A stretch of DNA of 63,613 nt, from positions 1 to 63,613 of IMG/VR virus record IMGVR_UViG_3300044638_006592; one strand, written 5' to 3'. Of this stretch, positions 1 to 63,613 are shown one piece after another. Source of the stretch: a virus. How positions within the stretch are numbered: the stretch's first letter is position 1; each line of letters opens with the position of its first letter. The translations under genes were made by a program, and so were the position numbers. The notes under the pieces are model-generated. The model had not been told where the DNA came from. It worked only from the letters and a program-made list of their open reading frames with translations, and did no database searches.

Positions 1-16
1 CCAACAAACGAATAAA

Positions 17-628
17 ATGTGGGATTTATTTAATCCCATACCAAATTTTAATTACCAAAGAATGGCATACAAATTAGATGTAGATATTTTAGATAATCCT
101 TATGTTCAAGTAGTTTGGGAAGATTATACTGAAAATTTCACACAAGAAAAAATAAAAAGTGTAAGACAATACTTCCAAAAAAAGTATAATACTACTAACG
201 TAAATGTTATTACTAAGACTAAAACTGTTGAAGAAGTAACAAACAATGTTGATATTTCTTTCAATATTTTAGATAAAAGTTATCAGACAGAACTGATTAA
301 GCAATATCTAACATCTAAATCATTAGATTCAATTTTAGATAATATTATTAACTTGGATAAAACGGTTGATAATAAACTTTATCTAAATGAAAGTGAAGTA
401 GTTCCATTCAAAAGATGGTACATTAAGAACATCGAATTTTCAAATTTCCTTTCGTATGGTGAAAACCAAAAAATTGATTTTGATAAATGTAATGGGATAA
501 GTGTTATTGAGTCAAATCCTAGTAATTTTGGTGGGAAATGCGTAAGAAGAGATACTGAGATTGATATTGAATTTAATATTGATTACATAGTTAATAAGTT
601 AGGGTTTTTACCTGATGAGTTAAAATAA
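17..628 (+). CDS. gp46/SbcC-like recombination ATPase, N-terminal part ending in split-intein N fragment
   Basis: First part of the large subunit of a Rad50/SbcC/T4 gp46-type nuclease complex, which processes DNA ends for recombination and replication. Residues 133-174 hold the Rad50-type start (IEFSNFLSYG) and the Walker A loop NPSNFGGK. The extein stops right after that lysine. Residues 175-203 (CVRRDTEIDIEF...) look like an intein N-terminal fragment of 29 residues with the catalytic Cys1, followed by a stop. The partner half starts at 1684. About 130 residues precede the ATPase start, which is unusual for the family. The frame is open to the window edge, so the ATG at 17 may not be the true start and the gene may be partial. 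Confidence 0.8.
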   Translation: MWDLFNPIPNFNYQRMAYKLDVDILDNPYVQVVWEDYTENFTQEKIKSVRQYFQKKYNTTNVNVITKTKTVEEVTNNVDISFNILDKSYQTELIKQYLTSKSLDSILDNIINLDKTVDNKLYLNESEVVPFKRWYIKNIEFSNFLSYGENQKIDFDKCNGISVIESNPSNFGGKCVRRDTEIDIEFNIDYIVNKLGFLPDELK

Positions 629-663
629 TTACACCACCTCCTTACCTTTTTAGTTTGATGGTT

Positions 664-673
664 ATATTTATAA
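664..673 (+). promoter_or_regulatory. ATATTTATAA motif (putative phage promoter element)
   Basis: AT-rich box 11 nt before the start of the homing endonuclease gene. The same box, usually GATATTTATA, recurs 5-25 nt upstream of many start codons on both strands in this window. A promoter role is inferred from position and recurrence only. Confidence 0.4.
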
Positions 674-683
674 TTAAAAAGAT

Positions 684-1694
684 ATGAGGAAAGTATATAA
701 TTTTAATAAAAACCAAATAAATGATATGATTAATCTTTATGTGAATGAGATGAAATCGACTATGTTTATTTCTGAAAAATATAATGTTGATTCTTCAGTA
801 ATTAAACGAGTTTTAATTAAAAATGGTGTAGAAATAATAAAAGGGTCAGCATTTAGTGTTAATTTTTGGGTTAAAAGAGGTTTATCTGAAGAAGAATCAA
901 CTCGAAAAATTAAAGAAATGAAACCAAATTTAGTTGAACATTGGTTGTGTAGAGGATTTTCTATTGAAGAATCTAAATTAAAAACTGAATTACATTTAAT
1001 GAATACTGAAAGAGCGTTTATTGTAAAATATGGTAAAGAAGAAGGAGTTAAATTATTTAGAGAAAAAAAAGTTAAAGAGGGTAAATTACATTCACCAAGA
1101 AGTGTTGAATATTGGTTAAATAAAGGATTTTCTGTTGAGGAATCAAAAAATAAAGTTTCTGAAGGTCAGAATAAATTCAGTTTAGTTAAATGTATTGAAA
1201 AATATGGTGAAGAAGAAGGTAAAATAATATTTACTGAACGACAAAAAAAATGGCAAGAATCACTTTATAAGAATGGTAATTTAAAATCCGGATATTCAAA
1301 AGTGTCACAAGATTTATTCTTTGAGTTATTAAAATATTATAAAAATGTTGAAGAATTAAATTATGTTATGTTCGCTAAAAAAGGTGGTGAGTTTGTATTA
1401 ACCAGTAATGATGGGTTTTATCGTTATGATTTTACCGATTTATTAAATAAAAAAATTATTGAATATAATGGTGATAATTACCACGCTAATCCGGACACTT
1501 ATTCTGTAAATGAAACCCCAAATCCTTTTCGTAAAAATATCACATCTGAAGATATATGGAAAAAAGATGATATTAAGATTAAATTGGCGAATAAACATAA
1601 GTATGATGTTTTAATTATATGGGATTCCGAATATAAAAAAGATAAAGAAAAAGTTATAAAAAAATGTTTAAATTTTTTAAAAAATGAAAATTAA
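684..1694 (+). CDS. Vsr-like free-standing homing endonuclease
   Basis: 336-residue protein lying between the two halves of a split-intein gene. The C-terminal 100 residues match the Vsr-like (EDxHD) nuclease fold: YRYDFTDL, then KIIEYNGDNYHANP, then IWKKDDIKI and VLIIWDSEY. Upstream are three copies of a short motif (NFWVKRGLSEEES, EHWLCRGFSIEES, EYWLNKGFSVEES) that look like modular DNA-binding repeats. This arrangement, with an endonuclease ORF between intein halves, is known from 'fractured genes' in environmental phages. It overlaps the next gene by 11 nt. Its likely job is spreading the intein/endonuclease locus to intein-free alleles by double-strand cleavage. Family assignment is good; the target site is unknown. 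Confidence 0.78.
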   Translation: MRKVYNFNKNQINDMINLYVNEMKSTMFISEKYNVDSSVIKRVLIKNGVEIIKGSAFSVNFWVKRGLSEEESTRKIKEMKPNLVEHWLCRGFSIEESKLKTELHLMNTERAFIVKYGKEEGVKLFREKKVKEGKLHSPRSVEYWLNKGFSVEESKNKVSEGQNKFSLVKCIEKYGEEEGKIIFTERQKKWQESLYKNGNLKSGYSKVSQDLFFELLKYYKNVEELNYVMFAKKGGEFVLTSNDGFYRYDFTDLLNKKIIEYNGDNYHANPDTYSVNETPNPFRKNITSEDIWKKDDIKIKLANKHKYDVLIIWDSEYKKDKEKVIKKCLNFLKNEN

Positions 1695-3903
1695 AATTGG
1701 GGAATTATATGAAATTTACCAAAAATATGGTGATTTAGGTTTTAAAGTTAATACACCATATGGGTATAAAAATATTGAATGGTGTGGTATTACAGAAAAA
1801 AACGCGGATATATATAGATGTGAGTTAGAAAATGGGATGTTTGTTGAAGGTGCGGATTATCATAAATTAAAAAATGATAATGATGAATTTGTCGTTCTTA
1901 AAGAACTTCAAATCGGTGAAAAAATACAAACAATTAATGGTGATAGTTTGGTAACCAATGTTAAATTATTAGATGAAAAGGATACTCTTTATGACGTTCA
2001 GGTTGCTGAGGTTCATCAATATTATACAAATGGTATTGTATCTCACAATACAGTCTTAACGGTGGATTTACTATTGTTCTTATTCTTTAATGAGACAACC
2101 AAAACAACAAAGGCCGAAGAAATATTTAATCGATTTACCGATAAAAACAAAGTATCGGTAAAGGGTGAAATTAGTATTGATGGTGAGGATTATATTATTG
2201 TTAGGCAAATTGAAAGAAAGAAAGGTAAAACTGGTGAATGGAATGTTAAAACCGAATTAGATTTCTATAAAAAACTTTCGGATGGTAGTTTGCAGAACTT
2301 CACTGGTGAACAAAGAAGAGAAACCGAAAACTTCATTAAAACATCAATTGGTTCTAAGGAAGACTTTTTAATGACGATTTTAACAACTGCAAGTAATTTA
2401 GAAGAATTAATTGATTCCAAACCAACTGCAAGAGGTCAAGTTTTGTCTAGATTTATGGGGTTAGATTTTCTTAAAAGAAAAGAAGATGTTGCGAAAGAAA
2501 TCTATACTGAATTTGCATCTTCGATGATATCTAAAGTTTACAATAGTGAAAAACTAAAACAGGATAACGAAGATTATAAAATAAAAATTCAGTCATTTAA
2601 AGATGAGAATACTAATCATCAAAATGATTTAATCCTTGTTCAAGACAGAATTATTAAAGGTCAAGAATATAGAGATGGTCTTTTAAAAAGTAAGCATACT
2701 GATATTGATAAGGAAATCACATTATTGTCTCCCGATAAAGTTACTGGTGAAATTTTATCATTAGAAACACAAAAAAAAGGAGTTCAAAAACAACTTGAAG
2801 AAATAAAAGTGATTGAACCATCATCGTATTATCACGAAGATGAACATGATTTGATAAAGGAAGAGACCAAGAAAACATTCCAACAAAAAGTTGAAGTGGA
2901 AATAAAAATCAAATCTATTGAAGAGTTGAAAAGTTCTGTTAGTGGTGGTATTAAGTGTGAGCATTGTGGTATTGAGTTAATGAATGCGGCGATTACAAAT
3001 TCTAAAATATCTCAACTTGACGGATTTATCGTGCATAAAACTCAATTATTAGGGTTAATGCAGGATTTAACCAACAAAGAACAGGCGTTTGTACAATTAA
3101 AAAAGGAATTTGATGAGTATGAAAAAAACAAACTAATCAAAGAAAAGCATGAGTTAAACATTGAAAGTTTGGATATGAAAATATCAAATCTTCAAGACAA
3201 GTTATCGAAATACAATGAACTTCAGGATAAGATTAAAGAAAATGAAAAAACTGAAACTTTAATCATTAAAGCGGGTTTAAAATTGGATGAATTGGAATCT
3301 GAAAAAACTAATTTATCAAGAAAAATTGATACGAATAATTTTCAAATTAAATCATTCGATGATAAAATTGAAAATAATAATAAATTGATTCAAAAAATCA
3401 GTGAAGAATCTGAGAAAGAAAAGATATATAAAGTTTATTTGGATATCTTTGGAAAGAATGGTATTTCTAAAATTATTATGAAAACAATGATGCCATTAAT
3501 TAATTCAGAACTACAAAGATTACTTGAAGACAGTTCACATTTTAGATTAGAAGTTCGAATTAATGATAAGAATGAAGTTGAGTTTATAATGATTGACAAT
3601 AATACTCAAGTAGAAAAACTTATGGCTTCAGGTTCAGGTTATGAAAGAACCATAGCATCATTAGCTCTTAGGTCTGTTTTAACTAAAATTTGTTCATTAC
3701 CAAAACCAAATATTGTGGTAATGGATGAAGTTTTTGGTAAGATATCTAATGATAATTTGGATATGGTAGGTGAGTTTTTCAATAAGATTAAGGAATATTT
3801 TGAAAAAATATTTTTAATTACCCATAATCCGTTGGTAACCAACTGGTCTGACAACGTTATCAAGATTAAAAAGGTGGATAATATAAGTTTTGTCACACAA
3901 TAA
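1684..3903 (+). CDS. Split-intein C fragment fused to gp46/SbcC-like ATPase C-terminal part
   Basis: Residues 1-122 are an intein C fragment. It has a block-B-like segment ending in a histidine (FVEGADYHKL), block F (LYDVQVAEVHQYY) and block G (NGIVSHN), followed by extein Thr123. Splicing would rejoin GGK to T and restore Walker A. The rest is a Rad50/SbcC ATPase: long coiled coil about residues 290-600, a CEHC zinc hook at about 425-428, signature SGSGYERT at about 648, Walker B VVMDEVFGK near 680 and an H-loop ITHNP. The partner nuclease (gp47/SbcD) is not in the window, probably just upstream. A very short N fragment with a long C fragment is the atypical split pattern known for AceL-TerL-type inteins. 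Confidence 0.85.
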   Translation: MKIKIGELYEIYQKYGDLGFKVNTPYGYKNIEWCGITEKNADIYRCELENGMFVEGADYHKLKNDNDEFVVLKELQIGEKIQTINGDSLVTNVKLLDEKDTLYDVQVAEVHQYYTNGIVSHNTVLTVDLLLFLFFNETTKTTKAEEIFNRFTDKNKVSVKGEISIDGEDYIIVRQIERKKGKTGEWNVKTELDFYKKLSDGSLQNFTGEQRRETENFIKTSIGSKEDFLMTILTTASNLEELIDSKPTARGQVLSRFMGLDFLKRKEDVAKEIYTEFASSMISKVYNSEKLKQDNEDYKIKIQSFKDENTNHQNDLILVQDRIIKGQEYRDGLLKSKHTDIDKEITLLSPDKVTGEILSLETQKKGVQKQLEEIKVIEPSSYYHEDEHDLIKEETKKTFQQKVEVEIKIKSIEELKSSVSGGIKCEHCGIELMNAAITNSKISQLDGFIVHKTQLLGLMQDLTNKEQAFVQLKKEFDEYEKNKLIKEKHELNIESLDMKISNLQDKLSKYNELQDKIKENEKTETLIIKAGLKLDELESEKTNLSRKIDTNNFQIKSFDDKIENNNKLIQKISEESEKEKIYKVYLDIFGKNGISKIIMKTMMPLINSELQRLLEDSSHFRLEVRINDKNEVEFIMIDNNTQVEKLMASGSGYERTIASLALRSVLTKICSLPKPNIVVMDEVFGKISNDNLDMVGEFFNKIKEYFEKIFLITHNPLVTNWSDNVIKIKKVDNISFVTQ

Positions 3904-3935
3904 TTTGGTGATTCAAAAAAATATTAGTATATTTG
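3904..3935 (+). promoter_or_regulatory. Bacteroidota-type promoter
   Basis: TTTG at 3904-3907 and TATATTTG at 3928-3935 are about 20 nt apart, matching the -33/-7 spacing used by the Bacteroidota primary sigma factor. It lies just upstream of the 3955 gene and the sigma factor gene. Confidence 0.6.
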
Positions 3936-3954
3936 TGGTCTCAATCAATAAAAT

Positions 3955-4506
3955 ATGTGTAGATATGTGTTATTGGTTTTTGCTGAAAGTAAGAACCAAG
4001 ATAAATTTGTCAAAGTGTTATCGGAAGAAATAGTTGGAGTTGCGGACACTGCGGATATAAAATACTTTTACGGCCCTCAGTCGGTTATTTTAACATTTAT
4101 ATCAAACGCTCCATTTGAAGATGTAAAAGATTATCTAATGTTGACATTAGGTATTTCAAACATCGTTTATTTTTTAATCCCTTATAATACAGAACAAATA
4201 GGTTATTGGATAACCCCTGAAGTTGAAAAACATTTATTCGATACTGACAAAATGTCAGAAAAACCTGACAATATTGTTAAAGAAAACAATCAGGTACGAA
4301 ATTTGTTATTTGGTGATGAGATAGAACCAAAAAATTACTTAAATGAAATTTTTGATTTAGAATGTGAAGATGATGAGATTGAAAATAACAAGAAAAGTCA
4401 AATAGTTGAAAAATCTTTAGATGATTTGTTAGATAAAATATCAAAAACGGGAGTTTCATCACTCACAAAACAAGAGTTAAAATTATTACATAACTATTCA
4501 AAATAA
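3955..4506 (+). CDS. Hypothetical protein, 183 aa
   Basis: Not recognised. The first 95 residues look like a small mixed alpha/beta domain (MCRYVLLVFAES, SVILTFISNAPFEDVKDYL). The second half is acidic, lysine-rich and probably disordered, ending in a short helix (LTKQELKLLHNYSK). It sits 3 nt before the sigma factor gene and shares the promoter at 3904, so the two are probably co-transcribed. A role with the sigma factor or in late gene control is possible but only inferred from position. Confidence 0.6.
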   Translation: MCRYVLLVFAESKNQDKFVKVLSEEIVGVADTADIKYFYGPQSVILTFISNAPFEDVKDYLMLTLGISNIVYFLIPYNTEQIGYWITPEVEKHLFDTDKMSEKPDNIVKENNQVRNLLFGDEIEPKNYLNEIFDLECEDDEIENNKKSQIVEKSLDDLLDKISKTGVSSLTKQELKLLHNYSK

Positions 4507-4509
4507 ACT

Positions 4510-5310
4510 ATGAAAGAGAAAAATTCAGTTATTCCGATTAACCAAGAAGAAATTCATCATTATCTTAAAGAGATTAGAAAGATTAAGGTAATGACACCAG
4601 AACGTGAAAAAGAATTATCAGAAATAATGAAATCTGGTACTTTAACACAATCACAAATTGAAGACGTTCATCGAGAACTTTTAGAAGGTAATTTGAGATT
4701 TGTCATTACTGTGGCGAAACAATATCAAAACCAAGGACTTGATTTTCCTGATTTGATTGCTGAAGGTAATTTAGGTTTAATGAAGGCGATTAAAAATTTT
4801 GATTGGAGTAAAGACCTTAGATTTATATCTTATGCGGTGTGGTGGGTAAAACAATCAATTTTACAATCTTTGAACGACAACGCAAGAACTATTCGTCTAC
4901 CAGTAAATGTTGTGCAAGATTTATATAAGGCGAAGAAAGAATCTGAACTGACAGGGAAAGAATTAGAAAATAGATTCCAAACATTACCATCAATGTCTAA
5001 TTTAGATGATACTATTAATGAAGATGGGGATACACTTGTAGACATTATTAAAAATGATGACGCATTATCTCCTGACCATAGTTTTAATAGTAAGGATATT
5101 TTAAAAAATAAATTAAAAAATCTTCTTGATAATTTAGACGAAAGAGAAAGAGCGATAATTGAAGATTATTATGGATTGTCTGGTAGTCCAAGAACATTAG
5201 AGGATATTGGTGAAGATTTTAATCTTACTAAAGAGAGAGTGCGACAGATAAAGGAGAAAAGTTTAAGAAAATTAAGAAACGAAAGTTCGATATTATTCGA
5301 CTATATGTAA
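4510..5310 (+). CDS. RNA polymerase sigma-70 family factor (group 2-like)
   Basis: Directs RNA polymerase to promoters. Residues 14-45 form region 1.2 (HHYLKEIRKIKVMTPEREKE). Region 2 follows (LRFVITVAKQYQNQGLDFPD, then SYAVWWVKQSI for -10 recognition). The region 3 part is short. Region 4 carries a full helix-turn-helix (LEDIGEDFNLTKERVRQIKE). At 266 residues it is smaller than a housekeeping RpoD because region 1.1 is absent. It could be the factor that reads the recurrent GATATTTATA motif upstream of many genes here, but the sequence does not prove it. A terminator follows 10 nt after the stop. Confidence 0.93.
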   Translation: MKEKNSVIPINQEEIHHYLKEIRKIKVMTPEREKELSEIMKSGTLTQSQIEDVHRELLEGNLRFVITVAKQYQNQGLDFPDLIAEGNLGLMKAIKNFDWSKDLRFISYAVWWVKQSILQSLNDNARTIRLPVNVVQDLYKAKKESELTGKELENRFQTLPSMSNLDDTINEDGDTLVDIIKNDDALSPDHSFNSKDILKNKLKNLLDNLDERERAIIEDYYGLSGSPRTLEDIGEDFNLTKERVRQIKEKSLRKLRNESSILFDYM

Positions 5311-5320
5311 AAATAAAAAA

Positions 5321-5352
5321 AACCTTCTATTTATTATCGTAGAAGGTTTTTT
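5321..5352 (+). terminator. Rho-independent terminator after sigma factor gene
   Basis: AACCTTCTA, loop TTTATTATCG, TAGAAGGTT, then a T run. It ends the 3955-5310 unit. Confidence 0.85.
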
Positions 5353-5371
5353 ACTTTTATGGAAAAATATT

Positions 5372-5701
5372 ATGAAAAAAATTATTGAATTTGCTAAAAA
5401 GTATAAGATACACATTTTAGTGTCTTTATTGGTTATTTTATTTTTCCGTTCATGTTCCAAGTCAAGTGAAGTTAGAAAATTAGAAAAGGTCAACACCAAA
5501 ACTACTGAAGTTATTGATAGTTTAACTACCCTTATAAAAGGTCAGAAAGACACTATTAATAATATTTCTGAAGTTATTAGAGTTGAAAAAATTAAAATTC
5601 ATACCGAATATGATAACTACATTTCCTCTAAAAATAGAGGAGAACAATTGATGGAATTACATAAAATTGTTAAACAAAATCTTAAAAACTTAGAAAAATG
5701 A
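5372..5701 (+). CDS. Small membrane-anchored coiled-coil protein
   Basis: 109 residues: one N-terminal transmembrane helix (IHILVSLLVILFFRS, residues 13-27), a cysteine right after it, then a charged coiled coil. This is the layout of an inner-membrane spanin, but also of many phage anchors. It overlaps the next gene by 4 nt, and a cell-wall amidase lies one gene further on, so a role in lysis or envelope contact is plausible. The product is unproven. Confidence 0.65.
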   Translation: MKKIIEFAKKYKIHILVSLLVILFFRSCSKSSEVRKLEKVNTKTTEVIDSLTTLIKGQKDTINNISEVIRVEKIKIHTEYDNYISSKNRGEQLMELHKIVKQNLKNLEK

Positions 5702-6492
5702 AAAAAATTTGGGAATGGATTAAATTAAATCCAAATAGAACCATGTTTTTAGTCCCAATACTTTTAGTTGCAGGAATTTCTATTTCACACGTAGTCTCGT
5801 GGTATAATCTGTCTAACCCAATTAGTTGGGCGATTTATTTGTCGATAGCGATAGAAGTTGGTGCGATGACCGCTTTGGTTGCTGCGACTAATAGAATTAA
5901 AGGCGGGGTTTGGATTATGTTTGGATTAGTAACTTTCATACAAATGATTGGTAATATATTCTTTTCATATAAGGAAATTGATTCTAATGGAGAGCTCTTC
6001 AAAGCTTGGGTAGAATTAACTGAACCTGTTTGGGAGTTTTTAGGTTCAGATACTACAGATATCATAGCATTAAAAAGATGGTTGGCGTTTTTAGAAGGAG
6101 GATTATTACCAATAATATCATTAACATCATTACATTTTTTCATAAAGTATGAAGATAACAAAAATGAGGTTGAACCAAAAACTGAAGAAAAAATAATTGA
6201 AGGGGATGTTATTAAAGAAACCCCTATTGAAGTTGTGGTTGAAAAAAAGGTACCGGTTGAAGTTATTAAAGAAGTTTTGGTAGAAAAAAAGGTGCCGGTT
6301 GATGTTATTAAAGAAGTTTTGGTAGAAAAAGAAGTACCGGTTGAAAAAATAGTTGAAGTTCCTGTAAAATATTTTGTGAATGATGAGGGGGAGATATATG
6401 ATGAAAATGGTCATCATATCAATCCTGAGACAATAACTACAACAACGGTTGATGATGGTGTCCGAAGACTTACATATACAAAACCGAGTTAA
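5698..6492 (+). CDS. Membrane protein with VEKKVPVEVIKEV-type repeats
   Basis: 264 residues. It starts with three to four hydrophobic segments (about 16-36, 43-65, 70-88, 118-135), followed by a lysine/glutamate/valine repeat region at about 175-225 (units such as PVEVIKEVLVEKKVPVDV). The repeats are in frame and also visible in the DNA at 6225-6350, so they are protein repeats rather than a regulatory array. The C-terminal end is acidic and hydrophilic. Similar Val-Pro-Glu-Lys repeats occur in extended phage or surface proteins. Function unknown. Confidence 0.65.
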   Translation: MKKIWEWIKLNPNRTMFLVPILLVAGISISHVVSWYNLSNPISWAIYLSIAIEVGAMTALVAATNRIKGGVWIMFGLVTFIQMIGNIFFSYKEIDSNGELFKAWVELTEPVWEFLGSDTTDIIALKRWLAFLEGGLLPIISLTSLHFFIKYEDNKNEVEPKTEEKIIEGDVIKETPIEVVVEKKVPVEVIKEVLVEKKVPVDVIKEVLVEKEVPVEKIVEVPVKYFVNDEGEIYDENGHHINPETITTTTVDDGVRRLTYTKPS

Positions 6493-6519
6493 ATAAATTT
6501 AATTTAATTTGCATGTATA

Positions 6520-7113
6520 GTGGAAATAGAAAAATTTGGAAATTTAAAATCTATCGGTAAACACAAGAAAAAGACCCAAATAATTCTTGTACATACATCA
6601 AGGAATCATCAAGATTACCTTAAATCATTAATTTATCGTTTTAACGGTAAAAATCCTAAATTACCTCATTATTTAATAAATAGAGAAGGTAAAACATATC
6701 AAATTTTATCTAACAATGAGTATTCCAAATACTTTTCTGATGAAAATCTTAACAAATATTCTATTATCATATGTTTAGAAAATTTGGGTTGGTTAGAAAA
6801 AGAACCTTTAAGTAACCAGTATGTTAACTGGATTGGCGATATTTATAATGGAGTTGTTTATGAAAAAAAATGGCGTGATTACTTTTTTTGGCAACCTTAC
6901 ACTGAAGAACAAATAAATTCTGCGGTAGAGTTAACCAAAAAAATATTTGAAGGAACTTCAATAAAAAAATCAGTCATTGGTCATAACACTAAAATAAATG
7001 GTATAGAAAAATTTGAAGGAGTGGTAACCAGAAGTAATTATGATTCAGAATCAACTGATGTTAATCCCTCGTTCGATTTCGAAATATTTTTAAAAAAAAT
7101 TGAAAATGAATAA
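6520..7113 (+). CDS. N-acetylmuramoyl-L-alanine amidase-like endolysin
   Basis: Probable peptidoglycan amidase (Amidase_2/PGRP fold) that cuts between MurNAc and the stem peptide. Candidate zinc ligands: His in IILVHTSRN (residue about 25), His in VIGHNTKI (about 154) and Asp in STDVNPSFDF (about 179). The central segment PHYLINREGKTYQIL is the usual substrate-side strand of the family. The start is a GTG at 6520; the nearby ATG at 6513 is out of frame. At 197 residues it has a single domain with no visible cell-wall-binding module. It overlaps the next gene by 8 nt. Confidence 0.78.
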   Translation: MEIEKFGNLKSIGKHKKKTQIILVHTSRNHQDYLKSLIYRFNGKNPKLPHYLINREGKTYQILSNNEYSKYFSDENLNKYSIIICLENLGWLEKEPLSNQYVNWIGDIYNGVVYEKKWRDYFFWQPYTEEQINSAVELTKKIFEGTSIKKSVIGHNTKINGIEKFEGVVTRSNYDSESTDVNPSFDFEIFLKKIENE

Positions 7114-7705
7114 CAAACACGATGAAATAAAAAAATTGTTAAAGGCATCTAGAAATATGTTGTCTAACACTCAATTAAATGAGGAAGAAAACAGAATTAA
7201 AGGTCGTTATGGAATTATAACAGAACAGGGTAGTAATTTGACCTCGGGTGACGTTACCGATAAAATAAATGTGACAAAATCTGTTGAAGATACCATTGAA
7301 GATGAAACGGAAACAAAAGAAGATAAAAAACAAGCATATAGAATATCTGGTGGTATTTTAGTTTTACATGGTAAAGATAATGTTGATTTGCAGTTAACAA
7401 CTGATGAAAAAATTGCATTTCAAGAAACTATGGATGAGTTTGTCCAGGGTGTTTCTAGTTTAGTGGATTTTAACAAATTGAACGTGTATAAGAACAATGT
7501 TGAATGGTCAGGAAAGATTATTGATTTTGACCTTGAATTCTTCTTTTCAATTGGAGAGGAAAATGGAATCTATATAAATGGTGAAATGATAAGAACTGAT
7601 GAGAAATTCTTAGAAGTAATAACTAAACTTAAAAGTTTTTATGAGAAATTCAAAACTAAATGGGCTAATGTTTTAGCTAATAGAAAAAAAACAGTAAAAG
7701 ACTAA
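7106..7705 (+). CDS. Hypothetical protein, 199 aa
   Basis: Not recognised. The start is set at the ATG at 7106, overlapping the amidase stop; a TTG lies 6 nt upstream. The N-terminal 75 residues are hydrophilic and acidic (TKSVEDTIEDETETKEDKK). The C-terminal 120 residues look folded, with beta-rich GGILVLHGKDNVDLQL and a helical end. No signal peptide. The position among probable virion and envelope genes suggests a structural or assembly role. Confidence 0.6.
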   Translation: MNNKHDEIKKLLKASRNMLSNTQLNEEENRIKGRYGIITEQGSNLTSGDVTDKINVTKSVEDTIEDETETKEDKKQAYRISGGILVLHGKDNVDLQLTTDEKIAFQETMDEFVQGVSSLVDFNKLNVYKNNVEWSGKIIDFDLEFFFSIGEENGIYINGEMIRTDEKFLEVITKLKSFYEKFKTKWANVLANRKKTVKD

Positions 7706-7708
7706 AAT

Positions 7709-8137
7709 ATGTTTAAAGAATTTATAACCAAATTAGATTTAAAATCAATTATGATATTGGTTTTATTTGTTTTGTGTGGTATTTTCTTCACCAAAATGAT
7801 GTTAAGTGGGGAATCACATAAAAAAGAAAGAAAAACTCTATTAGAGGAAAATAAAAAAATTGAAAAACAAAAACAACTTCTAAAAAAAGATTTTTTGTTA
7901 CTCCAACAAAATTATGAGAAAGATTCTTTAGAAATTGTTCAGTTAAATAATCAATTAAATAAAATTAACCAAGACATATTAAAAAAAGATGTTGAATTAA
8001 GAAAGGCTAAAAATGAACTTGTTAATTTTAAATCAAGTTTTGAAAAAACAAAAAAGGAAATTGAAGAACTTGAGAAAAATCCAATTAAACGAACTGGAAG
8101 TGAACTTTTAGAATCAATTAAAGAAAAAACTAAATAA
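7709..8137 (+). CDS. Membrane-anchored coiled-coil protein
   Basis: 142 residues: one transmembrane helix (about 14-32, SIMILVLFVLCGIFFTKMM), then a long coiled coil rich in Lys, Glu and Leu to about residue 125. It shares its last base with the start codon of the next gene, so the two are probably translated together. It could be an inner-membrane spanin or tail-associated anchor paired with the next protein. No family recognised. Confidence 0.65.
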   Translation: MFKEFITKLDLKSIMILVLFVLCGIFFTKMMLSGESHKKERKTLLEENKKIEKQKQLLKKDFLLLQQNYEKDSLEIVQLNNQLNKINQDILKKDVELRKAKNELVNFKSSFEKTKKEIEELEKNPIKRTGSELLESIKEKTK

Positions 8138-8658
8138 TGAGAAATATTTTAATAACTACAATTTTTTGTTTAACGTATATGTTTGGATATTCCCAAATTT
8201 CATTTGTTAAGGAAAACTTACCTGAATACTTAGTTCAAAATGGAGATACCATTGGAATAGTATTAACAATAGAACAAGTTCAAAAACTCGACAATAATAG
8301 TGAATTATTAACAGCATTTAAAAAATTATCTTTAAAGTGTGATAGTTTAGATGCGTATTACGTTCAAGTTATTAATAAATCAAATGAAAAAATCGCATTA
8401 TTGGAAGTTAAAGTAAAAAACTTGACAGACCAAAATCAAAAAAAGGATGACATGATATTAACATTGAAAGGTCAAGTATTAAATAAAGAAATGCAATTAA
8501 CTTTATGTGAGAAACAAAGAAGTAATGATTCAATTATTATTATCGGATTGAAAAAAGATTTATTTAAAAGTAAAGTTAAGAATGTTGCGGGATGGACTAC
8601 AACTGGTGTAACAACGGCAGTTGCAATTTTTCTTGGAATATTTTTCGGAACAAGATAA
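8137..8658 (+). CDS. Secreted or membrane coiled-coil protein
   Basis: 173 residues. An N-terminal signal-like segment (ILITTIFCLTYMFGYSQ) is followed by a mixed region, a coiled coil (about 75-125) and a C-terminal hydrophobic helix (TTTGVTTAVAIFLGIFFG) ending in TR. With the preceding gene it forms a pair of envelope proteins with opposite topology, as expected for two-component spanins. That reading is inference from topology only. Confidence 0.65.
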   Translation: MRNILITTIFCLTYMFGYSQISFVKENLPEYLVQNGDTIGIVLTIEQVQKLDNNSELLTAFKKLSLKCDSLDAYYVQVINKSNEKIALLEVKVKNLTDQNQKKDDMILTLKGQVLNKEMQLTLCEKQRSNDSIIIIGLKKDLFKSKVKNVAGWTTTGVTTAVAIFLGIFFGTR

Positions 8659-8666
8659 TTATAGAT

Positions 8667-8912
8667 ATGGCACTGACATCATCTGAGAAGAAAGAAATTG
8701 AAACTATGATTAGAAAAGAAATCAAGGATTTCTTAGGTTCTAATACTATGAAACAACATGAAGACAAAATGTTGGAATTAATCGCAAAAGAAATAAAGAG
8801 GGGTAAGTTAGAAGGTGATATCAAAGACATTGTAATAAAAATATTCAGAGAGTTCTATCAATTTATGTGGACTCAAAGAGGATATTGGGAACCAAGATTA
8901 AAAAACGCATAA
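8667..8912 (+). CDS. Small phage protein, MALTSSEKKEIE family
   Basis: 81 residues, all helical and charged. The start is placed at the ATG at 8667 because the upstream part of the frame overlaps the previous gene and is not protein-like. It begins MALTSSEKKEIETMIRKEI and ends FMWTQRGYWEPRLKNA. I associate this short conserved type with T4-like phages of marine bacteria, where it sits near structural genes. Its function is not known to me. Confidence 0.7.
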   Translation: MALTSSEKKEIETMIRKEIKDFLGSNTMKQHEDKMLELIAKEIKRGKLEGDIKDIVIKIFREFYQFMWTQRGYWEPRLKNA

Positions 8913-8913
8913 T

Positions 8914-9969
8914 ATGATTAAGGAACAGTTAGGTTCGGCATTATCTCCGACTAATATTAGGAATAAGACAATGGAATTAGCTGTTACAGATTCTGCATTA
9001 CAAGGAACAAATACAGGTGATGCGGTAAGAGCGGCGATGGATATGACCAGAGATTTGGGTGAAGAAAATATAATCAAAAGACCAATAAAGAAGAGTAATA
9101 TTAAAAAATTGGTTGGAAAAACTAAAATGAAACTACCTATAGGTAAAATTTTTACTATGAGTAAGATATCTGAAAACAAATTATTTGACATTTCTAAAAA
9201 AGAAATGGATGAACTTATAAATGAAAAATGGTCTCAAAAATACAAAGATAGTATTGATTGTAAAAATCCAAAAGGGTTTAGTCAACGAGCTCATTGCCAA
9301 GGAAAAAAGAAAAAAGTTTCTGAAGAGAAACTACAGGGTGGAAAAGCTGATAATAAAACTTTTGAAGATTTAGTTAAGAAAAATTTAAAAAACAACAAAT
9401 CTTATGATGATATTGAGAGTATGTTAAAAAAACAACTTAACAAAGGTGTGAAAGTTGAAATGGAACATACTAATGATAAGAAAAGGGCTAACGAAATTGC
9501 CATGGACCATTTGTTTGAAGACCCAAAGTATTATGATAAATTGGAGAAAATAGAATCAAAAGAATCGACTGGTAGTGGTTCTGCTGGAGGGTTTGTTGGT
9601 CCTGTCGGATTCAATCCTAAAAGTAAATTCGTTAAGGATTCATTTAAGGAAACTCCAAAAAAAGTTGAATCTAATGAAGCAACAGGTTCAGGTTCTGCAG
9701 GTTCTTATGTAACACCAGCAGCATGGGCTAAAACTATGAATAAAGGTGATTGGAGAGGTAAATCAAAAACTCAAATACCTGGAGGTCAATTTGTTCAAGT
9801 AAAAAAGAAATGTAAAAAATTCCCATACTGTAATCAAGGTGATATAAAAGCTTTGAATTTGTCGGAAACCATTAAAAAAATAAGTTTGAAATATGGTATA
9901 AGTGAAAATGTTGTCAGAGATATATTAAAATTAGAGTTTGGTAATAATTCAACTAACAAACAAAAATAA
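8914..9969 (+). CDS. Probable virion-associated protein with DUF5661-like segment
   Basis: 351 residues in patches. An N-terminal helical part (LGSALSPTNIRNKTMELAV) leads to a short cysteine motif (SIDCKNPKGFSQRAHCQGK, residues about 111-129) often seen in T4-like phage proteins. A DUF5661-like segment follows (KVEMEHTNDKKRANEIAMDH, about 180-210), then two similar Gly/Ser-rich linkers (ESTGSGSAGGFVG, EATGSGSAGSYVT). A second cysteine pair (KKCKKFPYCNQG) is near the end. Looks like a multi-segment structural or packaged protein; exact role unknown. Confidence 0.65.
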   Translation: MIKEQLGSALSPTNIRNKTMELAVTDSALQGTNTGDAVRAAMDMTRDLGEENIIKRPIKKSNIKKLVGKTKMKLPIGKIFTMSKISENKLFDISKKEMDELINEKWSQKYKDSIDCKNPKGFSQRAHCQGKKKKVSEEKLQGGKADNKTFEDLVKKNLKNNKSYDDIESMLKKQLNKGVKVEMEHTNDKKRANEIAMDHLFEDPKYYDKLEKIESKESTGSGSAGGFVGPVGFNPKSKFVKDSFKETPKKVESNEATGSGSAGSYVTPAAWAKTMNKGDWRGKSKTQIPGGQFVQVKKKCKKFPYCNQGDIKALNLSETIKKISLKYGISENVVRDILKLEFGNNSTNKQK

Positions 9970-9972
9970 ATA

Positions 9973-9983
9973 GATATTTATAA
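9973..9983 (+). promoter_or_regulatory. GATATTTATAA motif (putative phage promoter element)
   Basis: Recurrent box 14 nt upstream of the start codon at 9997. It is one of the best matches to the consensus found before tagged, probably late genes. Inferred from recurrence; no transcript data. Confidence 0.45.
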
Positions 9984-9996
9984 TAAAAAAAAGAAA

Positions 9997-11568
9997 ATGA
10001 AAAAAATAAATAGTACTTATGTTGACAGTCTTATCTCAAAGGTTTTAAATGAAACTTTGGAAGAAAAAGCGGATAAATTAGTTTCTAAACTTAAAGGTGA
10101 CATAAAAGAATTAGGTGGTATGGATGATTCTCATCCAACTTTTGGTAAGTTAAATTTTGCCAATATGACAGATGAAGAGATTGAAGATTTAATGAAAAAA
10201 ACTTTACCATCAGGATTTGATAAAGAAAAAGATGAAGAAATGACTGAAGGAATGGACGGAGAATGTTCAGAGTGTGGTGGAATGATGAGAGAAGGTGAAT
10301 GTTCAGAATGTGGATATAATAATGAAAGTATCTATCATAGAAGTGAAGATGATTTACCTCCAACTATTGAAGATGTTGAGGAAGATATCTATAATGTTTC
10401 TAAAGGATTTCCTAAAACAAAATCAGGAAAACCCGCAACACAAGAATTTGATTATGTTGGTGAAGAAATGAGTGAAGAATCTGAAGAAGATATGGAAAAT
10501 GATGAATTTTGTAAGTATCAATTAGATAATTTCGGGCCGGATGATGAAAGATTCAAAGAAAAGTGTAAAACTATGTCTGAGTCTTTAAAAGGTGGTCAGA
10601 AAAAACTTGACAAGAATAAAAATGGTAAAATAGATGCTGAAGATTTTAAATTATTAAGAAAAAATAAGAAAAAAAATGGAGAAACGGATGAACAATGGCA
10701 AGCTTTAGCTGCGGATATGGCGGTTGCTGCGGCACCCGCGGTTGCTACTTGGGCTTTAGATAAAGCGTTTGGTGAAAGTAATGAAAGTAAGAAAAAATTT
10801 CCAGATTTAAGTGGTGATGGTAAAGTAACACGTAAAGATGTTCTATTAGGACGTGGTGTAAAATTAAAAGATAAAGGAAAGGGTAAAGTTAGTGAATCTT
10901 TAACTATGACCGAAGATGAATTGGTTGATTTAATTGAGAAAATTATCAAAGAACAAAAAGCTGGTTTGAAAACCATTGGAAAACCAAAAGGTTTAACTAA
11001 GTACGAACAAGTACACAAAGCTGATGGTAAAGAAAACCAAGAGTATTTGAAATCAGTTGCTAAAAAAATGAAAGAATATTTGAAAGATGGTTCTAAAGGT
11101 GAATATGAAACAAATCCAAAACATTTTCCAAAAGGTAATGGTGAGTTAGGTGAAATGAAAAAGAAGGCATATAAAGCATCTGATGCGGTTAAAGACTATG
11201 TTGATAATTTCACTGCGGCTGGTTTAGAGAACCTTAACTACGATGAAATTGAACCAAATGAAGATTGGGTATCAGACAATGTTAAAGGTTCATCAAGAAC
11301 AGGTAACAATCAAAAATGGGGAAACGCTGTTGAGACAGATGTTAATAAGAAAAGAGATGAAATAAGAAAGAAGAACTTATTAGGTCAAATTAAGAAAAAA
11401 GCTTATAACAAAGCTACTCAACCAATATCAAGAGATAAAGCTGGTGAAAATGAAGGTGATAAAATCATGGCTAAATTAGAATCAGTTGAACCTAAAACTG
11501 AAAAGAAATTAAATGAAGAATTTGACAAGATGAAACATTTAATTACTTACAATCAGAAGACACAATAA
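9997..11568 (+). CDS. Large acidic virion-type protein with EF-hand-like loops
   Basis: 523 residues. The N-terminus (SLISKVLNETLEE) carries the [I/L]-x-E tag shared by many proteins here. Residues about 82-106 hold a zinc-ribbon-like set of cysteines (GECSECGG, GECSECGYN). Two EF-hand/dockerin-like calcium loops follow: DKNKNGKIDAEDF (about 207) and DLSGDGKVTRKDV (about 269). The remainder is acidic, lysine-rich and repetitive. It is preceded by a GATATTTATAA box and followed by a strong terminator. Probably an abundant virion or capsid-internal protein; the calcium and zinc sites are motif readings only. Confidence 0.65.
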   Translation: MKKINSTYVDSLISKVLNETLEEKADKLVSKLKGDIKELGGMDDSHPTFGKLNFANMTDEEIEDLMKKTLPSGFDKEKDEEMTEGMDGECSECGGMMREGECSECGYNNESIYHRSEDDLPPTIEDVEEDIYNVSKGFPKTKSGKPATQEFDYVGEEMSEESEEDMENDEFCKYQLDNFGPDDERFKEKCKTMSESLKGGQKKLDKNKNGKIDAEDFKLLRKNKKKNGETDEQWQALAADMAVAAAPAVATWALDKAFGESNESKKKFPDLSGDGKVTRKDVLLGRGVKLKDKGKGKVSESLTMTEDELVDLIEKIIKEQKAGLKTIGKPKGLTKYEQVHKADGKENQEYLKSVAKKMKEYLKDGSKGEYETNPKHFPKGNGELGEMKKKAYKASDAVKDYVDNFTAAGLENLNYDEIEPNEDWVSDNVKGSSRTGNNQKWGNAVETDVNKKRDEIRKKNLLGQIKKKAYNKATQPISRDKAGENEGDKIMAKLESVEPKTEKKLNEEFDKMKHLITYNQKTQ

Positions 11569-11596
11569 TTCACATTTTAATTATCGTTATTATATT

Positions 11597-11628
11597 TTCT
11601 CCATAAGCAAAACTTATGGAGAATTTTT
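11597..11628 (+). terminator. Terminator hairpin containing the next start codon
   Basis: TTCTCCATAAG, loop CAAAA, CTTATGGAGAA, then seven T. The 11-bp stem ends the 9997 transcript. The ATG at 11616 of the next gene lies inside the descending arm of the stem. Confidence 0.85.
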
Positions 11629-12083
11629 TTGATTATATATCAAAACCAATGAAACCTGATGACGTAGATATTTGGTTAAGGGTTAATAATATCGTACCTG
11701 AAAAATTAGAACTATTTTCTGATTTCGCACACTCACTTAATATCATTATTATTGAAACATATTTGGGTGAACCACCACCTTCAAATGAAACAAAAATAAC
11801 CATTACAGATGAAGATAATGACAAACATTTTGAATGGTGTTGGAACAAAATCGTAATAGGATTTTCAAAAGAAAATATAATATTTGAATCCAAAGGAGAC
11901 CATTATGATTATTTTAAGACTTTTTTTGATGATATTTTTTATAATCAAAAAGAAGAGAAAGTTAGGAAATCAATTGGTCATTTTTTTAATGATTTGTTTG
12001 ATATGAAAAAATCATTCACAAAATCAGATTTGGATATGATTGTTACAATATATAAGTTACTTGAAAAGAATATGAAAAAGTAA
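11616..12083 (+). CDS. Hypothetical protein, 155 aa
   Basis: Not recognised. Acidic, helical C-terminal half (SIGHFFNDLFDMKKSFTKSD). The first possible ATG (11616, MENFFDYISKPM) is inside the terminator stem of the previous gene; the next in-frame ATG is 11649 (MKPDDVD). If 11616 is used, readthrough or an unfolded hairpin would be needed, so the real start is uncertain. No membrane segment or signal peptide. Confidence 0.55.
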   Translation: MENFFDYISKPMKPDDVDIWLRVNNIVPEKLELFSDFAHSLNIIIIETYLGEPPPSNETKITITDEDNDKHFEWCWNKIVIGFSKENIIFESKGDHYDYFKTFFDDIFYNQKEEKVRKSIGHFFNDLFDMKKSFTKSDLDMIVTIYKLLEKNMKK

Positions 12084-12161
12084 AAAAATCCTCATTATTA
12101 TTTACAATAGGGGAAAAAACCCTAAGTTTTGTATAATAAATAAACTAAAAAAAAACGAAAA

Positions 12162-12347
12162 ATGGAAACATTAGAAAAAATCAAAGCGTTGACTGAAGAA
12201 CTATCTACCGAAACAACAAAGTTCTTTCAGAAAGGTAATAAAAGTGCCGGAACAAGAGCGAGACAAGTATCTCAACAATTAAAAGCGTTGTTACAAACCT
12301 TACGTGAAGAAATCTTAGAAGAAAGAAAGAAAACTGATAATGAATAA
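12162..12347 (+). CDS. Histone H1-like (Hc1-type) DNA-binding protein
   Basis: 61 residues, matching the short Hc1-like proteins of Bacteroidota: a helical start (METLEKIKALTEELSTET) and the conserved basic segment KGNKSAGTRARQVSQQLKAL. In hosts these proteins bind and compact DNA. A phage copy could affect host nucleoid or phage DNA packing. An AT-rich gap with TTTTGTATAATAAA precedes it, and it overlaps the next gene by 8 nt. Confidence 0.75.
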   Translation: METLEKIKALTEELSTETTKFFQKGNKSAGTRARQVSQQLKALLQTLREEILEERKKTDNE

Positions 12348-12528
12348 TATTGAAAGTATTTTTTTATTTATATTTATATTTTCACTTTTGAACATTATCA
12401 GAGTGGTAGTTTCATTTATAAGTGCCCTATACCAAACAACCCCACAAAGGTTTATGTTAGATGATAGGGCACTTATAATCTTAGGATTATCCATATCCTA
12501 CGCAATAACCTATATTATTAAATCTTAA
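12340..12528 (+). CDS. Small membrane protein
   Basis: 62 residues with two hydrophobic helices (about 5-29, IFLFIFIFSLLNIIRVVVSF; and 45-60, ALIILGLSISYAITYII). No family recognised. It overlaps the histone-like gene by 8 nt and is followed by another gene after 2 nt, so it belongs to a compact operon. Confidence 0.55.
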   Translation: MNNIESIFLFIFIFSLLNIIRVVVSFISALYQTTPQRFMLDDRALIILGLSISYAITYIIKS

Positions 12529-12530
12529 AC

Positions 12531-12956
12531 ATGAGTTTATATAAAGAATTTTCAGAATTATTACCATATCTACAATCGGTTAGAAAACTAAAAAACTATT
12601 TGAGTTTTGATGTACATATCCCAAACACTTGGAAATTACCAAAACGTTTTGTGGAAGAAGATAAGGTTATGGAACAAGAATCTTCCGAACCTAATCAAAG
12701 ACTTATTTCATTTGTAACCCAGATTACTGAAGAGGGGGTTGAAAAAACTTCAATAAATATTAGAGGTATTATCAAGTACAATTTAGAAAGAGAAGAAAAA
12801 GAAAGACTATTTGATGATAAAGTTAAAGAACTTAAAGATATGTTTGAAAAACAGAATCTACAAAGTTTACAATCATTAAAATTTCAAATAAAACCTAGTA
12901 AAATTACCTTAGAAGATGGAGAAGAATCAAAAACTCCTAAAGTGGTTGGAGAATGA
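12531..12956 (+). CDS. Hypothetical protein, 141 aa
   Basis: Not recognised. Mixed domain in the first 100 residues (ELLPYLQSVRKLKNYLSFDV, LISFVTQITEEGVEKTSINI), then a helical end with a short coiled coil. It overlaps the next frame by 41 nt. Many T4-like and jumbo phages of Bacteroidota carry such a protein with unknown function. Confidence 0.6.
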   Translation: MSLYKEFSELLPYLQSVRKLKNYLSFDVHIPNTWKLPKRFVEEDKVMEQESSEPNQRLISFVTQITEEGVEKTSINIRGIIKYNLEREEKERLFDDKVKELKDMFEKQNLQSLQSLKFQIKPSKITLEDGEESKTPKVVGE

Positions 12957-13101
12957 ACAACTGAAGGATAAGAATGAATTAGATATTGAAAAACGAAATC
13001 TTATTAATCAATTAAAAAGATTAAAAAAAGAAGACGTTTTACCTGAAAAACCAAAAAATTTAACATTATGGCAGAGAATAAAGAAAGTATTGATGGGATA
13101 A
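12916..13101 (+). CDS. Small coiled-coil protein, 61 aa
   Basis: Mostly a basic/acidic helix (KWLENEQLKDKNELDIEKRN) with an amphipathic C-terminus (LWQRIKKVLMG). It overlaps both neighbours (41 and 34 nt), a typical translational coupling pattern. The start at 12916 is the only ATG giving a sensible protein. Function unknown. Confidence 0.5.
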   Translation: MEKNQKLLKWLENEQLKDKNELDIEKRNLINQLKRLKKEDVLPEKPKNLTLWQRIKKVLMG

Positions 13102-13331
13102 TTGAAAAGTTAGCATTGATAACTGACGCTTCACAAAGTTTATTCACTGATGGTAAAATGGTTATTGTTTTTGAACTTAAATTAAAGGATTTTAAGAGGG
13201 TTCAAAATAATTTCAGACAAATAGACCACGGACACAAACAATTCAAAATTGACATATCTGGAACAGAATTCATCTTTATTTTGGATGAGTTGTTGAAAGA
13301 CGAAAAAGATACTTCTTCGGAAACCCCTTAG
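13068..13331 (+). CDS. Hypothetical protein, 87 aa
   Basis: Not recognised. A small alpha/beta protein (MVIVFELKLKDFKRVQNNF, FKIDISGTEFIFILDELL). It ends convergently with the minus-strand gene, overlapping it by 56 nt at the 3' ends. Its start overlaps the preceding small gene. Confidence 0.55.
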   Translation: MAENKESIDGIIEKLALITDASQSLFTDGKMVIVFELKLKDFKRVQNNFRQIDHGHKQFKIDISGTEFIFILDELLKDEKDTSSETP

Positions 13332-13926
13332 TAATTAATATTTCATAAAGATATTTTCTTTGAGCTGTTGAAATATCTTTCACAAAAATACAATCCATTC
13401 TTTTTTCTTTTATAAATAACTCTGAAAGGGTATCAATAAACCTTTCGGAGTCTTCATTATTTTTAAATGTAAATAAATTAAATGAATCGTCATTTTGAAG
13501 GACAATTTTATTATTAAGTTTAGATAACATCTTCAAACCATCTTTAGATAGATACTTTTTTATAAATGTTTTGGTGTTAATTTTTTTCTTTGTTTCATAA
13601 TCCAAAAACTCTTCTTCAATTCTATACTTACAAATTCTTGATATTTTAAACTCGGTATTCTCCAATTCAATCTTAACCTGTCTCCCAAACTCATCACGAA
13701 TAAACATAGGTTGAGAAGGACCATAATTAACCTCAACAATACCCAATTCATAATCACAAAGTGAACCATTTTCAAACTTCATTTCAAAAATTACCTGTTC
13801 ACTCTCACCTGATAAGGTATTAAAAAGTTTTAATGCCCGTTTTTCGGTGATAAATTTATTGATTATTTTCTTTTTTTCCTTATTCTTGAATAGAATTATT
13901 CTGTAATTATATTCTAACATATTCAT
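13276..13926 (-). CDS. Hypothetical protein, 216 aa
   Basis: Not recognised. Beta-rich N-terminal half (YNYRIILFKNKEKKKIINKF) and helical C-terminal half (SERFIDTLSELFIKEKRM). Starts MNMLEYNY at 13926 or at the second ATG, 13920. It is divergent from dnaJ, with only 28 nt between the start codons, so their promoters must overlap. Its 3' end overlaps the plus-strand gene by 56 nt. Confidence 0.6.
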   Translation of the reverse strand: MNMLEYNYRIILFKNKEKKKIINKFITEKRALKLFNTLSGESEQVIFEMKFENGSLCDYELGIVEVNYGPSQPMFIRDEFGRQVKIELENTEFKISRICKYRIEEEFLDYETKKKINTKTFIKKYLSKDGLKMLSKLNNKIVLQNDDSFNLFTFKNNEDSERFIDTLSELFIKEKRMDCIFVKDISTAQRKYLYEILITKGFPKKYLFRLSTTHPK

Positions 13927-13954
13927 AAATTACAACATAAATGTAAAATTGTAA

Positions 13955-14884
13955 ATGAACACTGAAAATTTATATGATGCCCTTGGAGTTTCAGAAACCG
14001 CAACCCAAGATGAAATAAAGAAGGCTTACCGAAAATTGGTGATTGAACATCATCCTGATAAGGGTGGTGATGAAAGTAAATTTAAAAAAATCGCTCATTC
14101 TTATGATACTTTAGGTGACCCCAATAAACGAGCACAATATGACAACCAAAGAAAGAATCCATTTGGAAACCAAAACGGAGGGTTTAACCCATTTGAAGAC
14201 TTCTTTAATGGTGGTGGATTCTATAATCAAAGAAAAAGAAGTGCTCCTGAAAAAGTAATTGACCTTACAATTGGTGTGATTGAATCATATAAATCTGTTA
14301 ACAAAACTATAACATATAGAAGAAATATTGAATGTAATACTTGTCATGGTAGTGGTGGAGATAGAAAAACATGTGATACTTGTAAAGGTGAAGGATTCTC
14401 AACAGTAAGAGTTGGAACTGGAATGTTTGTACAACTTATGAGACAAGTATGTAATACATGTAGAGGAAATGGTTATGTATTAACAAAAAAATGTACGACC
14501 TGTGATGGAAATACCACAAAAAATGTTACAGAAACAATCGATATCAAATTACCACATGGAGTTGATGAAGGTCAATTCTATAGACTTGAAGGAAAAGGTG
14601 ATTTCTCAAAAGGTATGTATGGTGATTTAATACTAAGAATTAAAATAGCTCCACAAGATAACTTCGAGAAATTAAATAATGATTTAGTGTATAACGCTTA
14701 TCTAGGTTTTGATGACCTTCAAAAAGATTCATTGGAAATACCACATCCATCAGGAACAGTTTCCGTTAAATTACCAAAAGAATTTGATTCCTCAAAACCA
14801 CTTAGAGTTAAAGGAAAAGGATTTAGTACCAACGGAGTTGGGGATATGTTTATTAAACTTATTGTTAAGTTCAATAGGAATTAA
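13955..14884 (+). CDS. dnaJ: DnaJ-type co-chaperone
   Basis: Stimulates DnaK ATPase and hands over substrates. J domain at residues 4-68 with the HPD motif (IEHHPDKGG). A Gly/Phe-rich linker follows (NPFEDFFNGGGFYNQ), then a cysteine-rich zinc region with four repeats (CNTCHGSG, CDTCKGEG, CNTCRGNG, CTTCDGN), then the beta-sandwich substrate domains. At 309 residues it is shorter than bacterial DnaJ (about 375). Phages use such chaperones for replication or capsid assembly. No DnaK or GrpE in the window, so it probably works with the host DnaK. Confidence 0.95.
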   Translation: MNTENLYDALGVSETATQDEIKKAYRKLVIEHHPDKGGDESKFKKIAHSYDTLGDPNKRAQYDNQRKNPFGNQNGGFNPFEDFFNGGGFYNQRKRSAPEKVIDLTIGVIESYKSVNKTITYRRNIECNTCHGSGGDRKTCDTCKGEGFSTVRVGTGMFVQLMRQVCNTCRGNGYVLTKKCTTCDGNTTKNVTETIDIKLPHGVDEGQFYRLEGKGDFSKGMYGDLILRIKIAPQDNFEKLNNDLVYNAYLGFDDLQKDSLEIPHPSGTVSVKLPKEFDSSKPLRVKGKGFSTNGVGDMFIKLIVKFNRN

Positions 14885-15045
14885 AATAGCTGTTTAAACA
14901 GTTGAATTGTTCCGTATATTGAAGAAAAGAGAATGTAGAACGATACAACTACATAAACCCACTGAAGAGAGGATAAACCCTTATTTTTACATTTTGAACA
15001 ACCTTCAGTTTCTTTTAATATTGTGTTTTTGTCAAATTCTTTCAT
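14881..15045 (-). CDS. Small membrane protein with CxxC
   Basis: 54 residues starting MKEFDKNTILKETEGCSKCK; the longer upstream frame overlaps the preceding gene and is not used. One transmembrane helix near the C-terminus (WVYVVVSFYILFSSIYGTI). It starts 4 nt after the stop of the gene upstream on the same strand, so the two form an operon. Function unknown. Confidence 0.55.
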   Translation of the reverse strand: MKEFDKNTILKETEGCSKCKNKGLSSLQWVYVVVSFYILFSSIYGTIQLFKQLF

Positions 15046-15049
15046 AGTG

Positions 15050-15553
15050 TTAAAATTTATAATAATACACAAATTTACCATTAATTTCTTCAAAAGTAAA
15101 GTCGGACATGTCAGATTCAATAATTTGGGTATCACCTGATGTATCAACAACAATCATATTATGTTTTAGTGTATTGAACAATTTACCTGGGTGTCTTATC
15201 GATGTATTTAAAGTCAAAACCAATTCATTATTTTTTGTTCTATTCAACCAAAAGTGATAATCAAAATTATCGATATTATCCCTAATAATTAGTGCACATT
15301 CCTTCATTTTTGGGTCGGGATTACATCTATTCAATATTTTGTTTGATTGATTGAATACAACATCTTTAATCTCATCTAAAGAGTTAACCACCTCGTCATT
15401 AAAAATCCTTTGGAATCCAAGTTTACCCTGATTATCCTGAGAATGTTTATTATAAACAACTTTAACCTTTTGACCCGAATATGAAATATATTTCTTCAAT
15501 AGGGTCGAAAATTGTTCAACAATGATGTATTTTAGAGTTTCGACTAGTTTCAT
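15050..15553 (-). CDS. Tagged hypothetical protein, 167 aa
   Basis: Starts MKLVETLKYIIVEQFS, an amphipathic N-terminal segment ending in I-V-E, the recurring [I/L]-x-E tag of this window. The rest is an alpha/beta domain (YSGQKVKVVYNKHSQDNQGK, ELVLTLNTSIRHPGKLF) with no recognised family. A GATATTTATC box lies just upstream at 15558-15567 on the minus strand. May be a capsid-packaged protein. Confidence 0.6.
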   Translation of the reverse strand: MKLVETLKYIIVEQFSTLLKKYISYSGQKVKVVYNKHSQDNQGKLGFQRIFNDEVVNSLDEIKDVVFNQSNKILNRCNPDPKMKECALIIRDNIDNFDYHFWLNRTKNNELVLTLNTSIRHPGKLFNTLKHNMIVVDTSGDTQIIESDMSDFTFEEINGKFVYYYKF

Positions 15554-15557
15554 TGTA

Positions 15558-15567
15558 GATAAATATC
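15558..15567 (-). promoter_or_regulatory. GATATTTATC motif (putative phage promoter element)
   Basis: Minus-strand copy of the recurrent box, 4 nt upstream of the start codon at 15553. Confidence 0.35.
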
Positions 15568-15596
15568 TTTATAATTGAAACTATTATGGTTTAATA

Positions 15597-16148
15597 TTAT
15601 TGTTTTGGTGTATACTCCCTCAATTTGTCGGTATCTTCCAACAGGTATGGTGTTGGATAAAAGAGACCCAAAGGTGTATACTCACTCAATTTGTCGGTCT
15701 CTTCCAACTTATCCATCAATTCTACTGCTCGAGGTTGAGGTGTATACTCCCTCAATTTGTCGGTCTCTTCCAACAAACTATCGTCATTGATGCAGGTCAT
15801 GGCGGGTTTATACTCCCTCAATTTGTCGGTCTCTTCCAACTGGCGTGAAGTTGGCACATTGTCCATCATTGGTGTATACTCCCTCAATTTTTCGGTCTCT
15901 TCCAACCATATATTCATAATTGATTGAATTTCAGTGTACTCCATACCAAAAAATGACTCAAAAAATGACCAAATTTGATTATAATCAATCCAAAATTTCT
16001 TAGTTTTTAAATCTTGGTTAATTACAAAAATATCACCTTTTTTATAAAATATAGAATTTGGATAATAATCATGTTTGTACATTTTCATTTTATCCAAGTT
16101 AAAATTATCATTTAACCACTTTAACTTAATCTTTGTTAATTTATCCAT
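15597..16148 (-). CDS. Protein whose C-terminal end is repeated by a CRISPR-like array
   Basis: 183 residues as an open frame. The first ~90 residues are a domain paralogous to the 31698 gene: both have a lysine-tryptophan-aromatic start, PNSIFYKKGDIFVINQDL and SFFGMEYTEIQSIMNIWLEE. The domain ends at WLEETEKLREYTP. From there the frame runs through five 36-bp repeats and four 30-bp spacers; since each unit is 66 nt, it stays open and encodes 22-residue units LEETDKLREYTP plus 10 unrelated residues. It is unclear whether the repeat part is translated in vivo. The domain itself is unrecognised; it resembles other small tagged proteins here that end W-[LF]-E-x(4)-L. Confidence 0.65.
   Translation of the reverse strand: MDKLTKIKLKWLNDNFNLDKMKMYKHDYYPNSIFYKKGDIFVINQDLKTKKFWIDYNQIWSFFESFFGMEYTEIQSIMNIWLEETEKLREYTPMMDNVPTSRQLEETDKLREYKPAMTCINDDSLLEETDKLREYTPQPRAVELMDKLEETDKLSEYTPLGLFYPTPYLLEDTDKLREYTPKQ
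15607..15906 (-). CRISPR. CRISPR-like array 1: five 36-bp repeats, four 30-bp spacers
   Basis: Repeats at 15871-15906, 15805-15840, 15739-15774, 15673-15708 and 15607-15642; spacers between them are exactly 30 bp and mutually unrelated (40-47% GC by count, above the local average). On the minus strand the repeat starts GTTGGAAGAGACC and ends GAGGGAGTATACACC. Copies differ at one to three bases. Length, spacer size and both ends resemble type VI-B (Cas13b) direct repeats, recalled from memory. The first repeat coincides with the 3' coding end of the host gene. No cas gene in the window. Confidence 0.8.
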
Positions 16149-16172
16149 ATATTAATTTTTATATAAAATATC

Positions 16173-16198
16173 AAACCCCCCAATTAAGGAGGGTTTGA
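16173..16198 (-). terminator. Probable terminator between tandem repeat and array gene
   Basis: On the minus strand CAAACCCTCC, loop TTAATT, GGGGGGTTTG followed by ATATTTT. It could end a transcript carrying the tRNA-like gene and the tandem repeat. Confidence 0.5.
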
Positions 16199-16200
16199 TT

Positions 16201-16376
16201 TTCACCATTAAGGTTGAGGTATTTCTACCCGAATCGAAACTCCCGATTCTTGGAGGTTGGGTTTTCTTCCCCAGGATTTCCCGACATTCCTTTTCACCAT
16301 TAAGGTTGAGGTGTTTCTACCCGAATCGATACCCCCGATTCTTGGAGGTTGGGTTTAAGGATTTCCCAACATTCCC
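16201..16376. repeat. GC-rich tandem repeat, two copies of about 85-90 bp
   Basis: Copy 1 at 16201-16290 and copy 2 at 16293-16376 are nearly identical apart from a short deletion in copy 2. Each contains the dyad GAATCG...CGATTC, flanked by CTACCC and GGTTGGG that can extend it. GC content is about half, well above the surroundings. The 290-bp stretch 16149-16438 has no credible protein gene; the frame across it merely reads the repeat. Role unknown; a duplicated structured RNA or protein-binding site is possible. Confidence 0.7.
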
Positions 16377-16438
16377 GTTTGATGATACAAAGATAAGCCA
16401 ATTTTTTGAATTTACAAAACATTTATCAAAAAAAAATT

Positions 16439-16535
16439 TAGTCAGGACAGGATTCGAACCTGTTCCACGGCAAGTGATTGGTACTGACCTTTCGGTTACT
16501 CCCATTTCCGCCCGCTACCATTACGGCACCTGACT
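16439..16535 (-). tRNA. tRNA-like gene with enlarged anticodon loop
   Basis: Perfect 7-bp acceptor (AGTCAGG 16529-16535 with CCTGACT 16440-16446) and discriminator A. D-arm CCGT-AATGGTA-GCGG with the GG pair. T-arm ACAGG-TTCGAAT-CCTGT at 16447-16463. A 5-bp anticodon stem CGGAA/TGCCG (one A-G mismatch) fits at 16506-16510 and 16468-16472, leaving a 4-nt variable loop. The anticodon loop is then 33 nt instead of 7 and contains ACC-GAAA-GGT. No anticodon can be assigned. CCA is not encoded. It may be a tRNA with a small insertion, a degenerate tRNA or a tRNA mimic. Confidence 0.6.
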
Positions 16536-16540
16536 AATAA

Positions 16541-16966
16541 TTATTCATCAAAATCGTAATTCAGTTGTATAAACTCTTCAAAATCTAGTTCATATTCTTC
16601 ACAAATATCTTTAATTTGATTTATTTTTGTTAATATTTTGACAATAGCTTGATTTAATTTTTTAACATGTTCTACTAGATTATCAATTTCACCTTCTATT
16701 GAATCACAATGTTCACATTCATTATCCCAATCTTGGTGGAAAAATGAATCACCATAATTATCAATTTTAGAAAATAACTGCAATACAACATGATTATCTT
16801 TTTCATCATCAAGGTTATATTCTACTTGAATGAATCCTGATGTTGATGATATGAATAGTTCATAAAAACATCCTTTTGAATCTGAATCTTCAATATTATA
16901 TCTTATTTTTAATTCTTTAAGATAGTTTTCAATTATTTCCCTAACATTGTCTTTTGTTATTTCCAT
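16541..16966 (-). CDS. Hypothetical protein, 141 aa
   Basis: Start chosen at MEITKDNVREIIENYLKEL because the first part of the longer frame overlaps the upstream gene's end. Acidic alpha/beta protein with a cysteine pair (NECEHCDSIEGEID) and a helical C-terminus. No family recognised. It follows the upstream gene by 1 nt, so it is the last gene of a four-gene minus-strand operon starting at 17692. Confidence 0.6.
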   Translation of the reverse strand: MEITKDNVREIIENYLKELKIRYNIEDSDSKGCFYELFISSTSGFIQVEYNLDDEKDNHVVLQLFSKIDNYGDSFFHQDWDNECEHCDSIEGEIDNLVEHVKKLNQAIVKILTKINQIKDICEEYELDFEEFIQLNYDFDE

Positions 16967-16967
16967 A

Positions 16968-17198
16968 TTATTCTGATTTAAAATCACGTTCAATTTTTTC
17001 TCTAATAGCTTGTACTATAAATTCACCTACTTCATCTTGAAATTTATCTGATTCTTTTAGTGTAGGGAATTCATTTTGTAATCTACCCCATCCTCTAATT
17101 TCGGCAACTAATTGATTTCCGCCATCTTGTTCTTTATTCCAGATGTGTGTACCATATTCATCATAGTAAACATCTGATAACCATTTTTCTATTGTCAT
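16968..17198 (-). CDS. Small hypothetical protein, 76 aa
   Basis: Start chosen at MTIEKWLSDVYYDEYGTHIW (ATG at 17196-17198), 1 nt after the stop of the upstream gene. Contains GGNQLVAEIRGWGRLQNEF and a helical C-terminus. This short type is common in phage genomes but I know no function. Part of the 16541-17692 operon. Confidence 0.55.
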   Translation of the reverse strand: MTIEKWLSDVYYDEYGTHIWNKEQDGGNQLVAEIRGWGRLQNEFPTLKESDKFQDEVGEFIVQAIREKIERDFKSE

Positions 17199-17199
17199 A

Positions 17200-17460
17200 T
17201 TATTTCTTTTTAAATTGTTCAAACCATTCTTTAGGGCTGAGAGGACTTTTATATCTATTGTCATTGCTAAAACTCCAACAATAATCAGCGTACTCATTCA
17301 TATCTTCTTCACTATAACTTTTTTCTTTTTGCCATTTAGAACCTTTAATAAAAGCATTTCTTTCATATGAATTACTATCGTGTTGACCTTCCATAATTGA
17401 TTCCCAATTCTCAGGGTATAATCTTTCAGCGGCTTCTTCAAGTGTTTCCTTATCTTTCAT
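17200..17460 (-). CDS. Phage small protein, EEAAE...KWQ...FEQFKKK family
   Basis: 86 residues starting MKDKETLEEAAERLYPENWE. It shares the pattern EEAA, then [GA]-x-KWQ, then W/F-[FI]-EQFKKK at the end with the next gene upstream. The pair are paralogues of a very common phage accessory family of unknown function. The start at 17460 is favoured by the 1-nt gap to the upstream stop. Confidence 0.65.
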   Translation of the reverse strand: MKDKETLEEAAERLYPENWESIMEGQHDSNSYERNAFIKGSKWQKEKSYSEEDMNEYADYCWSFSNDNRYKSPLSPKEWFEQFKKK

Positions 17461-17461
17461 A

Positions 17462-17692
17462 TTATTTCTTTTTAAATTGTTCAATAAAATCTCTAAACTG
17501 TGCTTGTGGATTTCTATTCCAATCGTGTTCATTAACCAAAATGTGCATTTCAAGTTCTTCAATAATATTTTCTTGTTGCCATTTAGCACCATATTTAAAA
17601 CATCTATTTGCTAAATGATTTGGATTAGTAAGTTGTGAAAAATCATGAGATAATACAAATTCTTTAGCCGCTTCTTCTAATTCTGTTTTCAT
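17462..17692 (-). CDS. Phage small protein, EEAAK...KWQ...IEQFKKK family
   Basis: 76 residues (MKTELEEAAKEFVLSHDFSQ..., then CFKYGAKWQQE, ending RDFIEQFKKK). First gene of a minus-strand operon and paralogue of the following gene. Small accessory phage family; function unknown. Confidence 0.65.
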   Translation of the reverse strand: MKTELEEAAKEFVLSHDFSQLTNPNHLANRCFKYGAKWQQENIIEELEMHILVNEHDWNRNPQAQFRDFIEQFKKK

Positions 17693-17821
17693 ATCGATAA
17701 TATCATTAATTAGAATACAAAGATACTATTTTTTTCCGAAACAACAAAACTTTATAAAAAAATAATGTTAAAAGTTGACATTAGACGCACTTTTCCTATA
17801 CTTACGATATATTTATATTAT

Positions 17822-17989
17822 ATGGCAATCAAAGGAAAACCTTACAAAGACGAAAAAGATAAAAAAGTTAAATACGGAATCAGTATTGACAGACATCTAT
17901 TTGAACGAATGAAAAAAGAAGAAGTCAGCGTTTCCAAGTTTATACAGAATCTGGTGAAAGAGTATTATGAGAAAGTATCAAGTAAATGA
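17822..17989 (+). CDS. Ribbon-helix-helix-like small protein
   Basis: 55 residues starting MAIKGKPYKDEKDKKVKYGI. The segment KVKYGISIDRHLFERM followed by KEEVSVSKFIQNLVKEYYEK fits the beta strand plus two helices of a ribbon-helix-helix DNA-binding domain. Probably a small transcription regulator. Its 3' end overlaps the remnant of a homing endonuclease ORF. Confidence 0.6.
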   Translation: MAIKGKPYKDEKDKKVKYGISIDRHLFERMKKEEVSVSKFIQNLVKEYYEKVSSK

Positions 17990-18062
17990 AAAATTTTTTG
18001 ATGAATTAAATGAGAAATCAACATACTGGTTAGGATTTTTATATGCAGATGGGTATATGTGA
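17967..18062 (+). pseudogene. Remnant of a LAGLIDADG-type homing endonuclease
   Basis: 31 codons ending in TGA. The piece EKSTYWLGFLYADGYM matches the first LAGLIDADG helix region of phage/intron homing endonucleases (usual pattern W-L-G-[FL]-x-x-A-D-G). Nothing downstream continues the domain. It looks like the stub of a deleted endonuclease gene next to a methylase gene. Confidence 0.55.
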
Positions 18063-18123
18063 ATTATTGGTTGATTAAATAAAAATAAAAACTTAAACTT
18101 ATAAAAAAATAAAATTAATAATT

Positions 18124-19038
18124 ATGATTTCATGGATAGGTGGTAAAAATAGAATGGCTGAATGGATTGATAGATTCATTCCAAAGGACATAGAGACATT
18201 TGTCGAACCGTTCAGTGGTATGATGTGGGTCTTTTTTAAGATGGATTTGGATAAATATCCGAATTTAAAAACAGTAGTTTATAATGATTTTAATGGGTTA
18301 AATTCTAATTTATTTAGTTGTTCAAAACAATATGATAGATTGTGGGATGAACTATCTTTATATCCTTGTCAACAGGTTGGAGTAGAAAATACACCGCCAG
18401 AATATAGAGAAATGTTTAACCAATATCAAAAAGAAATCTTTAGTCCTGAATTAATTATTACAGATGAAAATAAATTTGAAATTGCTTGTAAGTATGTTTA
18501 TGTGTTAACTCAAGTTTTTTCAGGTTCAAAACCTGAAACATCAAAATATACTGATTACAAAGGTAAATATCGTTGTAAAGTTTTGATTTTTATGGATAAG
18601 TTAAAAAATCCTGAATACAGAAAACACTTTGATAAAATTACTTTTGTTGAAAACATGGATTTTGAGGATGTAATAAAGAAATATGATGGGGATACTACTT
18701 TTTTATATATTGACGCACCTTATTGGAAAACAGAATCATATTATTCTAATCACGATTTTGATAGGAACGACCATGAAAGATTGGCAAATGTATTAAAAGA
18801 CGTAAAATCCAACTTCGCAATGTCATACTACGATTTTCCATTACTACGTCAGTGGTTTCCAACATATCAATATAAATGGGAAAAGAAAGAGTTTGCAAAA
18901 GCTGCGGCGGCAAAGAAAGGTGTAACACAAAATATGGGTGAAGAATTATTAATTATGAACTACACGTTAAACGAAGAAAAATCTGCGGTAAAGATTCCCC
19001 AACTTAAACGTGGTGAACAACTTTCATTGTTCAATTAA
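18124..19038 (+). CDS. DNA adenine methyltransferase, D12 class
   Basis: Transfers a methyl group from SAM to adenine N6. The start MISWIGGKNRMAEWI holds the SAM-binding W-x-GGK motif; FVEPFSGMMWVFFKMD is motif I. The catalytic motif is DAPY at about residue 199 (usually DPPY), so one conserved proline is replaced. At 304 residues it is a normal D12 size. An atypical C-terminus contains FAKAAAAKKGVTQNMGEELL. Two further methylases lie at 28530 and 29339; together they probably protect phage DNA. Confidence 0.85.
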   Translation: MISWIGGKNRMAEWIDRFIPKDIETFVEPFSGMMWVFFKMDLDKYPNLKTVVYNDFNGLNSNLFSCSKQYDRLWDELSLYPCQQVGVENTPPEYREMFNQYQKEIFSPELIITDENKFEIACKYVYVLTQVFSGSKPETSKYTDYKGKYRCKVLIFMDKLKNPEYRKHFDKITFVENMDFEDVIKKYDGDTTFLYIDAPYWKTESYYSNHDFDRNDHERLANVLKDVKSNFAMSYYDFPLLRQWFPTYQYKWEKKEFAKAAAAKKGVTQNMGEELLIMNYTLNEEKSAVKIPQLKRGEQLSLFN

Positions 19039-19044
19039 TTTTTG

Positions 19045-19071
19045 TATATTTGCATCTTTCGCAATATTTAT
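19045..19071 (+). promoter_or_regulatory. Host-type -7 box followed by AATATTTATAA motif
   Basis: TATATTTG at 19045-19052 resembles the Bacteroidota -7 element; AATATTTATAA follows at 19063-19073, about 15 nt before the ATG at 19089. The two candidate promoter classes occur side by side. Confidence 0.35.
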
Positions 19072-19088
19072 AAAGAAAAATAGTAGAA

Positions 19089-20459
19089 ATGAAGATTACA
19101 TCGTTATTATCTAATTTGATTGTTGAACAATCTAGATTCCAAGTATTATACGACAAGATGGTTAAACCTCAGGGAACACCTGAACCTGGTGAAAGAAAGC
19201 CTAAAGGTTTAATGGATTTTGAAACATTAAAAGCAATAATTCTTGCTGACCCTACGACAAGAGTTCCTGAAGGAAAGGACATTGACACATTAACTCTTAA
19301 AGATATGGAGTCAGTTAAGGTTGGTAGTTACACACAATGGTTATTAAAGAATTTTATTAAACCTAATGTGGAAGTGAGTGGTGGTGTTACTGACCCCAAT
19401 TCTCCGGCGGTTAAATCGGCAATTAAAGAGTATCAGAGATTATTTTTGGAGGATTTGTATAAGGTTACGGATGATTTAAGAAAGTTTGAGAGAGCGAAGC
19501 CATATCTTCCACAGAATCAGAGGGACATTAATAAATTTACAATTAATTCTTTATTTGAAACTTTAAAAGATTTTCAGATACCTGAAAAGAAGAAGGCGGA
19601 TATTGAGAAGAAGGAAGCTAAGAAATCAAGAGAGGGTTTTAATCACGCTGGTGGTGAGATTATTTTTGAGGGTAGTGATTGGACGGTTATTCGTATTTCT
19701 GACCAAGGTGCGATTGGTAAGGATGCTGCGATATATTATGGAGGTTTCCATGAACATGACAAGGGAGAATCAAGGTGGTGTACATCATCACCTGGTTTAA
19801 CATATTTTAATGGATACATTAAAGATGGTCCTTTGTATGTTATCTTCCCAAATGATGATAAGGGACAAGTTGGTCAGAAGACTGGTTTGCCTAAGGAGAG
19901 ATATCAATTCCATTTCCCATCTAATCAATATATGGATAGAGATGACAGACAGATTAATTTGGTTGACACATTAAACGGAAAGATGTCTGAATTGAAGGAG
20001 ATATTCAAACCTGAGTTTGCCAAGGGATTGGTTACGAAGGGTGGAGATAAGGTTGAAATCAACTATCCTGATAGTTCGGCTGGTAAGTTCGTTGCATTAT
20101 ATGGTTTTGATGATTTATTTGAATCATTACCTGACAATATCCAACATTTGTTGATTAATAACAAATCAAAAGAGGATATTGCTCTTGTTGTACCAGAATC
20201 TATTGGTAGATTTAAGAGTCTTCAAGCTTTATTGTTACAGAATATTGTAAAATCAATTCCTGATAATGTTGGTGAATTGAAGAATTTGAATTTCATTGCA
20301 TTACCTGACAATAAAGAATTGGTTGATATCCCTGAAAGTATTGCTGACTTGCCTAATTTGGCTTTCGTTAACTTGAAAGGTTCTCCAAAGGTTAAGATTC
20401 CGGTAAAATTGAAGGAGAAGTTATCCGATGAGGGTTCAGGATTTTACTATGTGAGTTAA
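19089..20459 (+). CDS. Tagged leucine-rich-repeat protein with SRWCTSS motif
   Basis: 456 residues. N-terminus MKITSLLSNLIVEQ is an [I/L]-x-E tag. A middle domain (about 190-290) contains KGESRWCTSSPGLTYF and GPLYVIF, a pattern I know from uncharacterised LRR proteins of large phages. Residues about 350-440 hold leucine-rich repeats (PESIGRFKSLQALLLQN, PDNVGELKNLNFIAL, PESIADLPNLAFVNL). Probably a late protein used for binding another protein. Codon use is richer in G-ending codons than its neighbours, possibly a sign of separate origin. Confidence 0.7.
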   Translation: MKITSLLSNLIVEQSRFQVLYDKMVKPQGTPEPGERKPKGLMDFETLKAIILADPTTRVPEGKDIDTLTLKDMESVKVGSYTQWLLKNFIKPNVEVSGGVTDPNSPAVKSAIKEYQRLFLEDLYKVTDDLRKFERAKPYLPQNQRDINKFTINSLFETLKDFQIPEKKKADIEKKEAKKSREGFNHAGGEIIFEGSDWTVIRISDQGAIGKDAAIYYGGFHEHDKGESRWCTSSPGLTYFNGYIKDGPLYVIFPNDDKGQVGQKTGLPKERYQFHFPSNQYMDRDDRQINLVDTLNGKMSELKEIFKPEFAKGLVTKGGDKVEINYPDSSAGKFVALYGFDDLFESLPDNIQHLLINNKSKEDIALVVPESIGRFKSLQALLLQNIVKSIPDNVGELKNLNFIALPDNKELVDIPESIADLPNLAFVNLKGSPKVKIPVKLKEKLSDEGSGFYYVS

Positions 20460-20492
20460 TTTTATTATTATTTAATCATAAAATACATTTTT

Positions 20493-20780
20493 ATGAAAAA
20501 CATTGACGTTGATATCTATATGACACAACTTAAAGGGTTTTTCGAAAAAAACCCCAATAGTTTGGTTGAACTTATTGGTAATATGAATCGTGATGATTTC
20601 TTCAATAAGGTTGAGGAACAATGTTATAAAAATGCTAATGATGGTGATGAGATATCTCTTACACAGAAACAGCTCATTGATATTGTTGTCACAATGAATA
20701 ATCCTGATGTTAAAAATGTTAAAGAAAAGGTATCTGGTATATTTCAGAAAACAAGATTTGGATTAATTTCTTTAAATTAA
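20493..20780 (+). CDS. Hypothetical protein, 95 aa
   Basis: Not recognised. Helical and acidic (VDIYMTQLKGFFEKNPNSL, SLTQKQLIDIVVTMN). Lies between the LRR gene and the promoter of the DUF932 gene. No membrane segment. Confidence 0.6.
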   Translation: MKNIDVDIYMTQLKGFFEKNPNSLVELIGNMNRDDFFNKVEEQCYKNANDGDEISLTQKQLIDIVVTMNNPDVKNVKEKVSGIFQKTRFGLISLN

Positions 20781-20812
20781 TTTTGTAATTTCAATTTTTT
20801 TTTGTATCTTTG
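20781..20812 (+). promoter_or_regulatory. Bacteroidota-type promoter
   Basis: TTTTG (20781-20785), 19 nt, TATCTTTG (20805-20812); textbook spacing for the Bacteroidota primary sigma factor. Drives the DUF932 gene at 20832. Confidence 0.75.
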
Positions 20813-20831
20813 TTGTCTAAATAAATAAACT

Positions 20832-21584
20832 ATGATGACAATTCAAGAAATTCAGGCCGTTGCTCCTTCGGTATTTGCAACACAACCATCTTCAAAAATG
20901 TCAAACAGGTATCAATTTGTTCCGACATTTGAAATCATGGAAAATTTCCAACGTGAGGGATGGAATCTCTCTTCTGTAAAACAAAATGGTAGGGGTATCC
21001 ATGATGTCCATGAACTTCGATTCCGAAATTCTGAATTGCCAAAGGTGGGTGATACATTGGTTGAAGCAATCATTCGAAATTCTCATAATGGGTTGGCGAC
21101 CTTTTCCGTAAGTGCTGGTCTTCATCGATTGGTATGTAGCAATGGTTTGACGGTACCAACATCAATTGCTGAGTCTTTCAACATCCGTCACAAGAGTTTT
21201 CAATATGATGATGTGAAACGATTGACCGAGAGTTTTGCTTCCCGATTACCTTTGATTCAAGGTTCTGTTGACAAGATGATGTCTCGTGAATTGAATATGG
21301 ATGAGAAGATTGAATTTGTTCAACGAGCAAATATGGCAAAATGGGTTATGGGTTCTGTTCCATCCACATTGAAAATTGAGGATATCCTTGAACCAAAACG
21401 AGAAGGTGATGAGGGAGATAGTCTATGGAAAGTATTCAACGTTGTTCAAGAGAAGTTTATTCGAGGTGGAGTTCAATATACCACACCAAGGGGTCGTAAG
21501 TCTTCAATTCGTGGGTTGAAAAACATAATGGCGGTTAACAAGATGAACACCAAGTTGTGGGAGATTGCTGAAGAAATGTGTTAA
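20832..21584 (+). CDS. DUF932 family protein
   Basis: 250 residues. The conserved core NGLATFSVSAGLHRLVCSNG followed by LTVPTSIAESFNIRHKS is the hallmark of DUF932 (phage/plasmid-related) proteins, whose biochemical role is unknown. Start at MMTIQEI (second ATG 3 nt later). Own host-type promoter and strong terminator, so a single-gene early unit. Confidence 0.85.
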   Translation: MMTIQEIQAVAPSVFATQPSSKMSNRYQFVPTFEIMENFQREGWNLSSVKQNGRGIHDVHELRFRNSELPKVGDTLVEAIIRNSHNGLATFSVSAGLHRLVCSNGLTVPTSIAESFNIRHKSFQYDDVKRLTESFASRLPLIQGSVDKMMSRELNMDEKIEFVQRANMAKWVMGSVPSTLKIEDILEPKREGDEGDSLWKVFNVVQEKFIRGGVQYTTPRGRKSSIRGLKNIMAVNKMNTKLWEIAEEMC

Positions 21585-21600
21585 TTTAAAATAAACATTT

Positions 21601-21625
21601 GGGGGGTGGAATCCCCCCTTTTTTT
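21601..21625 (+). terminator. Rho-independent terminator
   Basis: GGGGGG-TGGAAT-CCCCCC followed by seven T; ends the DUF932 transcript 5 nt before the next start codon. Confidence 0.9.
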
Positions 21626-21629
21626 AATT

Positions 21630-23360
21630 ATGGAAGATTTGTATAAGTTTGTTGAAAATCGATATATTGTTTGGGAGTATGCGGATTCATGTCCATTTAT
21701 TCCTGTCCAATCAAAGGAAGTTTGTGAAAATGAGGGACCAGTTCCTGTTATAGAGGTTAGAGTAAAACCAACTGAAAGGTGGGACTTGAAGGATGATGGT
21801 ATGTATCATGGGGAGGAGTGTTATGTAAAAAACTATGGTAATTTATTGGCAACTGTTAACCATAGTAGAATAACTATTGTTGTGGGTAGAAAAGATGATA
21901 AAGTTAGTATTAAGATTTTTCAATATATAAGAATTAGAAATAGAGGTCGGAGATTTTTTAAAGTAACTACCAAAGTAGATTATGTTAGTTACAATTTAAA
22001 AACTCATTCTTTGTATTCTGGTCATATATCAAATTACCATAAGAAAAGGAAATTTTCAAAAGCAGTAAGACAAAATTGTTATGAGTTGAACCCCCTAAAT
22101 ATGGTTTCCTCCTTGATAAGGAGTTTATTGACAACATCATTTCATAGTGAACCTGAAAAGATTGCTGAGAGAACTGAAGTTGTTGATAACGTATTTAAAG
22201 TTTTCTTTAAGAACATACCAGGTTCTGAGAAATATAAAAATCTTGATAATACCCAATGTTTGTATGCTGTTAGTTGTGAGAATAGGGGTATAAAACTTCC
22301 AAATAATTGGAATGTGTTTTCTTATGTACATCCTCAACCTAAAATGAAAGATTTGAGAAAGCATCAGATGAAATATATGGATGCTTTAATGACCATTTTT
22401 AAACTGAAGGGGGATAAGATAAAGAAAGTATTGCATAGTTTGGATACGTTTAATCATTTGGAGTTATATCGTTGGTGTGAAAAGTTTTTTGGTGAGAGTT
22501 TTATGTTGGGACAATCTGATGAATTTTTAAAAAAGGTTTTTCAATCCAATCATGGTGTAAATTACAACTTTGATTTTTCAAAGTTTTCAAAATCGGAAAA
22601 GAAAAACGTATTTTGTATTTTCCAACAAATGTTGGATGGTCATATTAATGCAAATACATTCTTTGACCATTTAAGTATGAAGTCTAGAATATCGATATTT
22701 GAAGATATTAAATGGAAATCAAAAAATTATCTTCAATTCAGAGATGAACATATGGAATTTACTGAACGTTTGGATTTCTATACCAAAGGTGAATATAAAA
22801 GGACTTATCCTAAAAAATTTGTTGAAAAAATTCAAGAAAACATTTTGGGTGAGTATTATCCTGTTCTGTTGACTGATTCATTGAGTTATAATTTGGAATC
22901 ATTTAACCAATCAAATTGTGTTAAGGGTTATGTTAATAAAGAGAGTTCCCTAATAATTTCATTGAGAAAGGGTGATTCTGAATCAAAAGAACGGGCGACT
23001 ATTGAATATAATATTTCTAAGTATTATCATTCTGTGGTTATTAAAAGGGTTCAAACTTTGGGTAGATTCAACTATCCTTTGACTTCAGATTGGAATGAGG
23101 TGGTTCAACTATTGGATGAAAGGGTTAATGACTTGGTTAATGATGGGGTTTTTGATGGTATCTATGAATGTGAGTATAAGGTTGGATATACCACTGCAAA
23201 AACAAAAACAATATTTGAAGACTGTAAATGGATGCAACCTCATGAAAAAATATTAAAGTGGGAAAATTCTGACTTTGGTAAAATATCTGTTAATTTTAGG
23301 GTTGGAAATATTCTTGTACCAGAAATAGAACCAATGGAAATAATTCCAATTGAATTTTAA
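21630..23360 (+). CDS. PcfJ-like domain protein
   Basis: 576 residues; start at MEDLYKFVENRYIVWEYADS (ATG 21630), since the upstream part of the frame overlaps the terminator. The C-terminal third has the PcfJ-like pattern: LESFNQSNCVKGYVNKESSL, then ERATIEYNISKYY, then VQTLGRFNYPL. PcfJ-like proteins occur on conjugative plasmids and phages; function is not established. The N-terminal part is basic and unrecognised. No promoter of its own is obvious after the terminator. Confidence 0.7.
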   Translation: MEDLYKFVENRYIVWEYADSCPFIPVQSKEVCENEGPVPVIEVRVKPTERWDLKDDGMYHGEECYVKNYGNLLATVNHSRITIVVGRKDDKVSIKIFQYIRIRNRGRRFFKVTTKVDYVSYNLKTHSLYSGHISNYHKKRKFSKAVRQNCYELNPLNMVSSLIRSLLTTSFHSEPEKIAERTEVVDNVFKVFFKNIPGSEKYKNLDNTQCLYAVSCENRGIKLPNNWNVFSYVHPQPKMKDLRKHQMKYMDALMTIFKLKGDKIKKVLHSLDTFNHLELYRWCEKFFGESFMLGQSDEFLKKVFQSNHGVNYNFDFSKFSKSEKKNVFCIFQQMLDGHINANTFFDHLSMKSRISIFEDIKWKSKNYLQFRDEHMEFTERLDFYTKGEYKRTYPKKFVEKIQENILGEYYPVLLTDSLSYNLESFNQSNCVKGYVNKESSLIISLRKGDSESKERATIEYNISKYYHSVVIKRVQTLGRFNYPLTSDWNEVVQLLDERVNDLVNDGVFDGIYECEYKVGYTTAKTKTIFEDCKWMQPHEKILKWENSDFGKISVNFRVGNILVPEIEPMEIIPIEF

Positions 23361-23369
23361 AAACTAATT

Positions 23370-23735
23370 ATGGCAAAAATACCAAAACATTGTATTAAAA
23401 AATTTAAGGAACATTATACTTCTTATCCGAGTATATTATCTATACCTGATTTGAATATAAATGATGATATAAATAAGTTCTTTTCAAAAAGTAGAATTGT
23501 ATGGAGAGAGGAACATATTGATTCGGATGGTGTTATTAACACAACACATAAATTGATTGATTATGATTCATCTGGTGTAATGGTTTTTATTTCTAAATCT
23601 CCAACTATTTATAATACTGGAAATGTTTATATATTAACAACTGAGGCACGAATGGACGTTGCAAAATTAACTATATCAAGATTAAATAAAATAAAAAATG
23701 GAAATAACAGCGGAACAACTAAGAGAGAAAATTAA
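23370..23735 (+). CDS. Hypothetical protein, 121 aa
   Basis: Not recognised. Small mixed domain (HCIKKFKEHYTSYPSILSIP, VMVFISKSPTIYNTGNVYI). Its 3' end overlaps the thioredoxin gene by 38 nt, suggesting translational coupling. Confidence 0.55.
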   Translation: MAKIPKHCIKKFKEHYTSYPSILSIPDLNINDDINKFFSKSRIVWREEHIDSDGVINTTHKLIDYDSSGVMVFISKSPTIYNTGNVYILTTEARMDVAKLTISRLNKIKNGNNSGTTKREN

Positions 23736-24021
23736 AAATGGTGATAAAATTATTGTGGATTTCTACACGTCTTGGTGTGGACCCTGTAAAATGATGAAAC
23801 CAATATTTGAAAAGGTTGCATCAGAAATTAATGAACAGGAAACTGGTGTCAAATTATATACCTTTAATGCTGAAAGTGATTCTAGTTTATCAGTAGAATT
23901 GGGAATCAGGTCTGTACCTACAATTAAATCATTTAATGGTGGTAGTGAAGTATATAGTAGGTCAGGTATTCATGGTGAATTACAAATAAAAGATTTGTCA
24001 AAACAACTTTTAAATGGATAA
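23698..24021 (+). CDS. Thioredoxin
   Basis: 107 residues with the active site WCGPC (residues 26-30) in FYTSWCGPCKMMKPIF and the cis-proline loop SVPTIKSF. Probably supplies electrons to ribonucleotide reductase or other phage enzymes. It overlaps the next gene (glutaredoxin-like) by 8 nt, forming a redox pair. Confidence 0.93.
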   Translation: MEITAEQLREKIKNGDKIIVDFYTSWCGPCKMMKPIFEKVASEINEQETGVKLYTFNAESDSSLSVELGIRSVPTIKSFNGGSEVYSRSGIHGELQIKDLSKQLLNG

Positions 24022-24295
24022 ATTATTAGTTGTTTTCACAATGAAAGGATGTCCTTATTGTGAAATGATGAAGGAAAAGTTGGTTAATGAGAATATCGAA
24101 TTTTTCGAGAGAGACATTGACGAACATAAAGAAGAATATAATATTTTTGTTGAGGTTACCAAGAATGATTATGTTCCGTCCTTTATGATAATTGAGAATC
24201 CTAGTGGTAAACATGTATCACATTTATATGCACCTGAACGAGACTATAATGAAATAGATGAAGGCGTTCAAATAATTCGAGAACATTTTAAATAA
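24014..24295 (+). CDS. Glutaredoxin-like protein
   Basis: 93 residues, CPYC active site in FTMKGCPYCEMMKEKL, and the cis-proline segment DYVPSFMII. Typical glutaredoxin/NrdH size. Adjacent to and overlapping thioredoxin, ending at a shared terminator. Confidence 0.9.
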   Translation: MDKLLVVFTMKGCPYCEMMKEKLVNENIEFFERDIDEHKEEYNIFVEVTKNDYVPSFMIIENPSGKHVSHLYAPERDYNEIDEGVQIIREHFK

Positions 24296-24321
24296 AAAAA
24301 CCTCCTTTTAGGAGGTTTTTT
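24294..24321. terminator. Bidirectional terminator
   Basis: AAAAAACCTCC-TTTTA-GGAGGTTTTTT works in both directions between convergent genes ending at 24295 and 24323. Confidence 0.85.
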
Positions 24322-24322
24322 G

Positions 24323-25162
24323 TTATATGATAATCATATCATTTATTTTGTCTCGAACCAACCAAGGTTTTTTACCAAAAGGTTCTGATAATTCAAGGGA
24401 TATATCGTAATTTGAAAGATATTCTTTTTCAAATTTGTTAAAATTAAAATCAAACACATCTAAAACCAAAGATTCAATCACCTTATTATCATACATTGAG
24501 TCGCAATTTATATTCAGTACAACTTCTTCATTATCTTCTCTTTCAGTTATTAAATCTATCTTAATGTGAATTTCATCTGTATTCAAAATATTAAAAAGAT
24601 GGTATGCGACATATTCACAATAGAATAATTCGGTAATACCTAAACTTTTGGAATGACCGTATGGAAACGATGAACTCACAGACAAATTTTGATTTTGGAT
24701 AAAGTAATCATCATTAATTGGGTTATTTTTATTTGAATTTATAATTAATCGATTATTGTATGAAATTGAATCTAAAAATCCTGAGAATTGATAACTACTT
24801 TGAGCAAAGTCAATTACTTTTGGATGGTAAATAGGTCTTGATGAATCATAAAACACAAAATGGTGTATACCATATTTACCAACACCATCATAATAATTAA
24901 TGATGTCAATAATATTAAAGTTCTTTATTTTATTCCATTCCAAATAATCTTTGTTTTCCTTAAAAAAACTTTCTTTAATTTCGGTTAAATTTGCAATAAC
25001 CTTACAAGTTGTCTCACCTTCAACAACGACAAAATTTTTAAAATCTGTGACCTTTATGTGTGTTCTGTACTGATTATTTGGGTCTATCTTATTTGAAATG
25101 TAAGTAGCAAACTTACTTACAAACCCAGTTTCTGAATTTTCTAAAATATAATCTATTTTCAT
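24323..25162 (-). CDS. Tagged hypothetical protein, 279 aa
   Basis: Starts MKIDYILENSETGFVSKF, matching the [I/L]-x-E tag (I-L-E). The rest is an alpha/beta protein with a tyrosine-rich segment (IIDIINYYDGVGKYGIHHFV) and acidic C-terminus. No family recognised. A CTATTTATAG box lies about 40 nt upstream on the minus strand. Probably late. Confidence 0.6.
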   Translation of the reverse strand: MKIDYILENSETGFVSKFATYISNKIDPNNQYRTHIKVTDFKNFVVVEGETTCKVIANLTEIKESFFKENKDYLEWNKIKNFNIIDIINYYDGVGKYGIHHFVFYDSSRPIYHPKVIDFAQSSYQFSGFLDSISYNNRLIINSNKNNPINDDYFIQNQNLSVSSSFPYGHSKSLGITELFYCEYVAYHLFNILNTDEIHIKIDLITEREDNEEVVLNINCDSMYDNKVIESLVLDVFDFNFNKFEKEYLSNYDISLELSEPFGKKPWLVRDKINDMIII

Positions 25163-25211
25163 TCAATGTTTTTTTTTCAATTAATAAACAAAATTTTTAA
25201 TACTATAAATA

Positions 25212-25240
25212 GAAAAAGGGAGACTAGCTCCCTTTAATTT
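25212..25240 (-). terminator. Terminator of the MGCGCK small gene
   Basis: On the minus strand AAAGGGAG-CTAG-TCTCCCTTTTT; downstream of the gene at 25260-25421. Confidence 0.75.
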
Positions 25241-25259
25241 TGTTATTTGTGAAAAATAA

Positions 25260-25421
25260 TTATTTTCTTTTATAATAACGTTCAACAATCTTTTTAATTG
25301 AATCTTGAATTGCTGGATTTCCCTTTGGTGGTGAGGTTTGATTTGTACTTGTTTGAGGTACTTGATTTACCGCAGGTTTTGATTGTGCTCCGTTATTTTT
25401 GTTTTTACATCCACAGCCCAT
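25260..25421 (-). CDS. Small MGCGCK-type phage protein
   Basis: 53 residues: MGCGCKNKNNGAQSKPAVNQ, a Pro/Gln/Thr-rich linker and a helical end (IQDSIKKIVERYYKRK). Small proteins starting MGCGCK are widespread in T4-like phages of marine and Bacteroidota hosts. Closely spaced N-terminal cysteines suggest metal binding or lipidation-like modification, but function is unknown. A terminator follows. Confidence 0.7.
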   Translation of the reverse strand: MGCGCKNKNNGAQSKPAVNQVPQTSTNQTSPPKGNPAIQDSIKKIVERYYKRK

Positions 25422-25430
25422 AATAAATTA

Positions 25431-25461
25431 TTTTTTAAGTGGTTTATTTTTTGTATCTTTG
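25431..25461 (+). promoter_or_regulatory. Bacteroidota-type promoter
   Basis: TATCTTTG at 25454-25461 with a T-rich -33 region at about 25431-25436. Upstream of the 25535 gene; GTATATTTATGA also lies just before the ATG. Confidence 0.55.
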
Positions 25462-25534
25462 TGTAATAATAAATATCATCAAGAAATGAATTATGTAAAG
25501 TTTTTTTTTAAAATAGTTAAGAAATCGTATATTT

Positions 25535-26926
25535 ATGAATATGAGTAGAAAAATACAGATTACCGAGAAAAAACTAATCAATTTTTTAAATAGATTGGTA
25601 GAACAGGAAGACGATTCTTATTATAAAATATCTCCACAAGAATATCTTGAATTACTTAAATTGTCAGGATATCATGGAAAAGGTATTACTAAACTACCAA
25701 TGTTTGGAGGTAAACCACTATGGATAACTGGTAATTTAGACGTTTCAGGTCTACCTGTTGATGACTTAGGTAATGTTGGATATATTGATGGTAGATTGGA
25801 TATTGGTAATACTAATGTTGGTGATGTATCTCAAATACAAGTTAAAGGATATATATCTGACTATGGTTCTAAAAGGGATAAATTAAGAAAAGCTGCGGAA
25901 TTAAGACAAAAAAGAGCAGAAGCTGCGGAAAGACGTGAAGAGAATGAATGGAGCCCAGAAAATACTGATGATGTTGGTATAAAAGCAAATGCTCTATTTG
26001 AGTGGTTAGTTGGTCAAAATGAATTATCTGGAATTTCTGATGAGGAAAAAGAAGAGTTGAAAAACTTGGAAGTTGAATTAGAACAATTAAAAGAACGATA
26101 CGATTCCGATGAACTTGAATCTGATGAAGTAAGTGAACTATATGATAAAATAACTGAAATTGAGGAAAGGATTGAAGAATTAACCGGTGAAAATGTAGAT
26201 GTTTATGATTTAGTTGAGAAAGGTAATCATTATGGATTGACTACTTTTGAAGTTTTAAGTTTAGGTGATAGGGAATATACTGTTGGTACAGAATCAGAAA
26301 TGGATGAAGCAGGTAAAAAATATACCGAGTCATATATTGATGATGTTGGAATTGAAGGATTTAATCGTAGTTTTATTGTAGATTATATTGATGAAGATGA
26401 ATTAAGGGAATATATTCATGATTTTTATTATGATGATGTTAGTCAAAATCCTGATGTATATTTTGACGAAGATGATTTTGAATTGACTGAGGAGCAAGAA
26501 AAAAGAAAAGAAGAATTGGAGAATTATATTTCCGAAATGGAAGATATGAAATCTAATTTGGAAGATGAACAAAAAGAAATTGAGGATAGTGATAGTGATG
26601 AATATTTATCAATTCAGGAAAAATTAGATGAAATCGATGAGAATATAGATACCGCTCAAGAAGAGTTGGATTCAATAGAACCTGATACAGAACCAACAGA
26701 TGCCATGATTGAGGATAAAGTTGAAGATTATGTTAATTATAGAATGAGAGACCCTCTTGCGTTCATTGAAGAATTTGGTTTAAAAATTGATAATCTTATC
26801 GATAAAGATGAATTGGCTCAAGGATTATTAAATACTGATGGATATGGTATTATGAATAGTTATGATGGTGAATATGACACGATAGAGTTCAATGATGAGA
26901 CTTATTATATTATGCGAGTTAATTAA
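25535..26926 (+). CDS. Large acidic tagged protein, 463 aa
   Basis: Starts MNMSRKIQITEKKLINFLNRL (ATG 25535 or 25541) with I-T-E and L-V-E tag motifs within 25 residues. Middle: a short beta segment (PLWITGNLDVSGLPVDDLGN), then a coiled coil about 165-215, a conserved-looking part (GLTTFEVLSLGDREYTVGTE) and a second acidic coiled coil about 325-390. Very Asp/Glu rich. Probably a virion or capsid-internal protein; family not recognised by name. Confidence 0.6.
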   Translation: MNMSRKIQITEKKLINFLNRLVEQEDDSYYKISPQEYLELLKLSGYHGKGITKLPMFGGKPLWITGNLDVSGLPVDDLGNVGYIDGRLDIGNTNVGDVSQIQVKGYISDYGSKRDKLRKAAELRQKRAEAAERREENEWSPENTDDVGIKANALFEWLVGQNELSGISDEEKEELKNLEVELEQLKERYDSDELESDEVSELYDKITEIEERIEELTGENVDVYDLVEKGNHYGLTTFEVLSLGDREYTVGTESEMDEAGKKYTESYIDDVGIEGFNRSFIVDYIDEDELREYIHDFYYDDVSQNPDVYFDEDDFELTEEQEKRKEELENYISEMEDMKSNLEDEQKEIEDSDSDEYLSIQEKLDEIDENIDTAQEELDSIEPDTEPTDAMIEDKVEDYVNYRMRDPLAFIEEFGLKIDNLIDKDELAQGLLNTDGYGIMNSYDGEYDTIEFNDETYYIMRVN

Positions 26927-26973
26927 ATTCTATTCATTTACTCAAAAAGTTTTCATATTATTATTTATAATGA

Positions 26974-27756
26974 ATGGAAACTAAAATCAAAAAAAATAAG
27001 GTAAAATTTGTTATGGATACCGATTGGGTATTCAAAGGTGTGTTAGATTCTGAAGAGAAAAGATATATTTTATTAAATTACTTTCAAAAACTAAATAAGA
27101 ATTTGGAAGAAATTAAGATATACCCAATGTTTACAGAGTTATCTCTTCATTTGGGTAATATACAAACTTTATTAACTAGGAATCAAATTTTATATACTGA
27201 TAAAAAATTCACATCAAATGATGAGGAATTAATGTTGACAGATTTAAAAGTTAAGGATGTTCCTGAAATGACAGATAAAGAATATGAGGAATATCAAAAA
27301 ATTTTAAAATATAGTCAACCAAAATTATTTGATTATTTCAATATAACAAAATCACTTTGGATGGTGGTTTATGAGAATATTAATGTTAATGTTAAGAAAA
27401 ATAAAAATAATTTATCAAGCAAAGGTGGATTCTTTTATTATGAATCAAGTGGTCAGGTTAGAATTTGGAGATATACCACAAGAAAAGTTGTTAAATTGAA
27501 GAACCAATACAAGACCAAGATTGATTTAATTTACGAGGGTGGGAAAAATGATTTGACAATATTAGAAATTATAAGTAAATTTTCATCAACATTTGAAACA
27601 AAAAACGAAAAAAAATATCCTGTTTTTGAAGTTACGTGCAAGGATATATTTCCGTTGAATGAAACATTAATACCAATCTTCAAAAGAAAAGTTTTGGCGT
27701 ATATTGCTCAAAGTGTTAAAAGTTTAAAATCATACGAAGAAAATGGGATTCAATAA
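26974..27756 (+). CDS. Hypothetical protein, 260 aa
   Basis: Not recognised. Lysine-rich alpha/beta protein (KVKFVMDTDWVFKGVLDSEE, ATTRTRKVVKL-like basic stretch near residue 170). It is preceded by TTATTTATAA and overlaps the next gene by 14 nt. First gene of a run of five overlapping genes (26974-29318) ending with a Dam-type methylase. Confidence 0.55.
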   Translation: METKIKKNKVKFVMDTDWVFKGVLDSEEKRYILLNYFQKLNKNLEEIKIYPMFTELSLHLGNIQTLLTRNQILYTDKKFTSNDEELMLTDLKVKDVPEMTDKEYEEYQKILKYSQPKLFDYFNITKSLWMVVYENINVNVKKNKNNLSSKGGFFYYESSGQVRIWRYTTRKVVKLKNQYKTKIDLIYEGGKNDLTILEIISKFSSTFETKNEKKYPVFEVTCKDIFPLNETLIPIFKRKVLAYIAQSVKSLKSYEENGIQ

Positions 27757-27937
27757 AAGATATGTTAGTGTTGAAACATTGTCACATATAATTGAAAATG
27801 AAAATGATTTAATAAGATATTTTAAAAATGCTGACGCATTAATTTTTATAGATGATATATCTCGTGAGGTATATAATCTAGTTGTGGAGAAAAAATCATA
27901 CAAACACTTAATAAAAAAAATCAAAACAAATGAGTAA
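27743..27937 (+). CDS. Small hypothetical protein, 64 aa
   Basis: Not recognised; alpha/beta (YVSVETLSHIIENENDLIRY, ALIFIDDISREVYNLVVEK). Overlaps both neighbours (14 and 8 nt), as expected for a translationally coupled operon. Confidence 0.55.
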   Translation: MGFNKRYVSVETLSHIIENENDLIRYFKNADALIFIDDISREVYNLVVEKKSYKHLIKKIKTNE

Positions 27938-28319
27938 AATTTTAGAATTTCCAATTGTAGAACCATTAAAATCAAACAGGTGGTTGATTAAATTACAAGG
28001 TATGGATATACATCCTTATCTATTCAGAAAATATAAAATGTTTAATGAGGGTGAAGATATTATATTAACAACTGAGTTTATGGAAACGGTTGTTCATTCT
28101 TATAACCCAAAAGATATTTTCAATATTAATAAAGTTACGATTGAATATCTTAGTCCTGTGGGTGATGTCGTTAATGGTTTATCATTTACACCAAAAGGAA
28201 TTAATTTTGAAAGAAAACATTCTTATTCTGACGATAACTTGATGATTACAAAATTAAGATTTATTATTGATGCAAATACATTAACACTTTTATTTAAAAC
28301 TGAAGAAAATGGAGAATAA
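27930..28319 (+). CDS. Hypothetical protein, 129 aa
   Basis: Not recognised; beta-rich (ILEFPIVEPLKSNRWLIKLQ, KVTIEYLSPVGDVVNG), similar in feel to small phage baseplate or sheath-associated proteins of uniform beta strands. It overlaps the DUF3310 gene by 11 nt. Confidence 0.55.
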   Translation: MSKILEFPIVEPLKSNRWLIKLQGMDIHPYLFRKYKMFNEGEDIILTTEFMETVVHSYNPKDIFNINKVTIEYLSPVGDVVNGLSFTPKGINFERKHSYSDDNLMITKLRFIIDANTLTLLFKTEENGE

Positions 28320-28533
28320 AGAACATGTAAATCATCCAGAACATTATGGTGGGGCGGGAAATCTTTATGAAGCGATAAAAGTTATTGACGCTTGGGACTT
28401 AGGGTTTTGTTTAGGTAATACGGTTAAGTACATATCAAGAGCCGGTAAAAAAGACCCTAAGAAAGAACTAGAAGACCTTAAAAAGGCTCTTTGGTATTTG
28501 AATCATCACATTGAAAAGTTGGAAGGTAAATGA
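28309..28533 (+). CDS. DUF3310 protein
   Basis: 74 residues. VNHPEHYGG followed by EAIKVIDAWDLGF and GNTVKYISRAGKKD is the DUF3310 signature, a common small phage protein sometimes annotated as nucleotide kinase-like. Biochemical role not established. Overlaps the methylase start by 4 nt. Confidence 0.88.
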   Translation: MENKEHVNHPEHYGGAGNLYEAIKVIDAWDLGFCLGNTVKYISRAGKKDPKKELEDLKKALWYLNHHIEKLEGK

Positions 28534-29318
28534 ATGCACCAGTAAGGTATTACGGAAGTAAAGGAGGTTTCTACAATAAGATTATTGAATTTTTTCCTAC
28601 TGATGGTTATGATAAATATATTGAACCTTTTGCGGGTACATTCATAGTAGGTTTAAAAAAACCAATCACAAAAATTGAAGTGTACAATGATATGGAGAAG
28701 AATGTATATTCTCTATATAAAGTAATATCGGATAAAGAATTGTTCCAACAATTTAAAGAAAAGTGTGATTTGGTTTTTTATTCTGAAGATATCAGGAAAG
28801 AATTTAAAGAAGAACTTAAAAAAGAATTATCCATAGTTGATAGAGCATTTTATTTCTTTTATGTGAATAGGACATCTCATAATGGAATTGGGGGATTCTC
28901 AATGAATACTCATGTAAGAAGAGGGATGAGTAAAGCGGTTTCAGATTTTCTATCGGCAATAGACAGACTACCTGAATTACATGACAGATTATCAAAAGTT
29001 ATTGTTACAAATACTGATGGTATTAAGTTAATTGAAAAATATAATAATCCAAATACATTACTATATTGTGACCCACCTTATGAACAGAGTACAAGAACTG
29101 GTGCAAGATATAACGTAGACATGGATAGAGAAGGACATGTTAATTTTTTAAATTCTGTAATCAATAGTAAATCAAAAATATTGATTAGTGGATATGATTG
29201 TGAATTATATGATACATTGATTGAGAATGGATTTACAAAACATCAATTTGATGTTAAAACAATTGATGGTAATTTTGAAAAGAAAACAAAAGTTGAAACT
29301 GTTTGGAAAAATTATTAA
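28530..29318 (+). CDS. DNA adenine methyltransferase, D12 class (Dam-like)
   Basis: 262 residues. PVRYYGSKGGFYNKI is the N-terminal SAM motif, YIEPFAGTFIVGL motif I, RTSHNGIGGFSMN the typical mid segment and YCDPPYEQS the catalytic DPPY. Methylates adenine N6; target sequence unknown. Forms a methylase pair with the next gene, 20 nt away. Confidence 0.92.
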   Translation: MNAPVRYYGSKGGFYNKIIEFFPTDGYDKYIEPFAGTFIVGLKKPITKIEVYNDMEKNVYSLYKVISDKELFQQFKEKCDLVFYSEDIRKEFKEELKKELSIVDRAFYFFYVNRTSHNGIGGFSMNTHVRRGMSKAVSDFLSAIDRLPELHDRLSKVIVTNTDGIKLIEKYNNPNTLLYCDPPYEQSTRTGARYNVDMDREGHVNFLNSVINSKSKILISGYDCELYDTLIENGFTKHQFDVKTIDGNFEKKTKVETVWKNY

Positions 29319-29338
29319 TATTATAAAAAAACAAAAAA

Positions 29339-30190
29339 ATGATTGAAAATTACGTTGGTAAAGTATTAAATGGTGATTGTATTGAGGTGATGTCAGAAAT
29401 ACCTGAGTCATCTGTACATTTGGTGGTTTGTAGTCCTCCATACAATGTTCAGATTCCTTATGACACCCACAAAGATGATTTACCTATGAGTGAATATTGG
29501 GATTGGACTGAGAAATGGTTAACACAGGTTTATCGACTACTAAAGGATGACGGTAGAGTTTCAATCAATATTCCTTATGAAGTAAATGTTCAAGAAAGGG
29601 GTGGTAGAGTATTTTTTGTGTCTGAATTTTATCAGGTAATGAAAAAAGTAGGTTTCAAGTTCTTTGGTATTATTGATTTGGAGGAAGATAGTCCACATAG
29701 AAGTAAGACTACAGCTTGGGGTTCTTGGATGAGTCCATCAAGTCCATATATATACAATCCAAAGGAATGTGTAATATTGGGTTATAAAAAACAACATGTA
29801 AAAATAGTTAAAGGTCAACCTCAATGGACTGGTGAGTTAGTTGAACAGGAAGATGGTAAGAAGAAAATGATATACAAGGAAGAAGATAAGAAAGACTTTA
29901 TGGAGTTAGTATTTGGACAATGGAAATACTTGAATGATAGTAGACCTTTAACTAAGGCAACTTTTAGTATGGACATTCCAACAAAAGCAATAAAGATATT
30001 AACATACAAAAACGATATTGTTCTTGACCCATTCGCAGGAAGTGGAACCAGTTTGGTTGCTGCTGAGATATTAGATAGACGATGGATTGGAATTGAGTTA
30101 TCACCAAACTATACGGAAGTTGCAAGAAAACGAGTCTCAACATTTAAATTAGAGAAACAACAATTAAATTTAGAATTTGAAAGAGGTTAA
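29339..30190 (+). CDS. DNA methyltransferase, SPPY type (N4-cytosine or N6-adenine)
   Basis: 283 residues. The catalytic motif SPPY comes first (VVCSPPYNVQIPYD) and the SAM motif DPFAGSGTSLVAAEI is at the C-terminus, i.e. the permuted beta-class order. An SPPY motif favours N4-cytosine but also occurs in adenine enzymes. No target-recognition domain of type I/III size, so probably a small self-contained enzyme. Followed by a terminator. Confidence 0.9.
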   Translation: MIENYVGKVLNGDCIEVMSEIPESSVHLVVCSPPYNVQIPYDTHKDDLPMSEYWDWTEKWLTQVYRLLKDDGRVSINIPYEVNVQERGGRVFFVSEFYQVMKKVGFKFFGIIDLEEDSPHRSKTTAWGSWMSPSSPYIYNPKECVILGYKKQHVKIVKGQPQWTGELVEQEDGKKKMIYKEEDKKDFMELVFGQWKYLNDSRPLTKATFSMDIPTKAIKILTYKNDIVLDPFAGSGTSLVAAEILDRRWIGIELSPNYTEVARKRVSTFKLEKQQLNLEFERG

Positions 30191-30208
30191 CCAACCTCTT
30201 TTTTTATT
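30181..30208 (+). terminator. Rho-independent terminator
   Basis: AAGAGGTT-AACC-AACCTCTT followed by a T run, overlapping the last codons of the methylase gene. Confidence 0.85.
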
Positions 30209-30213
30209 TTATA

Positions 30214-30224
30214 GATATTTATAA
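30214..30224 (+). promoter_or_regulatory. GATATTTATAA motif (putative phage promoter element)
   Basis: Perfect copy of the recurrent box 12 nt upstream of the ATG at 30236, directly after a terminator, which supports a transcription-start role. Confidence 0.5.
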
Positions 30225-30235
30225 TAAAAAATCAA

Positions 30236-30613
30236 ATGTCTAATAAAATATTAATATCAGAAGAAGAAAAAAGTAGAATTTTAAATCTACACGAGAATTT
30301 CAAAACTAAAGGGATTTTAAATGAACAAGATGATGACCCACAGCATAGTTTTGTAAGAGGGGTTCAAAGATTCTTGAATGAAAAAATTAAAGCTGGGTTA
30401 ACCGTAGATGGGTTAACAGATAATAATATGAAATCAAAAACAGCACAAGCAATCGGTAAATACCAACAAAATTTGGGTGTTTATCCTGTAGATGGTGTTT
30501 GGGGTCCTGAAACTTGGTCAAAGATGACAAAAGAAGATAAAGAAAGATTAAAGGACCTTGTTGCTGAAGAAGGTGGATTAATTGACAGATTCCTTCGTTG
30601 GATTGGATTATAA
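30236..30613 (+). CDS. Tagged peptidoglycan-binding domain protein
   Basis: 125 residues. MSNKILISEEEKSRILNLHE carries an I-S-E tag. Residues about 40-95 form a PG_binding_1 domain (FVRGVQRFLNEK, AIGKYQQNLGV, VDGVWGPETW). May help cell-wall binding during entry or lysis; a late promoter-like box and the tag favour a virion location. Ends just before the 30625 gene. Confidence 0.75.
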   Translation: MSNKILISEEEKSRILNLHENFKTKGILNEQDDDPQHSFVRGVQRFLNEKIKAGLTVDGLTDNNMKSKTAQAIGKYQQNLGVYPVDGVWGPETWSKMTKEDKERLKDLVAEEGGLIDRFLRWIGL

Positions 30614-30624
30614 AAAAAATACTT

Positions 30625-31695
30625 ATGAAAACAAAATCACTTAATGAGAATGAATTGAAAGAAAAAATCTTTCAAATCTATAAAGAGGAAGAAATAAAAA
30701 TATTCGAACAAAAATGGAATAGTTTATCTTCTGATGATAAAAAATTTGTTTTGGAGTTCTTAAAAGTTCTTCATCCTGAAAAATCTAAATTATTGAACGA
30801 AGCAAAATGGTATAATACTGTTGGAGATATTGCAGGTATATTTGACCCTACAGGAACTGTTGATTTGATAAATGGTATTAGTTATTGGAAACAAGGTGAC
30901 CATTTATTTGCTTTATTATCTTGGATTTCAGTAATTCCTTATGTTGGTGATGTGGTAGCTAAACCAGTAATTGGTGTTTTTAAAGCGGGAGGAATTATTG
31001 GTAAAGAATTTAAGGCTGCTATGGTTGCTGGTGATGCCGCTAAAATAGCATCAACGGCAAAACAATCAGGACCACTTAAAATATTTGTTGAGAGAGCTCC
31101 AATTTGGGGTGGTGAATTAATAAAAATGTTATCCGGATTTATAAATAAATTTCCAATAGTTAGACGTATCATTCCACTCATCGAAAATTATGTTAAATTA
31201 TTTAAAAGTGCTTCAGTTGAAATGAAGACCGCGAGTAAAGCAGGTAAAGAAGCGGAAGCGGTATTTAAAGGGTTTAGAGAGTTTGGTGGAGTTAAGAATA
31301 ATTGGTTGAAATATATGAAATCAAACGCACCTCTTTGGGAAAAATTAAATGCTGGCAGTTTTAGATTATTCGGAGGTAATCCGGCAACAAGGTCATTAAT
31401 GAGAAGAAGTAAGTGGTATTTAGGATTTTTGGATGCTGTTGGATTAGCGAATACTGTAGGTCCTGAAGAAGTTGAATCTAAAGTTCCTGATTTCGAAGCA
31501 AAACTTGATGAATACAATAGAAGTCCTCAAGCTCAAAGAAATATGGAACAAGACGTTGCAAGTTCAAAAGTTGAAGCGGTTCCACCTCCACCTACATCAA
31601 CAAGTACATCATCACCAATTCCAACTGACCCATTTACATTATTGGGTTCATTGTTTGGTGGTTCATCATCAGGTCTTGGTAAAGTTTTATCGTAA
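30625..31695 (+). CDS. Tagged protein with membrane-like central segment
   Basis: 356 residues from the ATG at 30625 (MKTKSLNENELKEKIFQIYK; L-N-E tag). Residues about 70-125 have the pattern AGIFDPTGTVDLINGISYWK, LLSWISVIPYVGDVV and KPVIGVFKAGG, seen in several large-phage proteins and resembling pre-toxin or pore-like segments. The C-terminus is Pro/Ser-rich (VEAVPPPPTSTSTSSP) and ends with LLGSLFGGSSSGLGK. Possibly packaged and ejected. The function is a guess. Confidence 0.55.
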   Translation: MKTKSLNENELKEKIFQIYKEEEIKIFEQKWNSLSSDDKKFVLEFLKVLHPEKSKLLNEAKWYNTVGDIAGIFDPTGTVDLINGISYWKQGDHLFALLSWISVIPYVGDVVAKPVIGVFKAGGIIGKEFKAAMVAGDAAKIASTAKQSGPLKIFVERAPIWGGELIKMLSGFINKFPIVRRIIPLIENYVKLFKSASVEMKTASKAGKEAEAVFKGFREFGGVKNNWLKYMKSNAPLWEKLNAGSFRLFGGNPATRSLMRRSKWYLGFLDAVGLANTVGPEEVESKVPDFEAKLDEYNRSPQAQRNMEQDVASSKVEAVPPPPTSTSTSSPIPTDPFTLLGSLFGGSSSGLGKVLS

Positions 31696-31697
31696 AT

Positions 31698-32048
31698 ATG
31701 AAATATCTTATAACGGAATCAAAAGTAAGGGAAATTGCGTTAAAATGGATGAATGATAATTTTAGTCCAGACCAATTGGAAATTGTTAAAAGTCCAAAAT
31801 ATCCTGACTCAATTTTTTACAGAAAAAATGGTCAAGTTGTTATGGAACAGGATTTAAAAAAGAAAAATTTTTACTTTCATTATGATGAAATTTGGTTATT
31901 TTTTGAATCGTTTTTTGGTATGAAATACTCTGAAATAGAACAACTTATGGAGATATGGTTGGAAGAGACCCTTAATTTAGAGGAATATACACCTATCAGT
32001 GAGTACGTAATCAATGGCATTGGTGGTTGGAAGAGACCCTTAATTTAA
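31698..32048 (+). CDS. Tagged protein whose 3' end seeds CRISPR-like array 2
   Basis: 116 residues as an open frame. MKYLITESKVREIALKWMND carries an I-T-E tag. PDSIFYRKNGQVVMEQDL and FFESFFGMKYSEIEQLMEIW make it a clear paralogue of the 15597-16148 protein. The natural C-terminus is probably WLEETLNLEEYTP; this is encoded by the first repeat of the array (31958-31993). Here the frame is lost after the first spacer, and translation stops inside repeat 2. The domain is otherwise unrecognised. Confidence 0.7.
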   Translation: MKYLITESKVREIALKWMNDNFSPDQLEIVKSPKYPDSIFYRKNGQVVMEQDLKKKNFYFHYDEIWLFFESFFGMKYSEIEQLMEIWLEETLNLEEYTPISEYVINGIGGWKRPLI

Positions 32049-32323
32049 AGGGATATACACCTAGATTATGGTTTTAGGTTGCCATCAGCTAGTTGGAAGA
32101 GACCCTTAATTTAAAGGGATATACACCTTTTCATAATAAATTCTATTTTATTGTTACGTTGGAAGAGACCCTTAATTTATAGGAATATACACCTCAATAC
32201 CGCGATAAAAATGGACGGACAGGTTGGAAAACACTCTCAATTTAGAGGGATATACACCCAATGATTCAGGTATATCGCAGATGTTTTAGTTTAAAAATAC
32301 TCTCAAATTAAAACAGAATCACC
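31958..32323 (+). CRISPR. CRISPR-like array 2: five 36-bp repeats, one degenerate repeat, five spacers
   Basis: Repeats at 31958-31993, 32026-32061, 32092-32127, 32158-32193 and 32223-32258; a degenerate sixth at 32289-32323. Spacers of 32, 30, 30, 29 and 30 bp are unrelated to each other. The repeat starts GTTGGAAGAGACC and ends GGGATATACACC; its centre pairs CCCTT with AAGGG in copies 2 and 3, or CTCT with AGAG in copy 5. Degeneration is at the end away from the gene, as in normal CRISPR arrays. The last repeat overlaps the 3' end of the DUF192 gene. No cas gene nearby. Confidence 0.85.
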
Positions 32324-32644
32324 TTCTCGAATACCTAATTTTTTACAGGTATTACCTTTCAATTCAAGTATGGTATCACCAGTTCCAAAATAGTTTGGAC
32401 AATCTTCAGTTTCACAAGGAGGACAATTATGGTGGATTTTTGTAATAACATTATCTTCAATAAAAATAATGTCTAATGGTATAATGCAGTTTTTCATCCA
32501 AAATGCGTGTTCACCTGAGTTCATCAAAAATAACATACCATTAAATGTGTTATCAAAGTTTTTACCCATCATACCTTTTGAGGTATCTTTTTGAGAAAAT
32601 ACAACTTTGACTTTGAATTTGTGATTTCCTATATTTATTAACAT
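32303..32644 (-). CDS. DUF192 family protein
   Basis: About 113 residues from the ATG at 32644 (MLINIGNHKFKVKVVFSQKD); a start 15 nt further upstream is possible. The signature is clear: GMMGKNFDNTFNGMLFLM, then HAFWMKNCIIPLDIIFIE, then CPPCETEDCPNYFG and LELKGNTCKKLGIREGD. DUF192 proteins are widespread and uncharacterised. A GATATTTATAG box lies upstream on the minus strand. Its 3' end overlaps the degenerate last repeat of array 2. Confidence 0.88.
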   Translation of the reverse strand: MLINIGNHKFKVKVVFSQKDTSKGMMGKNFDNTFNGMLFLMNSGEHAFWMKNCIIPLDIIFIEDNVITKIHHNCPPCETEDCPNYFGTGDTILELKGNTCKKLGIREGDSVLI

Positions 32645-32646
32645 AA

Positions 32647-32657
32647 CTATAAATATC
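32647..32657 (-). promoter_or_regulatory. GATATTTATAG motif (putative phage promoter element)
   Basis: Minus-strand copy just upstream of the DUF192 start. The divergent Nudix gene starts 6 nt away on the other strand. Confidence 0.35.
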
Positions 32658-32662
32658 AAACT

Positions 32663-33061
32663 ATGGATAACTTTAATAGGTCAGCAGGAATAATTGTAAA
32701 ATGTGGTGATGAGGTTTTGCTTTGTAAAAGAAGTGAAGACCAAACTTATGGTGGTGTTTGGAGTATTCCTAGTGGTCATCTAAATAAAGGTGAAGATGCT
32801 ATTGATGCCATGAAAAGAGAGTTCGAAGAAGAAACAAATCTTAAAGTTAATAAGAATCTTAAATTAATTAGTTTTATTCCAATGGGTAAAAGTCTTATGT
32901 ATGTTTACCTTATGAAAGTTAAAGAAAAGATATATCCTGACTTAGAAAATGCTGTTGATGGAATCGAACACTCTGAATGTGGTTGGTTCACATTTGATAA
33001 CATTCCTGAGTCAGTAAATGAAAAACTTAAAAAAGTTATTGAAATTTCATACAAGGATTGA
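32663..33061 (+). CDS. Nudix hydrolase
   Basis: 132 residues. A full Nudix box is visible: G-H-L-N-K-G-E, then 7 residues, then K-R-E-F-E-E-E-T (positions about 38-60 of the protein), fitting Gx5Ex7REUxEExGU. Hydrolyses a nucleoside diphosphate linked to X; substrate (dNTP, NAD or RNA cap) cannot be read from sequence. Divergent from DUF192. Confidence 0.92.
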   Translation: MDNFNRSAGIIVKCGDEVLLCKRSEDQTYGGVWSIPSGHLNKGEDAIDAMKREFEEETNLKVNKNLKLISFIPMGKSLMYVYLMKVKEKIYPDLENAVDGIEHSECGWFTFDNIPESVNEKLKKVIEISYKD

Positions 33062-33128
33062 GTTTTTTTCAACTTTGTGTATATTTATATTCACAAACCA
33101 ATCCCCCTTCTTTATTGGTTAAATTATA

Positions 33129-33166
33129 AAACCCAAGTAAAAGTAAAATTTTATTTGGGTTTTTTG
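33129..33166 (+). terminator. Rho-independent terminator
   Basis: AAACCCAAGTAAAAG...TTTATTTGGGTTTTTT; AAACCCAA pairs with TTTGGGTT. Ends the Nudix transcript before smpB. Confidence 0.75.
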
Positions 33167-33194
33167 TTTTTCAGGAAAAATATTTGTATATTTG
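33163..33194 (+). promoter_or_regulatory. Bacteroidota-type promoter of smpB
   Basis: TTTG near 33163-33166 and TATATTTG at 33187-33194, about 20 nt apart. Confidence 0.6.
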
Positions 33195-33200
33195 TTGAGT

Positions 33201-33644
33201 ATGGGAAATAATATTCAAATAAAGAACAGAAAAGTTTCATTTGAATATGAGATTATTGAGACTTATACTGCCGGAATCGTACTTCAAGGAACTGAGGTTA
33301 AAATGATTAGGGAAGGTAAAGTATCAATGGTTGACAGTTATTGTTATTTTAGTGATGGTGAACTATTTGTTAAAAATTTATTAATAAACGAATCTAAATC
33401 TTTTTTCACTCACAAACCTGACAGAATTAAGAAACTTTTGTTGAAGAAACAAGAATTAGTTAAGATTGAGAATAAACTTGTTAAGGGATTAACGTTATTA
33501 CCATTCAAGTTATTCACGAATGAGAAAGGTGTAATAAAAATTGAGGTTGTATTAGGTAGAGGTAAAAAATTGTATGATAAGAGAGAGAGTTTGAAACTGA
33601 AAGATATAAAGAGAATACAAAATTGTCAACTAAAAATAAAATAA
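33201..33644 (+). CDS. smpB: SmpB, tmRNA-binding protein
   Basis: 147 residues from the ATG at 33201 (MGNNIQIKNRKVSFEYEIIE). Diagnostic segments: TYTAGIVLQGTEVKMIREGK, KPDRIKKLLLKKQEL, KGLTLLPFKLF and GRGKKLYDKRESLK. SmpB carries tmRNA to stalled ribosomes (trans-translation). A phage copy is unusual; no ssrA gene is visible in this window. The stop codon TAA forms part of the first attC-like site of the cassette array. Confidence 0.93.
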   Translation: MGNNIQIKNRKVSFEYEIIETYTAGIVLQGTEVKMIREGKVSMVDSYCYFSDGELFVKNLLINESKSFFTHKPDRIKKLLLKKQELVKIENKLVKGLTLLPFKLFTNEKGVIKIEVVLGRGKKLYDKRESLKLKDIKRIQNCQLKIK

Positions 33645-33736
33645 CGGTGGCGATTGGCGAAGTAAAAGCCCTGCACTACCGTTAAAGTTTAACACGATGC
33701 TCAATGGCTTTTATTTTGCCAATTGCGTGTTATCGG
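33641..33736 (+). other. attC-like site A (long form), start of cassette array
   Basis: Boundary boxes ATAAC (33641-33645) and GTTATCGG (33729-33736) flank a 21-bp imperfect inverted repeat (33650-33670 with 33706-33726) whose only mismatches are G-T-compatible. Loop of 35 nt. Fits the R''-L''-L'-R' layout of integron attC sites but differs in sequence from the five sites downstream. Confidence 0.65.
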
Positions 33737-33767
33737 TTCGGTGCGGTTTATTTTGTTAATAACTTTA

Positions 33768-33799
33768 TTTGGTGGTTACGATATTAATACGTATCTTTG
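33768..33799 (+). promoter_or_regulatory. Bacteroidota-type promoter inside cassette 1
   Basis: TTTGG (33768-33772), 19 nt, TATCTTTG (33792-33799). The cassette therefore brings its own promoter. Confidence 0.7.
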
Positions 33800-33826
33800 T
33801 CGTATAAATAATTAAAACAAACAATT

Positions 33827-34279
33827 ATGGAAACATTCAATTTCAATGATGGTGGCAGAGAAGCCGCAGGTTACAAAGGGAAAACAGGCGATTGCGTTGC
33901 TCGTTCAATTGCCATTACCACAGGATTGCCTTATCAGCAGGTTTATGAAGCCTTAGCAAATGGTAACGCTACACAACGCAAAGGCAAAAGAGAAGGGAGT
34001 AAGGCAGGTGTAAGAACTGCTGCAAGAGGCATTAACACTAAGCGTAAATGGTTTGGTGATTATATGGCTTCTCTTGGATTTGTTTGGACACCAACAATGC
34101 TTATAGGTCAAGGCTGTAAAGTTCATTTAAAGGCAGATGAATTACCGATGGGTAAACTTATTGTAAATGTATCCAAACACTTTACAGCAGTTATTGATGG
34201 TGTTATAAATGACACTTACGATTGCAGTAGAGAAGGAACAAGATGTGTTTACGGATACTATAAATACATTGGCAAATGA
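33827..34279 (+). CDS. Cassette 1: papain-like cysteine-protease-fold protein
   Basis: 150 residues. TGDCVARSIAITTGLPYQQV has the Cys-helix arrangement of papain-like (C39/transglutaminase-like) proteins. The likely catalytic His is in VNVSKHFTAVIDG, with a following Asp in NDTYDCS. Proteins of this type are common in phages, but their substrate is unknown. Base composition is more GC-rich than neighbours outside the cassette. The stop overlaps the start of a 30-residue ORF. Confidence 0.65.
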   Translation: METFNFNDGGREAAGYKGKTGDCVARSIAITTGLPYQQVYEALANGNATQRKGKREGSKAGVRTAARGINTKRKWFGDYMASLGFVWTPTMLIGQGCKVHLKADELPMGKLIVNVSKHFTAVIDGVINDTYDCSREGTRCVYGYYKYIGK

Positions 34280-34368
34280 GAGTTGAAATAAACCTTACAG
34301 AAGAAGTTGCAAAAGCTATTCAAAAGAAAGCAGAAGCACAAAACTTAATAATTAAAAACGAATGTTAA
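34276..34368 (+). CDS. Cassette 1: very small ORF, 30 aa
   Basis: Encodes MRVEINLTEEVAKAIQKKAE and ten more residues; overlaps the stop of the protease-like gene (ATGA) and the start of the methylase gene. Probably translationally coupled; helical; function unknown. Confidence 0.4.
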   Translation: MRVEINLTEEVAKAIQKKAEAQNLIIKNEC

Positions 34369-35156
34369 ATAGAATTACTGAACAGCCATTTTACCAAACC
34401 CGTGTTAGTGGCAGTACTTTTGTGAACGCTGACTGCTTTGATGTTTTTCCTTTTATTGAGGACAAATCAATTGATGCTATTATTTGCGATTTACCTTATG
34501 GAACTACTAACTGTAAATGGGATTCTGTTTTGGATTTGAATAAACTTTGGGAACAATATAAACGAATACTAAAAGATAATGGAGTGGTAATTTTATTTGC
34601 ACAAACACCATTTGATAAAGTGCTTGGTTGCTCAAATTTGGAATGGTTAAAATACGAATGGATTTGGGAGAAAACACAAGCAACAGGATATTTTAATGCA
34701 AAGAAAATGCCTATGAAAGCACACGAAAATATTTTAGTATTTTACAATAAAACTCCAAAGTTTAACCCACAAAAAACAGAAGGACACAAGCCTGTAAACA
34801 CCTATACCAAGAAAGCAGAAGTTTGTAATAAAACAGAAGTGTATGGGAAAGTAAAACAAGATGTAAGTGGTGGTGGAGAAACTGACAGATACCCAAGAAG
34901 TGTGCAAGTTTTTTCTTCAGATAAACAGAAAACAAAACTTGATGGAACTATACATCCTACACAGAAGCCACTTGCTTTACTTGAAATGCTTGTAAAATCA
35001 TATACAAACGAAAGCGATATGGTATTGGATAACACAATGGGTTCAGGAACAACAAACTTGGCTTGTATCAAATTAAATCGCAAATCAATTGGTATCGAAA
35101 AGGAAAAACAATATTACGATGTCGCTGTTCGGAGGGCTTCGGAGTATTGCCACTAA
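34362..35156 (+). CDS. Cassette 1: DNA methyltransferase (DLPY type)
   Basis: 264 residues, beta-class order: catalytic DLPYGTTNCKWDS near residue 43, mid motif MPMKAHENILVFYNK, PTQKPLALLEMLVKSY and SAM motif LDNTMGSGTTNLACI. DLPY is a relative of DPPY/SPPY; N6-adenine is most likely. Its TAA stop is inside the boundary box of the next attC-like site. Cassettes with methylases are known from chromosomal integrons. Confidence 0.88.
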   Translation: MLNRITEQPFYQTRVSGSTFVNADCFDVFPFIEDKSIDAIICDLPYGTTNCKWDSVLDLNKLWEQYKRILKDNGVVILFAQTPFDKVLGCSNLEWLKYEWIWEKTQATGYFNAKKMPMKAHENILVFYNKTPKFNPQKTEGHKPVNTYTKKAEVCNKTEVYGKVKQDVSGGGETDRYPRSVQVFSSDKQKTKLDGTIHPTQKPLALLEMLVKSYTNESDMVLDNTMGSGTTNLACIKLNRKSIGIEKEKQYYDVAVRRASEYCH

Positions 35157-35205
35157 CGTCCGATGATAAACAATCGTTTTAATGTTGTTTATCATTTGTT
35201 ATGTG
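35151..35205 (+). other. attC-like site B
   Basis: 47-bp conserved core at 35155-35201: AACGTCCG, then 11-bp arms ATGATAAACAA and TTGTTTATCAT around loop TCGTTTTAATG, ending TTTGTTA. Right boundary GTTATGTGT. Confidence 0.85.
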
Positions 35206-35288
35206 TAGGTGTGGTTAATTAAGGTAGAATGTTTAATCGGAGAACCGAACAAAAAATTTAAAAGAAAAAAGTGGGAATTTTAAATCTT

Positions 35289-35298
35289 AATATTTATA
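35289..35298 (+). promoter_or_regulatory. AATATTTATA motif inside cassette 2
   Basis: Copy of the phage's recurrent promoter-like box 14 nt upstream of the start at 35313, showing that the cassette gene is adapted to phage expression. Confidence 0.45.
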
Positions 35299-35312
35299 TA
35301 TAAAAGAAAACA

Positions 35313-36164
35313 ATGAAAGATTTGAAAAAGTTTATTAAAACAACAATACGAGAATTTTTGAATGAGAATGACAATACTTTTAAGCTTAACTTAAATGATA
35401 AAAATTTATCTAAAGTTATTGAAAGAATTAGTAAAATTTATAATTGTTCTATTGAAGATATAAATAATGGTGAATGTGATAATTTTGCCGTAGAAGTTGC
35501 TGAATATTTTTTTGGGGAAGATACAACACAAACATTATTTTTTAGAGAATTAAATGGGTTCAAATTAGTTACCTATGGTGATTATTCTAAATTTGATGAT
35601 GAATTAGACCCTCATACTTGGATTTTTTATAATGGAAAACACTATGACTCAGAAACACCGAATGGTGTTGAATCATATTATGATTTACCAATTTATAAAA
35701 GACAATTTAAAGATAAAACATTAAATGAAACATACTCAGAAGATAAAGATGAAATTATAGAATTTCTCAATGATTTACCAGAAGAAATAACACTATATCG
35801 TGGTTTAATAGTACCAAAAGAAAAGAAAACTATAAATAAAAAATCATTAGGTGTTCATTGGTCATTGGATGAATATTTTGTTAAAAATATGTTTGAATAT
35901 GATACCTTTAGGATTTATGATAGAGAAGATTATAATTTATGGTTTATAGAAGCTGTTTTTAATAAATCAGATATTGATTTTGAAGGGACAATAGATAAAA
36001 GAATTATAAAAGATAGTGGTTTCTTTTGGGATGAACTAACTGGTGAGATGATACAAAATGATTCAGATGGAATAAAACAACACCCATATTCACATGAAAA
36101 TGAAATTTTGGTGAAACCAAACTCAACCCCAAAAATAATTAAAATAGAGAAAATAAAATTATAA
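35313..36164 (+). CDS. Cassette 2: tagged probable ADP-ribosyltransferase
   Basis: 283 residues. N-terminus MKDLKKFIKTTIREFLNENDN has the L-N-E tag. Residues about 155-275 show the R-S-E pattern of ADP-ribosyltransferases: EEITLYRGLIVPK (Arg), LGVHWSLDEYFVKNM (Ser) and SHENEILVKP (Glu-x-Glu). The N-terminal half (about 30-130) is a separate unrecognised domain. T4 packages the ART Alt in its head and injects it; a tagged ART in this phage fits the same idea. Substrate unknown. ART call from motifs only. Confidence 0.68.
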   Translation: MKDLKKFIKTTIREFLNENDNTFKLNLNDKNLSKVIERISKIYNCSIEDINNGECDNFAVEVAEYFFGEDTTQTLFFRELNGFKLVTYGDYSKFDDELDPHTWIFYNGKHYDSETPNGVESYYDLPIYKRQFKDKTLNETYSEDKDEIIEFLNDLPEEITLYRGLIVPKEKKTINKKSLGVHWSLDEYFVKNMFEYDTFRIYDREDYNLWFIEAVFNKSDIDFEGTIDKRIIKDSGFFWDELTGEMIQNDSDGIKQHPYSHENEILVKPNSTPKIIKIEKIKL

Positions 36165-36230
36165 AAGTGGGTGGGTTTTCTTTTAAAATTTCAACCGAAA
36201 TGTTGATTAGAACGATGAACGGAACACTTA

Positions 36231-36286
36231 CACATAACGTCTGATGATAAACAATCGTTTTAATGTTGTTTATCATTTGTTATATT
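36231..36286 (+). other. attC-like site C
   Basis: Core 36236-36282 (AACGTCTG variant). Left box ACACATAAC is the reverse complement of the start of cassette 2 (GTTATGTGT). Confidence 0.85.
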
Positions 36287-36311
36287 TAGTTTTTATTATT
36301 AAATTTAAATT

Positions 36312-36569
36312 ATGGAAAAATTAAATACATTTTTAATAGATAAGATATTTGAAAAAATTAATTCAGATGGACATAAAATATTAGAGGTTAAAGAAATTAT
36401 AGAATCAACAAAACAAAATAAAACATGTAAAGTTCATTTATTTAACGAAATATACCTTGAAACTAAAAAAGATGATTATCAGGAATTGATAAAAAGACAT
36501 TTTTCATTTTTGTTAGAAAACGAAGAATACGAACTTTGTAGTGAATTAAAAAAATTAAAATTAATATAA
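36312..36569 (+). CDS. Cassette 3: hypothetical protein, 85 aa
   Basis: Not recognised; lysine-rich helical protein (EKLNTFLIDKIFEKINSDGH, FSFLLENEEYELCSELKKLK). It is followed after 4 nt by a second small gene in the same cassette. No promoter of the clear TATCTTTG type is seen. Confidence 0.55.
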   Translation: MEKLNTFLIDKIFEKINSDGHKILEVKEIIESTKQNKTCKVHLFNEIYLETKKDDYQELIKRHFSFLLENEEYELCSELKKLKLI

Positions 36570-36573
36570 GATT

Positions 36574-36759
36574 ATGAAAAGATTACACGTAAAATTTATC
36601 AAATGGTTGTCCAATAAATTTGGTTATAAAATTGTGATGTTAAAAGGTAAAAATGGTACAACCACCATCGAAGGGAACAGAGAAGTTTTACCTTATGTGG
36701 ATATAACAGGATATTTCTTCAAAAAAGAACCACTTAGACGTAATGTTGGAAAAAATTGA
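36574..36759 (+). CDS. Cassette 3: hypothetical protein, 61 aa
   Basis: Not recognised; basic N-terminus (MKRLHVKFIKWLSNKFGYKI) and a small beta region. The stop codon runs directly into the boundary box of site D. Confidence 0.5.
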   Translation: MKRLHVKFIKWLSNKFGYKIVMLKGKNGTTTIEGNREVLPYVDITGYFFKKEPLRRNVGKN

Positions 36760-36814
36760 ATATAACGTCTGATGATAAACAATCGTTTTAATGTTGTTTA
36801 TCATTTGTTAGGTT
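36759..36814 (+). other. attC-like site D
   Basis: Core 36764-36810 (AACGTCTG). Left box AATATAAC is the reverse complement of the start of cassette 3 (GTTATATT). Right box GTTAGGT fits GTTRRRY exactly. Confidence 0.85.
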
Positions 36815-36854
36815 TTGTCATTAATTTGTTTTACCTTTGTAAAAAATAATTATT

Positions 36855-37028
36855 ATGGAAAGAACATTTAATAGAAAAGAAGTTGAGGAAATGTGTAAAC
36901 AATCCTATATGAGAGGAATGAGTATTCAACACGACACAATGACAAAAAAGAAAATGAAACCACCAAAGGTTTTTGTTGAATGGGTAAAACAACTTATTGA
37001 TGAATGTCCAGTTGGTAAGTTTAAATAA
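36855..37028 (+). CDS. Cassette 4: small protein, 57 aa
   Basis: Encodes a basic protein MERTFNRKEVEEMCKQSYMR ending WVKQLIDECPVGKFK. The only gene in the smallest cassette (about 276 bp). A TACCTTTG box at 36832-36839 may be its own promoter. The EVEEMCKQSY...G pattern occurs in short phage proteins of unknown function. Confidence 0.6.
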   Translation: MERTFNRKEVEEMCKQSYMRGMSIQHDTMTKKKMKPPKVFVEWVKQLIDECPVGKFK

Positions 37029-37034
37029 AAATTG

Positions 37035-37091
37035 AATATAACGTCCGATGATAAACAATCGTTTTAATGTTGTTTATCATTTGTTAGCACC
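37035..37091 (+). other. attC-like site E
   Basis: Core 37040-37086 (AACGTCCG). Its left box (AATATAAC) does not complement the start of cassette 4 (GTTAGGT) but matches that of cassette 3, suggesting past recombination or gene conversion. Right box GTTAGCACC. Confidence 0.85.
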
Positions 37092-37178
37092 AGTACGGTT
37101 AAATATTTTAAAAATTATTTGATGGTTTCATTTATTTTACTTACCTTCGCATCATAATAATTTTAAAACATAAAAAAT

Positions 37179-37398
37179 ATGAAAATGTTATCAGAATCAG
37201 TTAAAAGTACAAAATTTGTTGGTTTAGACAAATTAATGGAACATGGTTATTTACTTAATCAAGGTGTAAATAATAAGTTTTAAATTTAACCCAGAATGTG
37301 ATGCTAATATTGAAAAATATTTATCGCAAGATAAAATAAATGAAATAATTGGTGAAAACATTAAAAAAGATTTTATTAACTTTATAAAAAATAACTAA
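37179..37398 (+). pseudogene. Cassette 5: small gene with apparent frameshift
   Basis: The frame starts MKMLSESVKSTKFVGLDKLM and stops at TAA after AATAAGTTTTAA (37281-37283). One frame over, without the extra T, it continues as FNPECDANIEKYLSQDKINE and ends at 37398. The two halves read like one 72-residue protein broken by a single-base insertion in a T run. It could be a true mutation, a sequencing error or a programmed shift. Confidence 0.5.
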
Positions 37399-37399
37399 A

Positions 37400-37606
37400 A
37401 TGGAAGAAATAACTAACAAAAGATTAGTGTTTAACGCTGATGAAATAAAAGAAATAATAAAAGAACACTTAAAATCAAAAGGTGTTGATGTACAAATAAT
37501 AGAATTTTTTGGTACAACTTTAAATTATGTAAATAGAGATGATTACATGGGTGAACCAAAATTTAATCTAAAAACAGTTGTTTGTCAAAGCTATAATAAA
37601 GAATAA
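37400..37606 (+). CDS. Cassette 5: hypothetical protein, 68 aa
   Basis: Not recognised; alpha/beta (RLVFNADEIKEIIKEHLKSK, VQIIEFFGTTLNYVNRDD). Starts 1 nt after the broken gene and abuts the next gene without a gap. Confidence 0.5.
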   Translation: MEEITNKRLVFNADEIKEIIKEHLKSKGVDVQIIEFFGTTLNYVNRDDYMGEPKFNLKTVVCQSYNKE

Positions 37607-37834
37607 ATGGAAGAAATTTACACAAACATCATTCATCATAAACCAGTCCCAATCACTGAGTTTAAACCAACATCACCAATGATGAACCCAATTACTTATG
37701 AATTAATTAACCCAGAAGCTTGGGAAGATGGGTTGTATTTATCACCAAATTTAATGGATGAAAACTTTTCAATAAATATGGTATTTGAGGTAAAGGATAA
37801 AAAAGTGGTTAGGGTATATAAATCGAAGGCATGA
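37607..37834 (+). CDS. Cassette 5: hypothetical protein, 75 aa
   Basis: Not recognised; proline-rich middle (PVPITEFKPTSPMMNPITYE) and beta-like end (FSINMVFEVKDKKVVRVYKS). Directly abuts the previous stop. Last gene of cassette 5. Confidence 0.5.
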   Translation: MEEIYTNIIHHKPVPITEFKPTSPMMNPITYELINPEAWEDGLYLSPNLMDENFSINMVFEVKDKKVVRVYKSKA

Positions 37835-37843
37835 TGTAGTATT

Positions 37844-37902
37844 GGTGCTAACGTATGATGATAAACAATCGTTTTAATGTTGTTTATCATTTGTTATACA
37901 CA
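37844..37902 (+). other. attC-like site F
   Basis: Core 37850-37896 (AACGTATG). Left box GGTGCTAAC is the exact reverse complement of the start of cassette 5 (GTTAGCACC). Right box GTTATACACA. Confidence 0.88.
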
Positions 37903-37953
37903 GTATTTTGTGTGGTGGGTTGATATTAACAAAATAAATTAGTATTTTAGTAA

Positions 37954-38358
37954 ATGAAAATAGAAATACCTTTATATAATATTAAAGTTAAGTTTTACTT
38001 TGATTATGATTTAAGTAAACCAATTAATAAGATAAAGAAAAAACATAAAAAGAAAAAACTTTATAAAATAGGTGAAATTGATTTTAATGGAATTGTTATC
38101 GGAGAGTTTATACCAAAGAAAAAGTTGGTTTATGTGTTAGTAAATAGAACCGATAAAGGTATTTGTGTCGATACTTTAACTCACGAAATATATCATTTGA
38201 CTTCTAAAATTATGAAATATAATGGTTTTAAGTTTAAGAAAAGTGATGAACCTTTTGCGATATTAAATGGGAAATTAAATTCAATGATTATTGGTAAATT
38301 AATAAAAAAGGGTAAGAAATTAGATTACCCAACAACTAAACAAATAAAAATAAAATGA
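37954..38358 (+). CDS. Cassette 6: HExxH zincin-like protein
   Basis: 134 residues. The segment CVDTLTHEIYHLTSKIM contains HEIYH, a zinc-metallopeptidase-type HExxH. A downstream DEPFAILNGKLNSMI helix could supply a third ligand (Glu). Phage proteins of this type are common and uncharacterised. It is followed by an overlapping 90-residue gene. Peptidase activity is inferred from one motif. Confidence 0.6.
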   Translation: MKIEIPLYNIKVKFYFDYDLSKPINKIKKKHKKKKLYKIGEIDFNGIVIGEFIPKKKLVYVLVNRTDKGICVDTLTHEIYHLTSKIMKYNGFKFKKSDEPFAILNGKLNSMIIGKLIKKGKKLDYPTTKQIKIK

Positions 38359-38627
38359 TAAAAATGATAAAACAAGAATGTTCATCATTACTATTAAACA
38401 TGAGTGATGAACAAATAAATGAGTTAATAAAAATAAGTAAGGAAGATTTAATTGAATCTAAAGGTACTTTTGATGAAGACACACTTTACCAATTATCATT
38501 GTCTAATGTAAAATTACATTGGGCTAGATTTATTAGACAATACTCAAATAACCCACTTAATAAAATAATTGATGTTGATAAGATTATCAACGAGGAAACG
38601 TTAAACGTTAAAACTTTATTAAAATAA
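38355..38627 (+). CDS. Cassette 6: hypothetical protein, 90 aa
   Basis: Not recognised; helical (SLLLNMSDEQINELIKISKE, LHWARFIRQYSNNP). Overlaps the zincin-like gene by 4 nt. Confidence 0.5.
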   Translation: MIKMIKQECSSLLLNMSDEQINELIKISKEDLIESKGTFDEDTLYQLSLSNVKLHWARFIRQYSNNPLNKIIDVDKIINEETLNVKTLLK

Positions 38628-38628
38628 T

Positions 38629-38778
38629 ATGAGTGATTTAATTTATTTATTCAATTGTTGGTGGAAAACAGTAATTAGAGGAAACCCCAATAAACGGTCA
38701 TTTTTGATTTTTTCAAAAATGTTACGATTAGAAATAGAATGTTTGTTATATACTGGTAGATTTACATCTGAAATTTAG
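38629..38778 (+). CDS. Cassette 6: small protein, 49 aa
   Basis: Encodes MSDLIYLFNCWWKTVIRGNP and a basic, hydrophobic remainder ending YTGRFTSEI. Starts 1 nt after the previous stop. Low certainty as a real gene. Confidence 0.4.
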   Translation: MSDLIYLFNCWWKTVIRGNPNKRSFLIFSKMLRLEIECLLYTGRFTSEI

Positions 38779-38798
38779 TGCGATGGATGAAAAAATAT

Positions 38799-38808
38799 TG
38801 TGTATAAC
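38799..38808 (+). other. Right boundary of cassette 6 (half attC-like site)
   Basis: TGTGTATAAC is a perfect 10-bp reverse complement of the start of cassette 6 (GTTATACACA at 37893-37902). The conserved 47-bp hairpin is missing here, so the last site is truncated or an attI-like junction next to the recombinase gene. Confidence 0.7.
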
Positions 38809-38844
38809 TATTTTATATAAACAGGTACCTTTAAACAATTGATA

Positions 38845-39651
38845 ATGAACGAAAAAGGTTTACCAACTTTAAAGATTTGTGAACAAAAGTTTAATTACTT
38901 AAATTACTCACCTCGAACCAAAGAGAACTATCTGAGTCATATAAGTAGGTTTATTACATCACAGACTAAATCCGCAACACACTTAAATTCCAAAGATTTT
39001 CAATCTTATTTGGATAACTATCAATTCACTTCTGTTTCTCAGCAAAACCAAGTGATTAATTCAATTAGATTTTTATACAAATTTGGATTGAATAAAAAAT
39101 ATGATAAAGTAAGTTTCAAAAGACCAAAATCAGAAAAGAAACTACCCAGAGTTATTGATGGTGAATTTATAAAAGAAAGATTATCTAAAATTGAAAATCT
39201 TAAACACAAAGCAATTTTAACCTTAACATATTCGGTTGGGCTAAGAGTATCAGAAATTGTTAATCTAAAGATTGAAGATATAGATTCCAAAAGAATGTTG
39301 ATTAATATCAAAAACGCAAAAGGTAGAAAAGATAGACTAGTCCCATTATCAAAAAATGTACTTAATCTACTAAGAGAGTATTTTAAAGAATATAGACCAA
39401 CAGAATATCTATTTAATGGTCAAACGATAAATCAATATTCTGTAAGAAGTTGTCAAGAAATTTATAAAAAATACATTGAATTGTCTGGACATATACATAC
39501 ATTAAGACATAGTTGTGCTACTAATCTATTAGAAAACGGAACTGACCTAAAAATAATACAGAAAATCTTAGGGCATTCAAGTGTTAAAACTACAGAAATA
39601 TATACTCATGTTTCCAATCAAATATTGTCAAGAGTAAATTTACCCATATAA
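38845..39651 (+). CDS. Tyrosine recombinase (XerC/D- or IntI-like)
   Basis: 268 residues from the ATG at 38845. N-terminal SAM-like domain (LNYSPRTKENYLSHISRFIT). Catalytic residues: Arg in YSVGLRVSEIVNLKIED, Lys in AKGRKDRLVPL, His-x-x-Arg in HTLRHSCATNLLENG, His in LGHSSVKTTEIY and Tyr in IYTHVS. All are present. Integron integrases are longer (about 330) because of an extra helix segment that I do not see here. Lies directly after the cassette array and in the same direction; the obvious candidate for acting on the attC-like sites. Confidence 0.9.
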   Translation: MNEKGLPTLKICEQKFNYLNYSPRTKENYLSHISRFITSQTKSATHLNSKDFQSYLDNYQFTSVSQQNQVINSIRFLYKFGLNKKYDKVSFKRPKSEKKLPRVIDGEFIKERLSKIENLKHKAILTLTYSVGLRVSEIVNLKIEDIDSKRMLINIKNAKGRKDRLVPLSKNVLNLLREYFKEYRPTEYLFNGQTINQYSVRSCQEIYKKYIELSGHIHTLRHSCATNLLENGTDLKIIQKILGHSSVKTTEIYTHVSNQILSRVNLPI

Positions 39652-39653
39652 AA

Positions 39654-39685
39654 TTTGGTAGTTTAAAAATTTATTTGTATCTTTG
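39654..39685 (+). promoter_or_regulatory. Bacteroidota-type promoter
   Basis: TTTGG (39654-39658), 19 nt, TATCTTTG (39678-39685), directly before the 39691 start. Confidence 0.75.
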
Positions 39686-39690
39686 TGGTC

Positions 39691-39972
39691 ATGAATATTA
39701 CACTGACACATAACATCAAAATCCAACACGAAAAGTTTGGAGTCCTTCTGAATGAAACATTTGTTGATTCAACACAATTTAAGTTGTTTCTAAAAATGGT
39801 TCAGGGTTGTTTGGAACTGAAAAACGATTTGACATTTTTCAATGGATATGATTTTTTAATTCATGTTCCCTTCAAACATTTAACAGAATCTATTATTTCT
39901 ACATCACCTGTTGAAAATTATCAACTTGCTGACCACATGAAAAGTAAAATAGAATCTTTAATCACTAAATAA
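39691..39972 (+). CDS. Hypothetical protein, 93 aa
   Basis: Start set at the ATG at 39691 (MNITLTHNIKIQHEKFGVLL); the longer frame uses a GTG inside the promoter. Mixed domain without membrane segment. First gene of a unit leading to small membrane proteins and the SPFH gene. Confidence 0.6.
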   Translation: MNITLTHNIKIQHEKFGVLLNETFVDSTQFKLFLKMVQGCLELKNDLTFFNGYDFLIHVPFKHLTESIISTSPVENYQLADHMKSKIESLITK

Positions 39973-39978
39973 AAAAAT

Positions 39979-40182
39979 ATGGGATTCTCAATTATTTTAA
40001 TTGCAATTATTTTGTATGTTTTATTCAAAAACATTATTAATTTCGTTAGATTTATTTTTTTTATATTCATTGCGTTTATCCTAATGATTGGTATTATTTT
40101 AGGTAGAGGATGTTCCAATATGGGTAATACAAATGAAAAAAATAACACAGTACAAGTTGACACTTTATCAAAAAATGTTTAA
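39979..40182 (+). CDS. Small membrane protein, 67 aa
   Basis: Two overlapping hydrophobic stretches (FSIILIAIILYVLFKNIINF and FIFFIFIAFILMIGIILG), then a short hydrophilic tail. Not recognised. Probably in the same unit as the SPFH gene. Confidence 0.55.
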   Translation: MGFSIILIAIILYVLFKNIINFVRFIFFIFIAFILMIGIILGRGCSNMGNTNEKNNTVQVDTLSKNV

Positions 40183-40191
40183 ACTTGAAAT

Positions 40192-40389
40192 ATGAATAAC
40201 ATTATTAAAATCGTATTTTTTTGGATTATTTTACTAGTAACATTCGGACTATTTGCCGAGTATTGTATTAATCGAGAAGTTCCATTATTAATCACAGGGT
40301 CAGTCTTATTCATTTATGGGTGGGTATTTATGATTCTTTTAAAATATTCTGTAAACAATTTAATAAACAATAAAAAAAACAAACAATGA
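40192..40389 (+). CDS. Small membrane protein, 65 aa
   Basis: Two transmembrane helices (IVFFWIILLVTFGLFAEYCI and LLITGSVLFIYGWVFMILL). Overlaps the SPFH gene by 4 nt. Not recognised. Confidence 0.55.
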   Translation: MNNIIKIVFFWIILLVTFGLFAEYCINREVPLLITGSVLFIYGWVFMILLKYSVNNLINNKKNKQ

Positions 40390-41333
40390 TTGGACTTTCA
40401 ATTTTTATTTTAGGGCTGGTTTCTGCAGCTATTGTTTCAATTTCTACAAAATCGGACATGATTAAAGTAACACAAACTCGTTCAGGTACTGAAGAGGATT
40501 TTAACCCAAAATGGCTGATTACACCGATTAGTATATTATTATTATCAATTTTAGTATCAATTATTCAACCTTATAAACTTGAACGTGTTGACGCTGGACA
40601 TATTGGTATCAAGGTTAATTTGGTTGGTAATGAACGTGGTGTTTCTGATTATACATACAAAACAGGTTGGGTTGTATATAATACTTGGACAGAAAATCTG
40701 TTCGAATTCCCAACATATCAACAACATATTGATTATGGGGCTCAATCGGTTATTACAAAAGGTGGGTTTAACGCAACAATTAAACCATCATTTAACTACT
40801 CATTAGTTCCAAATGCTGTTGGTGATATGTTTGTAAATTTACGACTATCAATTAAGGAAGTTGAACAAGGATGGTTAATGACAGCAATTGTTGGTTCAGT
40901 GAATGACGTGGCAAATAAATGGAATGTTGATTCGATTTTCAATAATAGAGAACAATTTGAAGCGGCAATAATTCAAGAATGTAATAAACGTGTGTCTAAA
41001 TGGTTTGTTATTTCTCAATTAAGGACAAACATAACACCTCCTGAAGAATTACAAAAATCAATAATAGATAAGACACAAGCAATACAAGAAGTACAGGTTG
41101 CGGAAAACCAAAAGAAAGTTGCTGAAGCTGAAGCGGATAGAAAAATAGCAGTTGCTAAAGGTGATAGTGCTCAATTAGTTATCGGGGCAAAGGCTGAAGC
41201 GGAAGCGTTTAAAATAAAGCAACAACAATTGACACCTCTATATGTTGAATATTTGAAAATTCAAAAGTGGGATGGAAGTCTACCATCAACAGTTCTTGGG
41301 AACTCGAATGGTGTGATGGTTAATATGAAATAA
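40386..41333 (+). CDS. SPFH/prohibitin-family membrane protein
   Basis: 315 residues. Two N-terminal hydrophobic segments (about 2-18 and 42-58), then an SPFH core (VDAGHIGIKVNLVGNERGVS, PTYQQHIDYGAQSVITKGGF, ISQLRTNITPPEELQKSI) and the Ala/Glu-rich coiled coil (NQKKVAEAEADRKIAVAKGD). In cells these proteins form large membrane rings and bind proteases. Prohibitin-like genes occur in some large phages; a role in membrane protection or superinfection control is speculative. Confidence 0.85.
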   Translation: MIGLSIFILGLVSAAIVSISTKSDMIKVTQTRSGTEEDFNPKWLITPISILLLSILVSIIQPYKLERVDAGHIGIKVNLVGNERGVSDYTYKTGWVVYNTWTENLFEFPTYQQHIDYGAQSVITKGGFNATIKPSFNYSLVPNAVGDMFVNLRLSIKEVEQGWLMTAIVGSVNDVANKWNVDSIFNNREQFEAAIIQECNKRVSKWFVISQLRTNITPPEELQKSIIDKTQAIQEVQVAENQKKVAEAEADRKIAVAKGDSAQLVIGAKAEAEAFKIKQQQLTPLYVEYLKIQKWDGSLPSTVLGNSNGVMVNMK

Positions 41334-41340
41334 CTAGTTT

Positions 41341-41417
41341 CCTTGTGTCAAATAACAAGGTGGTGGAGCAACTGACGTAAGTCGGTCCCAAGGGAAACGA
41401 GAGTTTCCCTTTTTTTA
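41341..41417 (+). ncRNA. Candidate structured small RNA with terminator
   Basis: After the SPFH stop: hairpin CCTTGT...ACAAGG (41341-41360), hairpin ACTGAC-GTAA-GTCGGT (41371-41386), then terminator AAGGGAAAC-GAGA-GTTTCCCTT with a T run. Three helices in 77 nt; could be an RNA released from the 3' UTR or simply an elaborate terminator region. Confidence 0.4.
41389..41417 (+). terminator. Rho-independent terminator
   Basis: AAGGGAAAC-GAGA-GTTTCCCTT followed by a run of T; ends the SPFH unit. Confidence 0.9.
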
Positions 41418-41437
41418 TTTTGTACTATATTTTGGTT

Positions 41438-41647
41438 ATGTATAAAAAAACAAAGAAGAGAACGCTTATAAAATCAATATTTTGGAGACTATTGGCAACA
41501 ATAAATAGCTATTTTATTTTGATTTTATTCACTCATTCCAATAATCTGCACAAAGCAATTTTCATGAATATAACAGGTTTTATTATGTTCTTTGGATATG
41601 AAAGGATTTGGAACATAATAAAGTGGGGAAAATATGGTAGAGAGTAA
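41438..41647 (+). CDS. DUF2061-like membrane protein
   Basis: 69 residues from the ATG at 41438 (MYKKTKKRTLIKSIFWRLLA). R-T-L-x-K-S-x-x-W-R, then NSYFILILFT, then ITGFIMFFGYERIWNIIKWG matches DUF2061, a small two-helix membrane family found widely in bacteria. Function unknown. Confidence 0.78.
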   Translation: MYKKTKKRTLIKSIFWRLLATINSYFILILFTHSNNLHKAIFMNITGFIMFFGYERIWNIIKWGKYGRE

Positions 41648-41656
41648 TATTTATAA
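41646..41656 (+). promoter_or_regulatory. AATATTTATAA motif (putative phage promoter element)
   Basis: Recurrent box 11 nt upstream of the ATG at 41668. Confidence 0.45.
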
Positions 41657-41667
41657 TAAAACACACC

Positions 41668-41973
41668 ATGAAAAATATCGTCATATCTGAAAAACAACTT
41701 GATACTTTAGTTAAGAAAATAAATGAGAACCATCAGGAAGGTTCATATATGTCAAAACAACAATTGTATACTATTGCGGTTTTGGCTTATAACATGTGGG
41801 AAAAAATGGAAGAAGGAGAACAACTTGAAGATTGGATGGAGACAAAGATTGCTCAAGCAGAACAAAGTATAGTTGGTGTTGCAAAAACATATATGTATAA
41901 CCAACTTACTGATGGTAATGAAAAAACTGGTATGGGTTCACTTAATTATGGAGACTTAGTTATCGGTAAATAA
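41668..41973 (+). CDS. Tagged hypothetical protein, 101 aa
   Basis: MKNIVISEKQLDTLVKKINE carries the I-S-E tag. The remainder is helical (YTIAVLAYNMWEKMEEGEQL) and ends NYGDLVIGK. Not recognised. Preceded by the promoter-like box, so probably late. Confidence 0.62.
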   Translation: MKNIVISEKQLDTLVKKINENHQEGSYMSKQQLYTIAVLAYNMWEKMEEGEQLEDWMETKIAQAEQSIVGVAKTYMYNQLTDGNEKTGMGSLNYGDLVIGK

Positions 41974-42017
41974 TTTTACTTTATCGTTATTTTTTATTAT
42001 TCTTAAAAAAAAAGAAT

Positions 42018-42164
42018 ATGGAAAATACTATTAAGAAAAGTAAAGAATTAGAAATATTAGAATCAATCGTAAAATTGATTCAGGAAACACCAAATGATGG
42101 TGATTTAGGTAGAAAAATAAGAACAATATATACTATAACTGACCAATTCAAAATAGTTCCGTGA
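42018..42164 (+). CDS. Small helical protein, 48 aa
   Basis: Encodes MENTIKKSKELEILESIVKL followed by QETPNDGDLGRKIRTIY. Plausible small gene between two tagged genes with a purine-rich stretch before its start. Function unknown. Confidence 0.45.
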   Translation: MENTIKKSKELEILESIVKLIQETPNDGDLGRKIRTIYTITDQFKIVP

Positions 42165-42203
42165 TTTATTTGAAATTTATGATATTTATGATAAAACTCA
42201 AAC

Positions 42204-42653
42204 ATGGAAAATAAATTTAAAAAAGAATTATTTGAAGAAGTTAAACGAAGAGGTTTAATTGTAGAACAAAAATCAGAGGGGTTTGGTTTAAAAGAAATGG
42301 TATCTAAGTTATTTCATTCTGAAACTCAAGTACATATGTTTCATTTACAAACCAAATCACAATCATCATTCGCTGAACATATGGCATTAGGTGGTTATTA
42401 TGATGAGATTGGCGATAAATTAGACTCATTAATTGAAAGTTATCAAGGTAAATACGATATCGTTAAAGGTTATAAATCATATCCTTTTGATGATTATAAG
42501 AACGTTGAACAATTAATATCATACTTCAAAGAATTAGTTGATATGGTAACAACTAATAGAAAATCTATTAAAGAAAGTTATCTTCAAAACCAAATAGATG
42601 GAATCGAAGAATTGATTTATTCTACATTATACAAGTTAAGAAATTTAAAATAA
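42204..42653 (+). CDS. Tagged DUF5856/Dps-like protein
   Basis: 149 residues. N-terminus FKKELFEEVKRRGLIVEQKS has the I-V-E tag. The main part (MFHLQTKSQSSFAEHMALGG, YYDEIGDKLDSLIESYQGKY) matches a phage family with ferritin/Dps-like helices (H...H-x-A-L...Y-Y-[DE]), which I know as DUF5856. Dps-like proteins bind DNA and metal; a packaged one could protect phage DNA. Iron binding not verified. Confidence 0.7.
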   Translation: MENKFKKELFEEVKRRGLIVEQKSEGFGLKEMVSKLFHSETQVHMFHLQTKSQSSFAEHMALGGYYDEIGDKLDSLIESYQGKYDIVKGYKSYPFDDYKNVEQLISYFKELVDMVTTNRKSIKESYLQNQIDGIEELIYSTLYKLRNLK

Positions 42654-42682
42654 TTACGTGTCCTTTAACCCGTGAATCCAAG

Positions 42683-42707
42683 ACCCCACAGAAATGTGGG
42701 GTTTTTT
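42683..42707 (+). terminator. Rho-independent terminator
   Basis: ACCCCACA-GAAA-TGTGGGGT followed by a T run. Confidence 0.88.
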
Positions 42708-42728
42708 ATTTTTAAGATATTTATGTAT

Positions 42729-43097
42729 ATGAATTATCAAATAAAAAAGGAGCAATTACAGAGTATTTTTGATTCTATGATGAAGGAATTTGAAAATCTT
42801 GAGTACACTGATAGAAGTTATGATTATTGGGATTCTTTAAAATCACGATATGTTGATGATAATGTGACAAATTTCTATAAAAATATTGATGAAGATTATG
42901 ATGATGATAATTGGATTTTCCAATATCAAAACACACCTGGTGATTCCGCCACAAAATATGAAGTTCCTGTATTAAGATGTTCTGAATATTATGTAAAAAC
43001 TATAATAACAATATTTCAAGACAATTGGGGTGACTTAATGAAAGAGTGGTTCAAAAAAAAATATGGTTTATATGTGAATCATGTTAGAACTTACTAA
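42729..43097 (+). CDS. Hypothetical protein, 122 aa
   Basis: Start at MNYQIKKEQLQSIFDSMMKE (ATG 42729; another ATG 6 nt upstream). The upstream part of the frame covers the terminator and is not coding. Ends DLMKEWFKKKYGLYVNHV, the W-F/L-x-x-K-Y-x-L C-terminal pattern shared with the tagged small proteins here and with the array-linked genes. Function unknown. Confidence 0.58.
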   Translation: MNYQIKKEQLQSIFDSMMKEFENLEYTDRSYDYWDSLKSRYVDDNVTNFYKNIDEDYDDDNWIFQYQNTPGDSATKYEVPVLRCSEYYVKTIITIFQDNWGDLMKEWFKKKYGLYVNHVRTY

Positions 43098-43115
43098 ATC
43101 GATATATTTATAGAT

Positions 43116-44051
43116 ATGAAATTATTTATTAAAAGAATTTTGAAGGAAATATATGAAAGTGAAACGAATCCACTTTCAGAAAAAGAAATACGTTTATTTA
43201 AGTATCTTAACACTCACAAGAAGGAACATAGTACTCAATCTAAGATGTTAGATTTAATAAAAACAATGATGCCCTTCATTGGTAGACCTACAGATGAAGC
43301 TAGATTTTATTATGAAGTTTATACTGCGAATTACAGACCTGATGGTGATTATGAAAATATAGACAAATCAACATTTAAAGACTATAGACAATTCAAACAA
43401 AGAAGAACACCTAACAATAATGCTTATAACTATACAAGTGGTAAAATACCTTTTAGAGGTTCGAATTTAGAGGGTTATTGGGATGTTAATAATAATGGAG
43501 ACTGGTATTATGTTGTTACTTCATATAATTGGTACCCAATATTTTTATTTATAAATGGTCAATGGTATAGAGTAAGTAACTCTTACTCATCCTCAACAGG
43601 GAAACATTTATCAGGGTCAAATCCTGTAAGATGGAACTCAGAGATAAAGGCGGATGTTATTATGGTTACACCTGAAGAAATCAAGAACATTCGTGATGGT
43701 AAGGACATGGGAACAATTAAAACAAGTCGAGTACAGAACTTCATGACTAAGTTTTCAAAAAGTCTCATAGGAACAACTAAAATGATTAGTATTGGTTGGT
43801 ATGACGATAGAAAAAAAGTTAAATACACGATTACTGATATTAAACAGGACGGTGAAAAAATAGTAATTTATATTAAAATATTGAAAGCTGGTAAAGTAGT
43901 TGATGGTAAAATGGAGGTAAATCCTGATGGTTACATACATCCAAGTCCATTCTCAGAAAGTATAGAACAAGGTATTAAAGAAAGGATAATTAGAGATAAT
44001 AGTGATTACCTTAAAGAAGATAATACCGAATTCATTTTCAATCATTTATAA
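43116..44051 (+). CDS. Tagged hypothetical protein, 311 aa
   Basis: MKLFIKRILKEIYESETNPL carries L-K-E. Residues 95-150 are Tyr/Asn/Trp-rich (NNNAYNYTSGKIPFRGSN, NNGDWYYVVTSYNWYPIF), and GKHLSGSNPVRWNSEIK follows; such segments recall the WC/Trp-rich proteins of large phages. Beta-rich C-terminal part. Preceded by GATATATTTATAG. Probably packaged or structural; no family named. Confidence 0.6.
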   Translation: MKLFIKRILKEIYESETNPLSEKEIRLFKYLNTHKKEHSTQSKMLDLIKTMMPFIGRPTDEARFYYEVYTANYRPDGDYENIDKSTFKDYRQFKQRRTPNNNAYNYTSGKIPFRGSNLEGYWDVNNNGDWYYVVTSYNWYPIFLFINGQWYRVSNSYSSSTGKHLSGSNPVRWNSEIKADVIMVTPEEIKNIRDGKDMGTIKTSRVQNFMTKFSKSLIGTTKMISIGWYDDRKKVKYTITDIKQDGEKIVIYIKILKAGKVVDGKMEVNPDGYIHPSPFSESIEQGIKERIIRDNSDYLKEDNTEFIFNHL

Positions 44052-44067
44052 AAAAAACCATCTTTTA

Positions 44068-44099
44068 TTTTGTTATTTCGGAAATTAATTGTATCTTTG
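44068..44099 (+). promoter_or_regulatory. Bacteroidota-type promoter
   Basis: TTTTG (44068-44072), 19 nt, TATCTTTG (44092-44099), before the 44120 start. Confidence 0.75.
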
Positions 44100-44119
44100 T
44101 TTTACTAAACAACAGAGAT

Positions 44120-44857
44120 ATGACCACCAATAACACACTCTCAAAAGTAAGAAACTACCAAGGAACAAATTCATTCATCTTGAATTTAAAGCAATCTTTA
44201 TCTAAATTTGGGGGATTAACTCCGAGACAGATGGAGGCTGCCGAGAAAGTATTGATATCTACCACAGAAGTAAAAATAGATGAACTTTCTGAGGATATGC
44301 AAAAAATTGCAAAATATGACGGACCTAATACATTTATTAATGACATAAAGTCAAAACTAATGAAGTATGGCACTTTGACTGAAAATCAAGTTCGAGCATC
44401 CCTTAATCAAATACAGAAAGACGAGAACAAAAAGAACACTCATAAGATGAACATACCTACAATTGGGGAGACAATCAAGGTTGGACGTGGAATTGGAGAA
44501 AGACTTAAAGAAACCTATGGTTTGAAATTCAATCCTATTCTTCTTGATATCACTAAGGTTTTGGGAGTATCTCCTAAAGCAGTTAAGTTTGAGGCAAAAC
44601 TAACTGAAAAACGTGGTAAAGTATGTTGTGTATGTGCAAGAACTCTGACTGATGAACTTTCTATGTTGAGTGGTGTTGGTAAATTGTGTTCTGAACACGT
44701 TGGTGTTCCATATCTTAAAGATAAGTCACAAGCGGAGACTTTCCGTCAAGAGTATCTCAAACGTATTGAGGAAATCGGTACTATGGAAGTATGGGTTCCT
44801 AAATCACAGATTAAAATTTGGGATGGTAATACAGAAATAATACTAAAAATGATATAA
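44120..44857 (+). CDS. Protein with DUF6011-like zinc-binding segment
   Basis: 245 residues. Helical repeats in the N-terminal half (NSFILNLKQSLSKFGGLTPR and NTFINDIKSKLMKYGTLTEN are two related copies). The segment KVCCVCARTLTDELSMLSGV followed by GKLCSEHVGVPY resembles DUF6011-type C-x-x-C...C zinc sites. Host-type promoter suggests early expression. Possibly nucleic-acid binding; unproven. Confidence 0.65.
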   Translation: MTTNNTLSKVRNYQGTNSFILNLKQSLSKFGGLTPRQMEAAEKVLISTTEVKIDELSEDMQKIAKYDGPNTFINDIKSKLMKYGTLTENQVRASLNQIQKDENKKNTHKMNIPTIGETIKVGRGIGERLKETYGLKFNPILLDITKVLGVSPKAVKFEAKLTEKRGKVCCVCARTLTDELSMLSGVGKLCSEHVGVPYLKDKSQAETFRQEYLKRIEEIGTMEVWVPKSQIKIWDGNTEIILKMI

Positions 44858-44859
44858 AA

Positions 44860-45030
44860 ATGGTAAATCAAGTTAAAACAATTGATTGGTATAATGATAT
44901 ACCACCAGGTTCGGTTATTCATGTTGAAAAAGAACTAAAAACTAAATATATTGGAATTTGGGCTAATTGTTTTGGGTCTTATAAAGTAAAAATTGAAAAA
45001 AAGTTCTGTATTATTTTGGAGAATAAATAA
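44860..45030 (+). CDS. Small hypothetical protein, 56 aa
   Basis: Encodes MVNQVKTIDWYNDIPPGSVI followed by a small beta-like domain ending KFCIILENK. Starts 2 nt after the preceding stop, so same operon. Its 3' end contains the -33 element of the next promoter. Confidence 0.5.
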   Translation: MVNQVKTIDWYNDIPPGSVIHVEKELKTKYIGIWANCFGSYKVKIEKKFCIILENK

Positions 45031-45045
45031 TTTTTTGTATCTTTG
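45014..45045 (+). promoter_or_regulatory. Bacteroidota-type promoter
   Basis: TTTTG (45014-45018), 19 nt, TATCTTTG (45038-45045). Drives the tiny basic gene at 45082. Confidence 0.75.
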
Positions 45046-45081
45046 TATTCACAATTACTAACCAACACAAAAAACAAAGTT

Positions 45082-45195
45082 ATGAAAAAGGTAGAAATCA
45101 CAATTCAGGAGATATGGATGGCGACAAGACCATCAATAAGAAAGAGTAAAAAAAACTATACCCGTAAAGACAAACACAAGAAAAAGTTTGACTAG
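45082..45195 (+). CDS. Very small basic protein, 37 aa
   Basis: Encodes MKKVEITIQEIWMATRPSIR followed by KSKKNYTRKDKHKKKFD. Flanked by its own host-type promoter and a terminator, so a genuine independent unit. Highly basic; may bind nucleic acid or an acidic host protein. Function unknown. Confidence 0.55.
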   Translation: MKKVEITIQEIWMATRPSIRKSKKNYTRKDKHKKKFD

Positions 45196-45225
45196 TCAAT
45201 ACTATCGACTTATTTAAAAATTTGT

Positions 45226-45263
45226 AAACTATCCACAGATATACTTTGTTGGATAGTTTTTTT
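45226..45263 (+). terminator. Rho-independent terminator
   Basis: AAACTATCC, 16-nt loop, GGATAGTTT followed by T residues. Confidence 0.8.
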
Positions 45264-45272
45264 ATGGGTTTA

Positions 45273-45947
45273 TTAAAATTCGGAGTAAAAAACTTGACCA
45301 ATTTGAACTTCGTCTTCGTTATGTTCGTAAAAATGTAATTCTACCTTACCATTACTCATAAACATAAATTCACCATGTGAACCTTCATTTATTTCCCATC
45401 CACCATAAAAACCTCCTAACCAATTGTATAGAAAACTTAAAACATCTTTTTCTAAATCGGTTTCAAATTCTCCATCAAATTCAATCTTATTATATATTTC
45501 ACCGGAGTCACCACCACCATCAAATTTAACAATACCTACTTTGAACCCATCCTCTCTCATTTCGTTAAAAAATTCAGACCAATTCTCATCTTCATTCAAT
45601 TCTTTTTCATCGTATAAATCATTTGAACCGAATTGATATTCAGTTCTTGTTATCTCTATTTTTTTTTCTTTACAATCAATATTGATTCTTAACTGACCAT
45701 TATTATCGCAGTCAACTTCACCTTCAATAGGTAAATCATTTTCTTCTATTATTTCTTTAATTACCTCATTAATACGGTCATATCCTTCAATTAGATTTCC
45801 AAAACCTTTTTGCCAATAATTTTCGTAATAATTTATTTCACAATTTTCAACATATTGATATTGTGAAACTTCCTCGGCACCATAACCCATACAGTAATGT
45901 GCGAATAATTTTAATGATTTAATTTGTTCTTCTGTTAAAGTATTCAT
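45273..45947 (-). CDS. Tagged acidic hypothetical protein, 224 aa
   Basis: MNTLTEEQIKSLKLFAHYCM begins with L-T-E. The rest is very acidic with glycine motifs (KVGIVKFDGGGDSGEIYNKI, FLYNWLGGFYGGWEINEGSH). The GGGDSG and GGWE[IN]N-x-G pattern occurs in uncharacterised large-phage and bacterial proteins. A GAATATTTATTA box lies upstream on the minus strand. Confidence 0.6.
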   Translation of the reverse strand: MNTLTEEQIKSLKLFAHYCMGYGAEEVSQYQYVENCEINYYENYWQKGFGNLIEGYDRINEVIKEIIEENDLPIEGEVDCDNNGQLRINIDCKEKKIEITRTEYQFGSNDLYDEKELNEDENWSEFFNEMREDGFKVGIVKFDGGGDSGEIYNKIEFDGEFETDLEKDVLSFLYNWLGGFYGGWEINEGSHGEFMFMSNGKVELHFYEHNEDEVQIGQVFYSEF

Positions 45948-45961
45948 ATGTAATAAATATT

Positions 45962-46312
45962 CTAATCAATATTTAAATCCAGTGTTCTCATCATCCAAAC
46001 AGGTTTTTCTTTTGCTTGAATAGCATCAACCCATTCTCTTGCGGTTGGGATATAATTATAACAATCTTCTTTTACATGTTGTTCACCTAAGTATCTGGTA
46101 TAAACTACTTTTCCATCTGAATTGGTGAAATGAGTCCCAAACTTTTGTTCACATTCAAAAATACCTTCGGAATGATGTCTTATTATTCTATGGTAAGAAT
46201 GTGGAATCCAACCCTTAGTATCATCAAACCATTGATGAATATGAATATAATCTTCCCATTTTCCACCAAATTTTTTGGCTGAAGATTTTGAATGTAAAAT
46301 TGGATGTGACAT
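45962..46312 (-). CDS. DUF6915-like protein
   Basis: 116 residues. MSHPILHSKSSAKKFGGKWE, then YIHIHQWFDDTKGWIPHSYH, RHHSEGIFECEQKFG and YLGEQHVKEDCYNYIPTARE match a family I know as DUF6915. Several conserved His residues suggest metal binding. The family also occurs in bacteria; function unknown. A CTATTTATC box is upstream on the minus strand. Confidence 0.75.
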   Translation of the reverse strand: MSHPILHSKSSAKKFGGKWEDYIHIHQWFDDTKGWIPHSYHRIIRHHSEGIFECEQKFGTHFTNSDGKVVYTRYLGEQHVKEDCYNYIPTAREWVDAIQAKEKPVWMMRTLDLNID

Positions 46313-46375
46313 ATGATTTAAAAATAATAATTATTTTCATTTGATAAATAGAAAAATTTTGGATATTTATTGGTT

Positions 46376-46936
46376 ATGGACATCATTATTACAGAACAAC
46401 AATTAAATAATTTAAGAGAGGTTGAGAATATTAAGAAAACTCTCTTTAAATTTTGGGATAATAATGGAGGGTATATTGATAATAGTATTCTATCCATGTT
46501 TGGATTTAAAGGAAGAATTTTAAATATTGGTAATATTACGATTAGTGAAAATGAGTTATATAATTGGTTAATTGATTGGAGAGGTGAAAATAAATCAATT
46601 ATTTTGGTTGAGAAATTTTTAAATCAAAATCCACATAAAATTGAAAATTGTGGGGGATATGAGTTTGAATTTGACGTTTTTGACTACAAAATACACGACA
46701 GACAGGTTGATTTGGTTTTGAGGGTTAATGACAAAAGAGGACGTGTTGCATTGATATTTCAGGATGGTCAATTATGGAATCTAAAAGATGCTAGAAATAA
46801 TGAAGATTTCGGATGGGAAATTGATGGTGAAATTCAGGATTGTCTTTATGAATATTTTTTATTAAATTTGTCAGACAAAACAGGTTTTGATAGTGTTTTT
46901 GAAAGAATTGACTACACATCTGACGGAGAATGGTAA
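46376..46936 (+). CDS. Tagged hypothetical protein, 186 aa
   Basis: Start at the ATG at 46376 (MDIIITEQQLNNLREVENIK), I-T-E tag; a TTG 6 nt upstream is less likely. Contains a Gly/Glu beta region (NCGGYEFEFDVFDYKIHDRQ). A GGATATTTATTGG box is directly upstream. Overlaps the next gene by 7 nt. Not recognised. Confidence 0.6.
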   Translation: MDIIITEQQLNNLREVENIKKTLFKFWDNNGGYIDNSILSMFGFKGRILNIGNITISENELYNWLIDWRGENKSIILVEKFLNQNPHKIENCGGYEFEFDVFDYKIHDRQVDLVLRVNDKRGRVALIFQDGQLWNLKDARNNEDFGWEIDGEIQDCLYEYFLLNLSDKTGFDSVFERIDYTSDGEW

Positions 46937-47556
46937 ATACAAAATATTTAGAATTATTACATAAGTATTTTAACGGGAAGTTGAATATACAGGGTATTGA
47001 ATTAGTATTACCAAATGCGGTTTTGCTACATAATCCTAATTTATTCTATTTCCCAATAAACAATCCGAATGATATTTCATATTCAAAAATGTCTTTAAAT
47101 GGGTTTTTGGAAGAAGAGATGAATAGTTTCTATTCAATTATGAGTTTTGAAGATAAAAACAAAATGAAATATAAATTTTCAGGTCCTGAATTTTATATTA
47201 ATTTGGGTTTACATAATAAGATAAAGAGTGTACTATCAGGAATAACTGATATTACATTAAGCGATATTCAAATAGATATTGTTCATAAGCAAATTGACAT
47301 TGACTTTATTGATGATGGTTGTGATATAAAGAATATTGTTGAACCAATACGAGCTTGGAGAATATTTGATAATAAAGATAAAGAACAAGTTGATTTAAAT
47401 TGGGCTCTTATTAATTACGAGCAATTAAGAAAAACTGAAAGGTTTTGGGAACATGAAACAAACTATCTTAGTTTGGATGGTTTATTCGAAAATGAAGAAA
47501 TCTTTATTGATGGAGAATGGATGTACTTTTATTGTAAAACGGTTTTTTCGTATTAA
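46930..47556 (+). CDS. Hypothetical protein, paralogue of the 49589-50248 protein
   Basis: 208 residues. The segment NPNDISYSKMSLNGFLEEEM matches NPKGLSYNKNVLEGYLEEYL of the minus-strand gene at 49589-50248, and both have a similar size and layout. Unknown family; a duplicated gene pair on opposite strands. Ends convergently with the 47553-48152 gene (4 nt overlap). Confidence 0.6.
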   Translation: MVNTKYLELLHKYFNGKLNIQGIELVLPNAVLLHNPNLFYFPINNPNDISYSKMSLNGFLEEEMNSFYSIMSFEDKNKMKYKFSGPEFYINLGLHNKIKSVLSGITDITLSDIQIDIVHKQIDIDFIDDGCDIKNIVEPIRAWRIFDNKDKEQVDLNWALINYEQLRKTERFWEHETNYLSLDGLFENEEIFIDGEWMYFYCKTVFSY

Positions 47557-48152
47557 ATAATATCTTCACTCTCTAATAATGTATAACTGAATTTATTTCC
47601 GTGTATTTTACTTGCCTTTTTACATATTGACATAAAGATATCAAAATCCATTACTCTTTTAAAAACTTGACAACCCATACTCCAATTTTCAACCCAAGTT
47701 GAATCCTGACCTGATTTATGAATATTAATACCAAACGAACCTGTTTGAGTTTCAACCTCATCAAATGTTAAATCTTTGTTTTTATCTCTCCATACGGTTA
47801 CATCACCATTTCTTTGACATAATGCGTCATATTTGTTCTGATGTTTATCAACAGACCAAACACTTCTATATTGATTCGGAACTAATCTTGCAACACCTTT
47901 TGGATTGTCATTTTCCAAAACACCCTTTTTACCTGGGTCTGTAGTTGCTGACCAACAGAAAAATTTCCATTCTCCATTTTCTTTGTAAGAAATTGTCAGA
48001 CAATCGTCAAATAAATTTGTTACTTTTTTACCTGTTGATGAATTTCTAACACCAACAATATTAACATCAAATCCTTTATTTTCGGTATCTTCAAACCAAA
48101 CATAGTTTTTAGATTTAACAGCTCTTTCAATTTGTTCTCTAGTATAACACAT
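47553..48152 (-). CDS. Possible cell-wall enzyme, WSxGCQVF family
   Basis: 199 residues. C-terminal half has GSFGINIHKSG, then VENWSMGCQVFKRVMDFDIF. This His...Gly-Cys pattern resembles the catalytic part of L,D-transpeptidase-like or related peptidoglycan enzymes in phages, but the exact family is uncertain. No signal peptide. A GAATATTTATAG box lies about 15-25 nt upstream on the minus strand. Confidence 0.45.
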   Translation of the reverse strand: MCYTREQIERAVKSKNYVWFEDTENKGFDVNIVGVRNSSTGKKVTNLFDDCLTISYKENGEWKFFCWSATTDPGKKGVLENDNPKGVARLVPNQYRSVWSVDKHQNKYDALCQRNGDVTVWRDKNKDLTFDEVETQTGSFGINIHKSGQDSTWVENWSMGCQVFKRVMDFDIFMSICKKASKIHGNKFSYTLLESEDII

Positions 48153-48200
48153 AATTTTAATTTTACTATAAATATTCAGTTTTCAGTATATTTATTACAT

Positions 48201-49217
48201 ATGCCAACAGGAGATATTGCTTTAGATATTGTAAATTATATTAATAATGGTGAATTTGATGAAGTTCTACCATATTTTGGGGATTTTGAAACTGCGTTAA
48301 ATTTTCTTAAAAAGAAAGGTTACTTACATCTTTTAGACCCATTTGAAGTTCCTGATGAGTTTAGAAATGGTTTAATTCATTTTCTATTAAGTGAGAAAGA
48401 AACCAGAGAGGGAACATTAAAAACGTTAATATCAAGATTAAGTGATGTTAAAGAAGAAAACGGACAATACTATCTAATATTGGATGGTCGAGAAGAATTG
48501 GCGGATTTATTCAAAGAATATAGTAGAGATACATCACCTTATGATGCGGCTAAATCAGTATTAAGTGAGGATTATTGGGAACCATTTTATGACCTTGGAG
48601 AAAATGTTTATAGGGATGTTGTTGAAGAATTAAATCCTGATAATAAAAATTATTTGAAGAGTTTTATACTTGATAAATTAAAAGATACAAAAATAGAATT
48701 GGATGGTCAGTCTTCGGAAGAGATGGAATTAATTGCTTCAGAACAAGGACATGATGACCATATGATTGTAAATCAAGAAAATATTGATAGAATATTAGGT
48801 GATGAAGAAACGATGGATTGGTTATTTAAAAATGATTTAGATGGTTTACATTCAGACCTTGGTAATATATACAACAATGCTTACAATAGTGCTTACACAG
48901 ATGAAATTTATAATAAAGTATGGGATGAATTATTAACGTACATAGATGATAAAGTAGTTGAAGATTTCAAATGGGGTAAAGGGTATTATCGTCAAAAGGT
49001 AAAAATAACCAATCGTATAAATTCAGTAATTGATGACTGGTTTGATGAATATAAAAATCATTCAGACGATTTTGATTATTATGGTTCTTATTTAGGTATA
49101 ATCCAACAACTTATGAATGAGGGTAACTATGAAAAATTGAGTTTTAGAATTCCTGACTATGCTGACTCTAGTGATGTTGAAAACAATGTCAATCAAATGT
49201 TACGGGATTATATTTAA
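48201..49217 (+). CDS. Large acidic hypothetical protein, 338 aa
   Basis: Start at MPTGDIALDIVNYINNGEFD (ATG 48201), as the upstream frame overlaps the divergent gene. Asp/Glu/Tyr-rich and helical, with no recognised domain. TATATTTATTA precedes it. Resembles in composition the 25535 protein. Unknown function. Confidence 0.58.
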   Translation: MPTGDIALDIVNYINNGEFDEVLPYFGDFETALNFLKKKGYLHLLDPFEVPDEFRNGLIHFLLSEKETREGTLKTLISRLSDVKEENGQYYLILDGREELADLFKEYSRDTSPYDAAKSVLSEDYWEPFYDLGENVYRDVVEELNPDNKNYLKSFILDKLKDTKIELDGQSSEEMELIASEQGHDDHMIVNQENIDRILGDEETMDWLFKNDLDGLHSDLGNIYNNAYNSAYTDEIYNKVWDELLTYIDDKVVEDFKWGKGYYRQKVKITNRINSVIDDWFDEYKNHSDDFDYYGSYLGIIQQLMNEGNYEKLSFRIPDYADSSDVENNVNQMLRDYI

Positions 49218-49588
49218 TCGTAAAAAGTTTTAATTTTTAAATTATATTTTGATTCGAACCATTCTTTAAATGGTTTTTTCCACCTACCTTCAAATAAAGA
49301 ATATAATGTGTTTGCTAACTCAGTATCTAATTTTAATGCGGGTAAATAATTTAGTTCCTCACCATATTCTTTTTTCTTAGGCGAATTTAATACTTCAGGA
49401 TATGGATAATAACTTATGACAGGAGTATCATAGTCATTTTCTTGAAAACAAATTTCTTCAAAGTTGACACCCATATCCCAATCAAAAGCACTACAATCAA
49501 ATTGTTCTAAATTCTGTAATTCAGGTATATCTTCAATATACTTCATTATAACCTTTTCTAAATTTGATTCTGTTATTATATACTTCAT
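49214..49588 (-). CDS. Tagged hypothetical protein, 124 aa
   Basis: MKYIITESNLEKVIMKYIED carries the I-T-E tag, and the end KPFKEWFESKYNLKIKTFYD has the W-F-E-x(3)-N-L pattern. That makes it a distant relative of the array-linked genes. It abuts the upstream gene (49589), so co-transcribed. Confidence 0.6.
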   Translation of the reverse strand: MKYIITESNLEKVIMKYIEDIPELQNLEQFDCSAFDWDMGVNFEEICFQENDYDTPVISYYPYPEVLNSPKKKEYGEELNYLPALKLDTELANTLYSLFEGRWKKPFKEWFESKYNLKIKTFYD

Positions 49589-50248
49589 TTAATATGTGTT
49601 ACCTTCATTATCTTTAAAACCTATGTGAAATTGTGTATACATATATTCACTATCATATAATGTTACGTGGTCTCTTAAAAAAATATAAACAGGAGACATT
49701 AGTTCAGTTGAGTATTCCATTATAAAGTTTTCATCAGAATATATTTCATGTATTATTTCCTTTAAATCATCCCCATATAAATTTTTTTTCCAAATAGAAC
49801 CTCTTGATTTTATTTTTTCAGTTGGATTTATAAGTATAATTTCAACATCTACTTCCCAAAAATCATAACCCGGTCTTAATTTAATTTTATTTACTTTACA
49901 ATCAGATTCAACATTTTTAAATTGAAATTTCTTTATGGTTTTACACAATTCAGTTATTTTCTTTTCATCGTTTTTATTAATAAAAAAATCTGGTTTAATA
50001 TCCAATCTTGAAAGTGATTTATAATTTTCTTGTTGTGGTATAAAACCAATTAATTTACCAAAATCTCTTAAATATTCTTCTAAGTAACCTTCTAAAACAT
50101 TTTTATTATAAGATAATCCTTTAGGGTTTTCTAATGTCCAATCAATTGTTTTTTCTGTCCATAATTCATGATATAGTTTTAGACCATGAAAATCAATTTC
50201 TTTGGGTAAATATAACTCACTAAATTGTTTTATCAGTTTTTCATTCAT
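49589..50248 (-). CDS. Hypothetical protein, paralogue of the 46930 protein
   Basis: 219 residues, unrecognised. Shares NPKGLSYNKNVLEGYLEEYL with the 46930 gene. Followed directly by the tagged 49214 gene. The divergent gene at 50277 lies 28 nt away, so promoters overlap in the 50249-50276 gap (ATATATTTATAAAT on the plus strand). Confidence 0.58.
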   Translation of the reverse strand: MNEKLIKQFSELYLPKEIDFHGLKLYHELWTEKTIDWTLENPKGLSYNKNVLEGYLEEYLRDFGKLIGFIPQQENYKSLSRLDIKPDFFINKNDEKKITELCKTIKKFQFKNVESDCKVNKIKLRPGYDFWEVDVEIILINPTEKIKSRGSIWKKNLYGDDLKEIIHEIYSDENFIMEYSTELMSPVYIFLRDHVTLYDSEYMYTQFHIGFKDNEGNTY

Positions 50249-50276
50249 ACTAATAAATAGTGATATATTTATAAAT

Positions 50277-50813
50277 ATGAATGATACAACATCAAAAGAA
50301 AAAATTAAAAATCTAATTGACGCTATTGGTATTCATGATGCTAAAAAAATTTTAGGGATGAAGACAACTGATATTGTTAATTTCACTAAAATGAATATTA
50401 ATTCAGAACTTGCTTATGATATATTCTATGAATTATTTTCGGAAAATAAATTACCTAAAATATATCATGAATTCGAATTATATTTCAATATAATGGAAGG
50501 AATTCTTCAATGGGAATGTACTAATAAAGATATTTTTTCAAATAAAAAATATGTTGAAAAAATGCTCATATATGCGACACCATTTTGGGATGGTGAAAAT
50601 GATGTACCTATTGTAATGTCGTATTATGAGGTATTAGATGAGAAAACAAACGAATCTATTATTGTATTTGAGGACGATTTTGTTGAATCAATTAAAATTG
50701 ATAAGACATTTAAAGATATTGAAGAATTATTGATTTGGTTTAGAGATTTTTACTTACCTGAAGTGTATAATGTAATAATTAAATACAGAAATGAATATAG
50801 AAAAAATATATAA
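50277..50813 (+). CDS. Hypothetical protein, 178 aa
   Basis: Start at MNDTTSKEKIKNLIDAIGIH (ATG 50277). Contains a helical start and NIMEGILQWECTNKDIFS; ends IIKYRNEYRKNI. Not recognised. Preceded by a TATATTTATAA box. Confidence 0.58.
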   Translation: MNDTTSKEKIKNLIDAIGIHDAKKILGMKTTDIVNFTKMNINSELAYDIFYELFSENKLPKIYHEFELYFNIMEGILQWECTNKDIFSNKKYVEKMLIYATPFWDGENDVPIVMSYYEVLDEKTNESIIVFEDDFVESIKIDKTFKDIEELLIWFRDFYLPEVYNVIIKYRNEYRKNI

Positions 50814-51293
50814 TTAAACTTTTTCTATTGAATTTTTGTCTAATTTTATATCAGTTGTTTCACCATCATAATAATCAACATCAACTTCTCTACCATTATA
50901 ATAATCTAAATCACCATTATTATCCATTAAATTTAATAATTCAATGAAGTCATTTTTACCATTTGAATAAGAATATATTTTGTGCTCATATGTTCTTCTA
51001 ACATATTCCTTTCTATGCTCATCATAGTCAAATTTATAGTGACTTACTTTTGGTTTTTTTAATGGTTGTGGAGTTGAGTCTTTAAAGTCATTTGTTTTAA
51101 GTATATTTAGTATAAAATCATAATCAATATATTCAGGTTGAATACTAAATAGTTTAAGAACACCATCACAAGTATCGATAAAATCACTATCATCAAAAGA
51201 TAATGAACGATAATCATCTAATTCGCTCATAACCATGTAGCATAATTTATATAAAGTATTATTACTTAAATTTTCTAATTTTGACTTTTCCAT
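50814..51293 (-). CDS. Hypothetical protein, 159 aa
   Basis: Start at MEKSKLENLSNNTLYKLCYM (ATG 51291-51293); the longer frame overlaps the promoter of the divergent gene. Asp/Tyr-rich C-terminus (NNGDLDYYNGREVDVDYYDG). Not recognised. A CTATTTATC box lies immediately upstream. Convergent with the 50277 gene, with no gap. Confidence 0.55.
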   Translation of the reverse strand: MEKSKLENLSNNTLYKLCYMVMSELDDYRSLSFDDSDFIDTCDGVLKLFSIQPEYIDYDFILNILKTNDFKDSTPQPLKKPKVSHYKFDYDEHRKEYVRRTYEHKIYSYSNGKNDFIELLNLMDNNGDLDYYNGREVDVDYYDGETTDIKLDKNSIEKV

Positions 51294-51306
51294 ATTGGAT
51301 AAATAG

Positions 51307-51337
51307 TTGTTTATATCGAAAAAAAATCGTAACTTTG
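51307..51337 (+). promoter_or_regulatory. Bacteroidota-type promoter
   Basis: TTG at 51307-51309 and TAACTTTG at 51330-51337, about 20 nt apart, 4 nt before the start codon region of the nucleotidyltransferase gene. Confidence 0.6.
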
Positions 51338-51341
51338 TACC

Positions 51342-52076
51342 ATGTTTAAAATTTATCAAGTTGGTGGAAGTGTTCGAGATGAAATTCTTGGAGTAAACTC
51401 AAAAGATATCGATTTTGTTGCCGTTCCGTCATCAGAACTCATATCAGAATATTCTGAAGCGTCTGAGATGTTTAAGATATTGGTATCTTATTTAAAAGTT
51501 GAAGGATATGATATGTTCCTGATAACTGACAATTGTTATACAATTCGAGCTAAATTTCCAAAAGGTCATGTTAATGAAGGATTGGTTGCTGACTTTGTAA
51601 TGGCGAGAAAGGAAATTGGGTATGTACCTGGTACAAGAACACCAATTGTTAAACCTGGTACATTGTTTGACGATTTGGAACGCCGAGATTTTACTTTAAA
51701 TGCTTTGGCTAAAGATGATGATGGTCAAATCATAGACTTTTTTGGTGGAATTAAGGACTTAGAAAACAAAGTGCTTAGAACACCATTGTCACCAATTAAG
51801 ACATTTGAAGATGATGGATTAAGAATCATAAGATGTATTAGATTCTCAATAACCAAAGGATTTTCAATACCTTATGATATTGAAAAAATTATAAAAGATT
51901 ATGATTACAAAAATAAGATGAAGGTTGTTTCAATTGAACGTATCAGGGAAGAGTTGTTTAAATGTTTTAAATTCGATACGATTAAAACAATTGAAACACT
52001 TCAACGATATCCCGAACTTTTCAAATACGTATTTAAAGATAATGTTTTATGGTTAAAACCGACAATGGAATTATGA
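51342..52076 (+). CDS. tRNA nucleotidyltransferase/poly(A) polymerase-like protein
   Basis: 244 residues. YQVGGSVRDEILGVNSKDID is the class II nucleotidyltransferase motif (GGxVRD...DxD). RRDFTLNALAKDDDGQIIDF and GIKDLENKVLRTPLSPIKTF, then DDGLRIIRCIRFSITKGF, are the following neck motifs. Only head and neck are present; body and tail domains of host CCA-adding enzymes (400+ residues) are missing. It could add CCA to phage tRNAs, fitting the CCA-less tRNA-like gene at 16439. Confidence 0.9.
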   Translation: MFKIYQVGGSVRDEILGVNSKDIDFVAVPSSELISEYSEASEMFKILVSYLKVEGYDMFLITDNCYTIRAKFPKGHVNEGLVADFVMARKEIGYVPGTRTPIVKPGTLFDDLERRDFTLNALAKDDDGQIIDFFGGIKDLENKVLRTPLSPIKTFEDDGLRIIRCIRFSITKGFSIPYDIEKIIKDYDYKNKMKVVSIERIREELFKCFKFDTIKTIETLQRYPELFKYVFKDNVLWLKPTMEL

Positions 52077-52300
52077 GAGAAATAATTTATGGAGTCTTTG
52101 ATAAGACCTATGGGACTGGTATTTACATGGGATTTTTCAAGAATGAGGATGATGCAAAAAAAGAGATGCAAATCCAAATGAAAAGATTGGAAACTGAACA
52201 TGGAACTAAGAATTTAGTTTATAAAGATGATAGGGTTGTGATTGAAAACAAGTCAGGTGATGATATTATTTTCATCATTCATTCATATGTTTTACGATAG
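52073..52300 (+). CDS. Small hypothetical protein, 75 aa
   Basis: Start at MREIIYGVFDKTYGTGIYMG (ATG 52073), overlapping the previous stop (ATGA). Small alpha/beta protein ending FIIHSYVLR. Not recognised; translationally coupled to the nucleotidyltransferase gene. Confidence 0.58.
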   Translation: MREIIYGVFDKTYGTGIYMGFFKNEDDAKKEMQIQMKRLETEHGTKNLVYKDDRVVIENKSGDDIIFIIHSYVLR

Positions 52301-52317
52301 TTTCATATTTATCAGTT

Positions 52318-52683
52318 ATGAATAAAGAAAAACGTAATACCAATTTATCAAGATGGCAAGACACGGCTGAAATTTTAATTAATTCTTTAGTTAAAGTTCA
52401 TGGTTCAGAAAACTTCATGAAATTCGCTGTTAATGTTTATCCTGACCAATTCAATAACCATTACTTTGCAAATGTTACCGCAGTAATGAGAAAATCATTT
52501 GGTAAAGATGAAAGTGAAACATTACAGAATAAAAGATTTGAGATATCAAGATATATCAAAGACTATTTACCAAATTTAGATAAGGATATGTCGGTTAGTT
52601 TTAATACTGAGACTGTTGACTTATATAATGATAGGTCAAAACCTTGGTATGATGAAAGAAAAAAACAATTTGGGTATTTGTGA
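52318..52683 (+). CDS. Hypothetical protein, 121 aa
   Basis: Helical start (NLSRWQDTAEILINSLVKVH) and basic, aromatic end (SKPWYDERKKQFGYL). No [I/L]-x-E tag. Preceded by CATATTTATCAG. Not recognised. Confidence 0.58.
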   Translation: MNKEKRNTNLSRWQDTAEILINSLVKVHGSENFMKFAVNVYPDQFNNHYFANVTAVMRKSFGKDESETLQNKRFEISRYIKDYLPNLDKDMSVSFNTETVDLYNDRSKPWYDERKKQFGYL

Positions 52684-52688
52684 TAGTG

Positions 52689-53063
52689 TTATTCAGAATC
52701 AACGCTCTTAACAGGTTTTGATAAAAACTTCTCAAACCAAATCGGACCATATTTTTTAAAAATCTCTTCAGTAAAGACTCCTATTATTTTTTCGTATAAT
52801 TCATGATTAATAACCACAATTGGAAATTCTTCAGGTTCATACCTTTCTTCATAACCATAATCATTTGTGTCTTTATAATACGAAAAAAACCAAGGTGCTG
52901 ATTCATAACCACCTTCATCATCGGTTTCATGCCATTCTATCGGATGATAAGATAAACCACCCCAACGTGTATTAGAATACTCTTCAACATTAGTCATACC
53001 AACTCCATGTAAGTATGAATTGAGAATGTTTAATAATTTTTGTTCCGAAATATTATAATTCAT
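52689..53063 (-). CDS. Tagged hypothetical protein, 124 aa
   Basis: MNYNISEQKLLNILNSYLHG carries I-S-E. The middle is Tyr/Glu-rich (YHPIEWHETDDEGGYESAPW). The C-terminal YGPIWFEKFLSKPVKS again has the W-F-E pattern of the small tagged family. GATATTTATTA lies directly upstream. Confidence 0.62.
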   Translation of the reverse strand: MNYNISEQKLLNILNSYLHGVGMTNVEEYSNTRWGGLSYHPIEWHETDDEGGYESAPWFFSYYKDTNDYGYEERYEPEEFPIVVINHELYEKIIGVFTEEIFKKYGPIWFEKFLSKPVKSVDSE

Positions 53064-53066
53064 TAA

Positions 53067-53077
53067 TAATAAATATC
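53067..53077 (-). promoter_or_regulatory. GATATTTATTA motif (putative phage promoter element)
   Basis: Minus-strand copy just upstream of the start at 53063. Confidence 0.4.
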
Positions 53078-53087
53078 TGATAAATGA

Positions 53088-53489
53088 TTATTCAAGATTC
53101 ACATTATCAATTACTTTATTAACCGCAACAGTTCTTTCACTTAATGAGCATTGAATATCAAAAATATTTTTATTTAACACCCAATCTAACAAATCATTTA
53201 AATCGGAATTTAAGGATGTGATTTTTTTTATATTTGTTGACATATATTCTTTTACAAACAAACAAAGAAATTCATCAGTTTCAGGGTATTCCAATGAAAA
53301 AATCGTAAAAAATGTTGAAAAATATTGTTCTCTCCAAAAAAGAGTACCTTCCCTATTAACCTGAAGATACCAATATTTTGAATTTGGATTAATAAACCAA
53401 ATATTCCCATTTAAATTAATCACGGAAACATCCGAAAAATCATCTTTGATTTTATCAGATAAAGTTTTCATCATTTTAGGATGTATCAT
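53088..53489 (-). CDS. Hypothetical protein, 133 aa
   Basis: Contains NGNIWFINPNSKYWYLQVNR and FFTIFSLEYPETDEFLCLFV, a layout that loosely resembles the domain of the array-linked proteins (strand, strand, then an aromatic helix with a following W). Not recognised. Separated from the next minus gene by 24 nt. Confidence 0.55.
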   Translation of the reverse strand: MIHPKMMKTLSDKIKDDFSDVSVINLNGNIWFINPNSKYWYLQVNREGTLFWREQYFSTFFTIFSLEYPETDEFLCLFVKEYMSTNIKKITSLNSDLNDLLDWVLNKNIFDIQCSLSERTVAVNKVIDNVNLE

Positions 53490-53578
53490 AAAACAAAATT
53501 AATAAAAAAAACTGAGAAACCAAATGATATATTGACCAATATTTAAATTTTACTTATTATTGAATATAATTAATCCAA

Positions 53579-53950
53579 ATGAAATTTAACAAAATTATTT
53601 TTTTTGTGTTTTTGTTATCTTCATGCTCACCATATATTGAAAAATTAACATTAAACGTTAAGAAAATAGATACAAAAGATAATTGTTATTGTAAATATAA
53701 AATTTCAGGGTATTCAAATCATACAACATTAAAAGACACTTGTAATTTATTTAAAGTTGGTGATGTTTTGACTTTGAAAAAAACTAATAATGGAAATGGT
53801 GTGGTATATCAAATGAGGGCTTATGTACCGTATGAGGAATTTAATGAGTATTTTATAAAAAAAGGTAATTCTATTATAAAATTCAGACAAATTGATACAA
53901 TATATAAAGATTTTGATTGGGATGATAATTATGAATTAATAAAAAAATAA
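53579..53950 (+). CDS. Small lipoprotein
   Basis: 123 residues. Signal peptide MKFNKIIFFVFLLSSC with a lipobox (LSSC), then a beta-rich domain (YKISGYSNHTTLKDTCNLFK). Predicted periplasmic or outer-membrane lipoprotein. Phage-encoded lipoproteins often block superinfection or act as outer-membrane spanins; which one cannot be told here. Followed by another gene after 1 nt. Confidence 0.7.
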   Translation: MKFNKIIFFVFLLSSCSPYIEKLTLNVKKIDTKDNCYCKYKISGYSNHTTLKDTCNLFKVGDVLTLKKTNNGNGVVYQMRAYVPYEEFNEYFIKKGNSIIKFRQIDTIYKDFDWDDNYELIKK

Positions 53951-53951
53951 T

Positions 53952-54338
53952 ATGAAAAAGAAAATAATGGAAGAGTTTCACAAATTGATTGACAAAGGTC
54001 GAGAACTCACAAAAAAACATGATGATTTATTTAATGAAATTATCAAGGATGACAGAATACCTGATAACTTAAAAGAGTCTTTGGAAAAAATACATAACCA
54101 AATGACGGATACTAACCAAAAGATATTTAATTTTTTGGATGAAAAAAACGTTGAGAAAACAATTAAGATTAAAGTTGAAAGTATCAATCCTGTTGGAGAT
54201 ACTATAACAGAACAAAAAATAAATTTTACATATAAACCTTATGAAAGTAGAGTATTTATTACTATCGGGGATTGTATGTATCGAATAAATGAGATTGGGG
54301 AGATTTTAGACAGTTTCGTACCAACAAAAGTTAAATGA
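53952..54338 (+). CDS. Hypothetical protein, 128 aa
   Basis: N-terminal coiled coil (EFHKLIDKGRELTKKHDDLF) and a C-terminal beta region (YESRVFITIGDCMYRINEIG). Not recognised. Next gene starts 1 nt after its stop. Confidence 0.55.
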   Translation: MKKKIMEEFHKLIDKGRELTKKHDDLFNEIIKDDRIPDNLKESLEKIHNQMTDTNQKIFNFLDEKNVEKTIKIKVESINPVGDTITEQKINFTYKPYESRVFITIGDCMYRINEIGEILDSFVPTKVK

Positions 54339-54339
54339 A

Positions 54340-54519
54340 ATGTTACAAAATTTTTGGGACAATTTTAAAATCATAAGGAGAATTAAAGGTGGTGAGTGGT
54401 ATAAAACAAAACACAGAGGTTGGATTAGACCAGAATTATTCGATGCTTATTTGAGTAGTGGTTTTGACCCCGTTTTATTAAGTTGGGAAAAATACAAAAA
54501 TTTTTTTAGAAGTAAATAG
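54340..54519 (+). CDS. Small basic protein, 59 aa
   Basis: Encodes MLQNFWDNFKIIRRIKGGEW followed by KTKHRGWIRPELFDAYLSSG. Starts 1 nt after the previous stop. Not recognised; compact, folded-looking small phage protein. Confidence 0.5.
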   Translation: MLQNFWDNFKIIRRIKGGEWYKTKHRGWIRPELFDAYLSSGFDPVLLSWEKYKNFFRSK

Positions 54520-54520
54520 A

Positions 54521-54531
54521 GATATTTATAA
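54521..54531 (+). promoter_or_regulatory. GATATTTATAA motif (putative phage promoter element)
   Basis: Perfect copy 12 nt upstream of the ATG at 54543. Confidence 0.45.
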
Positions 54532-54542
54532 TAAAAAAAGAA

Positions 54543-54842
54543 ATGGAAAAGAAACAAAAACCACTAAAGAAAAAATCATCATTTTTTGTTAGAATGTTTA
54601 TGGATGACAATGACATAAACGAAAAATCCATTGTTGGATTCGGGGCTTTCATTATGATGGTTATAGCCATGTCAGTAGATTTGATAACTGGTTATACAGG
54701 AAAGCAATTAACCATTAATGAATTCATTTTTGATGGGTTCATGATAATAACATTAGGTGCATTTGGTATTGCTTCTGTTGACAAATATATTACGTCAAGG
54801 AATGGTAAAAAAACCGATGAAGAAGAGCAACCTGTAGAGTAA
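54543..54842 (+). CDS. Holin-like small membrane protein
   Basis: 99 residues with two transmembrane helices (about 28-47, SIVGFGAFIMMVIAMSVDLI; and 60-78, FIFDGFMIITLGAFGIASVD), basic N-terminus and charged C-terminus. Size and topology fit a class II holin, but no lysis gene is adjacent; the amidase lies at 6.5 kb. Own promoter-like box and terminator. Confidence 0.55.
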   Translation: MEKKQKPLKKKSSFFVRMFMDDNDINEKSIVGFGAFIMMVIAMSVDLITGYTGKQLTINEFIFDGFMIITLGAFGIASVDKYITSRNGKKTDEEEQPVE

Positions 54843-54850
54843 AAAATTAA

Positions 54851-54882
54851 AAACCCCCCCAAAATTAAATGGGGGTTTTTTA
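54851..54882 (+). terminator. Rho-independent terminator
   Basis: AAACCCCC-loop-GGGGGTTTTTT; ends the holin-like gene. Confidence 0.85.
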
Positions 54883-54912
54883 TTTGTGGTAATTTGGATA
54901 TTTATTAGTTAT

Positions 54913-55689
54913 ATGAAAATTATCCTAACAGAGAACCAATATAGAACATTATTATCTGAAAGTAGTGGTGTAAATTTACTTGATGACCATAAGAAGGATT
55001 TGGAAAAGGTATTGAGTAAATTTATGAAACAAAAATATGATTGGTTCGAAGGAATTGAAATAGAGTATTTGTCATTCTTACCTGATTTAGGTTATGTTGG
55101 AATTCAGGGTGTAATTAGTGTTGATATGGAGTGGGGTGCTAAACAATGGAGAGAATATCATTATAGTCAATATTTCCCTGGTAATGATTATTGGAAAACT
55201 GGCGAAGTAACAGATTCTGTAAGTTTTGGTGATATAATTGGTTCAGATTTCGGTGATGAAATTAGAAAATTAATTTTGGATTATTTTAAATTAGTTACAG
55301 GAATATCTGCAAGAACTTTAAGTTGGTCTTGGTTAATGACTAAATTTATTGAAAAGGATGAAGATTTAGTTACTGAAGAAATTTCTGATATTAGAAAAGT
55401 TAAAGCGATGGATATGGTGTTACAAAATGAATATCCGAATCAATATACTGATGAACATGCTGGTTCGACCCTTGTTCTAACTGATGAAGAAAATGCTTAT
55501 ATTTTATTTAAATATAACTGGAAAAAAAATACATTATATTACGATTTTGATTTAACATATAAACCTTTTGATAAATGGTTACCTTTTGATGATTTTGAAT
55601 ATAGTACATCATTTAATAATTTATTAAGAGATTATTCAGAATTCAGATTTGGTAAAAGACCTGAATTTGTTCATTCAATAACAGCTTAA
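54913..55689 (+). CDS. Tagged hypothetical protein, 258 aa
   Basis: Start at MKIILTENQYRTLLSESSGV (ATG 54913), with L-T-E tag; GGATATTTATTAG is just upstream. Trp/Tyr-rich middle part (MEWGAKQWREYHYSQYFPGN). Not recognised. Starts a run of tagged or related small genes (55691, 56114, 56430). Confidence 0.6.
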   Translation: MKIILTENQYRTLLSESSGVNLLDDHKKDLEKVLSKFMKQKYDWFEGIEIEYLSFLPDLGYVGIQGVISVDMEWGAKQWREYHYSQYFPGNDYWKTGEVTDSVSFGDIIGSDFGDEIRKLILDYFKLVTGISARTLSWSWLMTKFIEKDEDLVTEEISDIRKVKAMDMVLQNEYPNQYTDEHAGSTLVLTDEENAYILFKYNWKKNTLYYDFDLTYKPFDKWLPFDDFEYSTSFNNLLRDYSEFRFGKRPEFVHSITA

Positions 55690-55690
55690 T

Positions 55691-56110
55691 ATGAAATTAC
55701 AAGAAGAAATATTATCAATTAAAAATAAAATGGGTTTAACAGAATCTGATGCTTCAGATTTTATTGAAAAATATGAGAAAGATTTAAAGTTGGCCAAAAA
55801 GTTAATACCTGAATTAATTAAGTTACTTAAAGATAATTTTGGTGATGATTTATATAAAATAGATTATAAAATAAAAGGTGTTGCTTTTGGGAGCACTTGG
55901 ATAAAAGATGAAAAGACGGGTAATAGTCAAAGTTATTCGTCAGAAAAAGTTCTTTTTACTTTAGAATTTATTAATAAAAATTATAGGGAAAAAAGAGAGA
56001 TTCGGGATAAATTTTCCAACATCATTGAAAGTTTTACACCATTTAATCTTCAACTTTATGGATGTCCAATTGATGTTGATTTTTTCAACTATACAAAAGA
56101 AGAGTTTTAA
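55691..56110 (+). CDS. Hypothetical protein, 139 aa
   Basis: Helical start MKLQEEILSIKNKMGLTESD (possible L-T-E tag), then an alpha/beta part with YKIDYKIKGVAFGSTWIKDE. Follows the previous stop by 1 nt. Not recognised. Confidence 0.58.
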   Translation: MKLQEEILSIKNKMGLTESDASDFIEKYEKDLKLAKKLIPELIKLLKDNFGDDLYKIDYKIKGVAFGSTWIKDEKTGNSQSYSSEKVLFTLEFINKNYREKREIRDKFSNIIESFTPFNLQLYGCPIDVDFFNYTKEEF

Positions 56111-56113
56111 CTT

Positions 56114-56416
56114 ATGAAATATCTAATAACTGAGTCAAAGTTAAAACAGACATTATTCAAATATTATGATTCAATTTTTGAAGATTGGTATTTTGTGGAA
56201 AATGGTGATTGGGAAGGAGTGTCAGTTCCAAAATATAATGGTGAACTTTTAATCGGTTATAAAAAAGATGACCCAAATACTGGTTATTATTGGGGTGATG
56301 TAATAGGTATTGATTTTATTGAATCTTTATTTGGGTTACCAAATGATGAACAAAAACAATATTTAAAAGAATATGTGGAGGAAAAATTTAATTTAAAATT
56401 TGACACTTTAATGTAA
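56114..56416 (+). CDS. Tagged hypothetical protein, 100 aa, relative of array-linked proteins
   Basis: MKYLITESKLKQTLFKYYDS is almost the same N-terminus as the 31698 protein (MKYLITESKVREIALKW). Then comes IESLFGLPNDEQKQYLKEYV and an end EEKFNLKFDTLM that aligns with ESFFGM...WLEETLNLEEYTP. Shows that the coding end from which the CRISPR-like repeat starts belongs to a wider phage protein family. No array follows here. Confidence 0.65.
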   Translation: MKYLITESKLKQTLFKYYDSIFEDWYFVENGDWEGVSVPKYNGELLIGYKKDDPNTGYYWGDVIGIDFIESLFGLPNDEQKQYLKEYVEEKFNLKFDTLM

Positions 56417-56429
56417 TCAAAAATATCGT

Positions 56430-56819
56430 ATGAAAATAGATAATGCAAAGGTAAAATTACTTAAAATACTTTATTCTCAAGGAATAATAGATACATCAAA
56501 ATTTGTTGGTGGATATCAAAAACTACTTAAATTAACTGATGGTGATATACCTGATGATATGAAAATTACGGAAATTAGAGAAGTTATTGATAATATTGGT
56601 GGATTAGGTCTTGGTGAGACACCATTTGAAGAACCTATATTTTATGATGAAAAAGATGGAGAAGTACATCAAATAGAATATTTTGGATTAAGTAAAGTCA
56701 CAATTCAAGTTTGGGGTGGATATAAACATTCAACTGATTTGGGTGAATACGATGTAAGTTATGAGGTACTATCAACAACAATTTTGGATGATATTATGGA
56801 AATAGTATCTCAGATTTAA
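56430..56819 (+). CDS. Hypothetical protein, 129 aa
   Basis: Small alpha/beta protein (KLLKILYSQGIIDTSKFVGG, VTIQVWGGYKHSTDLGEYDV). Not recognised. Same run as the preceding tagged genes. Confidence 0.58.
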   Translation: MKIDNAKVKLLKILYSQGIIDTSKFVGGYQKLLKLTDGDIPDDMKITEIREVIDNIGGLGLGETPFEEPIFYDEKDGEVHQIEYFGLSKVTIQVWGGYKHSTDLGEYDVSYEVLSTTILDDIMEIVSQI

Positions 56820-56872
56820 TATTAAGTTAACGTAAAATCAAATTCACAAGGTTATTTATAGAAAAATAATTT

Positions 56873-57625
56873 ATGTCAAAAAGAGAACTTGAAATTGTTG
56901 CTATCTCAGATGTACATTTAGGTACTTATGGATGCCATGCGGAAGAATTAAATAACTACCTGAAATCAATAAAAACTAATATATTAATATTAAATGGTGA
57001 TATATTTGATGGATATGTTTTTGATAAAAAATACTTTGATAAACATCAGCTTGAATTTATTAGAATTATTTTACAATTCTTAAAAAACAATACAAAAGTA
57101 TATTATATAACAGGTAATCATGACGATTTTTTACGAGATTTTGATACCATAGAATTTAATAATTTTATTAAGGACGATAAATTGATATTAACAATAAATG
57201 GTAAAAAATACTGGATATTTCACGGAGACGTATTTGACATTTCGGTAAAAGGGAAATTGGGTAAATTTTTAACAAAAATAGGTGGTAAATCATATGATTT
57301 CATAATATATTTAAACAGAAAAATTAACTTACTATTAAAAAAAATTAATAAAAAACCATTTTCCTTATCTAAAAAAATAAAAGAAAATGTTAAAAGAGCT
57401 ATTAAATATATTAGTGATTTTGAAAAATTATCCTGTGAACATGGAATTGATAAAGAATTTGATTATGTTATAAATGGTCATATACACGAACCTAAAATTG
57501 TTGAGTTTAAAAATGAGAAAGGTTCTATTATATATATGAACTCAGGCGATTGGGTTGAAAATCTAACTAGTTTAGAATTTGATGGTATTGGATGGAAAAT
57601 ACATAGATATAATGAAAAAAATTAA
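56873..57625 (+). CDS. Calcineurin-like phosphoesterase (LpxH-like)
   Basis: 250 residues. Metal-binding motifs in order: SDVHLGTYG (D-x-H), LNGDIFDG (GDxxD), ITGNHDD (GNHD/E), FHGD and NGHIHEPKI (GHxH). The LxGDxFD/GNHDD type and insert resemble UDP-2,3-diacylglucosamine hydrolases (LpxH). It overlaps the glycosyltransferase gene by 14 nt; this pair is also found in Bacteroidota chromosomes. May modify host lipid A or other surface glycolipid during infection. Confidence 0.85.
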   Translation: MSKRELEIVAISDVHLGTYGCHAEELNNYLKSIKTNILILNGDIFDGYVFDKKYFDKHQLEFIRIILQFLKNNTKVYYITGNHDDFLRDFDTIEFNNFIKDDKLILTINGKKYWIFHGDVFDISVKGKLGKFLTKIGGKSYDFIIYLNRKINLLLKKINKKPFSLSKKIKENVKRAIKYISDFEKLSCEHGIDKEFDYVINGHIHEPKIVEFKNEKGSIIYMNSGDWVENLTSLEFDGIGWKIHRYNEKN

Positions 57626-58619
57626 AATACTATACGGTATACAAACCACAGGAAATGGACATATTTCACGTTCAGTAGAAATTATAAATAAAATACAGAA
57701 ATTTGAAAATTTTGAAATTGATGTTTTGTTATCGGGTCAACAAAAAAACATTGAATTACCTGAAAATATAAATGTAATCAAAAGATTAGATGGATTAAAG
57801 TTTAATACCAATGAAAAAATAAACTTAATTAATATCTTCAAAGGGAATAATTTAGTAAGATTTTTTAAAGACGTTTACTATTTGAATTTAAAAGGTTATG
57901 ATATTATTATAACAGACTTTGAACCCGTAACTAGTTGGGCGGCAATACTAAAAAGGAAAAAAATATTAGGTATTGGGAATCATTACAAATTTTTATCCAA
58001 AAGATTCAGTACTAACATGTATTACAATTTAAATAAAATAATGTGTAAGATAATATCACCAATAAGTTCATACATTTATTTTGATTATTTTAAGGGTGAA
58101 AAATCTTGTTTACCTATCATTAAAGGTGATTTAATACGTAACAAAGGTAAAATAGAAACAAACAAAAAAACTATTTTGACCTATATTCATTCGGTGCCAT
58201 GGCACCAACAATTGGTTCAATTTTCTAATCTTAGTGACTATAATTTCATCATATATACTTCGGATAAAGACTTACCTCAACAAACAATCAGAATTGCTAA
58301 TTTTAAAATAAAACAAGTTAATTCAAAAACATTCAACGATGACTTATTAAAGTCAGACGTTGTAATATGTAATGCTGGGTTTCAATTAACTAGCGAATGT
58401 TTATTTTTAGGGAAAAAATTGTATGTAATACCGATAAAAAATCAAATAGAACAGATTTATAATGCAGAACAATTAAAGAATATTGGTATTACGTCAGAAA
58501 AGCAAATTATAAAAGAAAAATTAATTGATTTAATTGAATCGGATTTTTTTGTTGAAATTAATTTTGACCAACAATACGAAACGAAAATCATAGACACGAT
58601 TAATGATATGGTTAAATAA
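57612..58619 (+). CDS. Glycosyltransferase, MurG/MJ1255-like (GT28-type fold)
   Basis: 335 residues from the ATG at 57612 (MKKIKILYGIQTTGNGHISR). The GxGHxxR-type loop NGHISRS, a central IITDFEPVTSW segment and the C-terminal donor site (SDVVICNAGFQLTSECLFLG) fit the GT28/MurG-like B fold. Probably transfers a sugar to a lipid or surface acceptor together with the phosphoesterase. Likely acquired from a Bacteroidota host. Confidence 0.82.
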   Translation: MKKIKILYGIQTTGNGHISRSVEIINKIQKFENFEIDVLLSGQQKNIELPENINVIKRLDGLKFNTNEKINLINIFKGNNLVRFFKDVYYLNLKGYDIIITDFEPVTSWAAILKRKKILGIGNHYKFLSKRFSTNMYYNLNKIMCKIISPISSYIYFDYFKGEKSCLPIIKGDLIRNKGKIETNKKTILTYIHSVPWHQQLVQFSNLSDYNFIIYTSDKDLPQQTIRIANFKIKQVNSKTFNDDLLKSDVVICNAGFQLTSECLFLGKKLYVIPIKNQIEQIYNAEQLKNIGITSEKQIIKEKLIDLIESDFFVEINFDQQYETKIIDTINDMVK

Positions 58620-58643
58620 GTTTTTTTATATATTTATCTCTAA

Positions 58644-59141
58644 ATGAACCTAACTGAAAACATAAATAGGATTAAACAAATGATGGGTATTATCAAAGAA
58701 GATATCCACTTTAATAATTGGTCTATACCTTCAAAAAAACAATTAAGATTAGAATATCAAATTGAACACGAATTAAAGGATGAAAATTACTTTGATTCAG
58801 AAAAAGAGTTTCTCAAAGCGGTAAACAACGGAAAAATAATTACAATAAAATCTGAGGATGATTCGGATATTATGAGTAGAAGTCGAAAAAAGAATTATGA
58901 TGACATTCTACAACTTATTAAGTCATATAAGTCATATCCTGAGTTTAGAAACGAAGAAACGTTACAAAAGATATATGATGGGTTTAAAAATAATGATAAA
59001 ATGGATTTACCAATCATTATTGAATTCTCCGATGGAACAAGAAAAGTCTTTTCAGGAAACACCAGATTAGATGTTGCATTTCAATTGGGAATTGAACCAA
59101 AAGTTTTATTGATTAAAAGTGAAAATACAAACTATTTATAA
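58644..59141 (+). CDS. Tagged ParB/sulfiredoxin-like domain protein
   Basis: 165 residues. MNLTENINRIKQMMGIIKED holds L-T-E and I-K-E. C-terminal half (MDLPIIIEFSDGTRKVFSGN, TRLDVAFQLGIEPKVLLI) shows the G-N-T-R-[LM]-x-x-A-x-x-x-G pattern of ParB/Srx-like nucleotide-using domains in phages. Possible DNase or CTPase; not determined. A TATATTTATC box is upstream. Confidence 0.68.
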   Translation: MNLTENINRIKQMMGIIKEDIHFNNWSIPSKKQLRLEYQIEHELKDENYFDSEKEFLKAVNNGKIITIKSEDDSDIMSRSRKKNYDDILQLIKSYKSYPEFRNEETLQKIYDGFKNNDKMDLPIIIEFSDGTRKVFSGNTRLDVAFQLGIEPKVLLIKSENTNYL

Positions 59142-59154
59142 ATAAAATAAGTAA

Positions 59155-59541
59155 ATGAGTCAATTAAAAAATACATTAGAATCACAAATACCTATAGTTA
59201 AAAACTTAATATATTTAACTGAAAAAGAAACTTTTGGTGATATTGACATTTCATTAGATGACCTTGATTATGATGAAAATGGTTTATATTCTGTAATAAT
59301 TAGAGTTGAATTTTCCATATCTACAAATCCGGATTATAATTCAATTGCTGATACATTAACACATGTTAGTGAAAAAATAGATAATGTCCTCCAAAAAGTA
59401 TCTTTTAACCTTAATGGAAAATTAAAAAAACCTGAAGTAAGTGATATAAATTATTCTGGTACTATGGTACTAAGTATGGTGTTCACTTATGATGATGAAG
59501 AGTTAAGAATCACATCCCACTCGATGTTTAGTCGAATTTAA
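59155..59541 (+). CDS. Hypothetical protein, 128 aa
   Basis: MSQLKNTLESQIPIVKNLIY followed by an acidic beta-rich domain (YSVIIRVEFSISTNPDYNS). Contains L-T-E near residue 22, a weak tag match. Not recognised. Confidence 0.55.
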   Translation: MSQLKNTLESQIPIVKNLIYLTEKETFGDIDISLDDLDYDENGLYSVIIRVEFSISTNPDYNSIADTLTHVSEKIDNVLQKVSFNLNGKLKKPEVSDINYSGTMVLSMVFTYDDEELRITSHSMFSRI

Positions 59542-59594
59542 TTTGACATAGTAAATTACATTTATTATTATTAGTCTTTCTACAAAATTAAAAA

Positions 59595-59951
59595 ATGAGA
59601 AAGATTTATCTTGCAATACCTTATACTGGTATGGAACAAAGTAGTTACGAACAAGTAACAAGTGCAACCGCACAAATAATAAATTCATACGAACTTAACG
59701 TTTTCAGTCCGATAACTCATTCACATCCACTAACAAAATATGGTGTGAAAGGAACATGGGATTACTGGCAAAGAATCGATTTCCAATTTATTGATTGGTG
59801 TGATGAAGTATGGGTTATGATACCAAAAGAAGGTGTTGACAGGGTTAAAAACTCAATAGGTGTTCAAAGTGAAATAGAATATGCAACAAACCTTGGAAAA
59901 CCTGTTAAATATATAACAATTCAAACAACAGTTCAGGAATATAATATATGA
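59595..59951 (+). CDS. DUF1937/nucleoside 2-deoxyribosyltransferase-like protein
   Basis: 118 residues. KIYLAIPYTGMEQSSYEQVT, then VFSPITHSHPLTKYG, WDYWQRIDFQFIDWCDEVWV, QSEIEYATNLGKPV is the pattern of DUF1937, related to nucleoside deoxyribosyltransferases. Probably nucleotide metabolism or sensing; catalytic competence not checked. Overlaps the next small gene by 4 nt. Confidence 0.82.
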   Translation: MRKIYLAIPYTGMEQSSYEQVTSATAQIINSYELNVFSPITHSHPLTKYGVKGTWDYWQRIDFQFIDWCDEVWVMIPKEGVDRVKNSIGVQSEIEYATNLGKPVKYITIQTTVQEYNI

Positions 59952-60091
59952 GATTCAAAGAATGGTTAAACAAAGGTGAAGGAGGTTCTTGGTATGAACC
60001 TTATGTTACAAATTTAGATTTGATACATATCTTTATTTTCACCTTAATAGGTTGTTTAATTATAATTTTGGGTTGTATGGTTATATCTTAA
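59948..60091 (+). CDS. Small membrane protein, 47 aa
   Basis: Encodes MRFKEWLNKGEGGSWYEPYV followed by one transmembrane helix (LIHIFIFTLIGCLIIILGCM). Starts inside the DUF1937 stop (ATGA), so coupled. Not recognised. Confidence 0.55.
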   Translation: MRFKEWLNKGEGGSWYEPYVTNLDLIHIFIFTLIGCLIIILGCMVIS

Positions 60092-60122
60092 CCAAATCAA
60101 ATTTCCATTATATTTATAATGG

Positions 60123-60455
60123 ATGAACTTACAAGAATCAATTAGAAAAGTATTAAGAGAGGTCAAAGAGGAATTCGAAGACTTCGCATCAACCCGTGGA
60201 AAAGGGGCTGAAAAAATTGCAAATAATGCAAAAGAAAAAGGGGGTTTAGCTCTCTTAACTTGGCATCATTTCAAAGTTAAATTACCATATTACAACAAAG
60301 CAAAAGAGGGGAAGATAGACATGGATGAGGTAAAAAAGGAATTTGATGCCACATACAAAAAAATATCATTAAATATGACTCAGATAGAGTTCCAAAGAGA
60401 AATGGGTCGATTAGAAGTTTTGGGCGAATTGTTAATTAGAAACAAAAAAGACTAA
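60123..60455 (+). CDS. Tagged helical protein, 110 aa
   Basis: MNLQESIRKVLREVKEEFED is the strongest type of tag (amphipathic helix, L-R-E). The rest is helical with GLALLTWHHFKVKLPYYNKA. ATTATATTTATAATGG precedes it. Very similar N-termini recur at 61080, 61553, 62146 and 62519. Function unknown; the T4 comparison suggests head packaging. Confidence 0.65.
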   Translation: MNLQESIRKVLREVKEEFEDFASTRGKGAEKIANNAKEKGGLALLTWHHFKVKLPYYNKAKEGKIDMDEVKKEFDATYKKISLNMTQIEFQREMGRLEVLGELLIRNKKD

Positions 60456-60478
60456 ATTAAGTTACAAGAAAACATTAT

Positions 60479-61069
60479 ATGAGATTTATTATTACTGAAA
60501 CACAATATAAAAAGTTTTTAACTTCTAGCTCTAAAATGAGTGACTCGATAAAGAACTATTTAAATACATATATTTCAAATGGTAAACGAAAAATAGGGAT
60601 TAAATCTCGTAATTATGGTAATTTACGAGAAGATTGGTGTGTTAAGGGAAAAGAAACCATTACTGCAGTTTACTATTTTGAAAATGGAGAACCCATCCAA
60701 GGAAATTTATATGTTTCAAAATCACTTATCGATGAAATACAATCTTTTTTTAGTGTGAGAAAATCATATGTAATTCAAATAATTGAGGAATGGTATGATG
60801 AAACTATGGTTCCTGAATTTGAAAAAATAATAGGTGAAAGTGGTTTACATATAACGGATATTAATGACATTGAAGAACATGATTGTATTTCTGAACCAAC
60901 AAAACCTGAAGGAATTACTGATGAAGAAATGATTGATTTTATTGATAAGAATACTGCATATAGAAGAGTGGAAATCATTGATAAAATTAAAACAGGGGAA
61001 AGAGACCTTGAAGATTTCTATTTGGACATTGTAGATACTGTAGAAAGAAAAAAACAATTAGGTTTTTAA
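60479..61069 (+). CDS. Tagged hypothetical protein, 196 aa
   Basis: MRFIITETQYKKFLTSSSKM carries I-T-E. Then comes the IQSFFSVRKSYVIQIIEEWY segment with a W-Y-D-E-T end, similar to the small tagged family, and an acidic extension. Not recognised. Confidence 0.6.
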   Translation: MRFIITETQYKKFLTSSSKMSDSIKNYLNTYISNGKRKIGIKSRNYGNLREDWCVKGKETITAVYYFENGEPIQGNLYVSKSLIDEIQSFFSVRKSYVIQIIEEWYDETMVPEFEKIIGESGLHITDINDIEEHDCISEPTKPEGITDEEMIDFIDKNTAYRRVEIIDKIKTGERDLEDFYLDIVDTVERKKQLGF

Positions 61070-61079
61070 AACTATTAAT

Positions 61080-61556
61080 ATGAATTTACAAGAAACCATA
61101 AAGAGAATATTGAGGGAAGAAAGAGAAATATCAACTAAATTATTGAGAAGACTTAATTTTGATATATTGGATAAAGGGTTTAATGACGCATTAAACATTT
61201 CCTCAATTAGATATGTTAAACACATTGACAAATGGAATAATATGACATTGGAAAAATTTAAGAACATGGTCATATCGATGATGATGGATGATGTTTTTTT
61301 TAAAATTGTGGGTTATGACGAATCGTATGATTCTTTATTTGATGAAATATTTGAATTTTTGATGGAATATTATTCATCAGATATGGAGAAAACATATAGA
61401 TTTTTTCAAATCGGTAAGTTACCTAATTATAAAACAAGGGGAGAACAAAATGAGTCAGAACTAACAGAAAAGTGTTGGAAAGGATATACTCAAAAGGGGA
61501 TGAAAACAATGTTTGGTAAGAGATACCCAAATTGTGTAAAGAAAACGAAAAAATGA
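61080..61556 (+). CDS. Tagged protein with C-terminal CWKGYTQKGMK motif
   Basis: 158 residues. MNLQETIKRILREEREISTK is a strong L-R-E tag. The end (ELTEKCWKGYTQKGMKTMFG, then KRYPNCVKKTKK) is a short conserved cysteine motif typical of T4-like phage proteins, comparable to the C...C segment of the 8914 protein. Possibly metal or protein binding. Overlaps the next gene (ATGA). Confidence 0.65.
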   Translation: MNLQETIKRILREEREISTKLLRRLNFDILDKGFNDALNISSIRYVKHIDKWNNMTLEKFKNMVISMMMDDVFFKIVGYDESYDSLFDEIFEFLMEYYSSDMEKTYRFFQIGKLPNYKTRGEQNESELTEKCWKGYTQKGMKTMFGKRYPNCVKKTKK

Positions 61557-62149
61557 GATTAGAAGAAACCATAAGAAGAATATTAAGGGAAGAAACTCAG
61601 GGTATTAATAAATTTATTGATACAATAGATTCCAAATTTAGATTATCGGAAGATTTAAAACAATTTTTGATTGATTTTATTAATAAATCAAATTGTAAGA
61701 ATATTGAGTTTTCAGGATTTAAAGCGCCAGCATTTGGTTTTGCTTTACATGATGGTGTACTAATTAATAAAATCATTTTAAATAATCAATTAGATTTTAT
61801 ATTGTTTGTTATTTTTCATGAGGTTGCTCACCAGTATCAATTTAAGAAATATGGTGTTGAAAAAATGTATGAATGTTATGTTGGAGATATGAGTGTTGAA
61901 GATGCTGCTAAATTCATGAAAAAAACTGAAGAAGTTGCTGATGATTTTGCCGCAAGAAAAATGAGAGAATTATATAAAAAAGGGTTAATTGATAGGTTAT
62001 ATATTGCACCTCAAATGTATAAAAATATGCCATTGAGTCAATTGATATTTATGATAAGTAATTATAAAAATCAGATGAAGAGTAAGAATATAACATCACC
62101 TGAGAAAATAAGTGAGTTTTTTTATAATATGGTTAAAAGTGAATTATGA
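61553..62149 (+). CDS. Tagged zinc metallopeptidase-like protein (HEVAHQ)
   Basis: 198 residues from the ATG at 61553 (MRLEETIRRILREETQGINK; L-R-E tag). LFVIFHEVAHQYQFKKYGVE contains HExxH with a helix; TEEVADDFAARKM downstream could supply the third ligand. A capsid-packaged protease would be a candidate early effector after DNA injection. Peptidase activity is inferred from the motif. Confidence 0.72.
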   Translation: MRLEETIRRILREETQGINKFIDTIDSKFRLSEDLKQFLIDFINKSNCKNIEFSGFKAPAFGFALHDGVLINKIILNNQLDFILFVIFHEVAHQYQFKKYGVEKMYECYVGDMSVEDAAKFMKKTEEVADDFAARKMRELYKKGLIDRLYIAPQMYKNMPLSQLIFMISNYKNQMKSKNITSPEKISEFFYNMVKSEL

Positions 62150-62517
62150 GATTACAAGAAACCATAAGAAGAATATTAAAAGAAGAATCCAAAAGAGATG
62201 AGATAATAGATTTATATCTAGCCAAAAGGATTTCATCTTTTACAAAATTTGATATGAAAGACGGATTACATCCAAGAATAGAATTTGTTGATGATAAATT
62301 ACACCATACAATGGTTGTAATAGATTTTAATAGACGTACACAGAAAAATGAGGTTCATATGGATGATAGTTTATATGGTGAAATATATAATATGTTTTCT
62401 ATGGATGGTTTTGAAGAAATACAAAAACATTTAAAAAGATGGTTTTCTAATAATTTTGATGGATTAAATGATATAAGTGAAATAGACACATTTGAAAATG
62501 ATGAATACATATATTGA
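62146..62517 (+). CDS. Tagged hypothetical protein, 123 aa
   Basis: MRLQETIRRILKEESKRDEI carries L-K-E. Then a beta-rich domain (GLHPRIEFVDDKLHHTMVVI) and a helical end with KRWFSNNFDGL, the W-F pattern again. Overlaps the preceding stop by 4 nt. Unknown function. Confidence 0.6.
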   Translation: MRLQETIRRILKEESKRDEIIDLYLAKRISSFTKFDMKDGLHPRIEFVDDKLHHTMVVIDFNRRTQKNEVHMDDSLYGEIYNMFSMDGFEEIQKHLKRWFSNNFDGLNDISEIDTFENDEYIY

Positions 62518-62518
62518 T

Positions 62519-63112
62519 ATGAACTTACAACAAACCATAAGAAGAATATTAAGGGAAGAAACCGAAATTCCTTTATTTATTAAAAGGAGATTCACACCTG
62601 AAGACCTTGAATGGTTAATTAACGATATTAAAGAATTAATTGAATTTGGTGAAAGTTTGGATACCGCAATTTATGATGGTGTTAGAGAATTTATTAAAGG
62701 TAAAAAATTTTCAGACATAGATGAGTTTGGTGATGAACAATCTTATTGGGATTCTTATTTAAAATATGAAAAACCATTGGTTAAATATGTAAAAGATAAT
62801 ATAAGCAATACACGGATTACCGAAGAAATCGGTGACAAAAAACACGATAAGTCCAGATTAATAGAGAAGTTATTATATACCACATTTGTTATACCAAATA
62901 AAGATATTGTATGTAGTGTTGAGGTAAAACATCCTGATGATAGGGAAGTACTGGAAGGTCAACCGAAATATATTAGTTATAGTATAACAATAACATTTAT
63001 TGGGGAAATTAGAACAAATACGTTAGGATTAATGAATGAAGTGTGGGGTATTGTATATGACTATACAAACACACCATGTGATATATATTCCAAGTACGTT
63101 AAAGAGTGTTAA
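62519..63112 (+). CDS. Tagged hypothetical protein, 197 aa
   Basis: Start at MNLQQTIRRILREETEIPLF (ATG 62519), rather than the upstream ATG that lies in the previous gene. L-R-E tag, acidic helical middle, beta-rich end (ISYSITITFIGEIRTNTLGL). Last of four consecutive tagged genes. Not recognised. Confidence 0.62.
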   Translation: MNLQQTIRRILREETEIPLFIKRRFTPEDLEWLINDIKELIEFGESLDTAIYDGVREFIKGKKFSDIDEFGDEQSYWDSYLKYEKPLVKYVKDNISNTRITEEIGDKKHDKSRLIEKLLYTTFVIPNKDIVCSVEVKHPDDREVLEGQPKYISYSITITFIGEIRTNTLGLMNEVWGIVYDYTNTPCDIYSKYVKEC

Positions 63113-63177
63113 TCATTTAGATTTAATGGGGGTTTTATATTATTTGTTAAAAACCAAATAAAAATTAAGACATGGAA

Positions 63178-63609
63178 TTAATAAATAAATTCTATTTCAT
63201 ATACGGGATGAATCTCGGTCCATCCATGTCTTTTATCAAAAACAAATGGTCCTGTAACCAAAACCCTATCACCTTTTTGGGGGATTAAAATACTATTTTT
63301 ATAATTAAAACAGATGGGGAATATTGTTCGGTGTCCACAAACAATCTCAACAACCAAACAACCATCTTGTTTGGTAAAATTTCTTTTATCCAAATAAGAG
63401 GTATCATCATGAAATAGGGTATCCAATTTTAAGTTAATATGGATATCACCGTCAAATGATTTTTTAATGGAATGGATGGTTCCAACAACGGAGATTTTAT
63501 CTTCAATCACTTTAAGTCTATGTGAATCAAAAACATGTTCCCAAATTTTAATATGGGATGAATCCGTGGGTGAAATAAATAAAAGGGTGGATAAAATAAA
63601 TGAAAACAT
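63178..63609 (-). CDS. Secreted OB-fold-like protein
   Basis: 143 residues. N-terminal signal-like segment (MFSFILSTLLFISPTDSS), then an OB-fold-like pattern: VVGTIHSIKKSFDGDIHINL, GCLVVEIVCG, KGDRVLVTGPFVFDKRHGWT and EIHPVYEIE. The HGWTEIHP ending is typical of small secreted OB-fold proteins of Bacteroidota. Function unknown; start lies 5 nt from the window end, so the gene appears complete. Confidence 0.65.
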   Translation of the reverse strand: MFSFILSTLLFISPTDSSHIKIWEHVFDSHRLKVIEDKISVVGTIHSIKKSFDGDIHINLKLDTLFHDDTSYLDKRNFTKQDGCLVVEIVCGHRTIFPICFNYKNSILIPQKGDRVLVTGPFVFDKRHGWTEIHPVYEIEFIY

Positions 63610-63613
63610 ATAA

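Follow-up and report, generated by a model that had tools for sequence, protein, structure and literature searches.

A probable phage-borne integron with a recombinase outside the IntI clade

The window, which is a viral record from IMG/VR taken over its whole length of 63,613 nucleotides (63.6 kb), contains a row of small gene segments bounded by hairpins, and the question raised by this locus is whether the row is an integron and, if so, of what kind. The bacterial integron, a device that gathers antibiotic-resistance genes, is considered to rely on IntI, and acquisition of the I2 helix has been given as the reason for its change from double- to single-strand recombination (PMC7790495). The site calls were assessed by structural and statistical tests. 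Six cassettes were found; their array runs from 33642, where an attC-like site lies at the stop codon of smpB, to a junction at 38805-38808. A first-pass annotation had described six cassettes between attC-like sites and had placed the right end of the array at 38808; the first claim was confirmed and extended and the second was correct, while the recombinase gene, attI, the polarity of the array and the inversion of its genes were all missing from that description. Its reading of an integron-like cassette array was supported as the best one, and we put the probability of a phage-borne integron of non-IntI type at about 0.9. The features are as follows.

33642..33732, + strand: attC-like site 1 (distal), a 91-bp hairpin predicted from sequence; its TAA is the smpB stop codon
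33645..35156, + strand: cassette 1, between sites 1 and 2
33827-34279: cassette 1 gene for a 150-aa protein
34362-35156: cassette 1 gene for an N6/N4 DNA methyltransferase (PF01555, E 5e-34)
35154..35201, + strand: attC-like site 2, 48-bp core (chance expectation 0)
35157..36237, + strand: cassette 2, 283-aa protein (35313-36164); head GTTATGTGTA, tail TACACATAAC
36235..36282, + strand: attC-like site 3, 48-bp core
36238..36765, + strand: cassette 3, 85-aa and 61-aa proteins; shared with L119
36763..36810, + strand: attC-like site 4, 48-bp core
36766..37041, + strand: cassette 4, 57-aa protein; hybrid head, no head-tail pairing in the window
37039..37086, + strand: attC-like site 5, 48-bp core
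37042..37851, + strand: cassette 5, 68-aa and 75-aa proteins; head GTTAGCACC, tail GGTGCTAAC
37849..37896, + strand: attC-like site 6, 48-bp core
37852..38807, + strand: cassette 6 (attI-proximal), 134-aa and 90-aa proteins; head GTTATACACA, tail TGTGTATAAC
38799..38830, - strand: attI, the variable cassette tail TGTGTATAAC joined to the conserved TATTTTATATAAACAGG
38845..39651, + strand: putative integron recombinase gene (tyrosine recombinase, 268 aa; PF00589, E 3e-38)

The near-identical hairpin core noticed earlier at five sites was recovered as a 48-bp core starting at 35154, 36235, 36763, 37039 and 37849 (+ strand), with 0 occurrences expected by chance from shuffles. Site 1 (33642-33732) is a sixth hairpin, longer than and unlike these five cores, and folds as TAAC-5 nt-long stem-loop-2/3 nt-GTTA (-18 kcal/mol, z -3.0). 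In the circular form of the cassettes, the site of cassette 5 folds with -16 kcal/mol (z -6.8) and that of cassette 6 with -15.1 kcal/mol (z -5.9). R boxes that pair, an unpaired spacer and an inner stem were all present in the cassette sites. In an unrestricted scan, 162 distinct sites lay on the array side and 9 on the other side, and the spacer was 5/2 or 5/1 in 144 of the 162, a geometry close to that of Bacteroidota IntI attC (about 6/2). Most phage sites lacked an extrahelical base close to the spacer: the stem was unbroken for 10 bp in 120 of 143, whereas a one-base bulge, as is usual in IntI attC, was needed in 43 of 45 sites of Bacteroidota IntI loci when the same 10-bp test window was applied; the 48-bp sites have 11-bp stems. 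A bulged T further into the stem of the 48-bp sites is possible.

About 30% of the attC hairpins include the start of a cassette gene. Hairpins upstream of genes, some of them overlapping gene starts, could also be regulatory RNA elements that lie in the 5′ regions of phage genes, the array then being an artefact. The pairing arms, however, lie at opposite ends of a gene instead of flanking one hairpin, and a search of Rfam returned no match. Comparison of related loci revealed that cassettes move with exact boundaries, and this sharing of cassettes likewise disfavours RNA elements, a reading that we find scarcely credible. No tRNA was found with ARAGORN.

Complementarity between the start of a cassette and its own end is the signature of a folded attC. 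Inverted ends had been noted earlier for cassettes 2, 3, 5 and 6, and these are real as stated. Among 232 unique cassettes of related viral loci, 71% showed full complementarity over 4 bases past GTTA/TAAC, as against 4.7% with shuffled tails (largest shuffle 9.5%) and 4.0% in a comparison of both sides of a single site; true IntI integrons of Bacteroidota gave 34/39 in the same test. Homologous cassettes of the loci L152 and L194 kept their pairing despite changes at both ends (GTTATGTAC/GTACATAAC and GTTATACAC/GTGTATAAC). The ends of cassette 1 showed no match over the variable bases. Head and tail of cassette 4 do not match because its head is hybrid; its body matches a cassette of L096, the head of which pairs with the shared tail. 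A transposon with terminal inverted repeats was rejected, since the inverted ends vary between cassettes and match only inside one cassette, no terminal repeat being shared by every copy.

Cassette content was compared with that of related phages. With numbers denoting cassette types, the order is 58-0-54-10 in the window, (10)-51-52-53-0-54-10 in L096 and 58-10-51-52-53-98-99 in L119. L096 and the window share 99.6% identity over a 6.7-kb stretch that includes the recombinase, yet their combinations of cassettes differ. Cassette 6 is internal in L119 and occurs in two copies in L096, one of them cut by the contig end, and cassette 4 was also found in L096, L034 and L151. Gain, loss or reordering was seen in the window, L096, L119, L151, L126/L135, L152/L194 and L171. 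The same block in the same order in related phages, which the first-pass annotation had named as speaking against its reading, was looked for and was absent, the order being variable.

Judging from its sequence, cassette 4 arose by ordinary homologous recombination, and some shuffling would therefore need no recombinase. This hybrid and the near-identity of the five cores raise the question of whether the 48-bp cores are only linkers for module exchange by homologous recombination, with no site-specific enzyme involved. Such exchange accounts for cassette 4, but it explains neither why head and tail pair outside the core and change in a compensatory manner, nor why the attI junction has a fixed place next to a recombinase gene, nor why the cores differ in sequence in arrays such as those of L123 and L140. 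As the main cause it was rejected and is very unlikely.

The junction of TAAC with TATTATATAT beside the recombinase gene is attI. It lies 37 bp before the gene in the window (38805-38808), and just upstream of it in related viral loci too. About 50 distinct viral loci had TAAC joined directly to TAnnATATAT 30-70 bp upstream of the recombinase gene, and most close bacterial-contig members likewise had this junction before the recombinase. In all viral loci with both recombinase and sites, except one, the sites are upstream of the recombinase gene and on its strand. Since attI is at the right end of the array, growth would proceed from 38808 leftwards, and the recombinase gene is divergent from this direction. 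The adjoining SmpB gene was no general flank among the related loci compared.

The catalytic residues R134, K159, H218, R221, H244 and Y253 of the recombinase were invariant in an alignment of 27 relatives. The protein scored 160.7 bits with TIGR02249, below the curated cut-off of 265, and its best NCBIfam score was 186 bits with the XerA-like model NF040815. In the tree it was placed outside the IntI clade (SH-aLRT 98 for IntI). An I2-type insert is absent, residues 179-193 of the query facing 180-244 of IntI4, and it is missing in all 27 aligned relatives; the spacing from KG..R to LRH is 59 residues versus about 106 in IntIs where measurable. The insert is considered necessary in IntI (PMC9668308, PMC7790495), and its absence counts against the phage-integron reading.

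Acquisition of a canonical IntI integron by the phage, as reported for Vibrio, P1 and Shewanella phages, would fit the attI, attC and cassette anatomy, and true IntI genes are common in Bacteroidota, exceeding the cut-off in 105 of 395 genomes, with attC that share TAACG...TTGTTA. A canonical IntI lineage is nevertheless refuted by score, tree and missing insert, and the inverted genes also speak against it; we regard it as extremely improbable. The likeness to sedentary chromosomal integrons proposed earlier is only partly apt: the anatomy of the array is integron-like, but its recombinase is not IntI. Like canonical integrons, sedentary and mobile, the phage system has attI next to its recombinase gene, cassettes that terminate in attC, cassette turnover and R boxes pairing between head and tail.

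Ordinary double-strand recombination of Xer type at short sites, with incidental hairpins, would agree with the XerA-like recombinase and the missing insert. Acting at the point between TAA and C, it predicts no complementarity between tail and head, which in the circle stand on either side of the hairpin at a distance of 50-130 bp; a spacer of constant asymmetry and compensatory stems are likewise not expected from it. We consider it unlikely. Xer acts on dif. The phage recombinase resembles XerA and XerC/D in sequence and length class, but differs from them in being accompanied by attI and folded cassette sites. In the pdif modules of Acinetobacter plasmids, small gene modules lie between recombinase sites that are short, double-strand Xer sites with no head-tail pairing hairpin. 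The phage cassettes are likewise small gene modules bounded by recombinase sites; site size and hairpin, however, argue against their membership among pdif modules, which have dif-like sites and use the host XerC/XerD.

For a phage-borne integron of non-IntI type, we infer from sequence both actual recombination and the use of folded single-stranded DNA. The + strand of attC would fold into a hairpin in which a cassette's own tail and head form the outer arms. Between these arms and the inner stem would lie an asymmetric spacer, 5 nt long on one side and 1-2 nt on the opposite side. The recombinase (38845-39651) would read the shape of this hairpin, the asymmetry probably distinguishing the strands, and would insert circular cassettes at the attI junction (38805-38808) as well as remove them from the array. 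With leftward growth from attI, the newest cassettes would adjoin the recombinase gene.

Cassette genes were opposite to the attC top strand in 198 of 204 cases in related viral loci, whereas they were canonical in 32 of 38 cases in the IntI control. The genes of the array point towards the recombinase gene, opposite to what is usual in integrons; gene starts within attC are a further difference of the phage cassettes. The earlier claim that most cassette genes have their own promoters was not confirmed: TANNTTTG was not clearly enriched on the coding strand (69/204 cassettes, versus 61/225 on the other strand). The cargo consists of small proteins with no assigned role and some DNA methyltransferases, and probably represents accessory genes for coping with varied hosts.

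The phage status of the locus rests on related records. Records with the system include jumbo phages; a terminase exceeded the cut-off in 15 of 42 records and a tail sheath was found in 14 of 21 long records. Among the window proteins scanned, PHROGs and Pfam revealed no terminase or capsid, and no sheath gene was seen, only supporting genes such as an endolysin-like one; this counts against the phage-integron reading. GenBank phage records contained no protein with 40% identity to the recombinase.

Three complete integrons and one In0 have been described in temperate phages, with IntI as called by IntegronFinder, together with 17 attC clusters lacking an integrase (Qi et al. 2023, PMC9892861). 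These resemble the present system in having attC arrays in phage genomes and methyltransferase cargo, but the phage recombinase described here forms a lineage with its own attI, in many large-phage contigs. Related non-IntI arrays were found in Bacteroidota chromosomes, e.g. L356 and L361. They share attC geometry and head-tail pairing, and several lie near an XerA-like recombinase with 38-44% identity; their cassette genes, however, are canonically oriented (13/13), and in L361 the attI-like end is at the 3′ end of the recombinase gene. No earlier report of such a system was found in the published papers searched.

In the broad functional sense of an integron, recombinase, attI and folded-attC cassettes occur together on one element, and the cassettes appear, from sequence comparison, to be mobile. 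It is likely that a second, Xer-like recombinase lineage of Bacteroidota and large phages runs folded-DNA integrons with neither the IntI insert nor the usual extrahelical bases, whether it arose independently or is an earlier form that has survived, and that one branch has become a standing part of jumbo phage genomes. A recombinase with no I2 insert beside a complete attI-attC array makes the dependence on I2 directly testable. IntegronFinder requires the IntI-specific domain (PMC9668308); tools with this requirement would not call the array, and the class may therefore be widely missed. Large Bacteroidota viruses seem to have an integron-like gene-swapping platform of their own, with a different type of recombinase, so that these phages may swap small genes as ready-made modules. 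If this is true, large phages would have a built-in means of acquiring and rearranging accessory genes, and genes could be exchanged by this route among phages and possibly with their Bacteroidota hosts.

In the window (an IMG/VR virus record of 63,613 bp with a G+C content of 28.5%), the hairpin core that the first-pass annotation had claimed for five attC-like sites was recovered as a 48-bp core present five times, against a chance expectation of 0. A tyrosine recombinase gene, absent from that annotation, was found directly 3′ of the last cassette. The features are:

33642-33732, sixth hairpin, differing from the other five and starting at the smpB stop codon
35154, 36235, 36763, 37039 and 37849, the five attC-like sites with the common 48-bp core
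38799-38825, attI junction, TGTGTATAAC|TATTTTATATAAACAGG
38845-39651, tyrosine recombinase of 268 aa

The phage smpB gene (33192-33644) terminates exactly at the first attC, and smpB homologues were also observed close to the recombinase in the related loci L145, L188 and L193.

The recombinase query matched 77 viral loci, and the catalytic residues R134, K159, H218, R221, H244 and Y253 were unchanged across 27 relatives. Copies with an in-frame stop or frameshift, either decayed or misassembled, were seen in L182, L187, L191 and L193. Almost all aligned upstream regions of the viral loci contained TAAC|TAnnATATAT about 30-70 bp before the recombinase start, with variable, cassette-tail-like sequence to the left of TAAC. 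As the last cassette of the window carries no hairpin at its attI-side end, the array begins at attI and extends leftwards, and, as in classical integrons, the recombinase gene is oriented away from the array. In viral loci having both, sites lay upstream of the recombinase and on the same strand, the exception being one further site in L124, about 10 kb downstream.

Were each cassette a circle closed at attC, its head and its tail would supply the two outer arms of one site and would have to pair. Perfect pairing over four bases beyond GTTA/TAAC was found in 71% of 232 unique cassettes, compared with 4.7% for shuffled tails (maximum 9.5% in 1000 shuffles) and 4.0% when the two sides of one site were compared; as several of the loci are fragments of the same contig or nearly duplicate one another, counts are based on unique sites and cassettes. 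Cassettes adjacent to attI also obeyed the rule (73%), and in homologous cassettes of L152 and L194 both ends had changed with pairing kept. When circular sites were rebuilt from window cassettes 2, 5 and 6, their single-stranded DNA had folding energies of -14.5 to -16 kcal/mol (z -5.9 to -6.8). The ends of window cassette 4 are unpaired because it is a homologous hybrid between cassettes 51 and 0. The inner stems covaried around a constant loop, which is ATCGTTTTAATGT in the 48-bp sites, for instance those at window 35154-35201 and L123:2914-2960, suggesting that this loop might be a recognition element. L123 and L140 contained up to about a dozen sites, differing in sequence and identical in plan.

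Comparison with related phages, proposed earlier as a check for gain, loss and reordering, revealed differing cassette combinations. Over 6.7 kb spanning the recombinase, L096 and the window share 99.6% identity, yet their arrays diverge farther from attI. By cassette cluster, the order is 224-58-0-54-10-attI in the window, (10)-51-52-53-0-54-10-attI in L096, where the bracketed copy is cut by the contig end, and 58-10-51-52-53-98-99-attI in L119. Cassette 0 also adjoins attI in L151, a locus with a 73% identical recombinase; L126 and L135 have cassette 63 in common, and L152 and L194 have cassette 66. L171 carried two identical copies of cassette 68, one adjacent to attI and one within the array, as would be expected from copy-and-reinsert.

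The recombinase scored 160.7 with the integron integrase model (cut-off 265) and 186 bits with the XerA model (cut-off 220). A tree of 89 proteins grouped the phage recombinases with five members from bacterial contigs in a single clade (SH-aLRT 99) beside Bacteroidota Xer-like proteins and placed all IntI in a separate clade (SH-aLRT 98). The spacing from KG..R to LRH is 59 residues in the recombinase and about 64 in its bacterial relatives, whereas it is about 106 in those IntI where it was measurable. Assignment as an IntI was rejected on the scores, the separate clade and the missing IntI insert. The predicted structure (pLDDT 85) was nearest to IntI4, with XerA second. An additional domain of IntI has been reported necessary (PMC9668308), and the I2 helix has been reported to have brought single-strand recombination, causality being said to be without direct proof (PMC7790495).

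Spacers of 5 nt versus 2 or 1 nt were found in 144 of 162 sites in an unrestricted scan; Bacteroidota IntI sites have a near-identical plan, with spacers mostly 6/2. A one-base bulge inside the first 10 bp occurred in 43 of 45 Bacteroidota IntI sites (both strands counted) but only in 23 of 143 phage sites, a comparison that permitted both stem kinds, although the site finder is biased to unbroken stems and may undercount bulged sites. As extrahelical bases are read by I2 in IntI (PMC7790495), a joint loss of the I2 insert and these bases would be coherent.

Genes of IntI integrons mostly lie on the canonical strand (32/38 cassettes), whereas 198 of 204 phage cassettes had their longest gene on the + (bottom) strand; in chromosomal non-IntI arrays 13/13 were canonical. 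At 74 of 245 phage sites a gene started inside the attC hairpin and read through it (e.g. L123:5730, L015:2390 and L161:17), so that unrelated proteins have the same site-encoded N-termini, MKDLKHIKRFNESEENLNISDV and MSKEMRKYIDTFKQKLTESENLNISDV. These shared starts suggest that new cassettes may arise by joining of genes to existing sites. They are faintly reminiscent of the capsid-targeting tags of T4-like internal proteins. Only a few of 132 cassette proteins matched Pfam at 1e-4, among them five DNA methyltransferases, an RNA ligase, an exonuclease-like protein and an acetyltransferase; the others were small and without a match at this threshold. As a guess, the cargo might serve counter-defence or host adaptation. 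Three more DNA methyltransferase genes lie outside the window array (18124-19038, 28530-29318 and 29339-30190).

Contigs of up to 464 kb, a terminase above cut-off in 15 of 42 records and a contractile tail sheath in 14 of 21 long records searched identify the carriers of the recombinase as large phages. Neither terminase nor sheath was among the proteins scanned in the window, itself a fragment. Its large-phage gene set includes a sigma-70-like factor (4510-5310), a DnaJ-like protein (13955-14884), an endolysin-like protein (47553-48152) and a tRNA nucleotidyltransferase (51342-52076). No GenBank phage record had a recombinase more than 40% identical, and few contigs reached at least 48% identity among 84,980 prokaryote species genomes. 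One locus in a 4.1-Mb bacterial contig, L379 (G152:C1:237000-256900), is probably a prophage: a terminase gene lies about 7 kb from its recombinase (47-48% identity), and the attI junction was seen but no attC array. Relatives of the recombinase point to Bacteroidota as the likely hosts.

Temperate phages with three complete integrons and one In0, and also 17 attC clusters without integrase, have been described (Qi et al. 2023, PMC9892861); no report of the present integron type was found in the literature searched, chiefly open-access journal articles. A strict single-attC-subtype pattern matched 22 of 395 Bacteroidota genomes, and attC arrays of phage-like geometry were present in the chromosomal loci L355, L356, L359, L361 and L365. 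L356 has about ten sites; L361 has five and an Xer-like recombinase adjoined by a paired cassette end. XerA-like recombinases (38-44% identity) lay near some chromosomal arrays, the genes of which were canonically oriented. Judging from the arrays of L356 and L361, Bacteroidota seem to have a non-IntI integron type, of which the phages would carry a separate branch.
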